Positions 1 to 64,000 of a stretch of DNA of 64,000 nt are shown in pieces. Made by a program: the position numbers and the translations under genes. Below the pieces are notes generated by a model that saw only the letters and a list, made by a program, of their open reading frames with translations, was not told where the DNA came from and did no database searches. Each line of letters opens with the position of its first letter. Position 1 is the stretch's first letter. The DNA comes from Acidimicrobiales bacterium (GTDB lineage Bacteria; Actinomycetota; Acidimicrobiia; Acidimicrobiales; Aldehydirespiratoraceae). The stretch lies in NCBI GenBank assembly GCA_029263215.1, contig JAJCXY010000041.1, positions 1 to 64,000 on the forward strand. The letters are read 5' to 3'.

Positions 1-1
1 G

Positions 2-142
2 GATGGCCTCGTTCTCGCGGTGGAGAGTTACGTGGGCGCGGTGAGGGGAACCGAAGGAGTGAAACTCGAGCAGATGGTGCAGGTCACCACCGACGGGGTG
101 AACCTCCTCTCTCGCCATGCCCTCTGGGATCGACCGAGATGA
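2..142 (+). CDS. M24 family metallopeptidase (Xaa-Pro peptidase/creatinase type), C-terminal end only
   Basis: The reading frame is open from the window edge to a TGA at 140-142 and encodes the last 46 residues of a protein. The pattern VESYVGAVRGTEGVKLEQMV matches the C-terminal block of M24 pita-bread metallopeptidases, where the conserved Glu in 'VEsY' and the Glu in 'kLEqMV' are metal-site residues. The family includes Xaa-Pro aminopeptidase, prolidase and creatinase, and this fragment cannot separate them. The next gene starts 7 bp after the stop, so the two are probably co-transcribed. This frame is not in the ORF track. Confidence 0.75.
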   Translation, partial: DGLVLAVESYVGAVRGTEGVKLEQMVQVTTDGVNLLSRHALWDRPR

Positions 143-149
143 CAGGAAC

Positions 150-1043
150 GTGCCATTGATATTGCCGACGGGCCTCGTGGCCCCCAACCTCACTCCCTTC
201 AACCACGACCTCTCGGTGGCCACCGACCTCTACGTCGAACATGGGCGGGCCTTGCTCGACCAGGGCTGTGGCGGGTTGGCCCCCTTCGGCACCACCGGTG
301 AGGCCCTGAGCATCGGACTCGACGAGCGGATCGACACCCTCGATGCCCTCGTCGCCGGCGGGGTGGCACCGGAGTCGTTGATCGTGGGCACCGGCCTCAC
401 CAACCTGGCCGACACGCTTCGCCTCACCAGGCACGCCACCGAACTGGGCGTCGCCGCCACGATGATTCTGCCGCCCTTCTACTTCAAGGACCCCGCCAAC
501 GAAGGCGTTCACCGCTACTTCGAGGCCCTCATCGAAGCAATGGACGGAGGGGTACGCATCGTGCTGTACCACATACCCCAGGTGGCGGGTGTGGGCTTCC
601 CCATCGAGCTGGTGACGAGACTTCGCCGGGACTTTCCGGATCAGGTGCTGGCCATCAAGGACTCCTCGGGCGACTGGGACAACACGGCCCGCCTGTTCGC
701 GATCGACGGACTCACCGTCTATCCGGGGTCCGAACTCCCGATGCTCGAAGCTCTCGCCCTAGGGGGAGAAGGCTTGATCTCGGCCACGGCCAACCTCAAC
801 GCGACGGCCATCGCCGACGTCTTCCGCTGTTGGAACACAGGTGAGCATGCGGACGCCGTGCTTCTGCATGGCAAGGTGGCCGCCACCCGTCACTGTTTCG
901 CGGCGGCCGGACCCATTCCCGCTCAGAAGCGGCTCCTTGCTATGGCCACCGGCGATGACCGTTGGGCCAATGTTCGTCCCCCTCTGTTGGCGATGGATGC
1001 CAACCGGGGTCGCTTGCTGGCCGACGAACTCGCTGCTCTGTAG
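150..1043 (+). CDS. DapA-family aldolase/deaminase (dihydrodipicolinate synthase-like)
   Basis: A 297-residue class I TIM-barrel protein of the DHDPS/N-acetylneuraminate lyase family. Visible signatures are GTTGE (about residues 47-51), the active-site Tyr in YHIP (Tyr140) and the Schiff-base Lys in AIKDSSGD (Lys170). I chose the GTG at 150, not the track's ATG at 117, because 150 lies 7 bp after the stop of the M24 gene, has AGGA upstream, and gives the expected N-terminus just before the first barrel strand. The family covers true DapA, 2-keto-3-deoxy sugar acid lyases and hydroxyproline-pathway deaminases. The neighbours (peptidase, exporter, flavin amine oxidase) argue for a catabolic role over lysine biosynthesis, but the substrate is unknown. 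Confidence 0.85.
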   Translation: MPLILPTGLVAPNLTPFNHDLSVATDLYVEHGRALLDQGCGGLAPFGTTGEALSIGLDERIDTLDALVAGGVAPESLIVGTGLTNLADTLRLTRHATELGVAATMILPPFYFKDPANEGVHRYFEALIEAMDGGVRIVLYHIPQVAGVGFPIELVTRLRRDFPDQVLAIKDSSGDWDNTARLFAIDGLTVYPGSELPMLEALALGGEGLISATANLNATAIADVFRCWNTGEHADAVLLHGKVAATRHCFAAAGPIPAQKRLLAMATGDDRWANVRPPLLAMDANRGRLLADELAAL

Positions 1044-1127
1044 ATCAGCTAGCTGGGTTCGTTCCAATACTGGACGTTCGTTCAGGGTCCTTGTACGCTC
1101 TCCTGACCGATCCTCGAGGAGGTGTCC

Positions 1128-2093
1128 GTGGCCGTCATATCGCGTCGATCCTCCACCGACGGCGCGCCCCCTGTCGGCGTTATCGCCGACCCTCGACTCG
1201 CCACCGCAGGCATCATCGTCGCCTCGATCTCCATGGGACTCGTGCCGGTGTTTGCCCGCACGCTCACCGACGACGGCATCGCCCCAGTGGCGGTGTCGTT
1301 CTATCGAAACCTGCTCGGGGCGATCCTGCTCATCGGGTTCCTCCGGCTCACCGGCACCAAACGAAACGCCACCATCTGGGGCCTCTTCGTCGGCGTTGCG
1401 ATGGGATTCGGATGGACCGCCTACGTCGAAGCGATCACCGTCGTGCCAGTCTCCACCGCTGCTGTCGTCTACATGAGCTATCCCCTTTTCGCCCTCCTGG
1501 TCGTATGGCTGGTGTTCGGCCAGCCGCCGATGGCGCGATCGGTCGCAGGAGGGATCATCGTGGTGGCCGCGGCGGCGATCGCGCTGGGCCCGGAGATCTC
1601 CGGTGAACACCGCAACCAACTACTCATCCTGCTGGCCGCACCGTTGGCGTTCGGGTCGGCGATCGCAGTTCTCACCGAACGACTAGGTCCGCTCACCCCG
1701 CTCGAGCGCGTCGCCTCGGTGGGGGTCGGATCGTCGGTGGGACTGTTGCCGCTGATTGTGACCCTGCCCTCGCACGAGGTGTTGCCCGGCGATGGTCGGG
1801 GATGGTTGCTGGTGGTCGGCATCGGCCTGGTCACTGGCATCGGGCCCCAGTGGCTCTATGTGAAGTGCGCGCCGAGGGTCGGTGCCGCCAAGGCCGCAAT
1901 GTCGGGGGCGATCGAGCTGCCCACGATGTTCGCGGTGGGAGCTCTGGTCTTCGGCGAGTCCTTGACCGTCGCCCAAGGTTTCGCCGGTCTGCTTGTAGTG
2001 GGTGCGATCCTCCTGGTGCCGTCGCGTCCTTCCCCCGCCACCGCCATGGCCCGCCGTCGTCGTCGCCTGATCCCCGGTCGCTTCGATTCCTGA
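1128..2093 (+). CDS. DMT superfamily (EamA) transporter
   Basis: A 321-residue polytopic membrane protein with about ten hydrophobic segments in two repeats, typical of EamA drug/metabolite transporters. Each half starts with a long helix followed by an EAI/PLFAL-type segment (for example AYVEAITVVPVSTAAVVYMSYPLFALL). The track starts at GTG 1122, but that codon lies inside the AGGAGG ribosome-binding site at 1117-1122. GTG 1128 has a normal 5-nt spacing and is the likelier start. It probably belongs with the upstream lyase and the downstream flavoenzyme. Members export amino acids or other small metabolites; the substrate is not predictable here. Confidence 0.85.
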   Translation: MAVISRRSSTDGAPPVGVIADPRLATAGIIVASISMGLVPVFARTLTDDGIAPVAVSFYRNLLGAILLIGFLRLTGTKRNATIWGLFVGVAMGFGWTAYVEAITVVPVSTAAVVYMSYPLFALLVVWLVFGQPPMARSVAGGIIVVAAAAIALGPEISGEHRNQLLILLAAPLAFGSAIAVLTERLGPLTPLERVASVGVGSSVGLLPLIVTLPSHEVLPGDGRGWLLVVGIGLVTGIGPQWLYVKCAPRVGAAKAAMSGAIELPTMFAVGALVFGESLTVAQGFAGLLVVGAILLVPSRPSPATAMARRRRRLIPGRFDS

Positions 2094-2148
2094 CGGTGTT
2101 GCCCGATCACGCCCGAGAACGACGCCGTGATGCATCATCGGAGCCGAC

Positions 2149-3288
2149 ATGAACATCGACATCGCAATCATCGGCAGAGGAATGATCGGAGCTGCCGCGG
2201 CCCGACATCTCGCCGAAGCCGGACGATCCGTGGCGCTGATCGGTCCCGACGAGCCTTCGGATCCCCAGACCTACCAGGGTCCCTTTGCCAGCCATCATGA
2301 CGAGGGGCGGATCACCCGCATCGCCGGCCGCGATGAGGTGTGGACCGAACTCGCCGCTCGGTCGATCGCCCGCTACTCCGACATCGCGGCGCGGTCGGGA
2401 GTCGAGTTCCACTTCGCCCGAGGCATGGTGGCCGCCTATCCCGACGCCCCTGATTGGGTGACGCGAGCTGCGATCTGGGGCAGCGAAGCCAAGCTGATCG
2501 AGCCCGACTGGCTGAGAGCCAACACCGGAATCGCGATCGACTACGGAATGCCTCTCATGTACGAACCGGCCCCGGCCGGTCATATCGATCCCCTTGCGCT
2601 GGTGGCGGCCCAGACCACACTCACCGAGATGGCCGGCGGGTCGGTGATCCGCGAGGTAGTCGACTCGGTGCGCCGAACCGCGACCGGGTTCGACGTCGGC
2701 GGAGCATGGGGGACACTCACCGCGTCGCGCATACTGCTGGCCACGGGGGCCTTCGGCGCCGACCTTTTCGGATTCGAACTCGATGTCGAGCGCCGGCCCC
2801 GCACCATTCTCCGCGCCCAACTGGCCGACGACGGCCGAATCCCGAGCCTCATCGCCATGGATCCCCCCGACGGGCGTGTGGAGGAGATCTATTGGGTGCC
2901 GCCGGTGCGCTACCCGGATGGGTCGGTCTGCATCAAGATCGGCGGCAACCTCAAGGAGTTCACCCCGATCGCGTCGTCGGACCTCACCGACTGGTTCCAT
3001 ACCGACGGCGATCCGGTGGAGATCGAGTCGCTCGAGGCCAACCTGCGCGCCCTGCTGCCCGACGCTCCGCTGGGAGCGATCAACACCGCACCATGTGTGA
3101 TCACGGGCACGCCATCAGGCCATCCCCATGTCGGGTGGGCCGACGATGGCGTCGCCGTCGCCCTCGCCGGCAACGGATCAGCGGCCAAGTCGAGCGACGA
3201 GTTGGGCAGGATCGCGGCGGCGTTGTTCAGTGAGGCCGGCTGGGACTCCGATATCGACCAGTCGGTGTTCGCGCCCCAGCTCACGTGA
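2149..3288 (+). CDS. FAD-dependent amine oxidase, monomeric sarcosine oxidase-like (DAO family)
   Basis: A 379-residue DAO-family flavoenzyme. The N-terminus has a dinucleotide-binding motif, AIIGRGMIGAAAARHL. The C-terminus carries APCVITGTPSGHPHVG followed by the AGNGS block, aligned with monomeric sarcosine oxidase and N-methyltryptophan oxidase. Cys316 in the APC motif sits where MSOX covalently attaches FAD, so a covalent flavin is likely. The reaction would be oxidative demethylation or oxidation of a secondary amine; the substrate is not certain. GGAG stands 5 nt before the ATG. The 3' end overlaps the convergent LLM gene by 8 bp. Confidence 0.85.
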   Translation: MNIDIAIIGRGMIGAAAARHLAEAGRSVALIGPDEPSDPQTYQGPFASHHDEGRITRIAGRDEVWTELAARSIARYSDIAARSGVEFHFARGMVAAYPDAPDWVTRAAIWGSEAKLIEPDWLRANTGIAIDYGMPLMYEPAPAGHIDPLALVAAQTTLTEMAGGSVIREVVDSVRRTATGFDVGGAWGTLTASRILLATGAFGADLFGFELDVERRPRTILRAQLADDGRIPSLIAMDPPDGRVEEIYWVPPVRYPDGSVCIKIGGNLKEFTPIASSDLTDWFHTDGDPVEIESLEANLRALLPDAPLGAINTAPCVITGTPSGHPHVGWADDGVAVALAGNGSAAKSSDELGRIAAALFSEAGWDSDIDQSVFAPQLT

Positions 3289-4261
3289 GTTCGGCGGCAA
3301 GCAACTCGTAGCTTCGAATCCGCTCGGCATGGCTCCACACGATCGTGACCACCATGAACTCATCGGCGCCGTAGCGTTCCATCAGCGAGTCCACCCCGGC
3401 GGCCACGGTCTGCGGTGAGCCACAGATCATCGGCTTGCGTTGAGGCTGCACATCGAGGGTGGCCGGAGTATGACTGCGCGTCTCATCCGGTGACGGGATC
3501 GGGCCCGAGAGTCCCCGCTGACGCCACAGTTTCACCGGTTTGGCGAGCTCTTCTGCTTCGGCGTCGGTGGACGCGCAGATGACACTCGCCGCCACGAGCA
3601 CGGTGGGTTCGGGCCAGCGCTCCGATGGTCGGTACTGACGCCGGTAGGCGTCGGCGATGGCGGGTCCGTCCTGCTGGGTGATGAAGTCGGCGAAGGCGAG
3701 CGGGATGCCGAAATGGGCGGCGAGGCCGGCTGAGTCGGGACTCGATCCCAGCAGCCAGATCGGGAGCTGTTCGTCGATCCGGGGCGTCGATTTCACCCGT
3801 CCGGCAAACGGATTCTCGGGCGGGAGCGAGTCGTGCAACCAGCCGTCGAGCTCAGCCACCATGGCCGGATAGCGACTCGATGATGTTGGCTCGTGGCTCG
3901 GTGAGAGAGCAACGGCAGTGATGGGATCAGAACCAGGAGCCCGCCCCAGGCCGACGTCGATCCGGCCCGGGTGAAGGGCCGCCAGCACCTTGAAGGATTC
4001 GGCCACCTTGTACGGCGAATAGTGGGGGAGCATCACGCCACCGGACCCGACCCGGATCGTGGAGGTGGCTTCGGCGATGTGGCCGATGAGAATTTCGGGT
4101 GCGGATCCGGCCAGTCCGAGTGTGTTGTGGTGCTCCGCCACCCAGTAACGGCGGTAGCCGAGCGCTTCGCATCGGCGGGCGAGATCGATCGAGTTGCGTA
4201 GCGCCTGACCGGGCGTTGCTCCACTCGGGATGGGTGATTGGTCGAGAACCGAGATGTGCAC
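3281..4261 (-). CDS. LLM-class flavin-dependent oxidoreductase (MsnO8/YceB-type)
   Basis: A 326-residue luciferase-like monooxygenase fold protein. The N-terminus VHISVLDQSPIPSG, the block RYWVAEHHNTLGLAGSAPE and the later VGLGRAPGSDP are hallmarks of the single-component LLM group often annotated as MsnO8 or alkanal-monooxygenase-like. The start is GTG 4261. The gene ends inside the 3' end of the convergent flavoenzyme gene. It uses FMN or F420; the sequence does not show which. The promoter lies in the 92-bp space shared with the divergent alkA gene. Confidence 0.85.
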   Translation of the reverse strand: MHISVLDQSPIPSGATPGQALRNSIDLARRCEALGYRRYWVAEHHNTLGLAGSAPEILIGHIAEATSTIRVGSGGVMLPHYSPYKVAESFKVLAALHPGRIDVGLGRAPGSDPITAVALSPSHEPTSSSRYPAMVAELDGWLHDSLPPENPFAGRVKSTPRIDEQLPIWLLGSSPDSAGLAAHFGIPLAFADFITQQDGPAIADAYRRQYRPSERWPEPTVLVAASVICASTDAEAEELAKPVKLWRQRGLSGPIPSPDETRSHTPATLDVQPQRKPMICGSPQTVAAGVDSLMERYGADEFMVVTIVWSHAERIRSYELLAAELT

Positions 4262-4340
4262 GACCGACAGTCTGCCTCGCGGTCGACCGATCGAACCCTG
4301 CTATCGACAGTCGTGTCCGAATATGTCAGACCACTTCGGG

Positions 4341-4346
4341 CATAAT
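4341..4346 (+). promoter_or_regulatory. Candidate -10 box of alkA (CATAAT)
   Basis: CATAAT ends 7 nt before the ATG at 4354, which would put transcription initiation at or next to the start codon. No Shine-Dalgarno sequence is present. This fits the leaderless pattern seen elsewhere in the window. Confidence 0.5.
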
Positions 4347-4353
4347 CACGTTC

Positions 4354-5787
4354 ATGGTCGTTTCCGCAGTTGCCACCACGGGTATCTACTGTCGGCCCGA
4401 GTGCACCGCTCGGCCGGCCCAGAAGAACGTCTCGCCCTACGCTGCACCGATTGCCGCGGAGGCTGCCGGATACCGGCCCTGCCTGCGCTGTCGGCCCGAC
4501 CGCCACCTGAGGTCGGTTGAAGTCACCAACGCTCCGGCTCCTGTATCTGGTGCCGTCGCTCTGATCTCGTCCGGGTTTCTCGATCGCTTTGACGAAGACG
4601 CACTCGCGGTGAGAGTGGGGTACTCCACTAGGCAGCTGCGCCGGCTCTTCGAGCAGTATGTCGGGGCCACGCCCGACTTCGTGGCTCGCTCGCGCCGAGC
4701 CCATTTCGCTCGTCGTCTGCTCGATGAGACCAACCTGGCGATGCCGGTGGTTGCGGCCGCTTCCGGATTCGGGAGTGTGCGTCAGATGGGCCGGGTGGTT
4801 GAGCAGATCTTCCGGTTCACGCCCAGCGCGTTGAGGGCGAAACGGCGACGCGACGACATCCTGACCACCGACGGGGGCCTGCGCCTGCGCCTGCCGTTTG
4901 CCGGGCCCCTCGACCGTCCCGCCCTCATGAATCATCTCCGCCCCCGCCTCACTCCGGCGGTGGAGACCCTCGACGACGGGCTCTACCGACGCACCCTCGA
5001 AGTGTGCGGTCACCCGGGTGTTGTCGAGATCGACCTCGTCGGCCACCAAGATCACCTCGAACTGGTGGCCCACCTCCCCACCTTCGATTCGGTCATCGAC
5101 GAGATCGCTCGTGTTCGCCACATGTTCGGACTCGATGACGACGTCGTCTCCGCCAACGCCCGATTGGCTCACGACTCCCTCTTGGCGCCCCTCATCGGCG
5201 CCCGGCCCGGCCTTCGAGTTGTGGGTGGCTGGGATCGTTTCGAAACTGCGGTAAGGGTGATCATCGGCCAGCAGGTGAGTGTCGCCGGCGCGACCACCAC
5301 CACCGGCCGTTTGGTGCAACGCCATGGCCGACGGCTCACTGGTCAGGCTCTGGGTCTCACCCACCTGTTCCCCGGCCCTGCCGAGCTGGCTCCGCTGGCC
5401 GCGGGCCGATCCGACGAAGGTATGCCGCGCCGACGGGCGATGACCATCGGCGCCCTCGCCGAGGCGGTGATCGATCGCAGGGTCGACCTCTATTGTGCTG
5501 ATCCCGACGAACTCAGGAACCAGCTCGTGGCGTTGCCGGGAATCGGTCCGTGGACCGCTGATGTGATCACCATGAGAGCCGGGCGCGACCCCGATTCCTT
5601 CCCGGTCGGCGACCTCGGCATCCGCCACGCCTACGCCGACCTCACCGGCGCAACGGAGCTGCCGACCGAGGGCGAGCTCTCTGACCGCTCCTTGGCTTGG
5701 CAACCCCATCGAGCGCTGGCTGCACAACATCTGTGGGCGTCACTGGCGACCCGCGACGAACCCGAACAAACCAAGGACTCACGATGA
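4354..5787 (+). CDS. alkA: Ada-like regulatory domain fused to AlkA 3-methyladenine DNA glycosylase
   Basis: A 477-residue fusion. Residues 1-50 are an Ada zinc/methyl-acceptor domain keeping all four cysteines (IYCRPEC, Cys13/17; PCLRCRPD, Cys43/46). Residues about 65-165 form an AraC-type DNA-binding region. From about 175 there is an AlkA domain with helix-hairpin-helix LPGIGPWTAD and the catalytic Asp in FPVGDLGIR. It excises alkylated bases and probably senses methyl damage through a Cys. The ATG at 4354 is chosen because residues after it begin the conserved VAVATTGIYCRP block and a -10 box lies just upstream. This start lacks the roughly 30 residues that usually precede that block in Ada. 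The stop overlaps ogt by 4 bp (ATGA). Confidence 0.9.
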   Translation: MVVSAVATTGIYCRPECTARPAQKNVSPYAAPIAAEAAGYRPCLRCRPDRHLRSVEVTNAPAPVSGAVALISSGFLDRFDEDALAVRVGYSTRQLRRLFEQYVGATPDFVARSRRAHFARRLLDETNLAMPVVAAASGFGSVRQMGRVVEQIFRFTPSALRAKRRRDDILTTDGGLRLRLPFAGPLDRPALMNHLRPRLTPAVETLDDGLYRRTLEVCGHPGVVEIDLVGHQDHLELVAHLPTFDSVIDEIARVRHMFGLDDDVVSANARLAHDSLLAPLIGARPGLRVVGGWDRFETAVRVIIGQQVSVAGATTTTGRLVQRHGRRLTGQALGLTHLFPGPAELAPLAAGRSDEGMPRRRAMTIGALAEAVIDRRVDLYCADPDELRNQLVALPGIGPWTADVITMRAGRDPDSFPVGDLGIRHAYADLTGATELPTEGELSDRSLAWQPHRALAAQHLWASLATRDEPEQTKDSR

Positions 5788-6275
5788 CCCTCCACCAACG
5801 CCATCTCGACACCCCGATCGGCCAACTCACGCTCGTCGCGTCCGAGGCGGGACTGAACATGATCCTGTTCGAGAGCGAAGATCCGCCGGAGATCGACGCC
5901 GCGATCGATGAATCTGATCCCATCCTCAGCTCTGCAGCCCGTCAACTCAGCGAGTACTTCGCCGGTGAGCGACGAGAGTTCGATCTTCCTCTCGACCTGG
6001 AGGGCACGGAGTTCCAGAAGGACGCGTGGCTGGCTCTCGCCGACGTCCCCTACGGCGAGACCACGAGCTACGGCGAACAGGCCCAAGCCATCGGACGCCC
6101 CGGTGCATTTCGCGCCGTGGGTGCGGCCAACGGCAGGAACCCCGTGCCGATCGTCTTGCCGTGCCATCGGATCGTGGGCGCCGACGGATCGCTCACCGGA
6201 TTCGCGGGCGGCCTCGACGTGAAGGCCCGGCTGCTCGCACTCGAGCAGTCGCAACAGTCTCTTCCCGGGGTCTGA
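5784..6275 (+). CDS. ogt: Methylated-DNA--protein-cysteine S-methyltransferase
   Basis: A 163-residue O6-alkylguanine-DNA alkyltransferase. The acceptor site VLPCHRIVGADGSLTGFAGG is intact, with Cys127 as the suicide methyl acceptor. The upstream region PYGETTSYGEQAQAIGRPGAFRAVGAANGRNP is the canonical helix-turn-helix and Asn-hinge. ATG 5784 overlaps the alkA stop, so the two repair genes are translationally coupled and handle N- and O-alkyl damage together. The ORF track starts 29 codons too early, inside alkA. Confidence 0.95.
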   Translation: MTLHQRHLDTPIGQLTLVASEAGLNMILFESEDPPEIDAAIDESDPILSSAARQLSEYFAGERREFDLPLDLEGTEFQKDAWLALADVPYGETTSYGEQAQAIGRPGAFRAVGAANGRNPVPIVLPCHRIVGADGSLTGFAGGLDVKARLLALEQSQQSLPGV

Positions 6276-6284
6276 ACCAGGGCC

Positions 6285-6290
6285 TACCAT
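6285..6290 (+). promoter_or_regulatory. Leaderless promoter -10 box TACCAT
   Basis: TACCAT is followed by exactly 6 nt and then the ATG of the class II aldolase gene at 6297. There is no Shine-Dalgarno sequence. It gives this gene its own promoter although ogt ends only 21 bp upstream. Confidence 0.6.
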
Positions 6291-6296
6291 CGCGTC

Positions 6297-7079
6297 ATGG
6301 CCTTGGATCTCGATCGTTACCCCGAAATCACCTACGACAGCTCCACCCCGGAGTTCGACGACGTGGAGGAGCTCCGTCTTTTCCGTAAGTGGGAGGTGGC
6401 GCTCGGTTATCGAGTGTTCTCCAAGCTGCGTTGGGGCCAGATGGGTGACGGTCACATCACTGCTCGCGACCCGATCCTCACCGATCACTTCTGGGTGTTG
6501 AGCTACGGCGTGCCTTTCTGGGCGGCCACGATCGACAATCTTTCCCTCGTGGCACCTGGGGGTGAGGTGGTCGAGGGGCCCGACTCGAGCAGCGTGAACT
6601 ACGCGGCCTACAACATCCACTGGCCGATCCTCGATGCCCGCCCCGACCTCGTTTCGGCGGCGCACACCCACACCCCTTACGGCACCCCGTGGTCGGCCAA
6701 CCTCGAACTCTTCGAGCCGCTCAGCCAGGAGGCCTGCTCCTTCGTGTTCGACCAGTCGATCTATCGGGGCGAGGACCTCGAGGTGACATCGGTGAAGGGT
6801 GGAGAGGCGATCGCCCGGGCGATGGGCGAGACGAAGCTCTGCATCCTTCGTAACCATGGCCTACTCACGGGTGGTGCCAGTCCGGGTGAGGCGGTGGGAT
6901 GGTTCGTCACCGCCGAGCGCGTCGCCGAGGTTCATGTCAAGGCCCCCAATGGCGTTCCGGTGTCGGAGGGGTCGGCCAAGATCGTCGCCGCTACCCTCTC
7001 CGAGCCGGCGATGGGTTGGCGTGTGTTCCAGTGGCTGGCCCGTGATCTGGTGCCCGACCCCTCGGTTGTGCTCGGCTAA
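6297..7079 (+). CDS. Class II aldolase/adducin family protein
   Basis: A 260-residue protein of the class II aldolase fold. The zinc ligands are visible as AAHTHTPYGTPWSA and, near the C-terminus, NHGLLTGGASPGEA. The family includes fuculose-phosphate aldolase, ribulose-phosphate 4-epimerase and many uncharacterised members about 250 residues long. The N-terminal region (VEELRLFRKWEVALGYRVF) resembles the uncharacterised adducin-type branch more than FucA, so no substrate is given. The gene has a leaderless-type start and ends at a long hairpin. Confidence 0.85.
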   Translation: MALDLDRYPEITYDSSTPEFDDVEELRLFRKWEVALGYRVFSKLRWGQMGDGHITARDPILTDHFWVLSYGVPFWAATIDNLSLVAPGGEVVEGPDSSSVNYAAYNIHWPILDARPDLVSAAHTHTPYGTPWSANLELFEPLSQEACSFVFDQSIYRGEDLEVTSVKGGEAIARAMGETKLCILRNHGLLTGGASPGEAVGWFVTAERVAEVHVKAPNGVPVSEGSAKIVAATLSEPAMGWRVFQWLARDLVPDPSVVLG

Positions 7080-7080
7080 C

Positions 7081-7133
7081 CCGTTCTGGTGTAGCGGAAC
7101 CCCGGAAAGCGAACCCGGGCTACACCAGAACGG
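7081..7133. terminator. Bidirectional terminator-like hairpin between convergent genes
   Basis: A perfect 15-bp inverted repeat, CCGTTCTGGTGTAGC at 7081-7095 and GCTACACCAGAACGG at 7119-7133, encloses a 23-nt loop. It begins 1 nt after the stop of the class II aldolase gene and ends 3 nt before the stop of the convergent malate synthase gene. No T-tract follows on either strand, so it would be an L-shaped or Rho-assisted terminator. Confidence 0.75.
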
Positions 7134-7136
7134 GGT

Positions 7137-9302
7137 TCAGGCGGTGACGGTGGCCTTCATCGCGCGACGATGGCTGCGCAGGATCTGCTCGGTGTAGCCG
7201 TTCTTCTCGTGGCGGCCCAGCAATACGAGATCGAGGGCGGCCTGGAACGGGATGCTGTGGTCGAAGTCGGGAGCCATCGGTCGGTAGACGGGGTCGTCGG
7301 CGTTCTGAGCATCGACGGCCATCGCCATGCGGGCCATCGTGGCGCGGATCTGGTCTTCGGAGATCAAGCCGTGATGGAGCCAGTTGGCCACGTGTTGGCT
7401 CGAGATCCTCAGGGTGGCGAGGTCCTCCATGAGTCCGACGTCGTGGATATCGGGCACCGTTGAGCAGCCCACGCCCTGCCCAACCCAGCGCACGACGTAG
7501 CCGAGGATGCTCTGTGAGTTGTTGTCGAGCTCACGCTGGATCTCCTTCGCGCTCAGGCTGCGATCGGCGGGGATTGATGGGATCGCGAGCATGTCGCCCA
7601 GGCGCTGGCGGGGCCGGTCGACCAGATCTCGCTGGCGATCAACCACGTCGAGCAGGAAATAGTGGGTGGCATGGAGGGTGGCGGCGGTGGGCGATGGCAC
7701 CCATGCGGTGTTGGCTCCGGCCAGAGGATGCTGGATCTTGGTGTTGACCATGTCGGCCATCTCCTCGGGGGCGGCCCACATTCCCTTGCCGATCTGGGCC
7801 CGGCCCCGCAACCCACAGGCCAAACCGGTGTCGACGTTGGAGTCTTCGTAGGCCTGAAGCCAGGTGGCCCCCTTCATCTCGCCCTTGGGCAGGACGGGCC
7901 CGGCCTCCATGTCGGTGTGGATCTCATCGCCGGTGCGGTCGAGGAAGCCGGTGTTGATGAACACACAACGCTCGCGGGCGTGGGAGATGCAGGCCTTGAG
8001 TCCCATCGAGGTGCGCCTCTCCTCGTCCATGATGCCCATCTTCAAAGTGTTGGGCTCCAGTTCGAGAACCTCCTCCACACGGCTGAACAGTTCGCAGGCG
8101 AGCGCCACTTCGTCGGGCCCATGCAGCTTGGGCTTCACGATGTAGATCGACCCTGTCCGGCTGTTGCGGAATTCGCTGTTGTTCTTCAGGTCGTGGACCG
8201 CGGCGGCGGCGGTGAACAGGGCATCGAGCATGGCTTCGGGTACCGCATCACCGCGGTGGGTGACGAGGTCGGTGGTGAGATGGTGCCCCACGTTGCGAAC
8301 GAGCATCAGGGCACGGCCGTGCTCCACGTGATCACCACCATCCGCCGCGATGTAGACCCGATCCGGATTCATGCTCCTGTCGATCGTCTCGCCCCCCTTC
8401 TGGAAGGTGCGGGTGAGGGTGCCCTTCATGAGGCCCAGCCAGTTGCGGTAGACCACAAGCTTGTCGTCGACATCGAAGGCGGAGACCGAATCTTCGCAGT
8501 CCATGATGGCCGTGACTGCCGACTCGAGTTGGACATCGTGGATGTTGGCGTGGTCGCGGCGGCCGATCGCCTCGTCCTCGCCGAAGCGGAGCTCACAGCC
8601 CAAACCGTTCTTGCGCAGGAGTATCGAGTCGGGGTTGCCAGCATCGCCGGTGTAGGCGACGAACCGCTCGGGCCGCAGGAGAGTGCTGACGGTGCCGTCG
8701 CCACTCACCGCCACGAGATCGCCGCGTTCGATCCTGTAGGCAGTGACCGACCGGTGGCTAGATCGGTTGAGGCTGAAGTGGCGATCGAGGAACTCGCGGA
8801 CAGAGTCGATGACCTTGTCGCCCCGGATGGGGTTGTACTCGCGGCCCTTTGCGCAGCCATCGCCGTCGTCGAGCACGTCGGTGCCGTAGAGCGCGTCGTA
8901 GAAGCTGCCCCAGCGGGCGTTGGCCGCGTTGAGCGCGTAGCGGGAATTGTCGAGCGGAACCACGAGCTGGGGGCCCGCCACCTCGGCGATCTCCCGGTCG
9001 ACGTTTTCGGTGGCCAGGTCGACCTCCTCGGTCATGTAGTTGAGATAGCCGATCTCGCGAAGGAAGGATGCATAGGCGGTGGCATCGTGGCCTTCTCCTC
9101 GGTGGAGGATGTGCCACTCGTCGATCTGGGCCTGTAGTTCATCGCGTCGGGCCAGAAGTTCGCGATTGAGCGGCGCAAGGTCGGCCACGATCCGTTCGAA
9201 GCCGCTCCAGAATGCGTCGGGGCGGATCCCCGTGCCGGGCAGGAGTTCCGACCCCACAAAGTCGGCCAGGGCCTGTTCGATCTCGAGCTCACCGAACTGC
9301 AT
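7137..9302 (-). CDS. glcB: Malate synthase G
   Basis: A 721-residue protein, the usual length for malate synthase G (about 720). It condenses glyoxylate with acetyl-CoA to malate in the cytosol. Visible signatures include TAIMDCEDSVSAFDVDDKL, KPKLHGPDEV, and INTGFLDRTGDEIHTDMEAG, which belong to the catalytic barrel. The N-terminal clasp and C-terminal plug regions are complete. GGAGG lies 7 nt before the ATG. No isocitrate lyase or glycolate oxidase gene is in the window, so glyoxylate must come from elsewhere. Confidence 0.95.
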   Translation of the reverse strand: MQFGELEIEQALADFVGSELLPGTGIRPDAFWSGFERIVADLAPLNRELLARRDELQAQIDEWHILHRGEGHDATAYASFLREIGYLNYMTEEVDLATENVDREIAEVAGPQLVVPLDNSRYALNAANARWGSFYDALYGTDVLDDGDGCAKGREYNPIRGDKVIDSVREFLDRHFSLNRSSHRSVTAYRIERGDLVAVSGDGTVSTLLRPERFVAYTGDAGNPDSILLRKNGLGCELRFGEDEAIGRRDHANIHDVQLESAVTAIMDCEDSVSAFDVDDKLVVYRNWLGLMKGTLTRTFQKGGETIDRSMNPDRVYIAADGGDHVEHGRALMLVRNVGHHLTTDLVTHRGDAVPEAMLDALFTAAAAVHDLKNNSEFRNSRTGSIYIVKPKLHGPDEVALACELFSRVEEVLELEPNTLKMGIMDEERRTSMGLKACISHARERCVFINTGFLDRTGDEIHTDMEAGPVLPKGEMKGATWLQAYEDSNVDTGLACGLRGRAQIGKGMWAAPEEMADMVNTKIQHPLAGANTAWVPSPTAATLHATHYFLLDVVDRQRDLVDRPRQRLGDMLAIPSIPADRSLSAKEIQRELDNNSQSILGYVVRWVGQGVGCSTVPDIHDVGLMEDLATLRISSQHVANWLHHGLISEDQIRATMARMAMAVDAQNADDPVYRPMAPDFDHSIPFQAALDLVLLGRHEKNGYTEQILRSHRRAMKATVTA

Positions 9303-9402
9303 GGGGAAACCTCCGGAGACTGGCAGTCCTTCGATCGTACCGACCGCAACCGGCGCGATGTGAGGTCGGGACCGGCGAACTCCGGGCTGATTTTCGCCCC
9401 GT

Positions 9403-10857
9403 TCAGCGCGCTATTCGGACTACGACCATGTCGTCGGCCACCGCCACCCAGAGAGAGTCTGCGCCGACGGACAGCCCGGTAGGTGTCCCTCCGAGCGGTG
9501 TGCGGCTGAGGATCGTGAGGTCGTCGAGGTCGAGCTCCACCAGGTCGCCCGATTCGCTCACCGATACCCACAGGGAGCCGAAGGAGATGGCCAGCTCGAT
9601 CGGGGCGGCTCCGACCTCGACCTCGATCATCTCGCCGGAATCCAAGTCGACGCGTGAAACGGTGCCGGCGGTCTGGCTGGATACGAAGATGATGCCTTCG
9701 CCCCCGGACGCCAACCCCACGGGGCCGTCGCCAACTGAAGTGCGCCCGATCACCGAGAGAACGGAGCGGTCGAGTTCGACCACCTCGGCGGTGTCGAACA
9801 CCGCCGCGAAGATGCGTCCTTCTGCGGTGACGAGGACAGCGGTGGGGCTGCCGCCGACATCGATCCGATCGAGGATGGTGCCATCGGCGGAGTCGACGCG
9901 AGCCACGTAGCCACCACGTGCTGCAGCCACTATGAGAGTTCGGCCGTCCTTCTGGAGACCGTCGGGCCCGTCGATCGGGAACCTCGAGAGCACTTCCGCT
10001 CCCGCGGGGTCGACTCGGAGGAGCTGGTCGCCGCCGAAATCGCCCACCCAGACCGAGGTTCCGGTTCGGAGCACCCGTGCAGCACTGGCTGAGAGCGACT
10101 CGACATCGGTGACTTCATCGGTGTCGGGGTCGATGTTGGCGTAGCTGCCATCACCGCCGACGACGGCGACACCTGCATCACTTGCGCTCAAGAAGCGGAC
10201 ATCGGCGTCCATGGGTATGCGTGAGATCCGTGAACCGGAGATCGCGGGTGGTGGCGCCTTTCGCAACTCACCTTCGAGCACGGCGATCTGACGTTCCAGC
10301 AACTCGATACGGAGGGCATCGGCGGCGGCGATCGTGGGAGTGGTGGCGACTATGGTCGCCTCCGCTCCATCCCCCTCGAACACCGGGTCGACACCAGGAG
10401 GGGCAAGCGAGGATTCAGCCCCAGAGGTGGACGTGTCGTCGCCCAGGGGCCAGAAAAGCCACACCGCTACGGTCGCGCCGATCACCACGATCACGTTGAT
10501 GGCTATGAACAGGGTCTTGCGGTTCGGGCCTCGGCCTGATGACTTGTCCTTCGCCGGGGGCGGGGATTCGCTGGCTCGGGGAGCGCGTTGGGGCCGTGCG
10601 GGTGCCGGCGCGGCGGGTTGTGGGGGTGGCGCGGGTTGTTGTGGGGGTGGCGCGGCGGGTTGTTGAGGTACCGGTTGTGGGGGTGCGGGGGCTGCGGGCT
10701 GTTGAGGTGGCGCGACAGGCTGCTGAGGCTGGGGTGCAGGTGGCGGGGGCGACGGTGGGACCGGAGAAGGTGGCGGCGCGCCGTCTCCGGGGTCGACGTG
10801 GGGGCGCGGCAAGTTCGATCCGGCTTGTTCGCTTGACCCTTCGGGCGGTTGGGTCAC
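9403..10857 (-). CDS. Membrane-anchored protein: Pro-rich cytoplasmic tail, one TM helix, extracytoplasmic beta-propeller
   Basis: A 484-residue protein of unknown function. Residues about 20-100 are a low-complexity tail of PAAPPP/QQP repeats. One transmembrane helix (LFIAINVIVVIGATVAVWLFW, about 115-138) follows a basic stretch, then an acidic/Ser-rich linker, a short coiled coil (IELLERQIAVLEGEL) and about 280 residues of repeats of roughly 40 residues (for example VWVGDFGGDQLLRVDP, GGYVARVDSADGTILDRIDVG), typical of YVTN/SMP-30-like beta-propellers. The start is GTG 10857, with GGAGGAG 7 nt upstream, not the track's 10914. The predicted orientation puts the propeller outside. It is divergent from the betaine-binding lipoprotein gene. 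Confidence 0.7.
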   Translation of the reverse strand: MTQPPEGSSEQAGSNLPRPHVDPGDGAPPPSPVPPSPPPPAPQPQQPVAPPQQPAAPAPPQPVPQQPAAPPPQQPAPPPQPAAPAPARPQRAPRASESPPPAKDKSSGRGPNRKTLFIAINVIVVIGATVAVWLFWPLGDDTSTSGAESSLAPPGVDPVFEGDGAEATIVATTPTIAAADALRIELLERQIAVLEGELRKAPPPAISGSRISRIPMDADVRFLSASDAGVAVVGGDGSYANIDPDTDEVTDVESLSASAARVLRTGTSVWVGDFGGDQLLRVDPAGAEVLSRFPIDGPDGLQKDGRTLIVAAARGGYVARVDSADGTILDRIDVGGSPTAVLVTAEGRIFAAVFDTAEVVELDRSVLSVIGRTSVGDGPVGLASGGEGIIFVSSQTAGTVSRVDLDSGEMIEVEVGAAPIELAISFGSLWVSVSESGDLVELDLDDLTILSRTPLGGTPTGLSVGADSLWVAVADDMVVVRIAR

Positions 10858-11018
10858 CAGTCGACTCCTCCGTCCATACCTCGGATGCGATGATAACGAG
10901 AGTTCTCCCACCACGCCTCAACCGCAGACCGGGCGACGCTGCTTTCGGTTCCGGCGGCGAGAGTTGTTACTGTCCTGTTTGGGCGAGTGCGACCGAGTTT
11001 CAGGCTCCGCGGGGAGAT

Positions 11019-11990
11019 ATGTCGAGACGACTGAGGGTTTTGCTGATGCTGCTGGTGCTGCTTTTCGCGGCATGCAGCGGCGACGACAGTGATCCGGTCG
11101 CGGCTCCGCTCGACCTCGACAGCGAGACCCATATCCAGATCGCGGTGCACAACTGGTCGAGTCAGAGAGTCAGCGCCGAAGTGATCGGCACCATTCTGCA
11201 AACCGCCGGCTACACCGTCGATCTTGTTCAGGCCGATACGCGTGCGGTCTACCAATCCATGTGCGACGGCGAGATCGACATCGTGCACGAGGTCTGGGAG
11301 GGCCCGTTCGGTCTCGCCTTCGAAGAGCAGGTCGACAAGGGCTGCGTGCTCGATTGGGCCACCCATTCAGCGGTGACCCGCGAGGATTGGTGGTATCCCT
11401 CCTACGTCGGTGAGCTTTGCCCCGGGTTGCCCGACTGGAACGCACTCGATGAGTGTGCGGTGCTGTTCGGTTCGCAGGAGAACCCGAGCAGGGGCCGCTT
11501 CCTGACCGGCCCGCTCAACTGGTTGAAGGGCGACGAGCAGCGTGTAGCGGCGCTGCAGATGAATTTCGATGTGATCCACATGGAATCGGCAGGTGCCCTC
11601 TTCGAGGAACTCGAGTCGGCGGTGGCCAACCGCACACCGATCGTGTTGTTCAACTGGACTCCCAGCTACATCGAGTTCATCCACGATGGATCGTTCGTGG
11701 AGTTCCCATCCTTCGAGGAGGAGTGCCCGATCGATCCGAGCTGGGGCGACAACAGTGCGCTCACCCACGACTGCGGAAATCCGTCGAATGGCTACCTGAA
11801 GATGGCGATCAGTCAGCGCCTGCCGGAGCGCTGGCCCTTGGCCGCGGATCTGATCGCTCGCATCGATCTCACCAACGAGATGTTGGCGAGCATGGCCGCG
11901 CTGGTGGATGTCGGAGGACTCGAACCGGCGGAGGCCGCCGCCACTTGGATGGCAGCGAATCCGGCGATAATCGCCCTCTGGACCGGCTAG
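11019..11990 (+). CDS. Glycine betaine/proline-type ABC substrate-binding lipoprotein (OpuAC/ProX-like)
   Basis: A 323-residue secreted lipoprotein with a lipobox LLFAAC (Cys19). The mature part follows the OpuAC fold: IQIAVHNWSSQRVSAEVIGTI, GEIDIVHEVWEGPF, and late aromatic motifs (DWWYPSY, NWTPSYIEF) that could build a Trp box for a quaternary ammonium ligand. The true start is ATG 11019, because the track's extension upstream is antisense to the propeller gene. A TACTGT -10 candidate lies at about 10967. No permease or ATPase gene is adjacent, so it is an orphan binding protein. It ends 6 bp from the end of the convergent soxG, which suggests a link to betaine/sarcosine use. Confidence 0.8.
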   Translation: MSRRLRVLLMLLVLLFAACSGDDSDPVAAPLDLDSETHIQIAVHNWSSQRVSAEVIGTILQTAGYTVDLVQADTRAVYQSMCDGEIDIVHEVWEGPFGLAFEEQVDKGCVLDWATHSAVTREDWWYPSYVGELCPGLPDWNALDECAVLFGSQENPSRGRFLTGPLNWLKGDEQRVAALQMNFDVIHMESAGALFEELESAVANRTPIVLFNWTPSYIEFIHDGSFVEFPSFEEECPIDPSWGDNSALTHDCGNPSNGYLKMAISQRLPERWPLAADLIARIDLTNEMLASMAALVDVGGLEPAEAAATWMAANPAIIALWTG

Positions 11991-11996
11991 TGGCGA

Positions 11997-12542
11997 TCAG
12001 CCGAACTCGGCCTTGGCGTCGACGAGAGCGTCGAACAGGTACTGACCGAATGAGCGGTCGCAGAGAATCCGGTAGCTCGGTACGTCGTCGATGTCGTGGC
12101 GGATGATGTCGCACCCGACCTTGGCCACCGACGCGCCTACACACGCGCCGCTGGGCATCATTGGATCGGAGAAGTCGATGCTGCACACCTTGGCCATCGC
12201 CTTGGCGGCGGCCAGGCCGGTGATTCTGAACATCAGGCGGCTGTGGGTGATGTCGACGGTGCTGGCGTAGCCGGATAGGTCGAGGCCGCCGAGATGGGCC
12301 GCCACTGCTTGCGACGTGCCGAAAACCATCCACTCGTCGGGGCGGGTGCGGGCGACCAACACGTCACCGCGGGCCTCGGCACAGCCGAACGTGAGGCCGA
12401 GAGCAGAAGCAGCGGGGGTGCCGTCGGCGGCGCGGACGCTGGCCTTCGTGGTTGCCGATTCATCCGTCAGGGTGATCGAACCGGCGCCGGCGGCGCGTCC
12501 GATGGTGACGACGGGACTTTCGAAAGCGGGTGGATCAGCCAC
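11997..12542 (-). CDS. soxG: Sarcosine oxidase gamma subunit
   Basis: A 181-residue protein that packs against SoxA in the heterotetrameric enzyme. The core YASTVDITHSRLMFRITGLAAAKAMAKVCSIDFSD and the late AKVGCDIIRHD/SYRILCDRSFGQYLFDAL are typical of SoxG and related to the GcvT-like fold. The GTG start overlaps the end of soxA by 8 bp. It is the last gene of soxBDAG. Sarcosine is oxidised to glycine with transfer of the methyl carbon to tetrahydrofolate and release of H2O2. Confidence 0.9.
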   Translation of the reverse strand: MADPPAFESPVVTIGRAAGAGSITLTDESATTKASVRAADGTPAASALGLTFGCAEARGDVLVARTRPDEWMVFGTSQAVAAHLGGLDLSGYASTVDITHSRLMFRITGLAAAKAMAKVCSIDFSDPMMPSGACVGASVAKVGCDIIRHDIDDVPSYRILCDRSFGQYLFDALVDAKAEFG

Positions 12543-15384
12543 GGAGCCGCTCTCCTTCCGGATCGAAGTGGGCGTGGTGTTGCATCACTCGGGCGGTGAT
12601 CTGCTCGCCGTTCACGAGCTGCACCGTGAGGGTGGTGTCGGGCCCGGCGAACTCGGGGGTGACCTGACCGAGACAGACCGCACGGTCGAGCGTGGGCGAG
12701 AACCGTGACGAGGTGATCCTGCCCACGATGTCCTTGGTGCCTTCGCGCAGGATCTGGCAGGCCTCGTCGGGAACGATGCTGGGGTCGGTCGGCTGGATCG
12801 CAACGATCCGGGGATAGTCGCCTTCGAGCGCCCATGCGACCTCGGGCTTGCCTGCCCAGTCGTCCTTGTCGAACTTCAGCAGGCCGATCATTCCGGTGGT
12901 CGGCGCCTTGCTCAGTCCGTCGGTGTCCTGGCCCACGATGAAGTGCCCCTTCTCGAGGCGCATGATGCGCTGGGCTTCGAGGCCGAATGGAGCCACGCCG
13001 AGCGATTCACCCTGTCCCAGGAGCGTCTCCCACACGTGGAGGCCATGACCGGAAGGCACATGGATCTCGAACGACAGCTCCCCGGTGAACCCGATTCGCC
13101 ACACCACACAGTCGGCCACTCCGGCGATGGTGCCGGTGCGCACCTGCATGTATTTGAACGCGTCGGGGTCGAGATCGATGTCGTCGCCGACGAGGCGGCT
13201 CATCAGCTCGCGGCTGTTGGGGCCGGCCACATTGATCGAGGTGAGCCCGGTGGTGACCGGTGTGACGTGGACCTGCCATTCCGGATGTTCGGTCTGGAGC
13301 CAGTTCTCGATCCAATTCCAGACGCCGCCGGCGCCCGAAGAGGTGGTGGTCATCAGGTAATGCTCGTCGCCGAGCCGGCCGGTGACGCCGTCGTCGAGCA
13401 CCACCCCGTCCTCGGCGCACATGATGCCGTAGCGGACCGACCCGATTGCCAGCTGCATCCACTTGTTGGTGTAGAGCTGGCTGAGGAGCTTAGCGACATC
13501 GGGCCCCTGTAGGTCGAGCTTGCCGAGAGGAGTGACGTCGGTGATTCCGACGTTGGCGCGGGTATTGCGCACCTCTTGCTGGGGAGCGCCATAGTGCTCG
13601 GGTCGTACCCACTGGCCGGCGAGGATCGGGGTGGAGCCGTTGGCTTCGTGCCAAGGCTGGATGGATGAGACGCGCACCGGTTCGAAGACGCGGCCGGCGA
13701 GGGCACCCAGTGCGATGGGAGCGTAGGGCGGGCGCCAGACGGTGGTGCCCACCTCAGCGAGGGTCTCGCCTCTCGCCTCGGCCAGCACGGCCACAGTGTT
13801 GACCGTCTCGAGCTTGCCCTGTGATGGCCCCATCGTGGCGGTGGTGAATCGCTTGAGCAGCTCGACCGAATCGAATCCCTCTGCCGCGGCCCCGAAGAGA
13901 TCCTTCGACGAGATGTCCTCCGAGAAGTCGACCATGCCGTGGGAGGTGGAACGGAACAGCTCAGGGTGGGGATCGCGGCCGAGTGGCGACCGGGTGTCGT
14001 CGGGGTAGGCAGGTTCGGGGCCGTCGACCGCGGTGGCTCTCGTGGTGGCCGCCTGTATCCGGTGACGGGCAACCCCAGCGCGAGCAGCAGCAAGTCGACC
14101 GGTGGAGCGACCATGGGATATGAGCTCATCTCGGTTGCCGTCGCCCGCGATGCCACCGGTGGTGAGGACGTTGTCGGGCGGGCTGTCGGCGAAGAAGCGG
14201 GCAGAGGCCGGGTCGTAAACGGGTCGGTCACCGCTCATGTTGAGTAGGGAGGTGGGAGCGGTCCAGCCGGTTGCGGTGACGAGCAGATCTGCATCGACGA
14301 TCGAGCCGTCGCTGCAGGTGACGGCCTTGACCCGGCTCTTGGAGCCGCTGGCCTTGGTGACGGTGGCTCCGGTGCGAGCATCGATGACCTTGACGATCTC
14401 GATTCCGGCTCGTTCGAGTTCGTCGATCGCGGCATCACCCGATTCGTTGGCCGTGAGTACGACGGCTCGGTTCCCGGGCCTGATCGCGTACATGGCGATC
14501 AGGCGCCGGACCGCACCTGAGGTCATGACACCGGGCAGATCGTTGCCGGCAAAGACGTAGGGTCGCTCGATCAGCCCGGGGGCCACGACCAGCACCTTGG
14601 CCCTGGCCTTGATGAGGCGTTCGACCGCGATCGGGTGGTTGCGCTGAGCTATGGCCAGCCAGTTGTCCTCGTAGCGGCCGGTGACGGTCGAGTTGGTGAG
14701 GATCTCCACGCCTGCGGACTCGGCCTCGGCGACAAGCCCGGCGAGAGCATCGGCGTCGTCGTTGGAACCCCAACGAAGATGACCACCGAGATCGTGTTCG
14801 TGCTCCACCAGCATCACCGAAGCACCGGCGCGGGCGGCTTCGACGGCGGCCGCGAGACCCGAAGGGCCGCCGCCCGCGACCACCACGTCGGGGTGGGCGT
14901 AGCGCTTGTCGTGGTAGCCGTGCGGAGTGTCGAGATCGACCTTCCCGCCGGGGGCGAACCGGGCGAGAACACGTTCGTAGGCCGGCCACATCTTGGCCGG
15001 CTTCATGAACGTCTTGTAGTAGAAGCCGGCAGTCAGGAAGCGGCCCACCAGGCCGTTGGCCGCCTTGGCGTCGTACTTCAGGGAGGGCCACACGTTTTGG
15101 GCGGAAACGGCCATGCCGGCAACGAGAGCGCGATGCGACGCTCGCACGTTCGGCTCGTCGCCCACCTGCACCGACGTGTTCGGGTCCCAGAAATCGGCGG
15201 TGAGCACGCCGCGGGGACGGTGGTATTTCATCGAGCGGCTGATGATGTGCTCTCCGTTGGCGAGGATCGCCGACGTGATGGTGTCGCCCTCGAACCCTCG
15301 CATCTTCTTGCCGTTCCAGGTGAAGGCCAGCGGTTTCGAGCGATCGATCACCTCGTTGGGTTGGGCTGGGAGACGGGTGGTCAC
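12535..15384 (-). CDS. soxA: Sarcosine oxidase alpha subunit
   Basis: A 949-residue subunit. The N-terminal region carries a 2Fe-2S-ferredoxin-like/FAD fold (LAFTWNGKKMRGFEGDTITSAILANG), a central dinucleotide-binding segment (VVVAGGGPSGLAAAVEAARAG), and a C-terminal GcvT-like tetrahydrofolate domain (LEKGHFIVGQDTDG, TGMIGLLKFDKDDW). The start is GTG 15384, overlapping the soxD stop as GTGA; the extra 54 residues in the track are antisense or off-frame sequence. Length and domain order match the known alpha subunits, which bind NAD+ and use folate. Confidence 0.95.
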   Translation of the reverse strand: MTTRLPAQPNEVIDRSKPLAFTWNGKKMRGFEGDTITSAILANGEHIISRSMKYHRPRGVLTADFWDPNTSVQVGDEPNVRASHRALVAGMAVSAQNVWPSLKYDAKAANGLVGRFLTAGFYYKTFMKPAKMWPAYERVLARFAPGGKVDLDTPHGYHDKRYAHPDVVVAGGGPSGLAAAVEAARAGASVMLVEHEHDLGGHLRWGSNDDADALAGLVAEAESAGVEILTNSTVTGRYEDNWLAIAQRNHPIAVERLIKARAKVLVVAPGLIERPYVFAGNDLPGVMTSGAVRRLIAMYAIRPGNRAVVLTANESGDAAIDELERAGIEIVKVIDARTGATVTKASGSKSRVKAVTCSDGSIVDADLLVTATGWTAPTSLLNMSGDRPVYDPASARFFADSPPDNVLTTGGIAGDGNRDELISHGRSTGRLAAARAGVARHRIQAATTRATAVDGPEPAYPDDTRSPLGRDPHPELFRSTSHGMVDFSEDISSKDLFGAAAEGFDSVELLKRFTTATMGPSQGKLETVNTVAVLAEARGETLAEVGTTVWRPPYAPIALGALAGRVFEPVRVSSIQPWHEANGSTPILAGQWVRPEHYGAPQQEVRNTRANVGITDVTPLGKLDLQGPDVAKLLSQLYTNKWMQLAIGSVRYGIMCAEDGVVLDDGVTGRLGDEHYLMTTTSSGAGGVWNWIENWLQTEHPEWQVHVTPVTTGLTSINVAGPNSRELMSRLVGDDIDLDPDAFKYMQVRTGTIAGVADCVVWRIGFTGELSFEIHVPSGHGLHVWETLLGQGESLGVAPFGLEAQRIMRLEKGHFIVGQDTDGLSKAPTTGMIGLLKFDKDDWAGKPEVAWALEGDYPRIVAIQPTDPSIVPDEACQILREGTKDIVGRITSSRFSPTLDRAVCLGQVTPEFAGPDTTLTVQLVNGEQITARVMQHHAHFDPEGERLRG

Positions 15385-15653
15385 TTGTGGCCTCCGGTCT
15401 TGTTGCCGGGAAGGGGAGGGTTGCGCAACTCGCCGGTGAGGGTGTGGCGTTCGAGTTTGAAATGCTTGCGGCAGCCCGACGAGCAGTACCACTTCTCGGT
15501 GATCCAGCCCGACTCGTTGTCGCGTAGGTAGAGGTAGGTACGCCATTGCTCGGGTGAGGCGGTGTTGGGATCGGGGCGCGAGTGGGGCTCACCGCCGTAC
15601 GACATGTCGGAGGCGTTGCGGGGACCGCAATTGGGGCAAGGGACGAGCAACAT
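15381..15653 (-). CDS. soxD: Sarcosine oxidase delta subunit
   Basis: A 90-residue zinc-binding subunit. The two Cys pairs PCPNCG and WYCSSGC are the metal ligands, separated by the conserved YLRDNESGWITEKW stretch. The start is ATG 15653, which gives the usual 85-100 residue size; the track ORF extends too far upstream. An AGGAG lies 11 nt upstream, overlapping the stop of soxB. It sits between soxB and soxA in the standard soxBDAG order. Confidence 0.93.
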   Translation of the reverse strand: MLLVPCPNCGPRNASDMSYGGEPHSRPDPNTASPEQWRTYLYLRDNESGWITEKWYCSSGCRKHFKLERHTLTGELRNPPLPGNKTGGHK

Positions 15654-15667
15654 CAGTTCATCAACTC

Positions 15668-16963
15668 CTAGTGGCCCACCGCGGCGGCACCCTTTTCGCC
15701 GACGAGGGTTCCGTCGGTGAATCGGCTGAGCACGAACGGTGCGATCAGGTCGGGCATCGATTCGTGGGCGATGCAGGCGGCCATCTGCTCCCCGGAGACG
15801 GGGCCGGCCTTGAAGCCGTAGGTACCCCATCCGACGTCGACCAGGAAGCCGTCGACCGGCGTGGGCCCCATCACCGGCGAGTAGTCGGGGGTCATGTCGC
15901 AGAGTCCGGCCCACTGGCGCATGAGGCGCATCTTCGACAGACCGGGCATGAGTTCGAGCACGTGTCCGGCGAGCTCTTCGGTGAACTCAAGTGTGCCCTT
16001 CATGTCGTAGTTGGCGACGGGGTCGACGGAGGCGCCGAAGACGAGTTCGCCGCGGTCGGTTTGGCTCACATAGACGTGCAGGGAGCCGGAGACGATCACC
16101 GTGGGGAGGAAAGTCTTCACCGGTTCGGTGACGGCGGCCTGCAGGGGGTGGGTCGTGATCGGCAGGCGTACCCCGGCCATGGAGGCGATGGTGCTGGCCC
16201 AGCCGGCGGTGCAGTTCACCACCACCGGAGCGTGGATGTCGCCTCGGTTGGTGCGCACGCCGGTGACCTTGCCTCCCGCACCCTTGCCGTTGGGCCCGGC
16301 ACCGCCTTCGCAGAGGATGTCGAGCACCTCGGTCTTCTGGTGGAGGTCGACTCCGTAGGCGTCGGCGGCGCGGGCATAGCCCCACACCACTGCGTCGTGT
16401 CGGATCGTGCCTCCGGGCGGATGGTAGAGGGCGCCGAGGATGGGGTATCGGGTGTTGGGGGAGGTGTCGAGACTGGGTGAGAGCTTCTTGATCTCGTCGG
16501 GGGCGATTACCGAGGAGTCGATGCCCTGGAGCTTGTTGACCTCCGCTCGCCAGTTCATCGTTCTCAGAGCCGAGTCGGTGTGGGCGAGGGTCATGTGGCC
16601 GCGTTCGGAGAACATGACGTTGATGTTGAGATCGGTCGACATCGTGTTGTAGAGATCGAGCGAGCGGTCATAAAAGGCCACTCCCTCGGGGGTGAGGTAG
16701 TTGGAACGAACAATCGCCGTGTTGCGCCCTGAGCCTCCTGAGCCGAGATAGGCCTTGTCGACCACGGCAACGTTGGTGATTGCGTGGTTGGACGCGAGGT
16801 AGTAGGCGGTGGCCAAGCCATGGATGCCTCCGCCGATTACGACGACGTCGTAGGCCGACTTCAGTTCGGGCTCTCGCCACACTCGGGGCCACGACTTGTT
16901 GCGCAGGCCTCGCCAGGCGAGTCCGGCCGCGCTGTAGCGGGCGGGTGATTTGTGCTTCCCCAT
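15668..16963 (-). CDS. soxB: Sarcosine oxidase beta subunit
   Basis: A 431-residue DAO-family flavoprotein, first gene of soxBDAG. The FAD motif VVVIGGGIHGLATAYYL begins at about residue 40, after the N-terminal extension usual for SoxB. GGTIRHDAVVWGYARAADAYGVDL contains the His region where the covalent FMN is attached in this family. It carries the sarcosine oxidation site. The start is ATG 16963. A CAGGCT hexamer 6 nt upstream would fit a weak leaderless box, but AAGGCAGG could also serve as a ribosome-binding site. The divergent LysR gene lies 69 bp away and probably regulates it. Confidence 0.95.
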   Translation of the reverse strand: MGKHKSPARYSAAGLAWRGLRNKSWPRVWREPELKSAYDVVVIGGGIHGLATAYYLASNHAITNVAVVDKAYLGSGGSGRNTAIVRSNYLTPEGVAFYDRSLDLYNTMSTDLNINVMFSERGHMTLAHTDSALRTMNWRAEVNKLQGIDSSVIAPDEIKKLSPSLDTSPNTRYPILGALYHPPGGTIRHDAVVWGYARAADAYGVDLHQKTEVLDILCEGGAGPNGKGAGGKVTGVRTNRGDIHAPVVVNCTAGWASTIASMAGVRLPITTHPLQAAVTEPVKTFLPTVIVSGSLHVYVSQTDRGELVFGASVDPVANYDMKGTLEFTEELAGHVLELMPGLSKMRLMRQWAGLCDMTPDYSPVMGPTPVDGFLVDVGWGTYGFKAGPVSGEQMAACIAHESMPDLIAPFVLSRFTDGTLVGEKGAAAVGH

Positions 16964-16984
16964 GGAGAGAGCCTGCCTTCTCGT

Positions 16985-17020
16985 TCAATCGGTTGGAAAT
17001 ACATATTCAGGACTGATTGA
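16985..17020. promoter_or_regulatory. Candidate LysR-type operator in the soxB/lysR intergenic region
   Basis: TCAATC (16985-16990) and GATTGA (17015-17020) form an inverted repeat with 30-bp start-to-start spacing. The right arm touches the -10 box of the LysR gene. TCAGGACTGA in between adds a shorter symmetric element that includes a T-N11-A pattern. The location fits autoregulation and control of soxB; the assignment is inferred from position. Confidence 0.35.
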
Positions 17021-17026
17021 TAGTCT
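17021..17026 (+). promoter_or_regulatory. Leaderless promoter -10 box TAGTCT
   Basis: TAGTCT is separated from ATG 17033 of the LysR gene by exactly 6 nt, with no Shine-Dalgarno sequence. The same hexamer and spacing recur before the next gene at 17972. Confidence 0.6.
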
Positions 17027-17032
17027 TTGCCT

Positions 17033-17974
17033 ATGAATACGTCGCCTGGACTCAATCTGAGCCTGCGCAAGCTCGGCTACTTTGTGGCGGTGGCCGAGGA
17101 ACTCCACTTCGGCCGGGCCGCAACCCGGCTCCACATCGCCCAGCCCGCGCTCAGTCAGCAGATCCGTCAACTCGAAGCCGACCTCGACACCCGCCTCTTC
17201 GACCGCACCACCCGACGGGTGTCGATCACCCCTGCCGGAGAGATCCTGCTCGAACAGGCCCGTCGCCTCCTCGTCACCGCCGACGGAGTGGAGAGGGCTG
17301 CTCGCGAGCTGCGCGAGGGGGAGCGGGGCTTGCTCAGGCTGGGATTCGTCGACTCCACCGCCTATGAGCTGGTGCCCCGCTTCCTGCGTGAGTACCGCGC
17401 CTGGCGACCCAACGTCGACTTCGAGCTCCACTCGATGTCCACCGATACGCAGGTCGATGCATTGCGCGAGGGTCGGGTCGATCTAGGAATCGGCCGCACC
17501 GCCGCCGCGGCGGCGGGTCTCGATGTGCGTGTCATCGGCAGTGAGCCCCTCGTCCTGGCCGTAGCCGGCGAACACGAACTTGCCGGAGCTGAACGGATCG
17601 ATCTCTCGAGGCTCGTCGCCGAGACATTCATCGGCTTCGATCGCGAAGTGTCGCCCACCCTGCACACCGAGCTGCGCCTGCTGATGGCAGGGGCGAGCGT
17701 GAGCTACAACCCGGCGATGGAGGCAACCGAATACACGACGATCCTCGGATTGGTGGCCGCCGGGGCCGGTATCGCCCTGGTGCCGAGCAGCGTCCAGACC
17801 TTTCGGCCACCCGGCCTGGAGTTCGTGTCGCTCGCCGATCCTGCCGCGATGGTGCAGCTCGTGGTTCTCGCTCGCCCCCATGAGACGTCGGCCATGATCG
17901 GGGGGGCGGTGAGGATGATCGCTGATCTTGCGGCTGCGGGGGTTGGTGGGGTTGCGGCAATCGCGACCGCCTAG
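17033..17974 (+). CDS. LysR-family transcriptional regulator, probable regulator of the sox operon
   Basis: A 313-residue LTTR. The N-terminal winged helix is clear: LRKLGYFVAVAEELHFGRAATRLHIAQPALSQQIRQLEADL followed by LFDRTTRRVSITPAG. The remaining 220 residues match the periplasmic-binding-like effector domain. The start is ATG 17033; the track's TTG 17027 lies inside the spacer of the leaderless promoter. It diverges from soxB, the usual arrangement for an LTTR and its target, so a methylamine- or sarcosine-type effector is plausible but not shown. Confidence 0.9.
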   Translation: MNTSPGLNLSLRKLGYFVAVAEELHFGRAATRLHIAQPALSQQIRQLEADLDTRLFDRTTRRVSITPAGEILLEQARRLLVTADGVERAARELREGERGLLRLGFVDSTAYELVPRFLREYRAWRPNVDFELHSMSTDTQVDALREGRVDLGIGRTAAAAAGLDVRVIGSEPLVLAVAGEHELAGAERIDLSRLVAETFIGFDREVSPTLHTELRLLMAGASVSYNPAMEATEYTTILGLVAAGAGIALVPSSVQTFRPPGLEFVSLADPAAMVQLVVLARPHETSAMIGGAVRMIADLAAAGVGGVAAIATA

Positions 17975-17977
17975 TCT
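17972..17977 (+). promoter_or_regulatory. Leaderless promoter -10 box TAGTCT overlapping a stop codon
   Basis: TAGTCT starts with the TAG stop codon of the LysR gene. Exactly 6 nt later is GTG 17984 of the MFS gene. This argues for GTG 17984 over GTG 17981 as the start. Confidence 0.55.
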
Positions 17978-17983
17978 CCCGTG

Positions 17984-19210
17984 GTGAACACGGGTGAGGT
18001 CTCGGTCTGGACAATCCTGCGCCGCAACATCGCGCCCCTCTATCTGCCCGCGGGGGCGGTGACCCTCGGCGGAGGGATTCTCCTACCCGTGGTACCTCTC
18101 TATCTGGCCGAGGAGGGCATCAGCCTGTCGATGATCGGCGTCATCATCGCGGCAACCGGGATCGGAGCTGCTCTCATCGGGATTCCGGCCAGTGCCTACG
18201 CGGAACGGTTCGGCAACGATCGCCTCATGTTCACCGCCATGGGCGCCGTTGCCGCCAGTGCCCTGTTGTTCGGTTTCACCGACGCCGTGATACTTCTCCT
18301 GCTGTTGCGGATCCTCTGGGGATTTGGTTTCGGCGGGCTCTCACAATCACGCCAGCTCTTCATAGCCCGCACGATCGCGGCCCCGGTTCGGGGCCGGATC
18401 AACTCCTTCATGGGCGGCACCCACCGGTTCGCGTTCGTGATCGGTCCGCTGATGGGTGGGGCCATTGCCGACAGATGGGGATTTCGTGCTGCCTTCACCA
18501 CTTCGGCCGTGGTGATCGTGATGGGCCTCGTTGGGGCGGCTCTACTCGGAGGGCGTGAAGCTCCGGCTGACTCCCAGCGCCATCCGCGGGTACGGGTGGG
18601 ACCGGCTCTTCGGCGTCATCGTCGCCTCTTGTTGAGGGTGGGTCTCGGTCCCATGCTGATCATGGCCGCTCGGCAGGGTCGGTACGTGGTGATACCTCTC
18701 ATCGGCGACCAACTCGAGCTGAGCGCGTCGGCGATAGGCAGCCTCGTTGCGGTCGGCACTGCGGCCGATTTCATCCTCTTCCCAGTGGCGGGATATGTGA
18801 TGGACCGGTTCGGAAGACTCCACGCCATGGTCCCCGCGTTCAGCCTGATGTCGATCGGGTTGGTGCTGCTCGGTTTTGCCGACTCCACCGGTGCGGTCGT
18901 GGTGGCGACGATTGTGATCGGGATGGGTAACGGGTTGTCGGCGGGGACCATTCTCACCCTCGGCACCGACCTCGCGCCCGCAGATGCTCAAGGTCCCTTC
19001 TTGGCCGGTTTCAGCCTGATGGGCAACGCCGGGTTCTTCGTAGGTCCCGCCGTTGTGGGTTGGTCGGCCGGCGCGATCGGGCTCGACGCATCCGCCTTCG
19101 CCCTCGCCGCACTCTTGGCCGTGGGAGTGATGTGGGTGGCCCTCGTCGTCGGAGAGACGGGTGCGGCTGCGGGTCAGGGACGGGGCCGGAAGCGCACCAC
19201 GGCCAGATAG
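17984..19210 (+). CDS. Major facilitator superfamily transporter
   Basis: A 408-residue protein with 12 hydrophobic segments and a charged central loop (REAPADSQRHPRVRVGPALRRHRR). The first half has the MFS loop 2-3 pattern IPASAYAERFGNDRLMF and the second half repeats it as FPVAGYVMDRFGRLHAM. Such proteins are proton-coupled exporters or importers; the substrate is unknown. The GTG at 17984 is preferred from its -10 spacing. The last 37 bp overlap the convergent ABC ATPase gene. Confidence 0.88.
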   Translation: MNTGEVSVWTILRRNIAPLYLPAGAVTLGGGILLPVVPLYLAEEGISLSMIGVIIAATGIGAALIGIPASAYAERFGNDRLMFTAMGAVAASALLFGFTDAVILLLLLRILWGFGFGGLSQSRQLFIARTIAAPVRGRINSFMGGTHRFAFVIGPLMGGAIADRWGFRAAFTTSAVVIVMGLVGAALLGGREAPADSQRHPRVRVGPALRRHRRLLLRVGLGPMLIMAARQGRYVVIPLIGDQLELSASAIGSLVAVGTAADFILFPVAGYVMDRFGRLHAMVPAFSLMSIGLVLLGFADSTGAVVVATIVIGMGNGLSAGTILTLGTDLAPADAQGPFLAGFSLMGNAGFFVGPAVVGWSAGAIGLDASAFALAALLAVGVMWVALVVGETGAAAGQGRGRKRTTAR

Positions 19211-20028
19211 CCGTCGGCCACCGTGGGCTCGGCGGACTCCACTCCGGCGGGGACAGTCTGTGCGACGCAGCGGTAACGCTCCGGGCCAATTGCGCGGCAC
19301 ACGGCCATCGGATCTGCCACATCTGTCTCCCACACATGGCCTTCTGCCCGGGCTGCGAGTTCGCGAGGCACTCCGTCGAAGGCAACTCTTCCCTCCTCGA
19401 GCACCAGCACCCGCCGACAGGCGGCGGCGAATTGGTCGGCATGGTGGGTGGCGACGAGCACGGTTGCCTCGGCGGCGAGTTCGACCAGAAGGCGGGTGAT
19501 CTCGCCCCTCTGCTCGGCATCGAGGGAGGTGAGTGGTTCGTCGAGCACAAGCAGATCGGGCCCGCCCAGCAAGGCCTGGGCGATCGACAGGCGACGCTTC
19601 ATGCCTCCGCTCAGAGTACGAATGCGGTCGTCGAGATGATCGGTGAGCGCGACCCGCTCGAGCGTCCAGGCCGTCCAACGCCTGCGCAGCCGGGCCGGAC
19701 CTATCTCTTTCAAGGCGGCGACGTAGTTGCAGTACTCCCTCACCCGCATCCGTCCCGGAAGGCCGTCGTCTTGGGCGACATAGCCGAGCCGGCGCCGAAT
19801 CGCGGTGCGCTCGGCGGGGTCGGAGGGATCGAGTCCGGCGACACGGATCGAACCCGAACTCGGTTCGGTGACCGTGGCCGCGAGCTTGAGGAGGGTGCTC
19901 TTGCCCGAGCCGTTGGGGCCGAGCACTGCGGTGATGCCGCCATCGAGCACGGTGGGGTCGAGAGCAAGGACAGCCTTGGCGCCATAGCGCTGGCCTAGAG
20001 ACTCGAAGGAGACGACGGGGCCTGGCAT
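19174..20028 (-). CDS. ABC transporter ATP-binding protein
   Basis: A 284-residue single ABC ATPase. Walker A is GPNGSGKST, the Q-loop lies in GYVAQDDGLPGRM, the signature is LSGGMKRRLSIAQAL, and Walker B is LLVLDEPLTSLD, followed by the switch His in ATHHADQ. This pattern is of the CcmA/DRA class of ABC-2 exporters. The N-terminal loop is intact and the C-terminus carries about 60 extra residues. It starts 4 bp after the stop of the upstream membrane protein gene, so that protein is the likely permease partner. It is the last gene of the ECF sigma operon. Confidence 0.9.
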   Translation of the reverse strand: MPGPVVSFESLGQRYGAKAVLALDPTVLDGGITAVLGPNGSGKSTLLKLAATVTEPSSGSIRVAGLDPSDPAERTAIRRRLGYVAQDDGLPGRMRVREYCNYVAALKEIGPARLRRRWTAWTLERVALTDHLDDRIRTLSGGMKRRLSIAQALLGGPDLLVLDEPLTSLDAEQRGEITRLLVELAAEATVLVATHHADQFAAACRRVLVLEEGRVAFDGVPRELAARAEGHVWETDVADPMAVCRAIGPERYRCVAQTVPAGVESAEPTVADGYLAVVRFRPRP

Positions 20029-20032
20029 CAGT

Positions 20033-20812
20033 TCACCGAATCGAAAGGGTGTCGAGGCGCCGCCGGCGGCGGAAGAACACGACCGCCGCCAGGGCAGTGA
20101 GGGCGAAGCTGAGGACCTGCGCCACCGGACCGAACGCGGCCGAGGGGTCGGCAGCCTGGGTCACGATGAGCACGACCAGAAGCCAGGTGGTGGCCACACC
20201 CGCAGCAGCCGCCCGCGGGTCGAAACGCGTTGCCAGGGCCATGGTGGTCCCGGTGGCGGCCAGGGCGGGGAGCAACCAGGCGATGCGGTAGGGGCCACCA
20301 TCGGGCACGAGGGCCGACGCGGCCAGCAGGATCGCCGTGCTGGCGCCCACCACCGTGATCGCCCTTACGAGAAAGAGACGGAAGCCGTCGATCGGCGCGG
20401 CCACCGCCACCTCGTGGGTGGGGTCGACCGCGGGGCCGAAGGCCAGAGCCACCCCGAGCAGGGGAACGAGGGGGGCGAGGGTGAGGAAGGCGACGATCTG
20501 GTCGGCCCCTTCGGTGGCTGTGCTGTTGGCGGCCGCGGTGAGCGCGAACAACACCGCCACGAATACCGAGCCGAGCCACGATCGTCGCAGGGCCGGGGTG
20601 GCGGTGACGAGGGGGATCGTTCGCTCGTCGACTCCGAACCGGGCGAGGAGGCGAGCCAGGCGACCGGGGCGTGGGGCGTCGAGTTCGGCCTCGATCGCGG
20701 CGAGATTGGAGGCGAGCCGGACCGCAATGGGGTCGATCTCGGCCGACGCTAGGAAACGTGGGTGCTCGCCGGCACGGGCAAGTGCGTTTTCGACAGGGTT
20801 GACCGGTGTCAT
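20033..20812 (-). CDS. Polytopic membrane protein, possible ABC-2-type permease or sigma-linked membrane protein
   Basis: A 259-residue protein. Residues 1-75 are soluble and rich in charged residues (AVRLASNLAAIEAELDAPRPGRLARLLARFG). About six to seven hydrophobic helices follow (SWLGSVFVAVLFALTAAA, LAPLVPLLGVALAFG, AITVVGASTAILLAASAL, AGVATTWLLVVLIVTQA, VLSFALTALAAVVFF), ending in an RRRRR tail. The ATG at 20812 overlaps the stop of the ECF sigma gene (ATGA); the track start lies inside the sigma gene. It could be the permease for the downstream ATPase, or act as an anti-sigma-like partner through its soluble N-terminus. No family was recognised. Confidence 0.65.
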   Translation of the reverse strand: MTPVNPVENALARAGEHPRFLASAEIDPIAVRLASNLAAIEAELDAPRPGRLARLLARFGVDERTIPLVTATPALRRSWLGSVFVAVLFALTAAANSTATEGADQIVAFLTLAPLVPLLGVALAFGPAVDPTHEVAVAAPIDGFRLFLVRAITVVGASTAILLAASALVPDGGPYRIAWLLPALAATGTTMALATRFDPRAAAAGVATTWLLVVLIVTQAADPSAAFGPVAQVLSFALTALAAVVFFRRRRRLDTLSIR

Positions 20813-21366
20813 CGGAGAACCTCCTTGAGGATCTGGCGGGCACGGGACAGGCGACTCTTGACCGTGCCCACGGGGATGTCGAGCAGGCTCGCGGCCTCGG
20901 CGTTGGTGAGGCCGTCGAGGGCGGTGGCCGCGAGTACGGCCTGGAGTTCTGGGTCGAGAGCGGCGAACGCGGCACCGAGATCGGTGTGACCCAGAGCCAG
21001 CGGGATCTCGTGGGTGATCACCTCGGCCAATGGCGCCGCGTCGGCGATCGGTTGAGGCGGCCGCCGACGGCGGAGCTGATCGATCAGGCGCCGTACGGCG
21101 ATGGTCCAGAGCCAGGCTCCAACCTCGCCGGACGGTCGGTAGTCGCTCGCTTGCTTCCACACCGCGAGGAAGGTGTCCTGCAGGGCGGTGTCGACGAGTT
21201 CGGGGTCGTGGCTACGGCGACTGAGTCGAACGGTGATCCAGCCGGCGTGACGTTCGTAGAGGGCGGCGAGAGCGTCGCGGTCGCCCGCGCCGACGCGTCG
21301 AACGAGATCGACGTCGTCGTTCGGGCCGGTGCCGGCCGGCGCGGGATCAGCGGTCACCGTCGACAT
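20809..21366 (-). CDS. ECF-type RNA polymerase sigma factor
   Basis: A 185-residue sigma-70 family protein with only regions 2 and 4. Region 2 reads LVRRVGAGDRDALAALYERHAGWI with TFLAVWKQASDYRP and AWLWTIAVRRLIDQLRRRR. Region 4 is ALDPELQAVLAATALDGLTNAEAASLLDIPVGTVKSRLSRARQIL, with a complete helix-turn-helix. The start is 1 bp after the stop of the upstream desaturase gene, and the end overlaps the membrane protein gene by 4 bp. No zf-HC2 anti-sigma is nearby; the downstream membrane protein is the only candidate partner. Its target promoters are unknown, although a GAACC motif precedes the operon. Confidence 0.92.
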   Translation of the reverse strand: MSTVTADPAPAGTGPNDDVDLVRRVGAGDRDALAALYERHAGWITVRLSRRSHDPELVDTALQDTFLAVWKQASDYRPSGEVGAWLWTIAVRRLIDQLRRRRPPQPIADAAPLAEVITHEIPLALGHTDLGAAFAALDPELQAVLAATALDGLTNAEAASLLDIPVGTVKSRLSRARQILKEVLR

Positions 21367-21367
21367 G

Positions 21368-22363
21368 CTAGAAAACCGACACCCTCCGACGGCGGAAGGG
21401 CACGAATCGGCGTAGCCGACGTATCCGGCGCCGCCACGCCGACGGGAACGGATAGCGCTCCCTGGTTTCGGCGCGAAACGGGTAGAGCAGCTGGCCCGGA
21501 ACGCTTGGCGGGATCGGGTCGTCGTTGCCGTAGATGGCGGGACGACGATCCTTGGGCATGAAGTAGGTGCCCCAGATCATGTCCCAGATCGGGAGGAATA
21601 CCGAGTAGTTGGTGTGGATCGATTCCGGGTAGTTGGCGTGATGCCAGTGGTGGAACTCGGGAGTCATGACGATCCGGTGAAGGGGGCGCAGTCGCCAGCG
21701 GATGTTGGCGTGAGCGACCAGGCCGAGAATCGTCTGGATGATCGCCACCGCACCGACCACTTCCAGCTGGAAGCCGGCGACGATGAGGAACACCGCGGGA
21801 ACCACGATGATGATCCCGTCGAACGGATGTTGACGAATCCCTGAGATCCAGTCCATCTTGGCGCTCGAGTGGTGGATGGAGTGGAAGCGCCAGAAGAAGC
21901 CGACCTCGTGGCCGAGTCGGTGGGCCCAGTAGATGAGCATGTCGGCCAGGAGCACCGCTTCGGTAGCGAGCAACCAGGTCGGCTGCGCCATCACCAACGG
22001 CCGCAGGGCGAGCGCCGGGAGGATCACGGGGAATGCCAGGAGGGCGATGCCGATTCCCATCGCGATCCCGACGACATTGAGTACCGGTGCAACGAGGGCA
22101 TAGGTGAGGTCGGTGCGAAGTCCGGGACGTCGAATGGCTTGGTCGTGGCGACGAAACATCTTCTCGAACGGCACCAGGATGACGAAGAGAGCGACGATCC
22201 CTCCGGCACCTTCGAGACCGAAGTACATGCCGATCGGGATGGCCGCGAGAAGGCCCACGATGTGGATCCAGCGCACGACGCGCCATCGGCGGGGGCGACG
22301 GTCGGGCCGCGGTGGGGGCGGGGGAAGGACCGAGTTCGGTGGTGAAGGGAGTGACGACTGCAT
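21368..22363 (-). CDS. Fatty acid hydroxylase/sterol desaturase superfamily membrane protein
   Basis: A 331-residue integral membrane di-iron enzyme. The His clusters are all present: HRLGH, HSIHHSS and HHWHH, spaced along a core of four to five hydrophobic segments. The family inserts hydroxyl groups or double bonds into sterols, fatty acids or carotenoids, with a lipid substrate at the membrane. The start is ATG 22363 with GGAGG 8 nt upstream; the track ORF begins within a region antisense to the cytosine deaminase gene. It is the first gene of an operon with the ECF sigma factor, the membrane protein and the ABC ATPase. Confidence 0.88.
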   Translation of the reverse strand: MQSSLPSPPNSVLPPPPPRPDRRPRRWRVVRWIHIVGLLAAIPIGMYFGLEGAGGIVALFVILVPFEKMFRRHDQAIRRPGLRTDLTYALVAPVLNVVGIAMGIGIALLAFPVILPALALRPLVMAQPTWLLATEAVLLADMLIYWAHRLGHEVGFFWRFHSIHHSSAKMDWISGIRQHPFDGIIIVVPAVFLIVAGFQLEVVGAVAIIQTILGLVAHANIRWRLRPLHRIVMTPEFHHWHHANYPESIHTNYSVFLPIWDMIWGTYFMPKDRRPAIYGNDDPIPPSVPGQLLYPFRAETRERYPFPSAWRRRIRRLRRFVPFRRRRVSVF

Positions 22364-22401
22364 GGGGGAACCTCCTACTCCACTTATCGAGATGCGACCC
22401 T

Positions 22402-22424
22402 CGAACGGTTCATTTGACCGTTCG
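22402..22424. promoter_or_regulatory. Perfect 8-bp inverted repeat in a divergent promoter (candidate operator)
   Basis: CGAACGGT (22402-22409) and ACCGTTCG (22417-22424) flank a 7-bp spacer. The element lies between the desaturase/ECF operon and the cytosine deaminase gene, over the expected -35 region of the latter. On the minus strand the arm also reads TGAACC, similar to the -35 element of many ECF promoters. It could therefore be a repressor site, an ECF promoter element, or both. Confidence 0.6.
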
Positions 22425-22437
22425 GTGATGTGGGCTC

Positions 22438-22443
22438 CACGAT
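22438..22443 (+). promoter_or_regulatory. Possible leaderless -10 box CACGAT
   Basis: CACGAT lies exactly 6 nt before ATG 22450. It lacks the first T of TAnnnT, so it is a weaker match than others in this window, but it is the only start signal visible before the deaminase gene. Confidence 0.4.
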
Positions 22444-22449
22444 GGCGTG

Positions 22450-22911
22450 ATGAGCGTTGAACTGAGCGATGACGACCGCAAGGGGCTTCAGGCCGCCATC
22501 GAGGAGGCCCGGGCCGGGCTCGCCGAGGGGGGCATTCCGATCGGCTCCGCCTTGATGATCGACGGTGAAATCGTGGGCCGGGGCCACAACCGGAGGGTGC
22601 AGCAGGGGTCGGTTGTGCTCCATGCCGAGATGGACTGCCTCGAGCAGGCGGGCCGACTTCCCGCCTCGGCCTATCGGCGGGCCACCCTCTACTCGACCCT
22701 CTCACCGTGTGACATGTGCACGGGAGCGGCCCTTCTCTACGGGATACCCCGCGTGGTCATAGGTGAGAACGAGACCTTCCTCGGAGGCGAGAGCCACCTC
22801 GAAGGGCGTGGTGTGGAGCTGGTGCGAGCCGACGACGCGACGTGCAAGCAGATGATGAGGGATTTCATCGCGGCGGAACCCCAGCTGTGGAACGAAGACA
22901 TCGGCGAGTGA
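22450..22911 (+). CDS. Cytosine deaminase of the yeast (FCY1) type
   Basis: A 153-residue zinc deaminase. The ligands are in HAEMDCLEQAG (His58, with Glu60 as the proton shuttle) and SPCDMCTGAALLYGIP (Cys87, Cys90). The run GENETFLGGE and the C-terminus CKQMMRDFIAAEPQLWNEDIGE match the fungal cytosine deaminase tail closely, unlike tRNA-adenosine or guanine deaminases. It would convert cytosine to uracil for pyrimidine salvage. The bacterial CodA enzyme is an unrelated amidohydrolase. It ends 3 bp from the convergent xthA and lies 0.8 kb from pyrE. Confidence 0.88.
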   Translation: MSVELSDDDRKGLQAAIEEARAGLAEGGIPIGSALMIDGEIVGRGHNRRVQQGSVVLHAEMDCLEQAGRLPASAYRRATLYSTLSPCDMCTGAALLYGIPRVVIGENETFLGGESHLEGRGVELVRADDATCKQMMRDFIAAEPQLWNEDIGE

Positions 22912-22914
22912 TGT

Positions 22915-23691
22915 TCAGAAATTGATGTCGAGCACCAGCGGAGCATGGTCCGATGGTCGTTCCAGCCCCCGGGCGGCCCGGTCGACGTGGACAGATTCGG
23001 TGGCATCGGCCACCGCCGGCGAGCACAGCGCCAGATCGAGGCGTAGTCCCTGGTCCTTGGCGAATCCGTCGGTGCGATAGTTCCACCAGGTGTAGACCCC
23101 CGCGCCGGGAAGGTGCTCTCGGGTGACGTCACGGAGCCCGAGGTCGATGATGGCGTCGATGGCGGCCCGCTCCGGAGGGCTGGCATGGGTGCGCTTCTTC
23201 CACCGCGAGGGCATGTAGATGTCGAGGTCGGTGGGCGCGACATTGAAATCTCCGGCCACCAACGACCTCTGGCCCACAGCGCCCTTCAGGGCGAGCTCGG
23301 ATCGTAAGCGTTCGAGCCAGACCAGCTTGTAGAGATAGTGAGGGTCGTCGAGTTCTCGACCATTGGGCACATACACCGACCACATCCGGACTCCGCCGCA
23401 GGTGGCGGCCAGGAGCCGAGGCTCGTCGAAGGGCTCCCGCTGGTGGCCGTCGAAGCCTCCAACCGGATTGTCGAGTCCCACCCGGCTGACGATGGCGACG
23501 CCGTTCCAGTGGTTGACGCCGTGGTGGGCGACCTCGTACCCAGCGGCTTCGAACGCTGCGAAGGGGAAGTCGGAATCGCCGCACTTCGTCTCCTGGAGCA
23601 GGAGCACGTCGGCCTGGTTGGCGACCGCCCAGCCAAGCACTTGATCCACTCGGGTGCGGATCGAATTGATGTTCCAGGTGACCACCCGCAT
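22915..23691 (-). CDS. xthA: Exodeoxyribonuclease III (AP endonuclease)
   Basis: A 258-residue endonuclease/exonuclease/phosphatase-fold enzyme. MRVVTWNINSIRTRVDQVLGW is the usual N-terminus, LLQETKCGDSDFPF supplies the metal-binding Glu, VAGDFNVAPTDLDIY the catalytic Asp/Asn pair, and RPSDHAPLVLDI the C-terminal His. It repairs abasic sites and 3' blocks. I prefer ATG 23691 to the track's 23697 because it gives this conserved N-terminus and lies 8 nt after a TAGGGT -10 box. It is divergent from pyrE. Confidence 0.93.
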   Translation of the reverse strand: MRVVTWNINSIRTRVDQVLGWAVANQADVLLLQETKCGDSDFPFAAFEAAGYEVAHHGVNHWNGVAIVSRVGLDNPVGGFDGHQREPFDEPRLLAATCGGVRMWSVYVPNGRELDDPHYLYKLVWLERLRSELALKGAVGQRSLVAGDFNVAPTDLDIYMPSRWKKRTHASPPERAAIDAIIDLGLRDVTREHLPGAGVYTWWNYRTDGFAKDQGLRLDLALCSPAVADATESVHVDRAARGLERPSDHAPLVLDINF

Positions 23692-23699
23692 CGGCAAGG

Positions 23700-23715
23700 A
23701 CCCTATCGGTAGGGT
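23700..23715. promoter_or_regulatory. Palindromic bidirectional promoter between xthA and pyrE
   Basis: ACCCTATCGGTAGGGT has symmetric ACCCTA/TAGGGT arms. Read on each strand, the right arm is a TAGGGT -10 box: minus strand 8 nt before the xthA ATG, plus strand 14 nt before the pyrE GTG. The two promoters would share or compete for the same 16 bp. Confidence 0.55.
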
Positions 23716-23729
23716 GGGCTTTCGAAGGG

Positions 23730-24407
23730 GTGAATGTGGACGACTTCAAGAGCGATTTCATCGACTTCATGGTGCGGTCGGAGGTTCTGTCGTTCGGTGA
23801 TTTCACCACCAAGAGCGGGCGCCGCACTCCCTTCTTCATCAATGCGGGTCGCTACCGCACCGGTGAGCAACTAGGTCGTCTCGGCGAGTTCTACGCCGCC
23901 GCGATCGAGCAGACCTGGCCAAGCGATGTCGACGTCTTGTTCGGGCCGGCCTACAAGGGCATCCCCCTTGTGGCCACCACCTCCATCGCGCTCGCCGCTC
24001 TCGGGCGCGATGTCGGATTCTGCTTCAACCGCAAGGAAGCCAAGGATCATGGCGAGGGTGGCTCATTGGTGGGTGCGCCGCTCGCGGCTGGTGATCGGGT
24101 GCTGATTGTCGAAGACGTAACCACCGCGGGCACATCGATACGTGAGACGGTGCCGGTGATGCGCGACGCGGCCGATGTTGTGTTGGCCGGGTTGATCGTG
24201 TCGGTGGATCGCCAGGAACGAGGCACCGGGCCGCGTTCGGCGCTGACCGAAATCGCCGATGAGTACTCGATGCCGACCAGGGCGATCGTCACCCTCGACG
24301 AGGTGGTCGAGCATCTTCGCGGTCGCAAACTTGACGGTCGCGTTGTGCTCGATGATGAGACCGCCGGTCGGATCGCGGCCTACCGCGGCCAATACGGTGC
24401 GTCGTGA
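23730..24407 (+). CDS. pyrE: Orotate phosphoribosyltransferase
   Basis: A 225-residue type I phosphoribosyltransferase. VLIVEDVTTAGTSIRETVPVM is the PRPP-binding loop, FNRKEAKDHGEGGSLVGAPL the flexible catalytic loop with the conserved Lys and His, and FTTKSGRRTPFFINAGRY the N-terminal orotate region. It converts orotate and PRPP to OMP. The start is GTG 23730 or in-frame GTG 23736; GAAGGGG just upstream favours the second. The stop overlaps pyrC (GTGA), giving a pyrEC operon. Confidence 0.95.
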   Translation: MNVDDFKSDFIDFMVRSEVLSFGDFTTKSGRRTPFFINAGRYRTGEQLGRLGEFYAAAIEQTWPSDVDVLFGPAYKGIPLVATTSIALAALGRDVGFCFNRKEAKDHGEGGSLVGAPLAAGDRVLIVEDVTTAGTSIRETVPVMRDAADVVLAGLIVSVDRQERGTGPRSALTEIADEYSMPTRAIVTLDEVVEHLRGRKLDGRVVLDDETAGRIAAYRGQYGAS

Positions 24408-25486
24408 GCGGCTGGGAAACTGAAACGGTCTCGGTGGAAATCGTCGTGCCCGACGACTGGCACGTCCACTTTCGCGACGACGAGATGCTCGCCGCGGTCG
24501 CGCCGTTCACGGCCCGCGGCTTCCATCGCGCTCTCGTGATGCCGAATCTGGTGCCACCGATCACCAACACGACGACTGCCGCGGCCTATCGCGATCGGAT
24601 TCTCGCCTCTGTCGGTCCCGATGCCCGAGGCGACTTCACGCCGCTCATGGGGCTCTACCTCAACGACGATCTCGATGTCGACGATCTCCTTGCCGGCCAT
24701 CGAGACGGAATCGTCTTCGCGGTGAAGTACTACCCCGCAGGTGCCACCACCAACTCTGAAGCGGGCGGGGCGTCACTGGCCGGCTATCGGTCGGCTCTCG
24801 AGGTGATGGCTGGTGTGGGCATACCCCTTCTTGTCCACGCCGAGTCCACCGATCCCGAAGTCGACATCTTCGACCGCGAGGCGGCGTTTCTGGAGGCCGA
24901 GCTCGCCCCGATTTGTGATGAAGTCCCGGAGCTGAAGGTCACCGTCGAGCACGTCTCCACTCGTGCCGGCCTGGACTTCGTGCGCGGTCACACCGGTGTG
25001 GCCGGCTCGATCACCCCGCACCATCTCACCTGCGATCGGTCTGACCTGCTCGCCAACGGCTTGCGTCCCCACCTTTACTGCAAGCCGGTGATCAACAGTC
25101 GCGAGGAGCGCTTGGCGCTGGTGGCCGCAGCCACATCTGGCGATCCTCGCTTCTTCTTCGGCACCGACTCCGCCCCTCATCCGCTGAGCGACAAGGAGTC
25201 GGTCTCCGCGAAACCGGGGATCTTCAGTGCTCCTCATGCCCTCGAGGTAGTAGCAGAACTGTTCTACCAACGCGGAGCACTCGATCGGCTCGAGGCCTTC
25301 GTTTCCCTCAATGGTGCCGCTCACTACGGTCTCGAGGCGAGCGCCGAAGTCGTGCGCCTCGAGCGGGCTGTCGGAGAGGGGGTCGAGGGGGCCACGACGA
25401 TTCTGAGCGCCGATGGCTCCGAGGTGCGGATCTTCGGTGTCGATGCCGGCCGCAGATGGTCCCGGCTGAGTCGTCGATGCTGCTGA
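24404..25486 (+). CDS. pyrC: Dihydroorotase (homodimeric class II type)
   Basis: A 360-residue amidohydrolase resembling enterobacterial PyrC rather than the class I enzymes usual in Gram-positive bacteria. WHVHFRDDEML gives the first His pair, FAVKYYPAGATTNSEAG the carbamylated Lys, and VHAES, TVEHVSTR and ITPHHL further ligands. GTDSAPHPLSDKE carries the catalytic Asp. It interconverts carbamoyl aspartate and dihydroorotate. The GTG start overlaps the pyrE stop by 4 bp. The closest N-terminal motif begins at about residue 10, so a later start is possible. Confidence 0.93.
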   Translation: MSGWETETVSVEIVVPDDWHVHFRDDEMLAAVAPFTARGFHRALVMPNLVPPITNTTTAAAYRDRILASVGPDARGDFTPLMGLYLNDDLDVDDLLAGHRDGIVFAVKYYPAGATTNSEAGGASLAGYRSALEVMAGVGIPLLVHAESTDPEVDIFDREAAFLEAELAPICDEVPELKVTVEHVSTRAGLDFVRGHTGVAGSITPHHLTCDRSDLLANGLRPHLYCKPVINSREERLALVAAATSGDPRFFFGTDSAPHPLSDKESVSAKPGIFSAPHALEVVAELFYQRGALDRLEAFVSLNGAAHYGLEASAEVVRLERAVGEGVEGATTILSADGSEVRIFGVDAGRRWSRLSRRCC

Positions 25487-25505
25487 AGTCTCCACGGGCA
25501 ACAAC

Positions 25506-26345
25506 ATGATCCCACTGAGAGACGAGAACCCCACGCGGCGGCCGGCCGTGCTGACGGTCTTGTTGATCGCCTCCTGCATCGGGGTTTTCGTGTTTGTCCA
25601 GCCCGACGCCACCCACAGTTTCGAGGCGGCCACCCAGGCCGATCTGGTGGAGGAGATCGAGTTCAGTTATCAGTACGCCGCGATCCCGTGTGAGCTAGTT
25701 CAGGGGCGCCCGCTCACCGGGGTCGAGATCACCACCACTCAGGTCGGAGGTGACGCCGATGCCTGTGACCCATCGGCTCGGGGGGTGACCCCGTTCCCGG
25801 ACAAGAACGTGTGGGTGGCGGTGGTCGTGTCGATGTTCCTGCACGGGAGCTGGATCCACCTGATCGGCAACATGGTGTTTCTCTGGGTGTTCGGCAACAA
25901 CATCGAGGATCACATGGGGATCGGCCACTTCGCCGTCTTCTATGTGCTGGCCGGCGTGGTGGCCACCGCCGCTCATGTGGCGGTCCAGGTCGACTCGACG
26001 GTGCCCCTCATCGGGGCGAGCGGCGCAGTGGCGGGGGTGATGGGCACCTATCTCGTGTGGTTCCCGTGGGCGCGGGTGCGAACCTTCGTGCTGCTCGGAA
26101 TCATCCCCCTGTTCCCCCGGATTCCCGCCGCGTTCTTGTTGGGCCTGTGGTTTGTCAGCCAGTTCTTTTTGGGTGATGCCAGTGGCATCGCGTGGATGGC
26201 CCACGTGGCGGGGTTCGCTTTCGGTGTGATCACCGGCCTCGTGGCCCGCTCCGACCCCAGGTTTCGCAATCGTCTGTGGGCCCACCGCTACCGCACCACC
26301 GGGAAGGGCTCCTGGGACAACCGCCGCGGCCCCAGGGTGGACTGA
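25506..26345 (+). CDS. Rhomboid family intramembrane serine protease
   Basis: A 279-residue membrane protease with six to seven hydrophobic helices. The catalytic Ser is in LIGASGAVAGVMG (Ser172) and the His in AWMAHVAGFAFG (His233); HGSWIHLIGNMVFLWVFGNNIEDHMG is the conserved segment before them. The large extracytoplasmic loop (residues about 35-100) contains a Cys pair. Rhomboids cleave single-pass membrane proteins within the bilayer. It follows pyrC by 19 bp and may be co-transcribed, although no functional link to pyrimidine synthesis is known. Confidence 0.92.
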   Translation: MIPLRDENPTRRPAVLTVLLIASCIGVFVFVQPDATHSFEAATQADLVEEIEFSYQYAAIPCELVQGRPLTGVEITTTQVGGDADACDPSARGVTPFPDKNVWVAVVVSMFLHGSWIHLIGNMVFLWVFGNNIEDHMGIGHFAVFYVLAGVVATAAHVAVQVDSTVPLIGASGAVAGVMGTYLVWFPWARVRTFVLLGIIPLFPRIPAAFLLGLWFVSQFFLGDASGIAWMAHVAGFAFGVITGLVARSDPRFRNRLWAHRYRTTGKGSWDNRRGPRVD

Positions 26346-26385
26346 GCTGGTTGCATAGGTAGTTCAATTCTGAAAAAATATCGGG

Positions 26386-26889
26386 ATGACCGACGTGACC
26401 AAGCATGGCGAAGACACCGACCGCACCGATGAATGGGACGCGCTTCGACGTCGGCATATGAGTTCGGATCGGCCGGCCTCGTCGGCGGGCGGTGTTCATC
26501 ATCTCGCCCTGCTGTGCTCCGACGTGGAGCGAACGATCGCCTTCTACCAAGACATTCTGGAGTTCCCCCTCACCGATCTCTTCGAGAATCGCGACTACCA
26601 GGGCTCGACTCACTTCTTCTTCGACATCGGCAATGGAAACCTGCTTGCCTTCTTCGATTTCCCCGGGCTCGACCTAGGGCCCTACGCGGAGGTGCTCGGC
26701 AGCATGCACCACCTCGCGATCTCGGTCGATCCAGAGAAACACGAATACCTGCGGGGCAAGCTCGAGGCAGCCGGGATCAGAATCACCTTCGACTACAACA
26801 CGTCGATCTACTTCGATGGCCCCGACGGCGAGCGTCTCGAACTGATCGCCGACTCATTGGGCGAGATGTACGGCAGCACCATTCTGTAG
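26386..26889 (+). CDS. VOC (glyoxalase/bleomycin-resistance-like) family protein
   Basis: A 167-residue protein with one vicinal-oxygen-chelate unit. GGVHHLALLCSDVERTIAFYQDILEFPL begins the first beta-alpha-beta module and MHHLAISVDPEKHEYLRGKLEAAG the second. The metal ligands His/His/Glu (GVHH, MHH, ERLELIAD) are present. The first 35 residues are polar; an in-frame ATG at 26458 could be an alternative start. AAAAAT lies exactly 6 nt before ATG 26386 in an unusually AT-rich patch, so a leaderless start is possible. The substrate is unknown. Confidence 0.82.
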   Translation: MTDVTKHGEDTDRTDEWDALRRRHMSSDRPASSAGGVHHLALLCSDVERTIAFYQDILEFPLTDLFENRDYQGSTHFFFDIGNGNLLAFFDFPGLDLGPYAEVLGSMHHLAISVDPEKHEYLRGKLEAAGIRITFDYNTSIYFDGPDGERLELIADSLGEMYGSTIL

Positions 26890-26952
26890 AACGACTCGCC
26901 GCCTCGACCTTCGCCTTGTCGCTCGGCGGCGGCCCATGACAGGGTTTACAGA

Positions 26953-28110
26953 ATGTACAAGGAGGGTGGCACCGACACAGCCACAGCGGCGGACGATGCG
27001 GCCTCCGACCCGAGTCGGGCTCATCTGGCGCGCGCCGCCCGGCCATTCGTCGGGTTGGCCGTACCCTTCCTGGCTGTCGCGGCTGCCCTGCTCGTCGGTG
27101 CGATCATGTTGCTCGCTCTGGGGGCCAACCCTCTCGACGGCTACAACGCCATGTTCTCTGGCGCGTTCGGCGGATCGGACGAACTCGCCGACACTGCCAT
27201 CAAGGCCATGCCGCTTCTTCTGGTGGGTGTAGGTATCTGCATCGCTTTTCGGGCTGGTGTGATCAATATCGGCGGCGAGGGGCAGATCATTGCCGGCGCG
27301 ATCCTCGCCACCGTCGTCGCTCTTGCCGTGCCCGATCTTCCCGGGATCGTGCTCATCCCCACAGTGATCGTCGCCGGTGCCATCGGCGGGGGAATCTGGG
27401 GAGCGATTCCGGGGGCGCTCAAGGCCTACGCCGGTGTCAACGAGATCCTGAGCACGATCATGATGAACATCATCGCGGCCCAGTTCATGAGCTTCCTCCT
27501 CCAAGATCTGCTTATCGAGGAGGGCGCGATCCGCATCCAGCAGACCGAACGTCTCACCGAGAACGCCGATCTACCCCTACTCCCCGGCGGCACCCGTCTC
27601 CACATCGGTGTTCTCATAGCGCTCCTGGTCGCCGTTCTCGGCTATTTCCTGCTCTTTCGCAGCTCACTTGGCGTGAGGCTTCGCGCGGTGGGCCACAATC
27701 CCAGTGCTTCGCGTTATGCAGGAATGCCGGTGAAGCTCAGCGTCGTGCAAGCCCTCGCCTTCAGCGGTGCCTGCGCGGGGGTGGCTGGCGCGGTGCTCGT
27801 CTTCGGCAGCGAATCACATCGCCTGATAGGTGAAGGAGGCGCGGCGGCTTTCACCCAGAACGCGGGCTTCAACGGCATCGTCGCGGCCCTGTTCGGAGGG
27901 CTCCATCCCCTGGCTACCGTGCCGGCGTCGTTCTTCTTCGGAGGCATGCTCACCGGGGGGCTCGAGATGCAACGCGAGGTGCAGGTGCCGGCGGCCATGA
28001 TTCTCGCGCTCAACGGCGTAGTGGTCGTGTTCGTGGTTGCCAGCCTCAAGCTGCGGGCCAGGCTGAGGCAATGGGTCGACGGTGAGATCGAGCGGGAGGG
28101 ACGGGCATGA
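26953..28110 (+). CDS. BMP-type nucleoside ABC transporter permease 1
   Basis: A 385-residue permease of the BPD_transp_2 family with about ten helices. AFRAGVINIGGEGQIIAGAI and YAGVNEILSTIMMNIIAAQF are the conserved segments of the YufP-type subunit that serves BMP-type binding proteins. The system imports nucleosides or purine bases. The second permease overlaps by 4 bp. A short polar N-terminus precedes the first helix. The internal AAGGAGG just after the ATG is out of frame with any usable start. Confidence 0.9.
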   Translation: MYKEGGTDTATAADDAASDPSRAHLARAARPFVGLAVPFLAVAAALLVGAIMLLALGANPLDGYNAMFSGAFGGSDELADTAIKAMPLLLVGVGICIAFRAGVINIGGEGQIIAGAILATVVALAVPDLPGIVLIPTVIVAGAIGGGIWGAIPGALKAYAGVNEILSTIMMNIIAAQFMSFLLQDLLIEEGAIRIQQTERLTENADLPLLPGGTRLHIGVLIALLVAVLGYFLLFRSSLGVRLRAVGHNPSASRYAGMPVKLSVVQALAFSGACAGVAGAVLVFGSESHRLIGEGGAAAFTQNAGFNGIVAALFGGLHPLATVPASFFFGGMLTGGLEMQREVQVPAAMILALNGVVVVFVVASLKLRARLRQWVDGEIEREGRA

Positions 28111-29039
28111 GCGAGTTCTTCACCGTCTCGGTGATAGTCACCACCCTTGCTTCGGGGATCCGGCTCGCCACACCCTTCCTGTTCGCGGCACTCGGAGAGA
28201 CGGTCGGTCAGCGCTCCGGCGTGCTCAACCTCGGCGTCGAAGGAGTGATGCTGCTCGGTGCATACGCCGCCTATTACACGGCCCTCGAGTCGGGCAGTGC
28301 CACGGCCGGTGTCCTCGCCGCCATCGTGGTCGGCGGTGTGATGGGCCTCATTTATGCGTTCATCACAGTGGTGATGCACGCCGAACAGGGCATCTCCGGA
28401 ATCGGTATCTTCCTCTTCGGCCTCGGTTTCACCGACCTGCTCTTCCAGAAACAGGTTGGTACGCCCATCCCGATCCGGGGCCTCCGCGACTTCGACATCC
28501 CCCTCCTCAGCGACATTCCGCGAGTGGGAGAGGTGTTGTTCCAACACAATCCGCTTGTCTATGTGGCGTTCCTGCTGGTACCCACCTTCTGGTTTGTCAT
28601 CAACCGCACCACCTTCGGTCTCAATATTCGGGCCGTTGGCGAATCGCCGGACGCGGCCGACACCCTCGGTGTGAGCGTCAACCTCACCAGGGTCGCCGCG
28701 ATCGTGATCGCCAACACGATGGCCGGCCTCGGCGGTGCCGCCCTTGCGCTGGAGGTGGGTGTGTTCCAGCAGAACCTCACCTCGGGCCGCGGATTCATCG
28801 CAATCGCGCTCGTCTACTTCGGTGCCTGGCGGGCGGTGGGCGTGATGACCGGCTCGCTCTTGTTCGGAATCGTGTCGGCCACCGTGTTGCAGTGGAAGAC
28901 GCTCGGCATCGTGGAGGGCGGCGCCGCCACCCTCACCTCCATGGCTCCCGCGGTGCTAACCGTTGTCGTACTCGTGGCGGTCAGTAAGCGGATTGGCCAA
29001 CCTTCGGCCCTAACGAGATCGTTCGACCGAACGGCATGA
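28107..29039 (+). CDS. BMP-type nucleoside ABC transporter permease 2
   Basis: A 310-residue permease of the YufQ type with eight to nine helices. RLATPFLFAALGETVGQRSGVLNLGVEGVMLLGA is the family signature, and NIRAVGESPDAADTLGVSV the later cytoplasmic loop for the ATPase. It is translationally coupled to permease 1 through ATGA. The binding lipoprotein follows after 64 bp. Confidence 0.9.
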   Translation: MSEFFTVSVIVTTLASGIRLATPFLFAALGETVGQRSGVLNLGVEGVMLLGAYAAYYTALESGSATAGVLAAIVVGGVMGLIYAFITVVMHAEQGISGIGIFLFGLGFTDLLFQKQVGTPIPIRGLRDFDIPLLSDIPRVGEVLFQHNPLVYVAFLLVPTFWFVINRTTFGLNIRAVGESPDAADTLGVSVNLTRVAAIVIANTMAGLGGAALALEVGVFQQNLTSGRGFIAIALVYFGAWRAVGVMTGSLLFGIVSATVLQWKTLGIVEGGAATLTSMAPAVLTVVVLVAVSKRIGQPSALTRSFDRTA

Positions 29040-29103
29040 TCACCAAGACGCTTTGCCACAAGATCTGGCCCTCTAGTCAGAAACAACCCTAGGAGGGGTT
29101 CAA

Positions 29104-30156
29104 ATGCACAAACCAAAACTGGGATGGCTTCTCGCACTGTTAGCGGTGTTCGCCCTGTTGGCCGCAAGTTGCGGCGACGACTCCGGCGATGACGCCGTGG
29201 CCGACGACGCTGCCGGCGTCGACGACGACGGCGATGGCGCCGTGGCCGACGACGACATGGACGATGCCGAGCACACCCTCAGGGTTGCGATCGTGGCGCC
29301 CAGCGCAAGCAACGACCTCGCATTCACCCAGAGCATGGTCGATGGCGTCAACGCAATGAGTGCTGATGTCGAGGTGGCCATCACCGATGGCACCTTCATC
29401 GTCGATGAAGCGGCAGCGGCCATCCGTGGATATGCCGACGACGGCTTCGATCTGGTCATCGCCCACGGATCCCAGTACGGAGGTCCGCTGGCGGAGATCG
29501 CCCCCGACTTCCCCGACGTCACCTTCGCCTGGGGCACCGCGGCCGACAACTTCGGTCTCGACAATGTATTCGCCTACACGGTCCGGGCCGATGAGGGCGG
29601 ATTCGTCAACGGCACGATTGCCGCGGCCCTCACCGAGTCCGGCGTGATCGGAGTGGTCGGCCCGATCGAGGTCGGCGACGCCAAGCTCTACATCGACGGA
29701 TTCGTTGCCGGAGTCGCATCTGTCGACGACAGCATCGAGGTAAACGTCAACTACATCGAGTCCTTCGGCGATGTGGCGCTCGCGGCCGAAGCCGCCACCG
29801 CTCACTTGGCCAATGGGGCCGATGTCCTCACCGGCACAGCCCAGATGGTGGTCGGCGCCACCGGGGTCGCCCAGGAAGAGGGCGCGGCATGGTTCGGCAC
29901 CCAGTCGAACCAGACTGCACTCGGCGAGGAGATCGTCGTTGCTTCCCAGGTGTACCACTGGGAGGTCCTGCTCGATGAGATCGTCGCTGCCATGGAAGCC
30001 GGAGAGGCCGGATCGGTTCTCATCGCCACCCTCGCCAACGGTGGCCTCGTCATCGAATACAACGATGCCTACGGTCTCGACGCCGGCATCCAGACCGATG
30101 CCGAAGCGACAACAGCGGGCCTCGCTGATGGCTCCATCAGCACAGGCATCGAGTGA
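29104..30156 (+). CDS. BMP family substrate-binding lipoprotein (PnrA/Med-like)
   Basis: A 350-residue lipoprotein. The signal ends in the lipobox LLAASC (Cys23), followed by a linker of about 35 residues that is almost entirely Asp, Gly and Ala. The mature part follows the BMP fold: VAIVAPSASNDLAFTQSMVDGVN, LVIAHGSQYGG, PDVTFAWGTA, VGVVGPIEVGDAKLYIDGFVAG-type strands. It captures a nucleoside or related ligand outside the cell. A strong AGGAGG lies 8 nt before the ATG. The order permease-permease-binding protein-ATPase differs from yufNOPQ. Confidence 0.88.
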   Translation: MHKPKLGWLLALLAVFALLAASCGDDSGDDAVADDAAGVDDDGDGAVADDDMDDAEHTLRVAIVAPSASNDLAFTQSMVDGVNAMSADVEVAITDGTFIVDEAAAAIRGYADDGFDLVIAHGSQYGGPLAEIAPDFPDVTFAWGTAADNFGLDNVFAYTVRADEGGFVNGTIAAALTESGVIGVVGPIEVGDAKLYIDGFVAGVASVDDSIEVNVNYIESFGDVALAAEAATAHLANGADVLTGTAQMVVGATGVAQEEGAAWFGTQSNQTALGEEIVVASQVYHWEVLLDEIVAAMEAGEAGSVLIATLANGGLVIEYNDAYGLDAGIQTDAEATTAGLADGSISTGIE

Positions 30157-30174
30157 TCCGGAGGCCTTGATCAG

Positions 30175-31716
30175 ATGACCGACCCGGGAGCGCCGATGCT
30201 CGAGATGCGGGGGATAACCAAACGGTTCCCCGGCGTAGTCGCCAATGAAGGCGTCGATCTCACGGTGCTCCCGGGGCAGGTTCACACCCTGCTCGGCGAG
30301 AACGGTGCCGGGAAAAGCACCCTGATGAAGGTCCTCTACGGTCTGTATCGGCCCGACGAAGGCACCGTCCGACTCCGCGGTGAGGAGGTCACGATCACCT
30401 CGCCGGTCGACGCCATCGACCGCGGCATCGGCATGATCCATCAGCACTTCATGCTGGTGCCCACCCTCACGGTGGCGGAAAATGTCGCATTGGGACTCGG
30501 CGGCCGTAGGGGCCTCTGCGACATGGGGCCCGTGAAGCACCGTCTCGCCGAGGTGTCGGAACGCTATGGCCTCCAAGTCGATCCCGACGCCCTGATCTGG
30601 CAACTGGCAGTGGGTGAGCGGCAACGGGCCGAGATTCTCAAGGCTCTCTACCGCGATGCCCAACTGCTGGTGCTCGACGAGCCGACCGCCGTGCTCACCC
30701 CACCCGAGGTCGACGATCTCTTCGTGACCCTACGCCAGCTCACTGCCGATGGGCGGGGCCTGATCTTCATCAGCCACAAGCTCCATGAGGTCATGGACAT
30801 CTCTGATGAAATCACCGTCTTGCGCGACGGCAGGGTCTCGGGTCACACGACCCCTGCGGAATCCACTCGTGAGTCTCTCGCCCAGCTCATGGTGGGGCGC
30901 CCGGTCGAGTTGAGCCGTTTCGTAGAGCCGATCGACCGTGGCGATGAGAAGCTCGTCGTTCGTGACCTGCGGGTGCAAGGCGACCGCGGTTCGTTGGCTC
31001 TCGATGGAGTATCGGTGGGCGTGAGTGCGGGCGAGATCGTGGGCGTGGCCGGCGTGTCGGGCAACGGCCAGCGTGAACTGGCTGAAGCGATCAGCGGTCT
31101 TCGCGCTGTGGAGTCGGGACAGATCTCGGTCAGTGGTCGACCCATCGACGCCCCAACGCCCAAGGCGGTGCGGGAACTGGGACTCGCCTATGTCCCGGAG
31201 GAACGCATGAAGGACGGGGTGATCGGCGAGTTCACCGTGGCCGAAAACCTGATGCTGGTCGACTACGCCACACCGCCATATACGAAGCGGGGACTGCTCG
31301 ACTTCGGCGCGATCCGGGAGCGTTGTGCCGGCCTCGTCGACCGATATTCGGTGAAGACGCCATCGCTCGACACGCCTACGAGGCACCTCTCGGGTGGCAA
31401 TATCCAGAAGGTCGTGATCGCCCGCGAGTTCAGCGCTGAAGCCGAGGTCCTGGTGGTGGCTCAGCCCACACGAGGAGTTGATATCGGAGCGGCAGAGTAC
31501 ATCCACGAACGCCTCCTCGACCAGAGACGGACCGGCGCCGCCATCCTCTTGATCAGTGAGGATCTCGACGAGGTGATACAGCTTTCCGACCGCGTCATCG
31601 TGCTCTTCGAGGGCAGGGTTATGGGCGATCTCAACCGTGAAGAGGTCACTGTCGAGACGCTCGGCCTGCTCATGACCGGCGTGGAGCGACATCCAATTGG
31701 CAGCGTAGACAGCTAG
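30175..31716 (+). CDS. BMP-type nucleoside ABC transporter ATP-binding protein (two domains)
   Basis: A 513-residue protein with two tandem ABC domains. The first has GENGAGKST, a [16 protein letters not shown]-loop and a signature of the [15 protein letters not shown] type. The second has the degenerate P-loop [14 protein letters not shown] and [15 protein letters not shown], with a divergent Walker B ([16 protein letters not shown]). This is the standard layout of the monosaccharide/nucleoside subclass. It follows the binding protein gene by 18 bp and completes the importer. Confidence 0.93.
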
Positions 31717-31725
31717 CCGATTCTC

Positions 31726-31731
31726 TAGGAT
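31726..31731 (+). promoter_or_regulatory. Leaderless promoter -10 box TAGGAT
   Basis: TAGGAT stands exactly 6 nt before ATG 31738 of the aminotransferase gene, with no Shine-Dalgarno sequence. It separates this gene from the ABC operon, which ends 21 bp upstream. Confidence 0.6.
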
Positions 31732-31737
31732 CAGGCG

Positions 31738-32910
31738 ATGGCCACCTCCACCAGCGCACCCTTGTTGTCTCGTCAGGCCCTCAACGCGGAGTCGTCGGCA
31801 ATTCGCGATCTGCTTCGTCACGCTGGGAGGCCCGGAGTTCTCTCCCTCGCCGGCGGGCTTCCCGCCGCCGCGAGATTCCCCGTAGCGGAGATCGCCGACG
31901 CGGCCGCGGCCGTGCTCGGCCGGGGAGAGGGCCTGCAATACGGTCTCACCGAGGGCGACGCCCAACTTCGCGAATGGATAGCGGCCCGCCACACTGACCA
32001 GGGTTCACCCACCACCCCGGCCGACATCGTCGTCACCACCGGCTCCCAACAGGCTCTCGACCTCCTCACCAGGGTGCTGGTGGATCCTGGCGACACCGTG
32101 GTCGTAGGCGACCCGTGTTATGTCGGCGCCCGCCAGGCCCTTGCCTCCGCACAGCCCGAGTTCGTCGGTGTTCGGGTGGACCACCACGGACTCGTGGTCG
32201 ACGAACTCGGCGAGCAACTCTCGGGCGGACTCCGGCCCAAGCTCGTCTATGTCGTGGCCAACTTCGACAATCCGACCGGTGCCGTCCTCAGCGCCGAGCG
32301 TCGTCATCGACTGGTGGAGCTCGCCGAACAGCACGGCTTTCTGATCGTGGAGGACGACCCCTATGGAGCGCTCCGTTACCAGGGTGAAGCCGCGCCGGAG
32401 ATGGGACCAGGGTCGGATCGGGTGGTGAGGCTGCGTACCGTCTCCAAAACCCTGGCCCCCGGACTTCGCGTCGGCTGGATGGTGGGTCCCCCGTGGCTCA
32501 TCGAGGCGGTGACCATCGCCAAACAAGCTGTCGACCTGCACACCTCGACGGTGTCCCAAGCCGTGGTCCGTGAGCTGGTCACCCGGCCCGGTTGGCTCGA
32601 TACCCACATCGAGACCCTCCGACCCTGGTACGGAAATCAGCGCGATGCCTTGGTCGCGGCTCTGAGAGAGACGTTGCCCGAGGCCGAATTCGCCGAACCT
32701 CAGGGCGGGATGTTCCTCTGGTTGCGGATCCCGGGCAGCAACGCCCAGGAAATACTTCCCGTCGCGCTCGAGAGGGGAGTGGCATTCGTGCCCGGCGCCG
32801 CATTCGCGGTCCACCGCGATCTCGCTGACCACGTCCGGCTCAGCTTTGCCACAGTCGACTCCGCCGACCTTCCCGAAGCGGTGCGGCGGCTGGCCCACGT
32901 GGTGCGCTGA
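31738..32910 (+). CDS. PLP-dependent aminotransferase, class I/II (2-aminoadipate/LysN-like)
   Basis: A 390-residue fold-type I aminotransferase. The PLP Lys is in RTVSKTLAPGLRVGW, the cofactor phosphate/Asp region in VANFDNPTGAVLS and DDPYG, and the N-terminal SLAGGLPAAARFPV motif marks the MocR-like/2-aminoadipate branch without a regulator domain. It transfers amino groups from aromatic, aliphatic or alpha-aminoadipate donors; specificity cannot be read. It has its own promoter. Confidence 0.9.
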   Translation: MATSTSAPLLSRQALNAESSAIRDLLRHAGRPGVLSLAGGLPAAARFPVAEIADAAAAVLGRGEGLQYGLTEGDAQLREWIAARHTDQGSPTTPADIVVTTGSQQALDLLTRVLVDPGDTVVVGDPCYVGARQALASAQPEFVGVRVDHHGLVVDELGEQLSGGLRPKLVYVVANFDNPTGAVLSAERRHRLVELAEQHGFLIVEDDPYGALRYQGEAAPEMGPGSDRVVRLRTVSKTLAPGLRVGWMVGPPWLIEAVTIAKQAVDLHTSTVSQAVVRELVTRPGWLDTHIETLRPWYGNQRDALVAALRETLPEAEFAEPQGGMFLWLRIPGSNAQEILPVALERGVAFVPGAAFAVHRDLADHVRLSFATVDSADLPEAVRRLAHVVR

Positions 32911-32968
32911 CGATCCACGGTGCATGATTGCCGTTCGCAATCAGCCGCACCCAGACCGGAGCACCATC

Positions 32969-33763
32969 GTGAATGTCGACCGCCTGCAATCATTGTTCGG
33001 ACTCGAAGGCAAGCGGGCTGTTGTCACCGGCGGATCCCGCGGGATTGGCTACATGATCGCGGATGGGCTGGTCGATGCCGGCTGCGAGGTGGTCATCTCG
33101 GCCCGCAAGGCCGATCAGGTAGCGGCGGCGGCGGAGGCCTTGTCGGCCAAGGGGACCTGTGTCGGGATACCCGCCGACCTCTCCACCGATTCCGGAATCG
33201 AGCACCTCGCCGCGGAGCTGGGTGAGCGCTGGGACGGGCTCGACATCTTGTGCAACAACGCCGGTGCCTCGTGGGGCGAACCCCTCGACAACTTCCCCGC
33301 CGGGGGGTGGGACAAGGTGATGAACGTCAATGTGCGCGGTGTGTTCTTTCTCACCCAGAAGCTCCTGCCCCAGCTCCGAGCCGCGGGCAGCGCAGAATCA
33401 CCGAGCCGGGTCATCAACACAGGTTCGGTCAATGGCCTCACTCCCCCCGAATGGGACACCTTCTCGTACTCGTCGTCGAAGGCGGCGGTGCACATGCTCA
33501 CCCGCCACCTCGCCAAGAGCTTGGCGCCGGACCACATCACCGTCAACGCGATCGCTCCGGGGCCCTTCGATAGCCAGATGATGGCCTTCGCGCTGAGCAA
33601 TCCGGATACCCGCGACGCCCTCGCCAACGATGTGCCGATGGGCCGGATCGGCGTGCCCGACGACATGGCCGGTGTCGCTATCTACCTGGCATCGCAGGCG
33701 GGATCGTTCGTGACGGGAGCGATCGTTCCCGTCTCCGGCGGTCTGTCCACCGTCTACAAGTAG
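32969..33763 (+). CDS. Short-chain dehydrogenase/reductase
   Basis: A 264-residue classical SDR. The NAD(P) motif is VVTGGSRGIGYMI, followed by LDILCNNAGASWGE, a catalytic Ser in NTGSVNGL and YSSSK. The C-terminal end IYLASQAGSFVTGAIVPVSGGLSTVYK is typical of gluconate 5-dehydrogenase/FabG-like members. The start is GTG 32969, with GGAG 7 nt upstream; the track's start lies in the end of the aminotransferase gene. It overlaps the convergent bpa gene by 10 bp. Confidence 0.9.
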   Translation: MNVDRLQSLFGLEGKRAVVTGGSRGIGYMIADGLVDAGCEVVISARKADQVAAAAEALSAKGTCVGIPADLSTDSGIEHLAAELGERWDGLDILCNNAGASWGEPLDNFPAGGWDKVMNVNVRGVFFLTQKLLPQLRAAGSAESPSRVINTGSVNGLTPPEWDTFSYSSSKAAVHMLTRHLAKSLAPDHITVNAIAPGPFDSQMMAFALSNPDTRDALANDVPMGRIGVPDDMAGVAIYLASQAGSFVTGAIVPVSGGLSTVYK

Positions 33764-34209
33764 GTCCCCGCCTGCTGGGGGAGCCCCGGCCGTTGGGGTG
33801 CCTGGTCGGGTCGGTTGGCCTGGAGCTGTTGTAGCTGCATCGCAGCAGCGGCATGCTGCTGGGCCATCGACGCCTGGAGTCCTTGAAGCAGGCCTTGGAG
33901 CCAGCCGACGAGCTGGGCTTGAGCAACCCGGATCTCGGCTTCCGAGGGGACGCCATCGTCGCCGCAGCAGGCCGTGAACTCGGTGAGTTCGTCCATCAGA
34001 TCCGATGACAGCACCGTGGCCAGTTCCTCCATCGTCTCATTGTGGATTCGCGCCAACATCCGGCGGCTGTCCTCATCGGTGTCGGCCTGACGGACCTCGG
34101 CCATGAGGGTCTGAACCATGGTGCCGAGCCGGATCAGCTTGGCCGGATCGGACACGCTTGGCTCAGGTTCGGGTTCGGGTTCGGGCTCATCGATAGGTAG
34201 ATCGCTCAT
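33754..34209 (-). CDS. bpa: Bacterial proteasome activator (Bpa/PafE)-like protein
   Basis: A 151-residue helical protein. After an acidic EPEPEP tail, residues about 20-115 follow Bpa: AKLIRLGTMVQTLMAEVRQADTDEDSRRMLARIH, then ELATVLSSDLMDELTEF and the block PSEAEIRVAQAQLVGWLQGLLQGLQ. The C-terminus is GTYL, where Bpa of Mycobacterium uses GQYL to dock into the 20S proteasome alpha ring. The family forms a dodecameric ring that opens the proteasome for ATP-independent degradation. CACTGT lies exactly 6 nt before the ATG (weak leaderless box). The proteasome core genes are not in the window. Confidence 0.85.
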   Translation of the reverse strand: MSDLPIDEPEPEPEPEPSVSDPAKLIRLGTMVQTLMAEVRQADTDEDSRRMLARIHNETMEELATVLSSDLMDELTEFTACCGDDGVPSEAEIRVAQAQLVGWLQGLLQGLQASMAQQHAAAAMQLQQLQANRPDQAPQRPGLPQQAGTYL

Positions 34210-34270
34210 GGTGTAACAGTGTCATAACCGGGGCCTCTTGCGCGCTAGCCGGCCGGGCCCTCCTAGGCGA

Positions 34271-36322
34271 TCAAGGGCTGATCGAGCGCACGACGGGTAG
34301 CAGGATGTTCCGTTCGAGCAGGGGAAGTTCGTCGTCGTAGCCGATCATGGTCACGTTCATGGAATTGTCGTCGCTTCGCTCATAGACGACGAGATCGAGG
34401 CCGGCGGTCGAGAATACGAAGCGACTCCACTCGGACCCCAAACCTGACGGCAGGGCCGACGCCTTGAGATCCCCTGATGCTTCCACGTCGAGATACCAGA
34501 ACAGCTCATCCCGATCGATCGGGCCGGCTCTCAACACCAGGGCGGTGGGGTCGAGTTGGTCGAGGCTGCGCCACCAGACGTCTTCATCCACGTAGGCCTC
34601 GCCCCACCAGTCGGGAAGCTCGACATCGATCAGTTGGGTACCCGGCCCTGGCTTCACGTCGAACGATCCGGAGAAGGTCTCGGCTGTGAGCTCGGGGACG
34701 AGCCCCACCGGACGGTCGTCGACCAGGGGGCCGGTGGCGATCGAGGCGCACCCTGTTGCGAGGGGTCGGCCGGGGTCGTCGATGAACTCCGTCATGATTC
34801 CCGAGGCGCAGAGGCCTTCGTCGGAGTCGTGGCCGAGGTCGGCCGACGCGACGAGGGTCGCAGCGGGCAGCCGGGCGGCCAGGGCGTCAGCCCACCACGG
34901 AGGGGTTATCGGGTCGATCCCGCCCGACATGACGAGGGTGGGCGCGCCCCAGCTGACCGGATCGTTCTCGGCCGGGGCGCTGGGGCCGGTGTCCCAGCTC
35001 GCGCAGATCTCGATCAGGTCCACGCCGATCAGGCCAGGGGCGAGGTTGATTCGCTCGTACGGCGAGGTTGACGCTGCGGCCTCGTCGAGTTGGGCCGGCG
35101 TGGTGAAGGGGACTTCCTCACGGCACTGCACCGCCACGTAGGCGGCAACCTCCCCGATGTCGAAGACGCCGTCGCGGGCGATCCGCTCCAGCCTGGACAC
35201 ATCGCCGTCGAGATAGTCGATGAGGGTGTCGGGTATCATCGCTGCGGTTGCCGCGGTGTAGAGCAGGGAGTGAAAGCCGTTGATCAGGTCGTCGCCGTTG
35301 AACTGCATGTCGTATGTCGAGTCCTGGCTGACGGGAATCTCCACGGGCATCGGCTGGGCATCGAGGATCGCCACCACCTGTTCGAACGCAGCCCACGGGT
35401 CGGGCAGTGCCTCGCCGCAGATCGGGCTGTCGACACAGGCCTGGAAGACATGGTCGAGGGCGGCCTCGTAGGTCTCGGGCACCGAGCCGATCAGGTTCTC
35501 CTCGATCGGATAGACCCCGCTGAGGATCACCGCTCGGATACCTTCGGGGTGATCGCGCATGATCGTCTGGGCCAGGCGGGTGCCGTAGGAGTTGCCGTAG
35601 AGGTTGTACCGGTCGACCCCGAGGGCATACATCAGCTCCACCACGTCGTCGGCGTGTGATTCGCTGTTGTACGAGCCCAGATCGATGCCGTTGTCGTTGC
35701 TCAGCCGTTCACCGCAACCGGCCACCAGATCGGTGTAGTCGGCGGCGATGTCGACATGGGCGGTGGCGCTGGCGAAGAACTCGTCGTCGAGGAGATAGGC
35801 CTCATGGCAGATCGGTAGAGCCGACGACTCGCCCGCGCCTCTCTGATCGAAGAGGATGACGTCGCGGTCGGCTATGAAAGGATCGACCACCGACAGGTAG
35901 AGCCGGTCGGCGTTCGCCAGAACCGAACCCCCTGGTCCTCCGTGCAGATACACGACCGGATCCGGCTCAGGGGCGGCGGTCTTGGCTCGGAAGATCGCGA
36001 AGGCGATGGAGACCGGATCCACCGCGGGATCATGGCGGGGCGGCACCGTGATCGTCCCGCACTCGACCCCGACAGGGACCGCGTCGGTGTCGAACGTACA
36101 GATCGCCTTCTCGACATCTAGAGGGATGGAGAGCGGGTCGGCTCCACCGGGCGTGCTGGAGTCGGTGGGCGGAGGCAGTCTGGTGACTGCGTCCGGGTCG
36201 ATTCGAGAGATGTCGGGAGCGCTGTAGCGGTCGGCCAACTCGTCGGGTGAGATCGAACTGCACGCGGCAGCCACCGAAGCGAGAACCAGTCCGAGGGCGA
36301 GGCCCCGACGACAGACCGGCAT
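34271..36322 (-). CDS. Secreted alpha/beta hydrolase lipoprotein (tripeptidyl aminopeptidase-like) with an unusual C-terminal domain
   Basis: A 683-residue lipoprotein (lipobox VAAAC, Cys21). Residues about 70-520 are an alpha/beta hydrolase of the TAP/proline iminopeptidase group: oxyanion motif HGGPG (127-131), FDQRGAGES, nucleophile GNSYGT (Ser245), late Asp in SGGIDPITPPWWAD and His in SADLGHDSDEG. Such enzymes cleave short peptides or esters outside the cell. The remaining roughly 150 residues, rich in Trp and acidic residues, are not a family I recognise. The gene follows the cyclodeaminase-like gene by 4 bp. Confidence 0.82.
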   Translation of the reverse strand: MPVCRRGLALGLVLASVAAACSSISPDELADRYSAPDISRIDPDAVTRLPPPTDSSTPGGADPLSIPLDVEKAICTFDTDAVPVGVECGTITVPPRHDPAVDPVSIAFAIFRAKTAAPEPDPVVYLHGGPGGSVLANADRLYLSVVDPFIADRDVILFDQRGAGESSALPICHEAYLLDDEFFASATAHVDIAADYTDLVAGCGERLSNDNGIDLGSYNSESHADDVVELMYALGVDRYNLYGNSYGTRLAQTIMRDHPEGIRAVILSGVYPIEENLIGSVPETYEAALDHVFQACVDSPICGEALPDPWAAFEQVVAILDAQPMPVEIPVSQDSTYDMQFNGDDLINGFHSLLYTAATAAMIPDTLIDYLDGDVSRLERIARDGVFDIGEVAAYVAVQCREEVPFTTPAQLDEAAASTSPYERINLAPGLIGVDLIEICASWDTGPSAPAENDPVSWGAPTLVMSGGIDPITPPWWADALAARLPAATLVASADLGHDSDEGLCASGIMTEFIDDPGRPLATGCASIATGPLVDDRPVGLVPELTAETFSGSFDVKPGPGTQLIDVELPDWWGEAYVDEDVWWRSLDQLDPTALVLRAGPIDRDELFWYLDVEASGDLKASALPSGLGSEWSRFVFSTAGLDLVVYERSDDNSMNVTMIGYDDELPLLERNILLPVVRSISP

Positions 36323-36326
36323 CGGC

Positions 36327-37301
36327 TCAGATCTTTACGCGGACGCCGGCACCGGTGGTGATCGCCTTGTCGTAGATCACCTGAGCGGCGGCGATGTCTT
36401 CCACCGCGTGGCCCGTCGACTTGTAGACCGTGAGTTCGTGGTCGCTGGTTCGCGCCCGGGCCCGGCCCGCGAGTACCTCGCCCACCTCCACGACCTTGTC
36501 GACGTCGATTCCCTGAAGTTCGTGGGCACCGGCGGGCGGTGCGTTGCTGGTGGCCCCCCGCCATTCCACCAGAACACGATCGGCGGCTGTCATCGTCGCG
36601 GAGTCGATCTCGGGGCCGCTGGTGCCACCGACCGACGACACGTGGGTGCCGCGGCTCAGCCAGGCGTGGTCGATGACGGGCTCGGGTGCATCGGTGCACA
36701 GGGCCACCACATCGGCACCCCGTACCGCCTCCTCGAAGGTCGACACGGCTCGCGCTCCTGAGGTGACCGCGGCAAGGGCCTGGGCCGATGCCGGGTTGCG
36801 AGACGCGATGCGGATGTCGGTCCAGTCGCGGATCTTGGCGAAGGTGCGAGCGGCCGCATGGCCCTGGACGCCGGCACCGATTATCGCCAGGGTGGTGGCG
36901 TCGGCTCGCGCCGCCAGGTCGGCTCCGAGTGCGGCGGCAGCGCCGGTTCGGATGCCGGTGAGATAGGTGCCGTCCATCAGGGCAAGAGGACGGCCGTTGT
37001 CCTGGTCGAATACAGCAACCAGGGCCTGATGGCTCGGTATCGAGGTTCCGTGGTTGCCCGGGAAGACGCTCACCAGCTTCGCGGCCATGCCCATTTGGTC
37101 GACGTTGCCTGGCATCGCGCCCAACAGGCCGAGCCCGGTTCGGGCGGCTACTCGCGGTGGCACACTGGCGTCGCCATTGGAGAAAGCGAGAAGGGCCTGC
37201 TCCAGCGACTCCCTGAGATCGTTCAGGTCGAGTAGCTCGAAGCACTCTGCCCCCGAAATGATCAGCAGGTCTCGTGCTGACGGAACGAGTGGATCATCCA
37301 T
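36327..37301 (-). CDS. Ornithine cyclodeaminase/mu-crystallin family protein
   Basis: A 324-residue Rossmann-fold enzyme. The NAD(P) motif is TLAIIGAGVQGHAAARTFAKI, and the upstream substrate region GMAAKLVSVFPGNHGTSIPSHQALVAVFDQDNGRPLALMDG includes the conserved Lys of the family. Members include ornithine cyclodeaminase, alanine dehydrogenase and 1-pyrroline-2-carboxylate or ketimine reductases. The start is ATG 37301 with AGGAGA upstream; the track ORF starts far too early. It lies between the RraA-like and lipoprotein hydrolase genes in one operon. Confidence 0.87.
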   Translation of the reverse strand: MDDPLVPSARDLLIISGAECFELLDLNDLRESLEQALLAFSNGDASVPPRVAARTGLGLLGAMPGNVDQMGMAAKLVSVFPGNHGTSIPSHQALVAVFDQDNGRPLALMDGTYLTGIRTGAAAALGADLAARADATTLAIIGAGVQGHAAARTFAKIRDWTDIRIASRNPASAQALAAVTSGARAVSTFEEAVRGADVVALCTDAPEPVIDHAWLSRGTHVSSVGGTSGPEIDSATMTAADRVLVEWRGATSNAPPAGAHELQGIDVDKVVEVGEVLAGRARARTSDHELTVYKSTGHAVEDIAAAQVIYDKAITTGAGVRVKI

Positions 37302-37333
37302 CTCAGGTCTCCTGTTCACCCGGTGAGGGTGGG

Positions 37334-38026
37334 TCAGTGCGGTCCGAACGTGTTGATGAGCTTCTCGTAGACGTCGGCCGAGAATCCTTCGGCTTGAGAG
37401 GCCTTGATCAGGGTGGATTCCTGTTCCCTCTGTCGTGCGACCACAGCGGGGATTTCGCGGGCATGTTCGTGGGGGATGACGACCGCGCCGTGCACGTCGG
37501 CATGCACAAGATCGCCAGGGGCGACCCGCATGCCGTGGACGGTGACGGGGATCGCGTATTCGACTTCGTGAACCCAAGCATGTGAAGTGGCCACCGAACC
37601 AGCGAGCGCTTGGAAGCCGTCGGCCCAGTCGTCGAGGTCGCGGATGCTGCCGTTGGTGACCACCCCGATCGACCCCAGCCCCTTGTGAACGTTGGAGTGC
37701 ACTTCGCCCCACCAGGCCCCGAAGCCCACGTGAGCGTCTACATCTTCGATGACGGTGATGGTGGGCTCATCGCCTTCATCTATATGGCGGTAGTAGGCGA
37801 TCCGCGACGCGGCGTCGGCTTCCGTCGTGCGGCCCGATGGTTGTGATGATCGGATGGTGGCGGTGCGGGCGTAGCCAACCATGGCTTGGGCCGTGCGGTC
37901 GATGACGAAGAAGGGGTCGGTGGTGTAGCCCCACCCCCGCCGTTCGGGGGCGACCGCCTCGATCGCGTTGCAGATCGTCGGCGTATCGATGTCGGCCAGT
38001 TCGTCGAGTTCGGTCTGGTTCAACAT
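37334..38026 (-). CDS. RraA-like/4-hydroxy-4-methyl-2-oxoglutarate aldolase family protein
   Basis: A 230-residue protein of the RraA fold. IDTPTICNAIE near the N-terminus and the block GVVTNGSIRDLDDW followed by HADVHGAVVIPHEHA are the metal and substrate motifs (Arg-Asp in SIRD). True RraA regulates RNase E, while related proteins are aldolases or decarboxylases of oxo acids. The neighbours suggest a catabolic enzyme here. The start is ATG 38026, 6 nt after TACGCT. It is the first gene of a three-gene operon and diverges from typA. Confidence 0.85.
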   Translation of the reverse strand: MLNQTELDELADIDTPTICNAIEAVAPERRGWGYTTDPFFVIDRTAQAMVGYARTATIRSSQPSGRTTEADAASRIAYYRHIDEGDEPTITVIEDVDAHVGFGAWWGEVHSNVHKGLGSIGVVTNGSIRDLDDWADGFQALAGSVATSHAWVHEVEYAIPVTVHGMRVAPGDLVHADVHGAVVIPHEHAREIPAVVARQREQESTLIKASQAEGFSADVYEKLINTFGPH

Positions 38027-38032
38027 GTGAGC

Positions 38033-38038
38033 AGCGTA
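38033..38038 (-). promoter_or_regulatory. Leaderless promoter -10 box TACGCT
   Basis: On the minus strand TACGCT is followed by 6 nt and ATG 38026 of the RraA-like gene. The identical hexamer and spacing precede ysxC. Confidence 0.6.
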
Positions 38039-38087
38039 GCCAGAGCACCAGGCCACCGGTCCACGAGGGGACTCCGATGCGCCTCGG

Positions 38088-38093
38088 TACCCT
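38088..38093 (+). promoter_or_regulatory. Leaderless promoter -10 box TACCCT
   Basis: TACCCT is followed by exactly 6 nt and GTG 38100 of typA. The two divergent leaderless promoters here are 49 bp apart. Confidence 0.6.
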
Positions 38094-38099
38094 TCCGCG

Positions 38100-39932
38100 G
38101 TGATCACACGCGACGACCTGCGCAATGTGGCCATGATCGCCCATGTCGATCACGGCAAGACAACCCTCGTCGACGCGCTCCTGCGTCAGGCGGGAGCGTT
38201 CCGCGAGGGTGCCGCGCTCACCGATCGAGTCATGGATTCCATGGACCTCGAGCGTGAAAAGGGGATCACGATCCTCGCCAAGAATGCCGCGATCACTCAC
38301 CGCGGCGTGAAGATCAATATCGTCGACACCCCCGGCCACGCCGACTTTGGCGGCGAGGTGGAGCGGGCCCTCACTATGGTCGACGGGGTTCTCCTGCTCG
38401 TCGATGCTTCCGAGGGACCGCTCCCCCAGACCCGCTTTGTTCTGCGCAAGGCGCTCGAACTGGAACTGCCGGTGGTGCTGGTGATCAACAAGATCGACCG
38501 CCCCGACGCCCGCATCGCCGAAGTGGTCGACGATGTATACGAACTCTTCCTCGACCTCGACGCCGAGGAGCACCACATCGAGTTCCCGATCGTCTACACG
38601 ATCGCGCGAGAGGGAATGGCTACCCTCGATCCCGACGTTCCCGGCACCGACCTCGATCCCCTTTTCGAGGTCCTGCTCGACACCGTGCCGGCACCCACCC
38701 ACGATCCCGATCACCCGATGAGGGCATGGGTCACCAACCTCGATGCGTCGCCCTACGTGGGGCGCATCGCCATCTGTCGCGTTCAGCACGGCACCATCCG
38801 CAAGGGTCAGGCGATCGGATGGTGTCGCGCCGACGGCTCGGTGGCAACGGCTCGGGTCGGCACCCTCACCGTCACCGACGCGCTCGACCAGGTCGAGGTC
38901 GACGAGGCGGGCCCCGGTGAGCTCATCGGTGTGGCCGGCATCGAGGAAGTGACGATCGGCGAAACGCTCGCCGACATCAACGATCCTCGACCCTTCCCGG
39001 CCATCACCGTCGACGAACCCACCCTGTCGATGACCATCGGCGTCAACACTTCTCCGCTCGCAGGCGTCGATGGCAAGAAGCTCACGGCCCGGCTCATCAA
39101 GGCCCGTCTCGACTCCGAACTCGTCGGCAACGTCTCGATCCGTGTTCTCGACACCGAGCGGCCCGACACTTGGGAGGTCCAGGGCCGCGGTGAACTCCAG
39201 CTCGCCATCCTCGTGGAAACCATGCGTCGAGAGGGTTTCGAGCTCACCGTCGGCAAGCCGGCTGTGCTCACCAAAGAGATCGACGAGACTCTGCACGAGC
39301 CCACTGAGCGGCTCACGATCGATGTGCCCGAAGAACATCTCGGCGCCGTCACCCAGCTGCTCGGTACCCGCAAGGCCCGTATGGACGACATGTCCAACCA
39401 CGGCACCGGCTGGGTCCGGCTCGACTATGTGGTGCCGGCCCGTGCCCTCATAGGTTTCCGCACCGAGTTTCTCACCGAGACCCGCGGCACCGGCCTTCTC
39501 CACCACGTTTTTGAAGGGTGGATGCCCTGGGCGGGCGAAATCCGCACCCGTCACACCGGCAGCGTGGTGGCCGATCGCAACGGCGACACCACTGGCTATG
39601 CCATTGCATCGCTGCAGGAACGCTCGGCGCTCTACGTGGCACCAGGAACGAAGGTCTACGAGGGCATGATCGTCGGTGAGAACGCACGCTCCGAGGACAT
39701 GGACGTCAACATCGTCCGCGAAAAGAAGCAGACGAACATCCGCACCCAGTCGTCCGACGACACCATCCGCCTCACGCCCCCGAAACTGCTGTCGCTCGAG
39801 CAGGCTCTCGAAACGATCGCCGACGATGAATGCGTCGAGGTCACCCCTGCCTCGGTGCGGATGCGTAAGTCGGTTCTCGACGCGGGTGATCGGGCCCGGA
39901 TCCTCAAGCGGATCAAGGCGCCTCGCGAGTGA
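38100..39932 (+). CDS. typA: Translational GTPase TypA/BipA
   Basis: A 610-residue ribosome-associated GTPase. G1 is [10 protein letters not shown], the switch region [13 protein letters not shown]3 [12 protein letters not shown] and G4 NKIDRPDA. Domains II, III and V of the EF-G-like core and the BipA C-terminal domain ([28 protein letters not shown], then [15 protein letters not shown]) are complete. It assists ribosome assembly under stress or low temperature. The GTG start is set by the leaderless promoter, and the length matches the family. Confidence 0.97.
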
Positions 39933-40068
39933 GTGCCTACCTCGCCGCGCAACGAGGGGTTCCCAGCGAGCGTTGAGACGGTGCGAAGATATTCAGCATG
40001 GACGTGCTGGATGAATGAAGAGCGCCCATATCCCGGTCGCCGCGAATATCGGGTGCCGGATTGTGTCG

Positions 40069-41319
40069 CTATCGAGTGCCGTCTGGAGATGTAGTCGGCT
40101 CGAGCTTGTCCCAATACGAGTGGGTGGTGGCCGTCCACGCCGCGCCGAAGACGATCGCGACGATCCCGAGTCCGATGAACAGGGGGCGGATGGGGAACGA
40201 CTGGGCGAGTGCTCCGAGGATGAGGGAAGACACTGCGATCGCGAGCGTGTTGATGCCGAAGTCGAGAGCGAAGACCCGGCCACGTACACCGTCGGGAATC
40301 AGTTCTTGCAGCCCGTACGTGGAGAACGTGAACTGGGTACCGCCGCCCATGTGTGCAATGCACACTGCGATTGCGGCCAGGAACAGCGACGGTGCCATGC
40401 CCACCAATACATAGCCGACGCCCCACAGCATCATCATCCAACCGATCGATCCCAGCATTCGCGCGGGCGATCTGCGGAGGATCGCGAGGACAAGTAACGG
40501 TCCGACCATGTTGCCGAGTCCTCGCGCCCCAAACAGCGCACCGGTGCCGCTGTCGCCAGCTTCGAACAGCGTGATCGACATCAACGCGAACAGAGACACC
40601 GCGCCTCCCGACGTGAGCGAATGAACACCCTTGGAACTCAGAAGCGCCCTGGCGTGCCGATTGCTGAAGATGAATCGGTAGGCGTCAGCGTTCGGCCGTA
40701 GGTCGTCGACCGACGACCCAGCCTGGTCCTGGAGGCTCGTCACCACCCTGGAAATCAGAATCGCAGACAGGAGAAATGATGCAGCGTTCACGATGAACGC
40801 TGCATCGCGCGACACGAGTGTGGCGAACACGCCTCCTGCCGCCGAGCCAAGCGCGGCCATTGTTCCCCACGCGGACGACATCAACGCATTCGCCGCTGGC
40901 AACTCCTCATCCGTCACCAGATGCGGCAACGCCGCAGTCGAAGCCGGGTAGAAAAACGCCGCACCCGAGCCCTCAAGAAACACCAACAGCAGCGGATACC
41001 ACACCATCCCGACCGCGTCCGTCAGGAGGAGACCGAGCGCAAGCACCACCCTGATGAGATCGGAAGCCACGAGGACTGTCTTGCGATCAACGCGATCGGA
41101 CACCATCCCAGTCAGCGGAGCCAACAGCGCAGCCGGGAGCGCATGCGCAGCTAGCACCGCAGATGCGGCGAGCGCCGAATCTGTCTGCTCGAACACGAGT
41201 CCCAGCAGAGGAACGACGAGGAACCAGTCGCCAGCGAACGACACCAGCCTCGCGACATACAAGCGGCGGAACTCGGGATTGAATCGAAGGAGCGCCCAGT
41301 ACGTCCCGAAGTCGCTCAT
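40069..41319 (-). CDS. MFS transporter, DHA3-type exporter
   Basis: A 416-residue protein with about 12 helices. FRRLYVARLVSFAGDWFLVVPL and LLAPLTGMVSDRVDRKTVLVASDLIRVVLA are characteristic of the macrolide-efflux (MefA/TMEM180-like) DHA3 group. FYPASTAALPHLVTDEELPAANALMSSAW is the usual loop after helix 4. It probably exports drugs or siderophore-like molecules. ATG 41319 lies 6 nt after TAGCGT; the TTG start in the track is within the promoter spacer. Confidence 0.87.
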   Translation of the reverse strand: MSDFGTYWALLRFNPEFRRLYVARLVSFAGDWFLVVPLLGLVFEQTDSALAASAVLAAHALPAALLAPLTGMVSDRVDRKTVLVASDLIRVVLALGLLLTDAVGMVWYPLLLVFLEGSGAAFFYPASTAALPHLVTDEELPAANALMSSAWGTMAALGSAAGGVFATLVSRDAAFIVNAASFLLSAILISRVVTSLQDQAGSSVDDLRPNADAYRFIFSNRHARALLSSKGVHSLTSGGAVSLFALMSITLFEAGDSGTGALFGARGLGNMVGPLLVLAILRRSPARMLGSIGWMMMLWGVGYVLVGMAPSLFLAAIAVCIAHMGGGTQFTFSTYGLQELIPDGVRGRVFALDFGINTLAIAVSSLILGALAQSFPIRPLFIGLGIVAIVFGAAWTATTHSYWDKLEPTTSPDGTR

Positions 41320-41325
41320 CAACCC

Positions 41326-41331
41326 ACGCTA
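41326..41331 (-). promoter_or_regulatory. Leaderless promoter -10 box TAGCGT
   Basis: On the minus strand TAGCGT precedes ATG 41319 of the MFS exporter gene by exactly 6 nt. Confidence 0.6.
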
Positions 41332-41720
41332 GTGGTGTGTTCACAGCGCACTGCTAGCGCCCATCCGGCGAGGTGAGCGCCCATGGAACGACCGTTGCGT
41401 CGCGCGGTGTAGGGGATGCTGGTGGCAACTCTTCGAAGCAGACCGTCTCCAGGCAGCTCGGCAACCGGCGACATGTAGGTGATGCAGCTGCTGAGGCTGC
41501 CGAGCACCCGCACCGCTCCCACGACCAACGACCACCCCTGCCCCCGCCTGATGCCTGGCCCGACCCAGCACGCGTCCGAATCGCCGAATCAATCCGGTGC
41601 GATGGCCCCATCAACGAGTACCGAAATGCTGCTTGACCAGGCACGACGCAATAATCGGCGACACAAGCTAGCGTCGGCACGACAAGGTGACACCCACGAC
41701 CGCAACTCAGGAGAGATACC
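41332..41720. other. Intergenic stretch with no recognisable gene
   Basis: About 390 bp between the divergent MFS and VOC genes. ORFs here (for example 41354-41800 minus and 41319-41528 minus) have no family motif, and the longer one runs antisense into the VOC gene. The final 20 bases contain the AGGAGA ribosome-binding site of the VOC gene. A decayed gene fragment cannot be excluded. Confidence 0.5.
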
Positions 41721-42509
41721 ATGGCCGAGTACTCCTCACACGCCCCCGGAACACCATCCTGGGTCGACATGATGTCGCCCGATATCGACGCTTCCACCAA
41801 GTTCTACACGACACTGTTCGACTGGGACGCGGCCGACCAGTTCGACGACGACGGCAACCGCATCTACGTCATGTTCACGGTCGAGGGAAGGTCCGTAGCC
41901 GGCCTCGGCGGGCAGCCTCCCGGCCTGGAGGGCATGCCGGCGATCTGGAACACCTACATAACCACCGCTGACGTGAACGCGACGGCCGCGGCGGTCGAGG
42001 CCGCCGGCGGGTCGATAATGATGCCGCCGATGCAGGTCATGACCGCCGGTCACATGGCAATCTTCTCCGACCCGACAGGTGCCGCCTTCTCTGTGTGGCA
42101 GCCAGGTGAGCACATCGGTGTGCAGCTCGGCAACGTGCCCAACACGATGAGCTGGAACGAGCTGATGACCCGCGATGTCGACACGGCTTTGAAGTTCTAT
42201 TCGGACGTGTTCGCGTGGAGCTACATGTCGATGGAGATGGAGGTAGGTAGCTACAACGTCATCGAGGGCGGTACGGACAACCAGGGCAGGGGCGGGATCA
42301 TGGCCATGCCCGAAGGGATTCCCGACGAAGTCCCCAACCACTGGGGCGTCTACTTCGCCGTCAGTGACATCGAATCCACCGTGGAAGCGGCAAAGGCCAA
42401 CGGCGCCACCATCGTCCAGGAACCCTTCCCGATCCCGGACATCGGTACCGCCGCGGTGATCCATGATCCGCAAAGCGGGCACTTCAACCTGATGCAGCCG
42501 CAGGGCTGA
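41721..42509 (+). CDS. Two-domain VOC family protein (CFP30B-like)
   Basis: A 262-residue protein built from two VOC modules, residues about 10-128 and 140-260. Module one begins SWVDMMSPDIDASTKFYTTLFDW and module two SWNELMTRDVDTALKFYSDVFAW, and each ends in FSVWQP or FNLMQP. This tandem layout matches the 27/30-kDa antigen and hydroxylase-like group in actinobacteria. The substrate is not known. AGGAGA precedes the ATG. Confidence 0.87.
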   Translation: MAEYSSHAPGTPSWVDMMSPDIDASTKFYTTLFDWDAADQFDDDGNRIYVMFTVEGRSVAGLGGQPPGLEGMPAIWNTYITTADVNATAAAVEAAGGSIMMPPMQVMTAGHMAIFSDPTGAAFSVWQPGEHIGVQLGNVPNTMSWNELMTRDVDTALKFYSDVFAWSYMSMEMEVGSYNVIEGGTDNQGRGGIMAMPEGIPDEVPNHWGVYFAVSDIESTVEAAKANGATIVQEPFPIPDIGTAAVIHDPQSGHFNLMQPQG

Positions 42510-42724
42510 GCCAGGCTGTCCGGCCGACACCATCACGTCAAACGCCTGGTCACGGCCGTTAAAGGCGCTGCCGATCGAGGTCGGCCACGCCGAGTTGGCG
42601 AGATGCTCTCGAGCGTGGGAAACGCGCGAGGGCTGGTCAACCCCTGTAGCCCACAATCGCCTTGACCAAATGAAGCGGAACTAGGTTCTGCTCGACCGCC
42701 ATGAGGACGTCGGAGGGAGGAGTC

Positions 42725-43083
42725 ATGGAGAAGGTGCTTGGTATTGGAGGGCTGTTCTTCCGCGCCGATGATCCAGAGGCACTGGCCCAGTGGTATTTGG
42801 AACAGCTCGGTGTTTCGCTCGTACCTCAGGAAGCGAACGACGCGCCATGGGTCAACGCAGAAGGGGTCACGGTCTTCGCTCCGTTCGCCAATGACACAGA
42901 CTACTTCGGTGCTGAACATCAGTTCATGGTCAACTTCAGAGTTCGTGATCTGGACGCGATGCTCGCTCAACTCGCCGATGCCGGTCACGAGGCCAGTCAT
43001 CATCACACCATGGACGGTGTTGGACGCTTCGCCCGAGTGACGACCCGGAGGGCAACCCGGTCGAGCTATGGCAACCCGCCTAG
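42725..43083 (+). pseudogene. VOC family protein with a one-base frameshift near the C-terminus
   Basis: From ATG 42725 (GGAGG upstream) the frame encodes a VOC domain: GIGGLFFRADDPEALAQWYLEQLGV and NFRVRDLDAMLAQLADAGHEA. At about 43040 it leaves the family pattern at ARVT. In the next frame the bases read DPEGNPVELWQPA and stop at 43081-43083, the canonical end of a VOC protein. Restoring one base gives exactly 120 codons, the normal length. As written, the track ORF runs on to 43375 with no family similarity. It is a recent mutation or a sequencing error. Confidence 0.8.
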
Positions 43084-43404
43084 TTGCTACGCATCACCGG
43101 ACCTGTCCCCCATTCGTGCAGCCGCACACGGCCACGCCCACCCGATAACCGCTGACCGAACTGAGAGCCCGGTGCTCGATATCCGGCGGAACCCGAGCAG
43201 TCGATCCACCCGATATCACCCGCCCGATTCCGTCACAGAGCCCGGAGCACTATCGGACGCTCGGGTTTGGCCGTTCCCGAGTTCTTTCTCGGCCGCTCAG
43301 CCCGAGTTCCTTGGAGGCCGGCGTGGTTGTGCGGTGTCGATATCGAGGAGGTCGATGAGGTTCCGCCCACCGTGAGCAGTGGCGCGAAGCGTTGCCCGGC
43401 CCCG
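43084..43404. other. Intergenic stretch with no recognisable gene
   Basis: About 320 bp between the frameshifted VOC gene and the end of the MoxR operon. The overlapping ORFs are a frameshift tail and antisense shadows. The only structure noted is the hairpin at 43260-43281. Confidence 0.5.
43260..43281 (+). terminator. Weak terminator-like hairpin
   Basis: CTCGGG and CCCGAG flank a 10-nt loop and are followed by TTCTTTCTC. The stem is only 6 bp, and it lies about 180 bp past the VOC gene, so its role is uncertain. Confidence 0.35.
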
Positions 43405-43923
43405 TCAGAGCGGTGGGGATTCGCTCGTGGTGCGGAGGTTGCCGTGTCGGGCCCAGAGCCCTGCGGCCGCGAGGACCAGCAAAGCGGCGGTGAGGAGCGC
43501 GGGGCTGCTGGCCGGGTCGGCTCGGTCGACAGCAATGACGATGAGCCAGGTGAGTGTGCTTGGGGCCGTGACCGTCACGAATCGTCTGGTCCAGCGGCGG
43601 GTCATCGCCGGTGTCCATGGAGTGGCGGGCGGGGCGATGCTGGCAGCGGCGGTCGCGGAGTGGACCAGAGCGAGTGAGGCTGCTGTTGTGATCGACCAGG
43701 GTGTCGTAGCGGCATCGACGGTCGCTAGCCAGTGAAAGCCGACCAGCAGGATGACCAGGAGGCCGAGGTGGTGGTCGGGTCGTAGGGCGGTGATCAGTGC
43801 CATTACGACAACGAGCAGTTCGATGGCAAGGGTCGTTTCGCTGCTGGCGGCCCTGGTGGATGCGAGTGCGAGTATTGCCCCGACGAGGACGAGTGTCCCG
43901 GCGACGGGGAATCGGCCGCTCAT
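43405..43923 (-). CDS. Small membrane protein at the end of the MoxR operon
   Basis: A 172-residue protein with five to six hydrophobic helices (VAGTLVLVGAILALAS, TLAIELLVVVMALITAL, LGLLVILLVGFHWLATV, then two or three more). The ATG at 43923 overlaps the DUF58 stop (ATGA); the track ORF begins inside the DUF58 gene. No family was recognised. Co-transcription with the DUF58 protein suggests a membrane partner. Confidence 0.65.
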   Translation of the reverse strand: MSGRFPVAGTLVLVGAILALASTRAASSETTLAIELLVVVMALITALRPDHHLGLLVILLVGFHWLATVDAATTPWSITTAASLALVHSATAAASIAPPATPWTPAMTRRWTRRFVTVTAPSTLTWLIVIAVDRADPASSPALLTAALLVLAAAGLWARHGNLRTTSESPPL

Positions 43924-45218
43924 CGTTGACCCGATCGCACGGTGGAGTGGTGGTGTAGTCCTCGCAGCGCGAGATCGAGACTGCCGGGGCCGTGCCAGGC
44001 GACGACCGCGATGCCGTGGCCGCGGATCTGGCGGAGATGGGGTTCGCGCTTGAGGCGTTCGATCCGCCATGCGGCACCGACGTAGGGGTCGTCATCGTCG
44101 GCAATGTGGGTCGGGAGGCAGTCGATGGCCAAGACTCGGTAGCCGTGATCAGACAGGATGGCGAGACGCCTTCGGGCGGCGGACGACAGCAGCGGTGACA
44201 ACATGATGACCAGGGCGCCGGGGCGGATGCCACGGGGTAGCCGCCCGTCGTCGAAGAGTGCATTCGCGGGATGAACCTGGGCCATGACCTCGAGCAGTCG
44301 GCGAAGATGGCGATGACCCGACGCCGGTGGGAGCCGCCGCACACCACTGCCGCTCATAGCCACGAGTGCGACACGGTCGCCGGAGTCGATGTAGTGCTCG
44401 GCGATGGCGGCAGCTGCTCGCAGGGCTATGTCGAGGCTTGACGATCGGCCGTCGATACCGCCTGATTGGCCAGCATCGTCGAAGGCATCGACGAGGATGA
44501 CGACGTGGCGGTCGTGATCGGCCGAGGTTGTGGTGACATGCAGGTCTCCGGTGCGGAGCGATACCGGCCAGTGGATGCGTCGCAGCCGGTCGCCCGGCTG
44601 GAACGGGCGGATCGTCGCGAACTCGGACCCGGCGCCGTAGCGAGGCGACCGGTTGGCGCCCACCAGACCCGGGACGGGGACCGGGGGCGCAGCGGCGTCG
44701 AACCGAGCTGGCTCGGGAAAGGTCAACAAGGCCTGCCTGTTGGTCGGCCAACGCCGCGACACGAACCGGAACGCGTTCCAACCGCTCGAAGCAACCACCA
44801 GGGCTGGGTTGACATTGTGCACACCCCACCGCGTCGGCCGGATCGTGACGGCGAGCGCCTCGTCGCCGTCGTCCGGAAGGCTGACCGCAACGCGGCCGCG
44901 GGCGGGCTGCTGATCGATCCAGCCCGACGAATCGAACGCGACGGCGACGTCTTCGACGCGGGAGTCCGGGTCGGCGAGACGGACCCGCCAGGTCGTTGCT
45001 TGCCCCTCCCGTAGCGTCGGGTGAGCGAGGGCCTGGTGTATCGAGGGCGTGCTGGTCGGCCGGAGAAGAACTCCCCAGACGGCAGACGCGGCCAGCGGTG
45101 TCGCCACCACAAGCAGGTCGGCGCGGCGAGCCAGAACCGCCGTGACGGCAAGGACCATCGTCCCCAGCACCGCTCGTACATGCGCCGGAGTTGGCTGCCA
45201 GCGGTCGGCGTGGTTCAC
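43920..45218 (-). CDS. DUF58 domain-containing protein
   Basis: A 432-residue protein. Two N-terminal hydrophobic segments are followed by a beta-rich region and the DUF58 core YGAGSEFATIRPFQPGDRLRRIHWPVSLRTGDLHV, then a von Willebrand A-like fold with a degenerate Asp motif, VVILVDAFDDAG. DUF58 proteins pair with MoxR AAA+ ATPases, possibly as chaperone targets or envelope factors. The GTG start overlaps the MoxR gene stop (GTGA). Confidence 0.87.
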   Translation of the reverse strand: MNHADRWQPTPAHVRAVLGTMVLAVTAVLARRADLLVVATPLAASAVWGVLLRPTSTPSIHQALAHPTLREGQATTWRVRLADPDSRVEDVAVAFDSSGWIDQQPARGRVAVSLPDDGDEALAVTIRPTRWGVHNVNPALVVASSGWNAFRFVSRRWPTNRQALLTFPEPARFDAAAPPVPVPGLVGANRSPRYGAGSEFATIRPFQPGDRLRRIHWPVSLRTGDLHVTTTSADHDRHVVILVDAFDDAGQSGGIDGRSSSLDIALRAAAAIAEHYIDSGDRVALVAMSGSGVRRLPPASGHRHLRRLLEVMAQVHPANALFDDGRLPRGIRPGALVIMLSPLLSSAARRRLAILSDHGYRVLAIDCLPTHIADDDDPYVGAAWRIERLKREPHLRQIRGHGIAVVAWHGPGSLDLALRGLHHHSTVRSGQR

Positions 45219-46207
45219 CTCGACCCGCGCTCCTCGGCGGTTGGTGTCGGTACCGACGCGAGGATCTCTTGGACCACGGCGTCACACGACGCCGCACTCA
45301 ACCACAGCTCGGGTTTCACCGTGATCCGATGGGCAAGCACCGACGGTGCGACCGCCTTGACGTCCTCGGGGATGACGAAGTCGCGACCGGAAACCACCGC
45401 AAACGCCCGAGCGCACAGCGACAGCGCCAGCGTCCCACGCGGCGACACACCGAGCTGCAGCTGGCGGTGGCTCCGGGTCGCTCCGGCGAGCTCGATGCAA
45501 TAGCGCGCGACGCCCTCATCGATGACTACGGTCTCGACCGCTGCCTGCATCGCCAGCAGCGTCGCAGGGTCCACGACAGGATTCAGTTGCTGCGACTCCG
45601 AGCGCCGCTCCATCCGTCGACTGAGCACCTCCCATTCCTCATCCGGGGTCGGGTACCCGAACCCGATCCGAAGCAAGAACCGGTCGAGCTGGGCCTCGGG
45701 CAGACGGTAGGTGCCTTCGTATTCGACCGGATTGGCGGTGGCCAGCACGTGAAACGGCGCATCCAACACGAACGTCTCGCCCTCGACAGTCACCTGGCGT
45801 TCCTGCATCGCCTCCAGCAACGCGGCCTGGGTCTTCGGTGGCGTGCGGTTGATCTCATCAGCCAGCAGCAGCCCGGTGAACAGCGGACCCCGGCGAAACA
45901 CGAACTCCGCGCTTCGTTGATCGAACACGAACGACCCTGTCAGGTCCGCCGGCAACAGATCCGGCGTGAACTGGGCACGGCGGAACTCCAATCCAAGGGT
46001 CTGGGCAAAGCTGCGGGCCGCGAGGGTCTTGCCCAATCCCGGCAGATCCTCGAGCAACACATGCCCGCCCGCGAGCACGCCGCACAACATGAGAGCGAGC
46101 TCAGACCGCTTGCCGACCACCGCCTGCTCCACTTCGTCGAGGATTTCCCCCGCCAGTCGCGACGCCGCGACAACATCGATTACGCCTGCTGGTTTCGTTT
46201 GGCTCAC
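45215..46207 (-). CDS. MoxR family AAA+ ATPase
   Basis: A 330-residue AAA+ protein. Walker A is LLEDLPGLGKTLAARSF, Walker B LLLADEINRTPPKTQAALLEAM, and sensor 1 VLATANPVEYEGTYRLPEAQLDRFLL. The lid contains RLPEAQLDRF and VSPRGTLALSLCARAFA. MoxR ATPases act as chaperones for protein complexes with VWA-domain partners. It is coupled by 4-bp overlaps to the small membrane protein gene before it and the DUF58 gene after it. Confidence 0.93.
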   Translation of the reverse strand: MSQTKPAGVIDVVAASRLAGEILDEVEQAVVGKRSELALMLCGVLAGGHVLLEDLPGLGKTLAARSFAQTLGLEFRRAQFTPDLLPADLTGSFVFDQRSAEFVFRRGPLFTGLLLADEINRTPPKTQAALLEAMQERQVTVEGETFVLDAPFHVLATANPVEYEGTYRLPEAQLDRFLLRIGFGYPTPDEEWEVLSRRMERRSESQQLNPVVDPATLLAMQAAVETVVIDEGVARYCIELAGATRSHRQLQLGVSPRGTLALSLCARAFAVVSGRDFVIPEDVKAVAPSVLAHRITVKPELWLSAASCDAVVQEILASVPTPTAEERGSR

Positions 46208-46671
46208 AATCCCTCGATCTCGTCCAGAATCCGATGCAACTCACGAGCAGACCCAACCCGACCCCGCCTGCCTTCTATGAGTTTGCGCAGCGCAGGCGTC
46301 GGGACCATCGAGCCTGCCTCGGGGGCTTCACCACCGTCGATGCCGTGGCTGGCACGAAGCCGGTCTTCGACCAACTCCACCAGAGTGCCGTGAAGCTGGT
46401 CCGACTCGAGCCGCGCATTGGCTTGGGCATGGCGTCTCAACGTGGCGACTCTTCGGTCGTCCACGCGTTGACCCAGATGCCACGAGCGTTGTTTGGGCCA
46501 CATGACCATCACTACCGCCCTTGCCAGATCGAACCCGACCACAGCCACGGCCGCGAAAGCGGCGACTATCCCGCCGAGGACGACAACCGCTGGCTCCGAG
46601 TCACTCGCCATCAACAGGCCCGAAAGAACCAGCCATGCCGCCGCAGTCCTCACCAACCGGCGCCCGCTCAC
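46204..46671 (-). CDS. Small membrane protein in the MoxR operon
   Basis: A 155-residue protein of unknown function. Two N-terminal hydrophobic helices (TAAAWLVLSGLLMAS, VVVLGGIVAAFAAVAVVGFDLARAVVMVMW) are followed by a charged, helical cytoplasmic tail. It is bracketed by DUF4129 and MoxR genes through 4-bp overlaps, so it probably belongs to the same membrane assembly. Confidence 0.65.
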   Translation of the reverse strand: MSGRRLVRTAAAWLVLSGLLMASDSEPAVVVLGGIVAAFAAVAVVGFDLARAVVMVMWPKQRSWHLGQRVDDRRVATLRRHAQANARLESDQLHGTLVELVEDRLRASHGIDGGEAPEAGSMVPTPALRKLIEGRRGRVGSARELHRILDEIEGL

Positions 46672-47375
46672 GACACCACCGAGCGCTGATCGAGAGCGAC
46701 GACCACTCCACCCAGTACCTCCGCGGCCCGCGCCCGGTGGGCATCGGTCAACTCATGACGCGAGAACCGGGCCTCGCGATAGAGCCCAGCCAGCTCAGTG
46801 ATCGGACCGGAACTGATCGACGACGCGACCACCACTCGCTCGACGTACTCTGAGGACGTCTCCGCCTCAAAGCGGGCCAGCCCAGCGGCGGCCGCGTCGC
46901 GTTCGAGCTGCATCCAACACGCGACGATCGCGTTGCGGGGGCTTCCGGACGAAAGCACTGCACGCGCCGTGTCGATATCCACCGCCATCCGCAACTGGGA
47001 CCCGTCATCTAGCACCTCGAAGATCTTCTCGCGACGACGCCGGAGACGAAGAGGGCCACCCGTCCACAACCCCGGACCCAACTCACGCAGCGCGAATGCC
47101 CCGGCCGCGACCGCCAGCACCGCGATCACCACGCCGGCCATGACATCGAACAGAAGACCATAAGACGCGACATACCCGCCGTCATCGTCACTCTGCACCG
47201 CCGGCGGCGCCGTCTCAAGCGGATCGACATCAACAACTGGTCGCTCAGCGCCACCAGAAGGAGCCGCCCAAAGCCGAACCGACCCCGACGATGCTGCGAG
47301 CACCATCACCACCATGACTACAACCGCCGTCAACCAGACTCTCGCCGCCTCGCTGATACCACCACCAAACCGCAC
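46668..47375 (-). CDS. DUF4129 domain-containing membrane protein
   Basis: A 235-residue protein. It has an N-terminal helix, an extracytoplasmic linker, a second helix (GLLFDVMAGVVIAVLAVAAGAFAL) and the C-terminal DUF4129 region SPRNAIVACWMQLERDAAAAGLARFEAETSSEYVERVV with LYREARFSRHELTDAH. In other bacteria this domain is fused to or encoded next to transglutaminase-like genes in MoxR operons; no such gene is here. It is the first gene of the operon, with GTG 47375 six bases after GATCAT. Confidence 0.85.
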   Translation of the reverse strand: MRFGGGISEAARVWLTAVVVMVVMVLAASSGSVRLWAAPSGGAERPVVDVDPLETAPPAVQSDDDGGYVASYGLLFDVMAGVVIAVLAVAAGAFALRELGPGLWTGGPLRLRRRREKIFEVLDDGSQLRMAVDIDTARAVLSSGSPRNAIVACWMQLERDAAAAGLARFEAETSSEYVERVVVASSISSGPITELAGLYREARFSRHELTDAHRARAAEVLGGVVVALDQRSVVS

Positions 47376-47381
47376 CGGACG

Positions 47382-47387
47382 ATGATC
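47382..47387 (-). promoter_or_regulatory. Possible leaderless -10 box GATCAT for the MoxR operon
   Basis: GATCAT precedes GTG 47375 by exactly 6 nt. The first base is not T, so this is a weaker match; no Shine-Dalgarno sequence is present. Confidence 0.4.
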
Positions 47388-47700
47388 CCACGCCCAACGC
47401 CGGTCGCCACATCAGCGATGGATCTCAGCTCGGGACGACACCGGAAGCCGCTGAATGGTGCCGGGGCCATCAAGTCAGAATCTCGAATCAACCAAGATGG
47501 TGCTGGTCTGGGATGTCGGCGAAGTCCGGCCGTAAGCGCCCAAGGCCGGTGCCGGTCCGGGCTCGCGCGATCGAGGGGCACACATTCGTGCGAAACCTAG
47601 GTGTAGGGAACAAGAATCGAAGGCGGTCCGGAGCGCGGTCGTACAGCCGGGTCCACAAACGGAACAAGGCCCCCGCGACCAGTTGTCTTGAGGCTGTCGG
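47388..47700. other. Intergenic stretch with no recognisable gene
   Basis: About 310 bp between the MoxR operon promoter and the 3' end of the unknown gene at 47701. A 63-codon plus-strand ORF (47513-47704) is very basic and has no recognisable motif. No other feature was noted. Confidence 0.5.
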
Positions 47701-48321
47701 TTAGGGCGAGACTCGCATCCAGATGCTCTGGTCGAAGTGACCGGGAATGAACAGTCCCTCGCTGCGCTTGAACAGATCGAGATACTCCTCGGATGCCTCG
47801 AGTTCGGCGGTGTTGGCCTCCAACTCGGCGAGGTCGGCGCCGTGGCCAGCCCACAGGAGGCGGGTGCGATCCCCTGTGACAGCAGTGGCGACCCCCACCG
47901 TCGAACCGGTGATGCTGCCGATGGTGGCGGCCGCCTCGGCTGCAAAGGTCACTGCCTCGCCCACTCGTGGGAGGTTCACGTTAACGCTGGTGATCGTTGT
48001 GATCGCCTGAGGTTCGCCCGCGGGGATGCGCACATTCCAAATGGTGTCCTGTAGATCGGCGAACAGGTGGCTTCCCAACTGCACCACCGACTGGAACTCC
48101 GTGTCGGCCTGCAAGGCCATCGCCAGCTTCTGGTAGTCGGCCAGCGTTTCGTAGCGGCCGTTGATGCCGATCACGCTCGGGTCGCCGCCGATCATGGTGG
48201 CTGCGCCGAGCTCGGCTCCATGGGTGGAGTTGATGTGGTTGATGATGAAGTTGATCAAGCCCACTGCCTGTGGCATATCGGCCGCAGATGTGGTTGTGAG
48301 CATACGTGAAGTCACGTACAT
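47701..48321 (-). CDS. Protein of unknown function, possible dimeric alpha/beta-barrel fold
   Basis: A 206-residue soluble protein with no signal peptide. NFIINHINSTHGAELGAATMIGGDP and YETLADYQKLAMALQADTEFQSVV look like the strand-helix units of a ferredoxin-like or NIPSNAP-like barrel, and a second pair may follow. I do not recognise the family. The ATG at 48321 has GGGGAAGG about 9 nt upstream; an in-frame ATG at 48303 is an alternative. A palindrome lies between the two. Confidence 0.6.
   Translation of the reverse strand: MYVTSRMLTTTSAADMPQAVGLINFIINHINSTHGAELGAATMIGGDPSVIGINGRYETLADYQKLAMALQADTEFQSVVQLGSHLFADLQDTIWNVRIPAGEPQAITTITSVNVNLPRVGEAVTFAAEAAATIGSITGSTVGVATAVTGDRTRLLWAGHGADLAELEANTAELEASEEYLDLFKRSEGLFIPGHFDQSIWMRVSP
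48304..48317. repeat. Palindrome ACGTGA-AG-TCACGT between two candidate start codons
   Basis: A perfect 6-bp inverted repeat with a 2-bp spacer covers codons 2-6 of the gene at 48321 and lies immediately upstream of the alternative ATG 48303. It could be a protein-binding site if the later start is used, or be due to coding constraint. Confidence 0.4.
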
Positions 48322-48474
48322 GTGAATTTGCCTTCCCCTCGATTACTTACCCTCGCGAATTGCGAATACGGCGAAGGGAAAACACCCCGTTCCCACCTAT
48401 CGCCGCTGGAGTGACCCTATGTGTGAGACAGATCCCTGGCAAGAGGTTGGATGGGGAACAAACGGTGAGTCGGT

Positions 48475-48852
48475 TCAGCCCACTCCACGGAGGTCGACCA
48501 CGAAGACGAGGGTTTCGTTGGGGGCGATCACCCCGCCAGCTCCGGCCTGTCCATAGCCCATCTCGGGCGGGATGGTGAGACGGCGACGACCACCCACCTT
48601 CATTCCCTGTACGCCGGTGTCCCATCCGGCGATGACCTCACCGCGGCCGAGGCCGAAGGCGAAGGTGTCGTTGCGGTTCCAGGAAGCGTCGAATTCCTGC
48701 CCGGTAGACCAAGACACGCCCACATAGTCGACAGTGGCGACCATGCCTGCGGCGGCCTCCGCGCCGTCCCCTTCGACCAGGTCCTTGATGGTGAGGTCGG
48801 ACGGCGGATCGCCATCGGGGATGGTGACGGCTGGTTTCTCATTGATGTTCAT
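48475..48852 (-). CDS. FKBP-type peptidyl-prolyl cis-trans isomerase
   Basis: A 125-residue single FKBP domain with no signal peptide, so cytosolic. LTIKDLVEGDGAEAAAGMVATVDYVGVSWSTGQEFDASW and FAFGLGRGEVIAGWDTGVQGMKVGGRRRLTIPPEMGYG contain the active-site residues, ending in LVFVVDL. It catalyses prolyl isomerisation in folding. GGAG lies 2 nt and TAGGTT 8 nt before the ATG, so the start mode is ambiguous. Confidence 0.92.
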   Translation of the reverse strand: MNINEKPAVTIPDGDPPSDLTIKDLVEGDGAEAAAGMVATVDYVGVSWSTGQEFDASWNRNDTFAFGLGRGEVIAGWDTGVQGMKVGGRRRLTIPPEMGYGQAGAGGVIAPNETLVFVVDLRGVG

Positions 48853-48948
48853 GGCTCCGCAACCTATCCGTGGGAAACCCCGGTGAAACCGCTACCTTCA
48901 ACAGTCGGCCACAGTAGGTGGCGAGAGCTCGTCAAGGAGGCTGAAGCC

Positions 48949-49221
48949 ATGGCAACAGGTCGATCCAGCTTCGCGAAACGTCAGCGCGACATGGCAAAGA
49001 AGGCGAAGGCCGCAGCCAAGCGCGAACGTAAGCACGACCGCGAAGACGATGAAGATATTGAAGACGAAGAAGAGATCGTCGACGACGGACCCAAGATGTC
49101 CAACGATCAGATCATGCAGCGCATGGCAGATCTACAGGGTCGCTACGACGACGGTCAGATGGACCTCGACACCTTCGATGAGGAGCGCAGTTCGCTCATG
49201 GCCCAGATGGTGATCGACTGA
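48949..49221 (+). CDS. Small charged protein with a SHOCT-like C-terminus
   Basis: A 90-residue protein. ATGRSSFAKRQRDMAKKAKAAAKRERKHDRED is a basic helix of a widespread type of small bacterial protein; an acidic run (DDEDIEDEEEIVDDG) and a C-terminal helix pair (MQRMADLQGRYDDGQMDLDTFDEERSSLM), similar to SHOCT oligomerisation motifs, follow. The start is ATG 48949 with AAGGAGG 8 nt upstream, not the track's 48883. The function is unknown; nucleic-acid binding is plausible from charge alone. Confidence 0.72.
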   Translation: MATGRSSFAKRQRDMAKKAKAAAKRERKHDREDDEDIEDEEEIVDDGPKMSNDQIMQRMADLQGRYDDGQMDLDTFDEERSSLMAQMVID

Positions 49222-49233
49222 TCCAGCGGCCGC

Positions 49234-50115
49234 TCAGATCACCTCGAGCGCCTCGCCATCGAAAATCGGTGTGATTCCCTGTTCGACGCGGTCGGCTTCG
49301 AGAAGAGCGGCGGGTGGCATCTCACCATCGTGATTCGATGCCGCGTCGAGGATCGGCCCTAGAAGACGGGCATCGCTCGACGTGTTCAGAAACACCCGAG
49401 GATCGGCCAGCACGAACTCGACGCACCGCCGGAGCGCATCAGCATCGCCCACCGGTTCGTACCATGAGAAGTGGGGTTGCTGAGGATGGTCCCAACGCCG
49501 CCGGGCCACCGATTTGATGGTCTGGCGCGCCACACCGTTTACATCACACAATTCGTGGAGCATCGCTACGTCAGCTGCGTAGGGCTGGATCTTCGCGAGG
49601 CTGTGACTCCAAGGAAAGAGAACAGATGCAAACGGTGCCTCGGCGAGTGATCGCAGGTGCATCATGGCGATTCTCAGCCCGTGGCCGGTGATTCCGACAT
49701 GGCGGCACAGGCCTTCATCTCGAGCCTTGAACAAGGCCTCGACCGCGCCACCGGGGGAGAAGGCGGTGCGCCACTCGTCTTCCTCGACGAGGTTGTGAAG
49801 CTGGATCAGATCCACATGGCGTACCGCCATCCGCTCGAGGCTGCGCTCGAGCTCGGCCCGGGCATCGGACCCGGCGCGTTCGCCGGTCTTGGTGGCGAGG
49901 AAGTAGTCGCGGCGGTGCTCGCCGAGGAAATCGGCGAGGCGCAGCTCGGCCTCGCCGTAGGAGGCGGCCGTATCGATGTGGTTGATCTCGGATTCGTGGA
50001 CCGTTGCCAGGGTGCGATCGGCAGCCCCCTGGCTCATGGCACCGAGGGCGGCCGCACCGAAGATGATCCTGCTGCTCGAGTGTCCGGTGCTGCCGAACGG
50101 CATGGTTTCGATCAT
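49234..50115 (-). CDS. Aldo/keto reductase family protein
   Basis: A 293-residue TIM-barrel oxidoreductase. INHIDTAASYGEAELRLADFL holds the Asp/Tyr pair, FLATKTGERAGSD the Lys and VDLIQLHNL the catalytic His region. NADPH is the usual cofactor and the substrate is unknown. ATG 50115 overlaps the ysxC stop (ATGA), so the two are coupled. The track extends it wrongly into ysxC. Confidence 0.88.
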   Translation of the reverse strand: MIETMPFGSTGHSSSRIIFGAAALGAMSQGAADRTLATVHESEINHIDTAASYGEAELRLADFLGEHRRDYFLATKTGERAGSDARAELERSLERMAVRHVDLIQLHNLVEEDEWRTAFSPGGAVEALFKARDEGLCRHVGITGHGLRIAMMHLRSLAEAPFASVLFPWSHSLAKIQPYAADVAMLHELCDVNGVARQTIKSVARRRWDHPQQPHFSWYEPVGDADALRRCVEFVLADPRVFLNTSSDARLLGPILDAASNHDGEMPPAALLEADRVEQGITPIFDGEALEVI

Positions 50116-50723
50116 GAGTTTCCTAGCTTCGGGTTGCCGAGTAGGTCGAGAATATGCACCCGCAGCTCGGGAATGCCCGTCCCCTTGTCGGCGCTCACCC
50201 ACGCCACATCGGAGCGGGCGACATTGAGCCGGCTGATGAGTTCGTTACGACGTTTCTTGCTCTTGGATGGCCTGACCTTGTCGGCCTTGGTGGCCACGTA
50301 GCAGATTGGGCGTCCGAGCGAGGAGAGCCATTCGACGGTCTGGAGATCGAGTGCGGTGGGGCCCACCGCGCCGTCGATCAACAGGATTATCGAAACCAGG
50401 TTCTCGCGCTCCTCGATGTAGCCGTTGAGCATCGTGGCCCAGCGCCTCTGCTCGGCCTTGGGCACCTTGGCGAAGCCATAACCCGGCAGGTCCATGACCC
50501 AACGCCCTGAGCCTTCGGGCGCGAGCTCAAAGGCATTGAGTAGCTGGGTTGCCCCCGGGGTCTTTGAGGTGCGGGCGAGATTCTTGCGGCGGGCCAAGGC
50601 ATTGATGAGCGATGACTTGCCGACATTGGACCGCCCTACGAGGGCCACCTCCGCGTTGACATGAGGGAGGTCGTCGACATCGACGTAGGACCTTACGAAG
50701 GCGAGGGGAAGAGGGCCGGCCAC
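50112..50723 (-). CDS. ysxC: Ribosome biogenesis GTPase YsxC/EngB
   Basis: A 203-residue TRAFAC GTPase. G1 is GRSNVGKSS, the G2 Thr is in KTPGATQLLN, G3 DLPGYGFA, G4 TKADK and G5 VSADKG. The family acts in 50S subunit assembly. It starts at GTG 50723, exactly 6 nt after a TACGCT -10 box, and is followed by the overlapping aldo/keto reductase gene. Confidence 0.95.
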   Translation of the reverse strand: MAGPLPLAFVRSYVDVDDLPHVNAEVALVGRSNVGKSSLINALARRKNLARTSKTPGATQLLNAFELAPEGSGRWVMDLPGYGFAKVPKAEQRRWATMLNGYIEERENLVSIILLIDGAVGPTALDLQTVEWLSSLGRPICYVATKADKVRPSKSKKRRNELISRLNVARSDVAWVSADKGTGIPELRVHILDLLGNPKLGNS

Positions 50724-50729
50724 CCGTCG

Positions 50730-50735
50730 AGCGTA
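50730..50735 (-). promoter_or_regulatory. Leaderless promoter -10 box TACGCT
   Basis: On the minus strand TACGCT precedes the GTG 50723 start of ysxC by exactly 6 nt. The same hexamer and spacing drive the RraA-like gene. Confidence 0.6.
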
Positions 50736-50760
50736 GGTCGGTGCGGTTGAAGTCTGGCGC

Positions 50761-51513
50761 TCAGAGCGCAGACCACCCGCCGTCGAAGTTCACCACCTGG
50801 CCGGTCATGAACGCACTGGTGCCGTCGAGGAACACCTTGGCCAAGGAGGCGAGCTCGTCGAGTTGGCCCATGCGGCCCATCGGAACCTGGGCTTCGAGCG
50901 TGCGGCGGGTATCGGCATCCTCGCCTCCCACCGCGTCCCAGTACTGGGGGAAGTCCATGTAGTTGGTGCCCGCGATGTTGAGCTGGACGCCGTAGGGCGC
51001 GAGCTCAGCGGCGATGTTGCGGATCATGTGGTTGGCCCCGGCGCGTAGCCCGGAGTACATCGGGGCACCGGGAGTGACCTTCGCTCCGCTGCTGCTGGTG
51101 AAGATAAGGATCTGCCCCGATTCCTGTTCGACCATCGGTTCACTGACTGCCTTGAGGAATTCGAAGGGTGCGTTCAGCAGACCCTTGGCCAGGGAGTCGA
51201 GGTGTTCGGACGTGGCCCGGCGCAGGAAGGAGCCGCGAATGATCGCTCCCGAGAACATCGAAGCCGCGTCGATGCGGCCGAACCGCTCCATCGCGGCATC
51301 AACCAGGGCGGCGTAGGTGGCGGGATCGTGTTCGGCGCCCAGACCCTCGACGGCCACCACAGTTGAGCCGAGCGCCTCGAGTTCGGTGACGAGGTCGGGT
51401 CGAGACCAGCCGAGTACCAGGTCGTGTTGGTCGGCCGCGAGAACGCGGGCGAGGTCGGGGCCGACGTAGCCGCCGGCCGGGGTGATCAGGGCCACGCGGC
51501 GGGGGTGGGTCAT
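50761..51513 (-). CDS. Atypical short-chain dehydrogenase/reductase
   Basis: A 250-residue SDR-fold protein with altered motifs. The glycine loop is ITPAGGYVGPDLA rather than TGxxxGIG, the NNAG motif is replaced by MFSGA, and the catalytic YxxxK becomes YSGLR, although the Ser (FTSSSG) and Tyr remain. The C-terminal GQVVNFDGGWS is normal. It may bind cofactor weakly or have lost oxidoreductase activity. ATG 51513 overlaps the stop of the YceH gene by 4 bp. Confidence 0.8.
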   Translation of the reverse strand: MTHPRRVALITPAGGYVGPDLARVLAADQHDLVLGWSRPDLVTELEALGSTVVAVEGLGAEHDPATYAALVDAAMERFGRIDAASMFSGAIIRGSFLRRATSEHLDSLAKGLLNAPFEFLKAVSEPMVEQESGQILIFTSSSGAKVTPGAPMYSGLRAGANHMIRNIAAELAPYGVQLNIAGTNYMDFPQYWDAVGGEDADTRRTLEAQVPMGRMGQLDELASLAKVFLDGTSAFMTGQVVNFDGGWSAL

Positions 51514-52214
51514 CCGTTGAGCTCCGTGAGTAGGTCGTCGAGACGTCGGGTCTGCTCGGCCAACGCCACCTCGAGCTGCTCGATTCGTGCTTCGAGGCCC
51601 GGCGCAGGGGCCGGCAGGGGGTTGGTGGCAGTGGGAGAGGTCGGTGCCGGCGGAGGCGGCGACGCTTCGGCCGCGAGCGGCGGCGATTCGGCCTGGGCAC
51701 CGCCGCGTGTGGGAGACCACAGCTGATCGATGCGAGGTTCGCGCTCGCCGGGCTGGCGCTCGAGGCGAACCACGAGGGGCTCGGACCGCGCCGCCAGAGC
51801 GTCGATGGCTTCGCTGACCCGCTCCGGGTCGCCCTCGGGTCCGCCGGCGTAGCGCTCTGTTCGAGTGGTGATTTCGTTGAGCGTCTGGGGGCCCCTCAAC
51901 AACAGCACCGCGATCACTGCAAGTTCGGAGCCATCGAGGCCGATCGCCTCATCGACTACATGGCGGTGCTTGGGCACGCGATGCCCGGCGCCGCTGAGGG
52001 TGCGGGCCAGGCCCCTTTGGCGCAGCTCGAGCATCTGGGCATCCACTTCGCGCTCACCGAGATCGAGCACAGGATCGCGGCTGGTGGCCTGATTGCAGGC
52101 TGCCATCAGGGCGTTGGTGCTCAAGGGATAGTTGTCGGGGGTGGTGGCACCCTTTTCGATCAGGGAGCCGATCACTCGAGCTTCCGCGGTGTTCAGCTGG
52201 TCTGCGATATCCAC
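51510..52214 (-). CDS. YceH/DUF480 family protein
   Basis: A 234-residue protein. The first 150 residues match DUF480: LNTAEARVIGSLIEKGATTPDNYPLSTNALMAACNQATSRDPV and LAVIAVLLLRGPQTLNEITTRTERY are two winged-helix units. A Pro/Ala-rich linker and a C-terminal coiled coil (IEQLEVALAEQTRRLDDLLTEL) follow. The start is GTG 52214, exactly 6 nt after TACGAT, so the track start at 52274 is about 20 codons too early. The molecular function of the family is unknown. Confidence 0.9.
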   Translation of the reverse strand: MDIADQLNTAEARVIGSLIEKGATTPDNYPLSTNALMAACNQATSRDPVLDLGEREVDAQMLELRQRGLARTLSGAGHRVPKHRHVVDEAIGLDGSELAVIAVLLLRGPQTLNEITTRTERYAGGPEGDPERVSEAIDALAARSEPLVVRLERQPGEREPRIDQLWSPTRGGAQAESPPLAAEASPPPPAPTSPTATNPLPAPAPGLEARIEQLEVALAEQTRRLDDLLTELNG

Positions 52215-52220
52215 ACCGAG

Positions 52221-52226
52221 ATCGTA
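52221..52226 (-). promoter_or_regulatory. Leaderless promoter -10 box TACGAT
   Basis: On the minus strand TACGAT is followed by 6 nt and GTG 52214 of the YceH gene, which fixes the start. Confidence 0.6.
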
Positions 52227-52272
52227 GGCGGTGACGTGGTGACGGGGTGCATGTCGGGCAGAGTGGTGCCGC

Positions 52273-53574
52273 ATGTCGCGTAATCAGATCCTGCTCGTCG
52301 TCTCCCTCCTGATCGTCGCTTCGGTCGTGACCCTCGTGTTCACGTCGGGGTCCGGCGAAGACGCAGCATCAGGCGACGACCCCACCACCATCACAGCCAC
52401 GACCAGCACCACCGCGTCGACCACCAGCACAACCATCACGAGTACCACCAGCACCACTACGACGACCACCACCACGACCCTCCCGCCCGGCCGGGCCGAG
52501 ATGGATGCCCTGCTCTCCCAGATGTCGTTGGTCGACAAGGCCCGACAGCTGGTTGTGAGTGGCGCCTCGGGAGCCGACCCCGGCGTCACGATCGAGGACG
52601 CGGTCGGAACCCTTTGTGTGGGCGGAGTGTTCGTGAGCAAGAACGTCGAGAACTGGTCCCCGGCAGCCGACCTTGCAGCGGCAACGGCGGCGATAGCAAT
52701 CATCAGCGAACGCGCCGAGAGCTGTGTGATCCGGCCCTTCATCACCACTGATGCAGAGGCGGGCACGCTGGTGCTGAAAGTGCCGGTGAGTCCTCTTCCC
52801 AGCCCGTCGACGCTGGAGGCCAACCATGTCGCTGATCCCGGCACGACCAGCGAGGGGTTGGCGGAGGCCGCGGTTGCGTTCGCGACCGAGCTTGCGGGCG
52901 CCGGTGTGCACGTCAACCTCGGGGTGATCGCCGACGTCGATCTCGGCGACAACTACTACATGGCCCGTCAGGGCCGCTCCTTCGGCGGCGACCCGGCCAC
53001 GGTTGCCGCGATCACCGACGCGATCGTGGAGGGGCACTGTCGATCCGGGGTCGCGGCCACCCTGAAGCACTTCCCCAACCAGGGCAGCACGGTCGAAGAT
53101 CCTCACCGGCTCGACTCGGTCTCGGTGAACGACGCCGACGCGTGGGCCGGGGCGGGTCGGGTGCCCTACGTCGACACCCGTTCACCCCTGGTGATGACCG
53201 GCCACATCCGCTACGCCGAGGTCGATGAGGGCCTACCCGCCAGCATCTCTCACGAGATCACCAGCGGCTGGCTACGCGACGGGCTGGGTTATGAGGGTGT
53301 GGTGATCACCGACGACCTGCACGGGATGAGGGGGATCACCGAGGAATTGGGGTCCACCGCTCGCGGTGCCGCGGCGATCGCGGCTGGTGCCGACCTGGCG
53401 CTCTACGTGAGTGCTGTCGATCTGGCCGGGGTGATCGACGCGATCGTGGCCCGCGCGGAAACAGAGCCCGCCTTCGCGGCCCAGGTGGATGCGAGCGTGG
53501 AACGCGTCGTGCGGCTCAAAGCTGCTCTCGGTCTGGTGGACGGCCTCGACCCGGCCTGGTTCAGCCTCTGCTGA
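52273..53574 (+). CDS. Secreted or anchored glycoside hydrolase family 3 protein (NagZ-like)
   Basis: A 433-residue protein. One N-terminal hydrophobic segment (LLVVSLLIVASVVTLVFT) precedes a Thr/Ser-rich linker of about 35 residues. Residues about 80-430 are a GH3 TIM barrel: KHFPNQGSTVEDPH corresponds to the KHFPGHG...DxH block with the catalytic His, and VVITDDLHGM carries the nucleophile Asp. GH3 NagZ enzymes remove N-acetylglucosamine from peptidoglycan fragments. The outside location suggests wall turnover or scavenging. GHG is replaced by NQG here. Confidence 0.85.
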   Translation: MSRNQILLVVSLLIVASVVTLVFTSGSGEDAASGDDPTTITATTSTTASTTSTTITSTTSTTTTTTTTTLPPGRAEMDALLSQMSLVDKARQLVVSGASGADPGVTIEDAVGTLCVGGVFVSKNVENWSPAADLAAATAAIAIISERAESCVIRPFITTDAEAGTLVLKVPVSPLPSPSTLEANHVADPGTTSEGLAEAAVAFATELAGAGVHVNLGVIADVDLGDNYYMARQGRSFGGDPATVAAITDAIVEGHCRSGVAATLKHFPNQGSTVEDPHRLDSVSVNDADAWAGAGRVPYVDTRSPLVMTGHIRYAEVDEGLPASISHEITSGWLRDGLGYEGVVITDDLHGMRGITEELGSTARGAAAIAAGADLALYVSAVDLAGVIDAIVARAETEPAFAAQVDASVERVVRLKAALGLVDGLDPAWFSLC

Positions 53575-53592
53575 GGCGGCCGGTGACGGCGT

Positions 53593-55611
53593 TCAGTCCC
53601 ACAGAGCGCTGAGAGCGAGGTCGACCTCGTCGGCTACTCCGACCGATCCGACCAGCGTGAGGTCGGGATCGAGCTGGGGTTCGATCCCAGCGGATGGCTC
53701 GTGGAACAACTCCCGCACGGGCTCGATGAAACGACTGATCTGGGCATAGACATGCTTGTCGTCGGTGGCATATCGATTGACGTGGTAGCGCAAGGGGAAG
53801 TTGACGGTGAGCTCATCCTTGGCCCTGGTGAGTGCCACATACATCAGCCTCAGCTCCTCGGCGAGGCCGGCATCGTCGCCCAGAGCCATCTCCGAGGGCA
53901 GGTTGCCGTCGGCTGCGTGGAGGAGATGCACCGATCGCCATTCGAGCCCCTTGGCCGAGTGGATCGTGGAAAGGGTGAGCCAGTCGTCGTCGAGATGAGG
54001 GGGACCGGCCTGGTCGCTGGTGCGGCTGGGAGGATCGAGGGTGAGTTCGGTGAGGAACCGGCTGCGACTCCAATAGGCGGCCGCGCCCGCCGCGAGCTGG
54101 TCGATGTCGGCCAGGCGAGCGGCTGCATTGTCGTAGCGGCCGGGAAACACGAGAGCACAGAACTGCTTGAGCCGATCGACCTGTTGGGCGGGCAATACCT
54201 GAGCATCGAGACAGTGACCGAGGGCGGCCCTCAGTTCGGAGGCCTGGGTTTCGGCCGCAGTTGGCATCTTGCCCGCACCGTCGATGAACCGGGCGAGCGA
54301 ATCGTCGGCCTGTCGATCGATACCGAGCTCATCGGAGAGACGGCGCACCGTTGCCGGACCCACGCCTTCGAGGGTGGCAAGGATTCGATGCCATGCGAGC
54401 TGATCGGCAGGATTGTCGAGCAGGCGAAGGAGAGCCAGGAGGTCCTTCACATGCCCCGACTCGAGGTACTTGAGCCCGCCGTATTTCACATAAGGGATAT
54501 CTCGGCGGGTGAGCTCGAGCTCGAGACCATCGGCGTGGTGCCCGGCGCGGAAGAGAACGGCCTGATCGCGCAGATCGAGGCCCCGCTCGCGGGCATCGAG
54601 AATCGACTCACAGACCGAGCGGCTCTGAGCACCCTCGTCGTGATGGGTACGAAGGATGGGGGTGAGGCCATCGGCACGGTCGGACCAGAGTTGCTTGTCG
54701 AAATGGTCGGCGGACTGGCCGAGCACAGCATTGGCCACCGCCAGGATCGGCATCGTGGAGCGGTAGTTCTGTTGGAGGGTGATGCGGGTGGCGCCCGGAA
54801 AGTGGTCGCTGAAGTTCCACATGTTGGCCACGGTGGCCGCGCGGAACGCGTAGATCGCCTGGGCATCGTCGCCCACCGCGCACAGGTCGGTGTCGGGACG
54901 ACACATCCCCCGCACGATGTCGGCCTGGACCGGATTGGTGTCTTGGTATTCGTCGATAAGGACATGATCGAAGAGGTCGCGTAGGGCCCCTCCCACTGTG
55001 CTCGCCGTGAGACCGCGCCAGAACAACAACATGTCGTCGTAGTCGAGAACATTGTTGGCCCGCTTACGCGAGGTGTAGGCGGTGAAGATCGTGCGGAGGT
55101 CGTCGCCGTGGTCGGCACACCAGGGGTAGTCGGTCTCCAGTACGTCGGCGAGCTTGGCCTGACTGCTCACCATGCGGGAGTAGATCCCTGCCACGGTCTC
55201 CTTGCGAGGGAACCGCCTACCGCGCTCGCCGAATCCTTCTTCGGTGCGCACCATCCCCATGAGGTCGGTGGCATCGCCCTGGTCGAGCACGGTGAAGCCC
55301 GGCGACAGCCCGGCGTTTTGGCCGAAGTTTCGCAGGATCCGATTTGCAGTGGAATGGAAGGTGCCACCCCAGACCTGACTCGCCGACCGATCCGATCCCA
55401 CCGCGGCCACCCGCCCGAGCATCTCGGCGGCAGCTCTACGCGTGAACGTGAGCAGCAAGACCCGGTTTGGGTCGGCACCGTCGTCGAGGATGCGCGCTAC
55501 CCGCGCCGCCAGGGTCTTGGTCTTGCCGGTACCTGCGCCGGCGACGATGAGCAGGGGCGAACCGGAGTGGTCGACGGCCGCGGCTTGTTGGTGGTTGAGC
55601 GAATCGAACAT
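53593..55611 (-). CDS. UvrD/PcrA-type DNA helicase
   Basis: A 672-residue SF1A helicase. Walker A is IVAGAGTGKTKT, motif Ia TFTRRAAAEM, motif II IDEYQDTN, motif III VGDDAQAIYAFRAA, motif IV LQQNYRS, motif V TIHSAKGLEW, motif VI YVALTRAKDEL. All are complete. It unwinds DNA 3'-5' in repair or replication restart. The C-terminal Tudor-like tail of full PcrA is short here. A TACACT box lies 9 nt before the ATG, so the leader would be very short. Confidence 0.93.
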   Translation of the reverse strand: MFDSLNHQQAAAVDHSGSPLLIVAGAGTGKTKTLAARVARILDDGADPNRVLLLTFTRRAAAEMLGRVAAVGSDRSASQVWGGTFHSTANRILRNFGQNAGLSPGFTVLDQGDATDLMGMVRTEEGFGERGRRFPRKETVAGIYSRMVSSQAKLADVLETDYPWCADHGDDLRTIFTAYTSRKRANNVLDYDDMLLFWRGLTASTVGGALRDLFDHVLIDEYQDTNPVQADIVRGMCRPDTDLCAVGDDAQAIYAFRAATVANMWNFSDHFPGATRITLQQNYRSTMPILAVANAVLGQSADHFDKQLWSDRADGLTPILRTHHDEGAQSRSVCESILDARERGLDLRDQAVLFRAGHHADGLELELTRRDIPYVKYGGLKYLESGHVKDLLALLRLLDNPADQLAWHRILATLEGVGPATVRRLSDELGIDRQADDSLARFIDGAGKMPTAAETQASELRAALGHCLDAQVLPAQQVDRLKQFCALVFPGRYDNAAARLADIDQLAAGAAAYWSRSRFLTELTLDPPSRTSDQAGPPHLDDDWLTLSTIHSAKGLEWRSVHLLHAADGNLPSEMALGDDAGLAEELRLMYVALTRAKDELTVNFPLRYHVNRYATDDKHVYAQISRFIEPVRELFHEPSAGIEPQLDPDLTLVGSVGVADEVDLALSALWD

Positions 55612-55671
55612 GTGTTCGAGAGTGTAGAACGCCTGTTCGGTCGAGTCACGGTGTTGTGCGATGATCCTCCG

Positions 55672-56127
55672 ATGGCCGTCATCGAAACATTCCGATCCCT
55701 GCTCGCCTCCGACACCGGACTGGCAACGGTCACCACCCTGAGAGCCGACGGCGGACCCCTCTCATCGGTGATCAACACCGGCGTGATCTCCCACCCTGCA
55801 TCGGGCGAGACGGTGGTGGCGTTCGTCGCACGCGGCGATGCAGCCCGGCTCGGTCATCTCCGGCGCGATCCCCGCATCAACGTCCTCGTCCGCCGCGAAT
55901 GGCAGTGGGCAGCGATCGAGGGCATCGCCCACCTCTTCGGACCCGACGACGCCGACCCGGCCCTCGAAGCCGGTGGCGGCTATCAGGCTCTCGCCCGCGA
56001 AATATTTCGTGCCGCCGGAGGGCACCACGACAACTGGGACGAATACGACCGGGTGATGCTCGACGAGCGCCGATGCTGTGTCCTCATCGACATCCATCGG
56101 GCCTATTCCAACCCTGGTTCCGCCTAG
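55672..56127 (+). CDS. PPOX/split-barrel fold flavin- or F420-dependent protein
   Basis: A 151-residue protein of the pyridoxamine 5'-phosphate oxidase-like split barrel. LATVTTLRADGGPLSSVINTGVISH and RLGHLRRDPRINVLVRRE are the cofactor strands. This size and motif pattern fit F420- or FMN-dependent reductases common in actinobacteria. GATGAT stands exactly 6 nt before ATG 55672 as a weak leaderless box; the track start lies inside the helicase gene on the opposite strand. Confidence 0.82.
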   Translation: MAVIETFRSLLASDTGLATVTTLRADGGPLSSVINTGVISHPASGETVVAFVARGDAARLGHLRRDPRINVLVRREWQWAAIEGIAHLFGPDDADPALEAGGGYQALAREIFRAAGGHHDNWDEYDRVMLDERRCCVLIDIHRAYSNPGSA

Positions 56128-56169
56128 CCCCGTAGGAAGAAGGTTCCGGGTCGTGGCACGATGGGAGGC

Positions 56170-57879
56170 ATGGATACCGAACGGCTCATCAGCTACATCC
56201 GTGATTCGGTGATCGGGAGCGACGATGTGGTCGAGGGCCCCTTCGGCCCCAAGCCGGTGATCTACGCCGACTACACCGCTTCGGGTCGTTCTCTGGGGTT
56301 CATCGAAGACTTCATCCGAGGTGTCGTCGTTCCCCTCTACGCCAACACCCACACCGAATCATCCGGCACCGGCCTTCAAACCACCCGGTTCCGCGAGGAG
56401 GCCCGCCAGCTGGTGGCCGACTGTGTCGGTGCCGGCGACGAGCACGCGGTCGTGTTCTGCGGTAGCGGAGCGACTTACGCGATCGACAAGTTGATCGGTG
56501 TGCTGGGACTACGGATCCCGTCGGCCCTCGAGGATCGTCACCATCTGAGCGAGCACATTCCCGCTGAAGATCGCCCCGTGGTGTTCATCGGACCCTACGA
56601 GCATCACTCCAACGAGATCCCCTGGAGGGAGTCAGTGGCCGATGTGGTCACGATCCATGAGGATTCCGACGGCCACATATGCCTCGAGCACCTGGAGCGG
56701 GAACTCGTCGCCCATGCCGACCGAACGATGCTGATCGGCTCGTTCTCCGCGGCCTCCAACGTGACCGGCATCCTCACCGACACCACAGCCGTCTCTTCGT
56801 TGCTGCACGCCCACGGCGCCCTCTCGTTCTGGGACTTCGCCGCGGCTGCCCCATATGTCACGATCGAGATGGGATCGGCCGACGATGGAAATCTCGCCTA
56901 CAAGGACGCGATCTTCATCTCCCCGCACAAGCTGATCGGTGGTCCGGGCACGCCCGGCGTTCTCGCGGCACGGCGCGAACTCTTCGCCAACCGGGTGCCG
57001 GCGACGCCCGGTGGAGGCACCGTGAGGTTCGTCAACCCCACCGAACACGACTACCTCGACGGGATCGAACACCGTGAGGAGGGCGGCACACCGGCGATAA
57101 TCGAGTCGATCCGGGCGGGTCTGGTCTTCCAACTGAAAGAGCAGGTGGGCATCCCCGAGATCGAACGTCGTGAGCACGATTTCGTGGCCCGCGCAATCGA
57201 GTCGTGGGACGCCAACGCCGGCATCGACATCCTCGGCAGCCACGACGCCGACCGCTTGTCGATCGTGTCGTTTGTGATCCGTCACGGTGAGGGCCATCTA
57301 CACCACAACTTCGTGGTGGCCGTGCTCAACGATGTGTTCGGGATCCAGTCGCGAGGTGGGTGTTCGTGCGCAGGACCCTATGGCCACCGCCTCCTAGGCA
57401 TCGACCTCGAGCAGTCGCATGAGTTCGAGCGGGAGATCACCCGCGGTTGTGAGGGGATCAAGCCCGGCTGGGTGAGGCTGAGCTTCAACTACTTCATCGA
57501 TGAGGCCACCTTCGAGTATCTGCTGGAGGCCGTACATCTCGTGGCCACCGAGGGCTACAAACTGCTGCCCTTCTATCGTTTCGAGCCTTCCACGGGCTTG
57601 TGGCGTCATCATCAGAAACGGGCTGCCCCGCCGATGAGCCTGTTCGACATCTCCTATGAGTCGGGCGAGATGGAGTACGAGATACGCCGCCAGAGTGGCT
57701 CACGCGCTGGCCTGCGCCGATATCTCGATGAGGCTCGCTGGCTCTGCACCGACGCCGAATTGAATCCGCCCGACCCGCTAGGGCTTCCCGAGACCACCGG
57801 CGACTTCGAACATTTGCGCTGGTTCCCGTACCCCGACGAGGTGCAGGCCGCGATCAAGAAGACCGCAGCCGGGGCCTGA
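56170..57879 (+). CDS. Class V aminotransferase/cysteine desulfurase-like PLP enzyme with a long C-terminal extension
   Basis: A 569-residue protein. Residues 30-410 are fold-type I: IYADYTASGRSLGFIEDFI, FCGSGATYAIDKLIG, GPYEHHSNEIPWRE (His), FWDFAAAAPY and the PLP Lys in FISPHKLIGGPGTPGV. A Cys in RGGCSCAGPYGH lies where desulfurases keep the catalytic Cys. About 150 further residues (after ATEGYKLLPFYRF) have no domain I recognise. GGGAGG lies just upstream of ATG 56170, which is preferred over 56161. The substrate is unknown. Confidence 0.85.
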   Translation: MDTERLISYIRDSVIGSDDVVEGPFGPKPVIYADYTASGRSLGFIEDFIRGVVVPLYANTHTESSGTGLQTTRFREEARQLVADCVGAGDEHAVVFCGSGATYAIDKLIGVLGLRIPSALEDRHHLSEHIPAEDRPVVFIGPYEHHSNEIPWRESVADVVTIHEDSDGHICLEHLERELVAHADRTMLIGSFSAASNVTGILTDTTAVSSLLHAHGALSFWDFAAAAPYVTIEMGSADDGNLAYKDAIFISPHKLIGGPGTPGVLAARRELFANRVPATPGGGTVRFVNPTEHDYLDGIEHREEGGTPAIIESIRAGLVFQLKEQVGIPEIERREHDFVARAIESWDANAGIDILGSHDADRLSIVSFVIRHGEGHLHHNFVVAVLNDVFGIQSRGGCSCAGPYGHRLLGIDLEQSHEFEREITRGCEGIKPGWVRLSFNYFIDEATFEYLLEAVHLVATEGYKLLPFYRFEPSTGLWRHHQKRAAPPMSLFDISYESGEMEYEIRRQSGSRAGLRRYLDEARWLCTDAELNPPDPLGLPETTGDFEHLRWFPYPDEVQAAIKKTAAGA

Positions 57880-57948
57880 ATCAGCCGGTATCGGGAGTCG
57901 GCGGAGGGGCTCGGGAATAGAGCCCGCGTGGGCCTTGTTGAATCCGCC

Positions 57949-58344
57949 ATGTCCACTATTCCTGAAACCCATGCCGACCTACTCAACAAGCTCGTCTTCT
58001 GGCACATCGCCTCGAACGGCCCGAGTGGCGAGCCCCAGTCATCCCCTGTCTGGGGCGACTGGGACGGCGAGTACTTCAAGTTCTCCCTCACCAAGGGACG
58101 CCAGAAGTTTCGGAACCTCGAAGCCAGCCCCGAAATCGCCCTTTCCGGTATCGATCCCGACAACTCCTACCGCTACCTCGAGTTGAGGGGCAGGGTGGAG
58201 CGCGTCGACCCCGACCCCACCAACGCCTTCATCGACTCCATGGCCAAGAAGTATCTCGATGTCGACGCCTACCCCTTCCACCAACCCGGCGACGAGCGAG
58301 TCGTGATCGTGGTGAGGCCGGAGCACGCCACGTCGATGGGCTGA
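57949..58344 (+). CDS. PPOX-class F420-dependent-type oxidoreductase
   Basis: A 131-residue split-barrel protein. FWHIASNGPSGEPQSSPVWGDWDGEYFKFSLTKGRQKFRNLEASPEIALSGIDPD is the typical PPOX/F420 pattern, with the TKGRQKFRNL stretch at the cofactor phosphate. ATG 57949 gives the usual start; the track's GTG 57928 adds seven residues. It follows the class V aminotransferase gene by 69 bp. The substrate is unknown. Confidence 0.83.
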   Translation: MSTIPETHADLLNKLVFWHIASNGPSGEPQSSPVWGDWDGEYFKFSLTKGRQKFRNLEASPEIALSGIDPDNSYRYLELRGRVERVDPDPTNAFIDSMAKKYLDVDAYPFHQPGDERVVIVVRPEHATSMG

Positions 58345-58358
58345 GCCTGTGCCTCTCG

Positions 58359-58770
58359 TCAGCCGACGGCCGGTGTTTGGGGGCCGCACTCGTGGATCGT
58401 GAGCGAGCCGGTGATCGCGGTGGAGTTGGATCGAGCGTCGGTGGCTGTGACCGTGATCGCCACGGTGACTTCGCCTCCCGGGGGCGCGGTTCCGGCGTCC
58501 GGGGCAACGACACCGGAGGTCCGCTCTCGTCGTCGACGCGAACCGTGCCTTTGGCGACATCGACGATGAATCCCGGGTCGCCGGTTATCGCCGCGCTCCA
58601 GGAGATCGACCGGTTGGTACATCGTTCGACGGAAAGACCGCCGGCCAGGCCACGACGCCGGCGGTGGTGACCACCGTGAGCACCACCGAAGCGGCCACTG
58701 TGGCCACCGCTGAGCCTGCGATGCTGCTCCTGGGCGAGGCTGTGGCGGCTGACGAACCGACCGCGGCACT
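58359..58770 (-). pseudogene. Broken gene for a membrane-anchored secreted protein (coding signal in three frames)
   Basis: Consecutive pieces in three minus-strand frames read as one protein: a hydrophobic anchor (SIAGSAVATVAASVVLTVVT, about 58640-58715), then ISWSAAITGDPGFIVDVAKG (about 58520-58615), then PPGGEVTVAITVTATDARSN up to a TGA at 58359-58361. The last two look like a beta-sandwich, Ig- or cadherin-like, outer domain. Two indels are needed to join them. No ORF-track entry covers all three pieces. The family is unknown, and the N-terminal limit is unclear. Confidence 0.55.
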
Positions 58771-58880
58771 TCACCTCATCGGAAATCTGGTCTTGTCCCC
58801 GAGGGCTCCGTGGACAACACTCCCTGGATGTTCTGACCCCGATCCGGGCGAGAACAACCAGACCGAGAGCTGCCAGGACC

Positions 58881-61514
58881 ATGATCGCGACACCCGCTGG
58901 GATAGTGACCTTCCTCTTCACCGATGTGGAGGGGTCGACCCGACTCTGGGCTGCCGACGCCGAAGCCACAGCACCCTCGCTCGAGCTGCACGATCAGATC
59001 ATCAAGGGCGCGATCGAGGACCGGGGCGGATTGGTGTTCGGCTGGGCCGGCGATCATTTCCGGGGGGCTTTCCAAGACCCTCGTGCCGCGGTCGGGGCCG
59101 CCATGGCAGCCCAGCGATCGCTGGCTGAGGCCGATTGGGGACGGGGCCCCGCTCTTCGAGTGCGAATGGGGTTACACCGCGGCAGGGCCACCCAACGAGA
59201 GGGCGACTACTTCGGGCCGGTGCCCAACATCGCGGCTCGGATCGAAGCGCTTGCGCGTGGTGGCCAGATCCTCATGAGCGAATCGGTAGGGGGAGAGGTC
59301 GACATCGAGAGCTTGTCGCTGGGTGAGCACCGGCTGAGCGATGTGCCCGAGCCGATCGGTATCTTCCAGGTCGGCATCGAATCGCACCGCCCGTTGCGCA
59401 CCGTCGACTTGACCTTGTCGACCCTGCCGAATCCGGGATCGGGCATCATCGGTCGTAGCGACGAGATAGCGGAGATGCGTGGACTGCTGGAGACGGCACC
59501 TCTCGTGACCCTCACCGGCATCGGGGGCTGCGGCAAGACACGCCTGGCGGTGGAGGTCGCCTACCAGGAACTCCCGAGTCGCCCGGGTGGCTGCTATTTC
59601 GCCGACCTTTCCGCGGTCTCTGACGGATCGGAGCTCCCTGCCGCACTCGCTTCAGCGGTTCGGCTCGAACCGAGTGGACCCGACGATCCGATCGATCAGG
59701 TTGTCGACCATCTCGCCACCCGCGATGCCCTTCTGGTTCTCGACAACTGCGAGCACATCATCGACGAATGTGCCGGGTTCGCCGAGTCGCTTCTCGCTCG
59801 CTCGTCGGCCACCGCCATCCTCGCCACCACCCGCCAACGTCTCGGAGTGGCAGGGGAGCGGGTAGTGGCCGTGCCATCGCTCGAGTACCGGATGACCGAC
59901 TCGCCCGCGGTGGAGCTCTTCGTGCAGCGCGCCCGCGCCGTGAACCCAGGGTTCCGACCCGACAGCGACGATCTGTTCGCCATCGGTGAGATCTGCATGC
60001 ATCTCGATGGGATGCCCCTCGCCATCGAGTTGGCTGCTGCTCGCCTGGGGGTGCTCACCCCCCGTGAGATCCTGGAGCGGATGGCCGACCGGTTCCGCCT
60101 CCTTTCGGGCGGGCGGGGACGCCATCGCCGCCGCGCCCTCCAAGCCACCCTCGACTGGAGCTACGACCTGCTCGACCATGACGAGCAGGCGTTCTTTCGC
60201 AGGCTCGGATTGTTCGTCGGTTCCTTCGATCTTCCTGCCGCAGTCGATGTGTCGTCGTTCGACGAATACGAGGCAATCGATCTCCTCCAGTCGCTCGTGG
60301 CCAAGAGTCTCGTGGCGACCGATGAGACCCCAGGCTCGCCCACCACTCGATATCGGCTCCTGGAGACCGTTCGCATCTACGCCGGCGACCAGTTGGCTCG
60401 GGCCGGAGACGCAGCTGATGCCCACGAAGCCCACGTGGTTCACTACCAGAACCTCGTGGCGACCGACCACTGGCTCACGGCTGCCGATCTCGACCGGGCG
60501 ATCGGGTTGCGTTGGGATTGGCCGAATATCGCCAGCACGCTCGAATACCTGACTTCTGAAGGGGAGTGGGAAGCCGCCGCCAGAGTCGTTTTCGGTTGTC
60601 AGGGCATGTGGGAGACACAGGTCCCCGCCATCGAGGGCCGACGGTGGGCCCAGTTGATCCAGCCCCGCCTGGCCCCGGGAGAGTTGAGCGATTGGACCAG
60701 CTACGTGCTGGCCACCGCCTCGCTGCAGATCGACGATTTCGAGTTGGTGCACGAGGTGCTCTCGCGCTTGTCGGCCGATGCTGCCCCCAAGCCCCGCACC
60801 ATGGCGGCGGGTATGTTCGCGTTCCTCAACTGTCGCCAGTTCCCCGAGCGTGCGGTGGAGCTCGCCGACCTCGCCCTGAGGATTGCCGATGAGCACCAGC
60901 TCGGCCCCGAGTACCGCTGCCCTCCCACCTGGTCGCGAGGGGCTCTGGCGCTCTACGGAGCCGAGTTCACCGAGGCCCGGAATCTGTTCGGGGCGGCGTA
61001 TGAACTGTCGAGCTCAGTGCACCACCAGACCAACCACCACGTGTTGTCGGGTCTGGCCCTTGCTGCCACCCAAGTGCTCGACGGCGAGCCTGAATCGGCC
61101 CTGGCCACCCTCGGGGTCGGCGACTGGTCGCGGTCGATCTGGGACTCGGCGCCGATCGTGAGGGCAGTCGCCCTCATCGACCTGGATCGCACCAGCGAGG
61201 CTGCGGACCTGGTGATCAGCTACGGGTACGACGCCCTGCGCGGGCGACTGGCTCGGATGGCCAACGACGCACTGGTGGGCCTCGCTGCTCTCGCCCTCAA
61301 CCGGAGAGAAGTCGAGCACGGGTGGAAGCTGCTCCAGCAGGCGGCGACGCCGCGAACGCCGTTCACCATCGGCCTGGCCGAGGGCCTCGCTGATCGAATC
61401 GGTCACGGTCCTGCCCTGCGACACATGCACCGCTCTCGCGAGGTCCCTCTGTCTGAACTCGATGGATCAGAAGCTCTCGATGCCGAGCTCGATCGGATCC
61501 GAGCCCTTCGCTGA
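58881..61514 (+). CDS. Class III nucleotidyl cyclase domain fused to an NB-ARC-like ATPase and TPR region
   Basis: An 877-residue protein. Residues 1-165 are a cyclase homology domain: FLFTDVEGSTRLW (metal Asp15), GDHFRGAF (Asp58) and NIAARIEALARGGQILMSE (Asn/Arg). Residues about 195-420 are an STAND-type ATPase with Walker A GIGGCGKTRLA, Walker B LLVLDNCEH and GMPLAIELAAARL. The rest is helical and TPR-like. Such proteins are common in actinobacteria as signal sensors. The Lys that selects adenine, four residues before Asp58, is Gly54 here, so nucleotide specificity or activity is doubtful. It diverges from the broken gene. Confidence 0.85.
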   Translation: MIATPAGIVTFLFTDVEGSTRLWAADAEATAPSLELHDQIIKGAIEDRGGLVFGWAGDHFRGAFQDPRAAVGAAMAAQRSLAEADWGRGPALRVRMGLHRGRATQREGDYFGPVPNIAARIEALARGGQILMSESVGGEVDIESLSLGEHRLSDVPEPIGIFQVGIESHRPLRTVDLTLSTLPNPGSGIIGRSDEIAEMRGLLETAPLVTLTGIGGCGKTRLAVEVAYQELPSRPGGCYFADLSAVSDGSELPAALASAVRLEPSGPDDPIDQVVDHLATRDALLVLDNCEHIIDECAGFAESLLARSSATAILATTRQRLGVAGERVVAVPSLEYRMTDSPAVELFVQRARAVNPGFRPDSDDLFAIGEICMHLDGMPLAIELAAARLGVLTPREILERMADRFRLLSGGRGRHRRRALQATLDWSYDLLDHDEQAFFRRLGLFVGSFDLPAAVDVSSFDEYEAIDLLQSLVAKSLVATDETPGSPTTRYRLLETVRIYAGDQLARAGDAADAHEAHVVHYQNLVATDHWLTAADLDRAIGLRWDWPNIASTLEYLTSEGEWEAAARVVFGCQGMWETQVPAIEGRRWAQLIQPRLAPGELSDWTSYVLATASLQIDDFELVHEVLSRLSADAAPKPRTMAAGMFAFLNCRQFPERAVELADLALRIADEHQLGPEYRCPPTWSRGALALYGAEFTEARNLFGAAYELSSSVHHQTNHHVLSGLALAATQVLDGEPESALATLGVGDWSRSIWDSAPIVRAVALIDLDRTSEAADLVISYGYDALRGRLARMANDALVGLAALALNRREVEHGWKLLQQAATPRTPFTIGLAEGLADRIGHGPALRHMHRSREVPLSELDGSEALDAELDRIRALR

Positions 61515-61526
61515 CGCGAGGGGAGG

Positions 61527-62552
61527 TCAGCCCGCTTTGAGGGCTTCCATCACGGGGCGCCACTGGGCGATATCGCCCTGGCCGGGGGCGTAGAAGCTGA
61601 TGCGGTCGACCACATCGCCGTAGCGGCGTTGAAGTTCGGGCGCGACCCGGTCTGGTTCGTCCACCACCGCGAAGGTGTTGAGGATCTCGTCGTCGATGAG
61701 GCGACCCATCTCCACCCATTCGCCCTTCTTCGACAAGGCATTGAGTTCGGGCTGGAGTCCATCCCAGCCGTGGAGTTCGAGCACCCTGCTGTAGGCGGGG
61801 GTCGATCCGTAGAACGCGATCTGTTGGCGGGTGGCATTGGCAGCTGCGGCCATTTCCTCCTCGGTGTGTCCGCTCACCACGAAGAGGGGAGCAGAGACGA
61901 GGAAACCCTCCATCGTGAGGCCCGCCTTCTCGCGCCCCTTGACGACATTGGGGATCGTCACCTCGCGGAGGTACCTCTCGGTGGTGAATCCGTGACAGAT
62001 GATGCCGTCGCAGACTTCTCCGGCTGCCTGGGCCATCAGATCGCCCACCGCGGCGAGCCAGATCTTCGGTGGTCCGAACTCGGCGATGTCGGCCTTGTCG
62101 GGAGTGAAGAACGGGGTCATCAGGGTGTGCCGGTAGAACTCGCCGCGAAACTGCAGCGGTTCGTCGTTGAGCCAGGTATCCCATATCGCTCGGGTGGCGG
62201 AGATCATCTCCTTCATGCGGGCCGCGGGCCGCGACCACTCCATGGAGAATCGTTTGGTGATGTGGGGTCTGATCTGGGTGCCCAGCCCCAGATTGAATCG
62301 GCCCTTGGTGAGCGCCTGTAGGTCCCAGCCGATGTTGGCCAGCAGCATCGGGTTGCGAGCGAAGCCGACGGCGATTGCCGTGCCCAGTTCGAGAGAGTGG
62401 GTGGCTCCGGCGGCGATCGCGATCGGCAGGAAGGGATCGTGGCTCGTCTCCGCGGTCCAGATTCCGTCGTACCCGGCGGCCTCCTGGGCTTGCGCGTCGC
62501 TGGTGATCTGCTCGATGTCGGGATCGAGCCTGAGTGCTCCGTCAACCTTCAT
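61527..62552 (-). CDS. LLM-class F420-dependent oxidoreductase
   Basis: A 341-residue luciferase-like protein. AQEAAGYDGIWTAETSHDPFLPIAIAAGATHSLELGTAIAVGFARNPM and GRFNLGLGTQI are the F420-LLM signatures typical of actinobacterial enzymes (TIGR03617-like group). The start is ATG 62552; the longer track ORF runs into pcm. It ends 12 bp from the convergent cyclase gene. The substrate is unknown. Confidence 0.87.
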   Translation of the reverse strand: MKVDGALRLDPDIEQITSDAQAQEAAGYDGIWTAETSHDPFLPIAIAAGATHSLELGTAIAVGFARNPMLLANIGWDLQALTKGRFNLGLGTQIRPHITKRFSMEWSRPAARMKEMISATRAIWDTWLNDEPLQFRGEFYRHTLMTPFFTPDKADIAEFGPPKIWLAAVGDLMAQAAGEVCDGIICHGFTTERYLREVTIPNVVKGREKAGLTMEGFLVSAPLFVVSGHTEEEMAAAANATRQQIAFYGSTPAYSRVLELHGWDGLQPELNALSKKGEWVEMGRLIDDEILNTFAVVDEPDRVAPELQRRYGDVVDRISFYAPGQGDIAQWRPVMEALKAG

Positions 62553-62578
62553 GACGCGTGTTCTAGCACCACATGGGC

Positions 62579-63250
62579 TCAGGACAAAAAGCCCTGCTCC
62601 CCGATGAGGGGTACGAATCGAACGGCACCGTGCCGGCGTTGAACGGTTTGGTCGCCGTGTCGGGTGTGCACCACCAGGCTCTGGGCCCCATCTCGCTTGC
62701 CGATCGGCATGACCAGGCATCCCCCGTCGGTGAGCTGGGTGAGCAGGGGCGGTGGCACCCTGGGGCCTGCGGCGGTGACGATGATCGCGTCGTACGGGGC
62801 GTTCTCGAGATGGCCGAGTGTGCCGTCGCCGACAACTACCTCGACCCCGTCGTAGCCCAGGCGGGAAAGAGTCGAGGCGGCGGAGGCCGCGATGTCGGCG
62901 TGGCGTTCGATGCTGGTGACCTGGGCGGACAGTTCGCTCAGGACCGCCGCTCCGTAGCCCGACCCGGTTCCGATCTCGAGTGCCCTGTTGGATTCCCGGG
63001 GCCGGGCCGAGAGCCCCGAGAGGTCGACCATCGATGCAACGATGTAGGGCTGGGAGATTGTCTGGCCGTGTCCGATCGGCAATGGGCGGTCGTCGTGGGC
63101 CTCGCCGAGGTACGCGATCGGAACGAATTCCTCACGGGGCACCCGGCGCATGGCTTCGAGTACCGCAGGTTCGTGCACATCGCGTCCCGCGATATCGGTG
63201 GCAACCATGCGCTCCCGGGCCCGGACTGGATCGGGAGGGCGTGAAGCCAA
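62579..63250 (-). CDS. pcm: Protein-L-isoaspartate O-methyltransferase
   Basis: A 223-residue SAM-dependent methyltransferase. PIGHGQTISQPYIVASMVDL is the family's N-terminal motif, ALEIGTGSGYGAAVLSEL motif I, VTSIERHADIA motif post-I, and YDAIIVTAAGPRVP motif II. It repairs isoaspartyl residues in damaged proteins. It starts 3 bp after the stop of the ACT-domain gene and is in the same operon. Confidence 0.92.
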   Translation of the reverse strand: MASRPPDPVRARERMVATDIAGRDVHEPAVLEAMRRVPREEFVPIAYLGEAHDDRPLPIGHGQTISQPYIVASMVDLSGLSARPRESNRALEIGTGSGYGAAVLSELSAQVTSIERHADIAASAASTLSRLGYDGVEVVVGDGTLGHLENAPYDAIIVTAAGPRVPPPLLTQLTDGGCLVMPIGKRDGAQSLVVHTRHGDQTVQRRHGAVRFVPLIGEQGFLS

Positions 63251-63253
63251 GGA

Positions 63254-63658
63254 TCAGAGGGTCATCCCGGCGAGGGCGGTGCGGAGTTCGGAGGGGTCGG
63301 GGGCTCCGAGCACGACCCGTGAGCCGGTGGCCACGTAGATGAGGTCGATGTTGACTCCCGCGGCCGAGACCTTGCTTGCGATCGTGGCCAACTCGCCGGG
63401 GCGATCCTGGGCTTGTACGACCATGACCTCACGCTCGTGGGTAATTGCGGTGTTGGTGATTGCCAGCGCCCGTCGCACCGGCTCGCTGTGGGGGACCAGG
63501 ATGTGCAACTCGGTGGTGCTTCCATGCCCGAGGCAGGTGGCGGCGGCAAGGTTGACGCCCGCATCGCTGATAGCGGTGGCCACCGTGGCAAGCGCTCCTG
63601 GCTCATTTTGGAGCTCGATGACGATGTCGGTGGCCATGGTGGGCCCGTTGGCGCTCAC
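63254..63658 (-). CDS. Tandem ACT-domain protein
   Basis: A 134-residue protein with two ACT repeats: IVIELQNEPGALATVATAISDAGVNL and VVQAQDRPGELATIASKVSAAGVNIDLIYVA. ACT pairs bind amino acids or other small ligands. No enzyme domain is attached, so it is a stand-alone regulator or binding protein. GTG 63658 follows TACAGT by exactly 6 nt. Confidence 0.85.
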   Translation of the reverse strand: MSANGPTMATDIVIELQNEPGALATVATAISDAGVNLAAATCLGHGSTTELHILVPHSEPVRRALAITNTAITHEREVMVVQAQDRPGELATIASKVSAAGVNIDLIYVATGSRVVLGAPDPSELRTALAGMTL

Positions 63659-63664
63659 AGCGCG

Positions 63665-63670
63665 ACTGTA
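63665..63670 (-). promoter_or_regulatory. Leaderless promoter -10 box TACAGT
   Basis: On the minus strand TACAGT precedes GTG 63658 of the ACT-domain gene by exactly 6 nt. It would drive the ACT-pcm-LLM operon. Confidence 0.6.
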
Positions 63671-63809
63671 GGCGTAATGCGGCCTGCTTGTGAAGTGACG
63701 ATGGTTCTCGGCACTCGTCTGCCGTTCGATGATGTCTGGTTGACGCGCCGATGACGGTGATCAATTTGAGTGTGGCGAGCGGCACGGCGTCGCGGCTGAG
63801 GAGAAGACC

Positions 63810-64000
63810 ATGACCATCGATCGAGTTTCGCGGCGGCGGCAATCGGCTCTCCTGCTCGCGCTGGTGCTGTTCGGAGCAGCGTGCGGCGGAGGTACGAGCA
63901 CCACGGCCGATGAAGGCTCCGGCGAGTCAGCCGACACATCGGGCGACGGTGATGACGGGGCGGGGGCAGATGAGGGTACTGAAGACCCGCCCGCCGACAC
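63810..64000 (+). CDS. Lipoprotein, N-terminal part (runs off the window)
   Basis: The ATG at 63810 has GAGGAGAAG just upstream. The first 63 codons encode a basic N-terminus, a hydrophobic stretch (SALLLALVLFGAAC) with lipobox FGAAC, then a Gly/Ser/Asp-rich linker like the one in the BMP lipoprotein. The mature domain lies beyond the window, so the function is unknown; a substrate-binding lipoprotein is one possibility. It is absent from the ORF track. Confidence 0.7.
   Translation, partial: MTIDRVSRRRQSALLLALVLFGAACGGGTSTTADEGSGESADTSGDGDDGAGADEGTEDPPAD

Follow-up and report, generated by a model that had tools for sequence, protein, structure and literature searches.

A palindrome over a probably autoregulated ECF operon promoter in an Acidimicrobiales genome

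The intergenic region between a lipid hydroxylase gene and a divergent cytosine deaminase gene in a 64,000-nucleotide stretch of Acidimicrobiales DNA (the window) very probably contains the promoter through which an ECF sigma factor activates its own operon, with a perfect inverted repeat lying across it that most likely plays no part. We reach this reading from the conservation of the promoter in orthologous operons, the fixed spacing of its two elements, and its co-occurrence with the sigma factor gene. A preliminary description of the region had drawn attention to the inverted repeat, proposing that the site either couples the two divergent units or is autoregulated by the ECF sigma factor. 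Autoregulation is strongly favored by the comparison, since the promoter is kept in all readable sigma-bearing operons. Coupling is not: in most relatives ~1.8 to 3.3 kb separate the promoter from the deaminase gene, which stays on the opposite strand and has no ECF −10 element directed at it.

The operon and its divergent neighbors

Four tightly packed genes run leftwards from the region, encoding a hydroxylase, an ECF sigma factor, a protein with six predicted transmembrane (TM) helices, and an ABC ATPase (Table 1). The hydroxylase ATG (22363, minus strand) is preceded by AGGAGG, and the gene product, initially labeled a desaturase, fits better under the fatty acid hydroxylase superfamily (PF04116). 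It shares this superfamily with the ornithine-lipid hydroxylase OlsE but scores 127 bits against the OlsE model, far under the curated cut-off of 475. The second gene encodes a protein with only the sigma2 and sigma4 domains (PF04542 and PF08281) whose 185 residues fall within the ~200 or fewer typical of ECF factors; its closest solved relative is SigE of R. sphaeroides. The third product (259 amino acids) consists of an N-terminal part of ~70 residues followed by the six predicted TM helices. Its AlphaFold2 model is of moderate confidence (pLDDT 69.6) and gave weak, nonsignificant matches to NosY/ABCG folds (E = 0.33); no Pfam family matched the protein and no anti-sigma domain was recognized in it. 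We regard it as a candidate ABC permease and/or anti-sigma factor. The ATPase scores 150 bits against the drrA subfamily model, under the cut-off. To the right, the deaminase matches solved cytosine deaminase structures (E ~1e-48) and is far more distant from bacterial TadA (E ~1e-18). Beyond it lie an oppositely oriented gene for exonuclease III and two genes that, by eye, read as pyrE and pyrC.

Table 1. Features of the hydroxylase-deaminase intergenic region and its flanking genes
Feature	Coordinates	Strand	Basis
Perfect inverted repeat CGAACGGT-N7-ACCGTTCG (8-bp arms)	22402..22424	none	Exact match
−35 element GAACC, ECF-type promoter	22407..22411	−	19/19 orthologous upstream regions, fixed 17-nt spacing to −10
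−10 element CGATA (extended TCGATA)	22385..22389	−	Same footprint; relatives mostly TCGATAG
Predicted transcription start, A	22376	−	Inferred; A as 9th base after CGATA in 17/19 sites
Fatty acid hydroxylase superfamily protein, 331 aa, first gene of operon	21368..22363	−	PF04116, E = 1.7e-27
ECF sigma factor, 185 aa	20809..21366	−	Sigma70_r2 + Sigma70_r4_2
6-TM protein, 259 aa	20033..20812	−	ATGA overlap with ECF stop; sequence
ABC transporter ATPase, DrrA-like	19174..20028	−	PF00005, E = 2.6e-30
Yeast-type cytosine deaminase, divergent neighbor	22447..22911	+	PF00383

This arrangement resembles autoregulated ECF operons (Group IV sigma-70; SigE/RpoE, SigK, SigL, and SigW types) in its sigma2-sigma4 protein, in a promoter with an AAC-containing −35 and a short CG-starting −10 placed ahead of the sigma-encoding operon, and in an overlapping downstream membrane gene. 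It differs from them in having CGATA(G) in place of the classical CGT as its −10, a lipid hydroxylase gene in first position, and a partner that has six predicted TM helices, lies beside an ABC ATPase, and carries no recognized anti-sigma domain. Adjacent genes for an ATPase and a 6-TM partner are also found in ABC-2-type exporters (DrrAB and NosFY), and the partner has a weak, nonsignificant fold resemblance to NosY; in contrast to those systems, however, the membrane protein here lacks a Pfam match and bears the ~70-residue N-terminal extension.

A conserved promoter ahead of the operon

Orthologous operons were taken from same-family genomes plus named Acidimicrobiales/Acidimicrobiia assemblies, and their upstream regions were aligned. 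The sequence GAACC-N17-CGATA was found on the hydroxylase strand at 19 of 19 readable loci, over a range of hydroxylase identity from 79% down to ~46%, and the spacing was always 17, the search having permitted 15 to 18. Because the columns were found by pattern, the invariance of GAACC and CGATA is partly a selection effect of the search; a fairer statement is that the site lies near the hydroxylase start in all 13 bacterial loci with a sigma gene and enough upstream sequence. The pattern matched shuffled regions at a rate of 2.6e-4. Outside the search pattern, informative columns were a GT directly ahead of the −35, two Gs (+27 and +29), and an A (+35), numbered from the G of GAACC. The −10 context in the window, CGATAAG, is one base off the relatives' CGATAGAG. 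The minus-strand TGAACC and the TCGATA 16 nt later, correctly read in the preliminary description, are this conserved pair, the boxes of an otherwise ordinary promoter of the stress type.

No promoter site was found at any of 25 Poseidoniales archaeal hydroxylase homologs without a sigma gene. The sole bacterial locus scored as lacking the sigma gene but bearing the site, L117, sits on a contig that ends inside the hydroxylase gene, and the sequence ahead of it is the one found in G015, a genome with its sigma gene on a separate contig. The Poseidoniales contigs (L095 to L125) encode hydroxylase homologs of ~45 to 55% identity outside any sigma operon, which suggests inter-domain transfer or mis-binned contigs.

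In several relatives an ATG follows CGATA by 7 to 8 nt and the predicted transcription start is the A of that ATG, implying leaderless messages. Ten loci with a longer leader have an A at the equivalent offset, which in the window is position 22376; leftward transcription would thus start near this position. The −35 contains AAC and the −10 begins with CG, at fixed spacing, ahead of the sigma operon, and conserved in orthologs, as expected of an ECF promoter. Early-defined ECF promoters carry AAC at −35 and CGT at −10 (PMC8103513), whereas CGAT was present in all 19 sites here. Since the features that define ECF factors were later narrowed to the sigma2 and sigma4 domains, this difference is compatible with membership in the class (PMC8103513). 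ECF factors most commonly regulate themselves positively (PMC8103513).

We infer that the operon's own sigma factor is the one that uses GAACC-N17-CGATA and take the membrane protein encoded downstream of the sigma gene as the natural candidate for its anti-sigma partner. The sigma factor would be released by its membrane partner, most likely this 6-TM protein with its overlapping reading frame, and would then take RNA polymerase to the promoter, with transcription proceeding from approximately position 22376 through the hydroxylase, sigma factor, membrane protein, and ABC ATPase genes in turn. The sigma factor therein most likely activates its own membrane-lipid and transporter operon. More tentatively, the 6-TM protein could be the permease of an ABC exporter and its N-terminal extension an anti-sigma domain, a proposal we consider possible but doubtful; if it is true, the state of the transporter would directly free the sigma factor and turn on lipid hydroxylation. 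A signaling core formed by the sigma factor, membrane protein, and ATPase fits with the trios of these genes that occur without a hydroxylase gene at L077 to L081. The sigma factors of these trios are 45 to 50% identical, and the GAACC-N17-CGATA box is absent from their available sequence; we take the trios for a related system that uses another promoter.

The inverted repeat and alternative readings of the site

The perfect 8-bp dyad is present as first described: positions 22402 to 22424 read CGAACGGTTCATTTGACCGTTCG, with no second exact copy elsewhere in the 4.05-Mb genome. With one bulged base allowed, the arms reach 10 to 11 bp (CGAACGGTTCA-TT-TGACCGTTCG). The palindrome alone nevertheless carries little weight, because the window has 42 inverted repeats of this kind (8 bp, perfect, loop of 3 to 20), compared to 35.6 ± 7.4 expected in first-order Markov sequences. 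Four have a loop of exactly 7 (2.25 expected). By chance, any single gap of ~84 bp should hold ~0.05 such repeats; here the hydroxylase ATG and the deaminase GTG/ATG (22447/22450) are ~83 bp apart. A whole-genome scan allowing ≤3 mismatches returned 39 sites versus 22 for a reversed control. As for a dyad regulon in this genome, the nine next-best loci (L002 to L010) overlap reading frames of ≥100 codons and were rejected, a weak test given that the GC-rich genome places the dyad itself in spurious frames too.

The dyad lies 39 bp from the hydroxylase ATG, in agreement with the ~40 bp first claimed, and 22 bp from the deaminase GTG. Its reported placement over the −35 region of a deaminase promoter is only plausible (TTGACC, 22414 to 22419), as a consensus scan found no sigma-70 promoter for the deaminase. 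One arm (22402 to 22409; ACCGTTCG on the minus strand) includes three bases of the ECF −35 box plus spacer and is hence under some constraint from the promoter. The other (22417 to 22424) lies upstream of the ECF promoter in alignment columns of ≤0.54 bits, which are not conserved, and this complementary arm is lineage specific and probably accidental. No comparable dyad was detected at this position in any of the 18 other orthologous loci. The preliminary description had expected a functional dyad to persist in close relatives that keep both genes; at G007/L085, one relative from another genus, hydroxylase and deaminase genes are directly divergent and the ECF promoter is present, yet the dyad is absent, the outcome named in that description as speaking against it. 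Within a comparison in which all relatives lie outside the window's genus, the dyad is most likely incidental, probably a chance arrangement.

The foremost alternative is that the dyad is an operator at which a dimeric repressor (e.g., of the TetR type) blocks both divergent −35 regions, coupling the hydroxylase-ECF operon with the deaminase gene. The perfect, extendable arms, the unique exact copy, and a position that covers the ECF −35 and adjoins the TTGACC facing the deaminase would all suit an operator. However, ~36 palindromes of such size are expected per window, the deaminase gene is away from the promoter in most relatives, and a regulator gene is neither fused nor adjacent; moreover, the conservation of the palindrome expected of an operator in orthologous regions was seen at none of the 18 other loci, all from other genera. 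We consider this reading improbable. Less probable still is that the dyad represents two back-to-back ECF −35 boxes, with the same sigma factor also driving the deaminase gene on the plus strand. Plus-strand TTGACCGTTCGG resembles the −35 minus one base, and a CGAT occurs further downstream (22440 to 22443), but the box reads GACC rather than AACC, the CGAT is ~20 nt downstream rather than 17, and an ECF site facing the deaminase gene was found in no relative, L085 included. That the repeat works as an RNA hairpin, for attenuation or transcript stability, is very unlikely: the folding energy of −13.2 kcal/mol corresponds to a z-score of just −1.78, a terminator search found none, the dyad lies upstream of the predicted leftward start and probably of the rightward start too, and the repeat is not conserved.

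Candidate regulon and significance

To return to the ECF promoter, the strict pattern gave 25 hits in 12 family genomes and none for the reversed control. Extra sites in relatives lie 7 to 8 nt ahead of the start codons of envelope genes. Two are common to G008 and G036, where the site precedes a small lipoprotein gene and a membrane protein gene, the homolog of the latter in G022 being preceded likewise; a site in G007 precedes what appears by eye to be a gene for a putative secreted alpha/beta hydrolase. At these lipoprotein, membrane protein, and putative hydrolase loci (L133, L141, L146, L131, L143, and L130), all behind the same ECF promoter, the start codon is in most cases 7 nt past the match (leaderless). 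Such target genes suggest an envelope-related response. G036 keeps two regulon promoters, and an orthologous sigma gene was not found there; the gene may simply be missing from the assembly, which is 81% complete.

The window's genome has no homolog of the G008/G036/G022 membrane protein and only a distant homolog of the G007 hydrolase. It contains 12 one-mismatch sites (7 in the control), none convincing besides the operon, so the promoter consensus lacks a cross-check within this genome. One candidate, L157 (a Pup-ligase-like gene, by eye), has a site just ahead of a plausible start but was rejected as it lacks a good −10.

A literature search for a link between ECF factors and the hydroxylase returned nothing relevant. 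The locus illustrates that a striking palindrome over a promoter need not be an operator, with footprinting placing the constraint on the sigma factor boxes instead. Acidimicrobiales are known mainly from metagenomes. For an ECF system of this group of which we found no prior description, the analysis supplies a consensus promoter sequence and a small set of candidate regulon genes, and with these the targets of the sigma factor become predictable in relatives.
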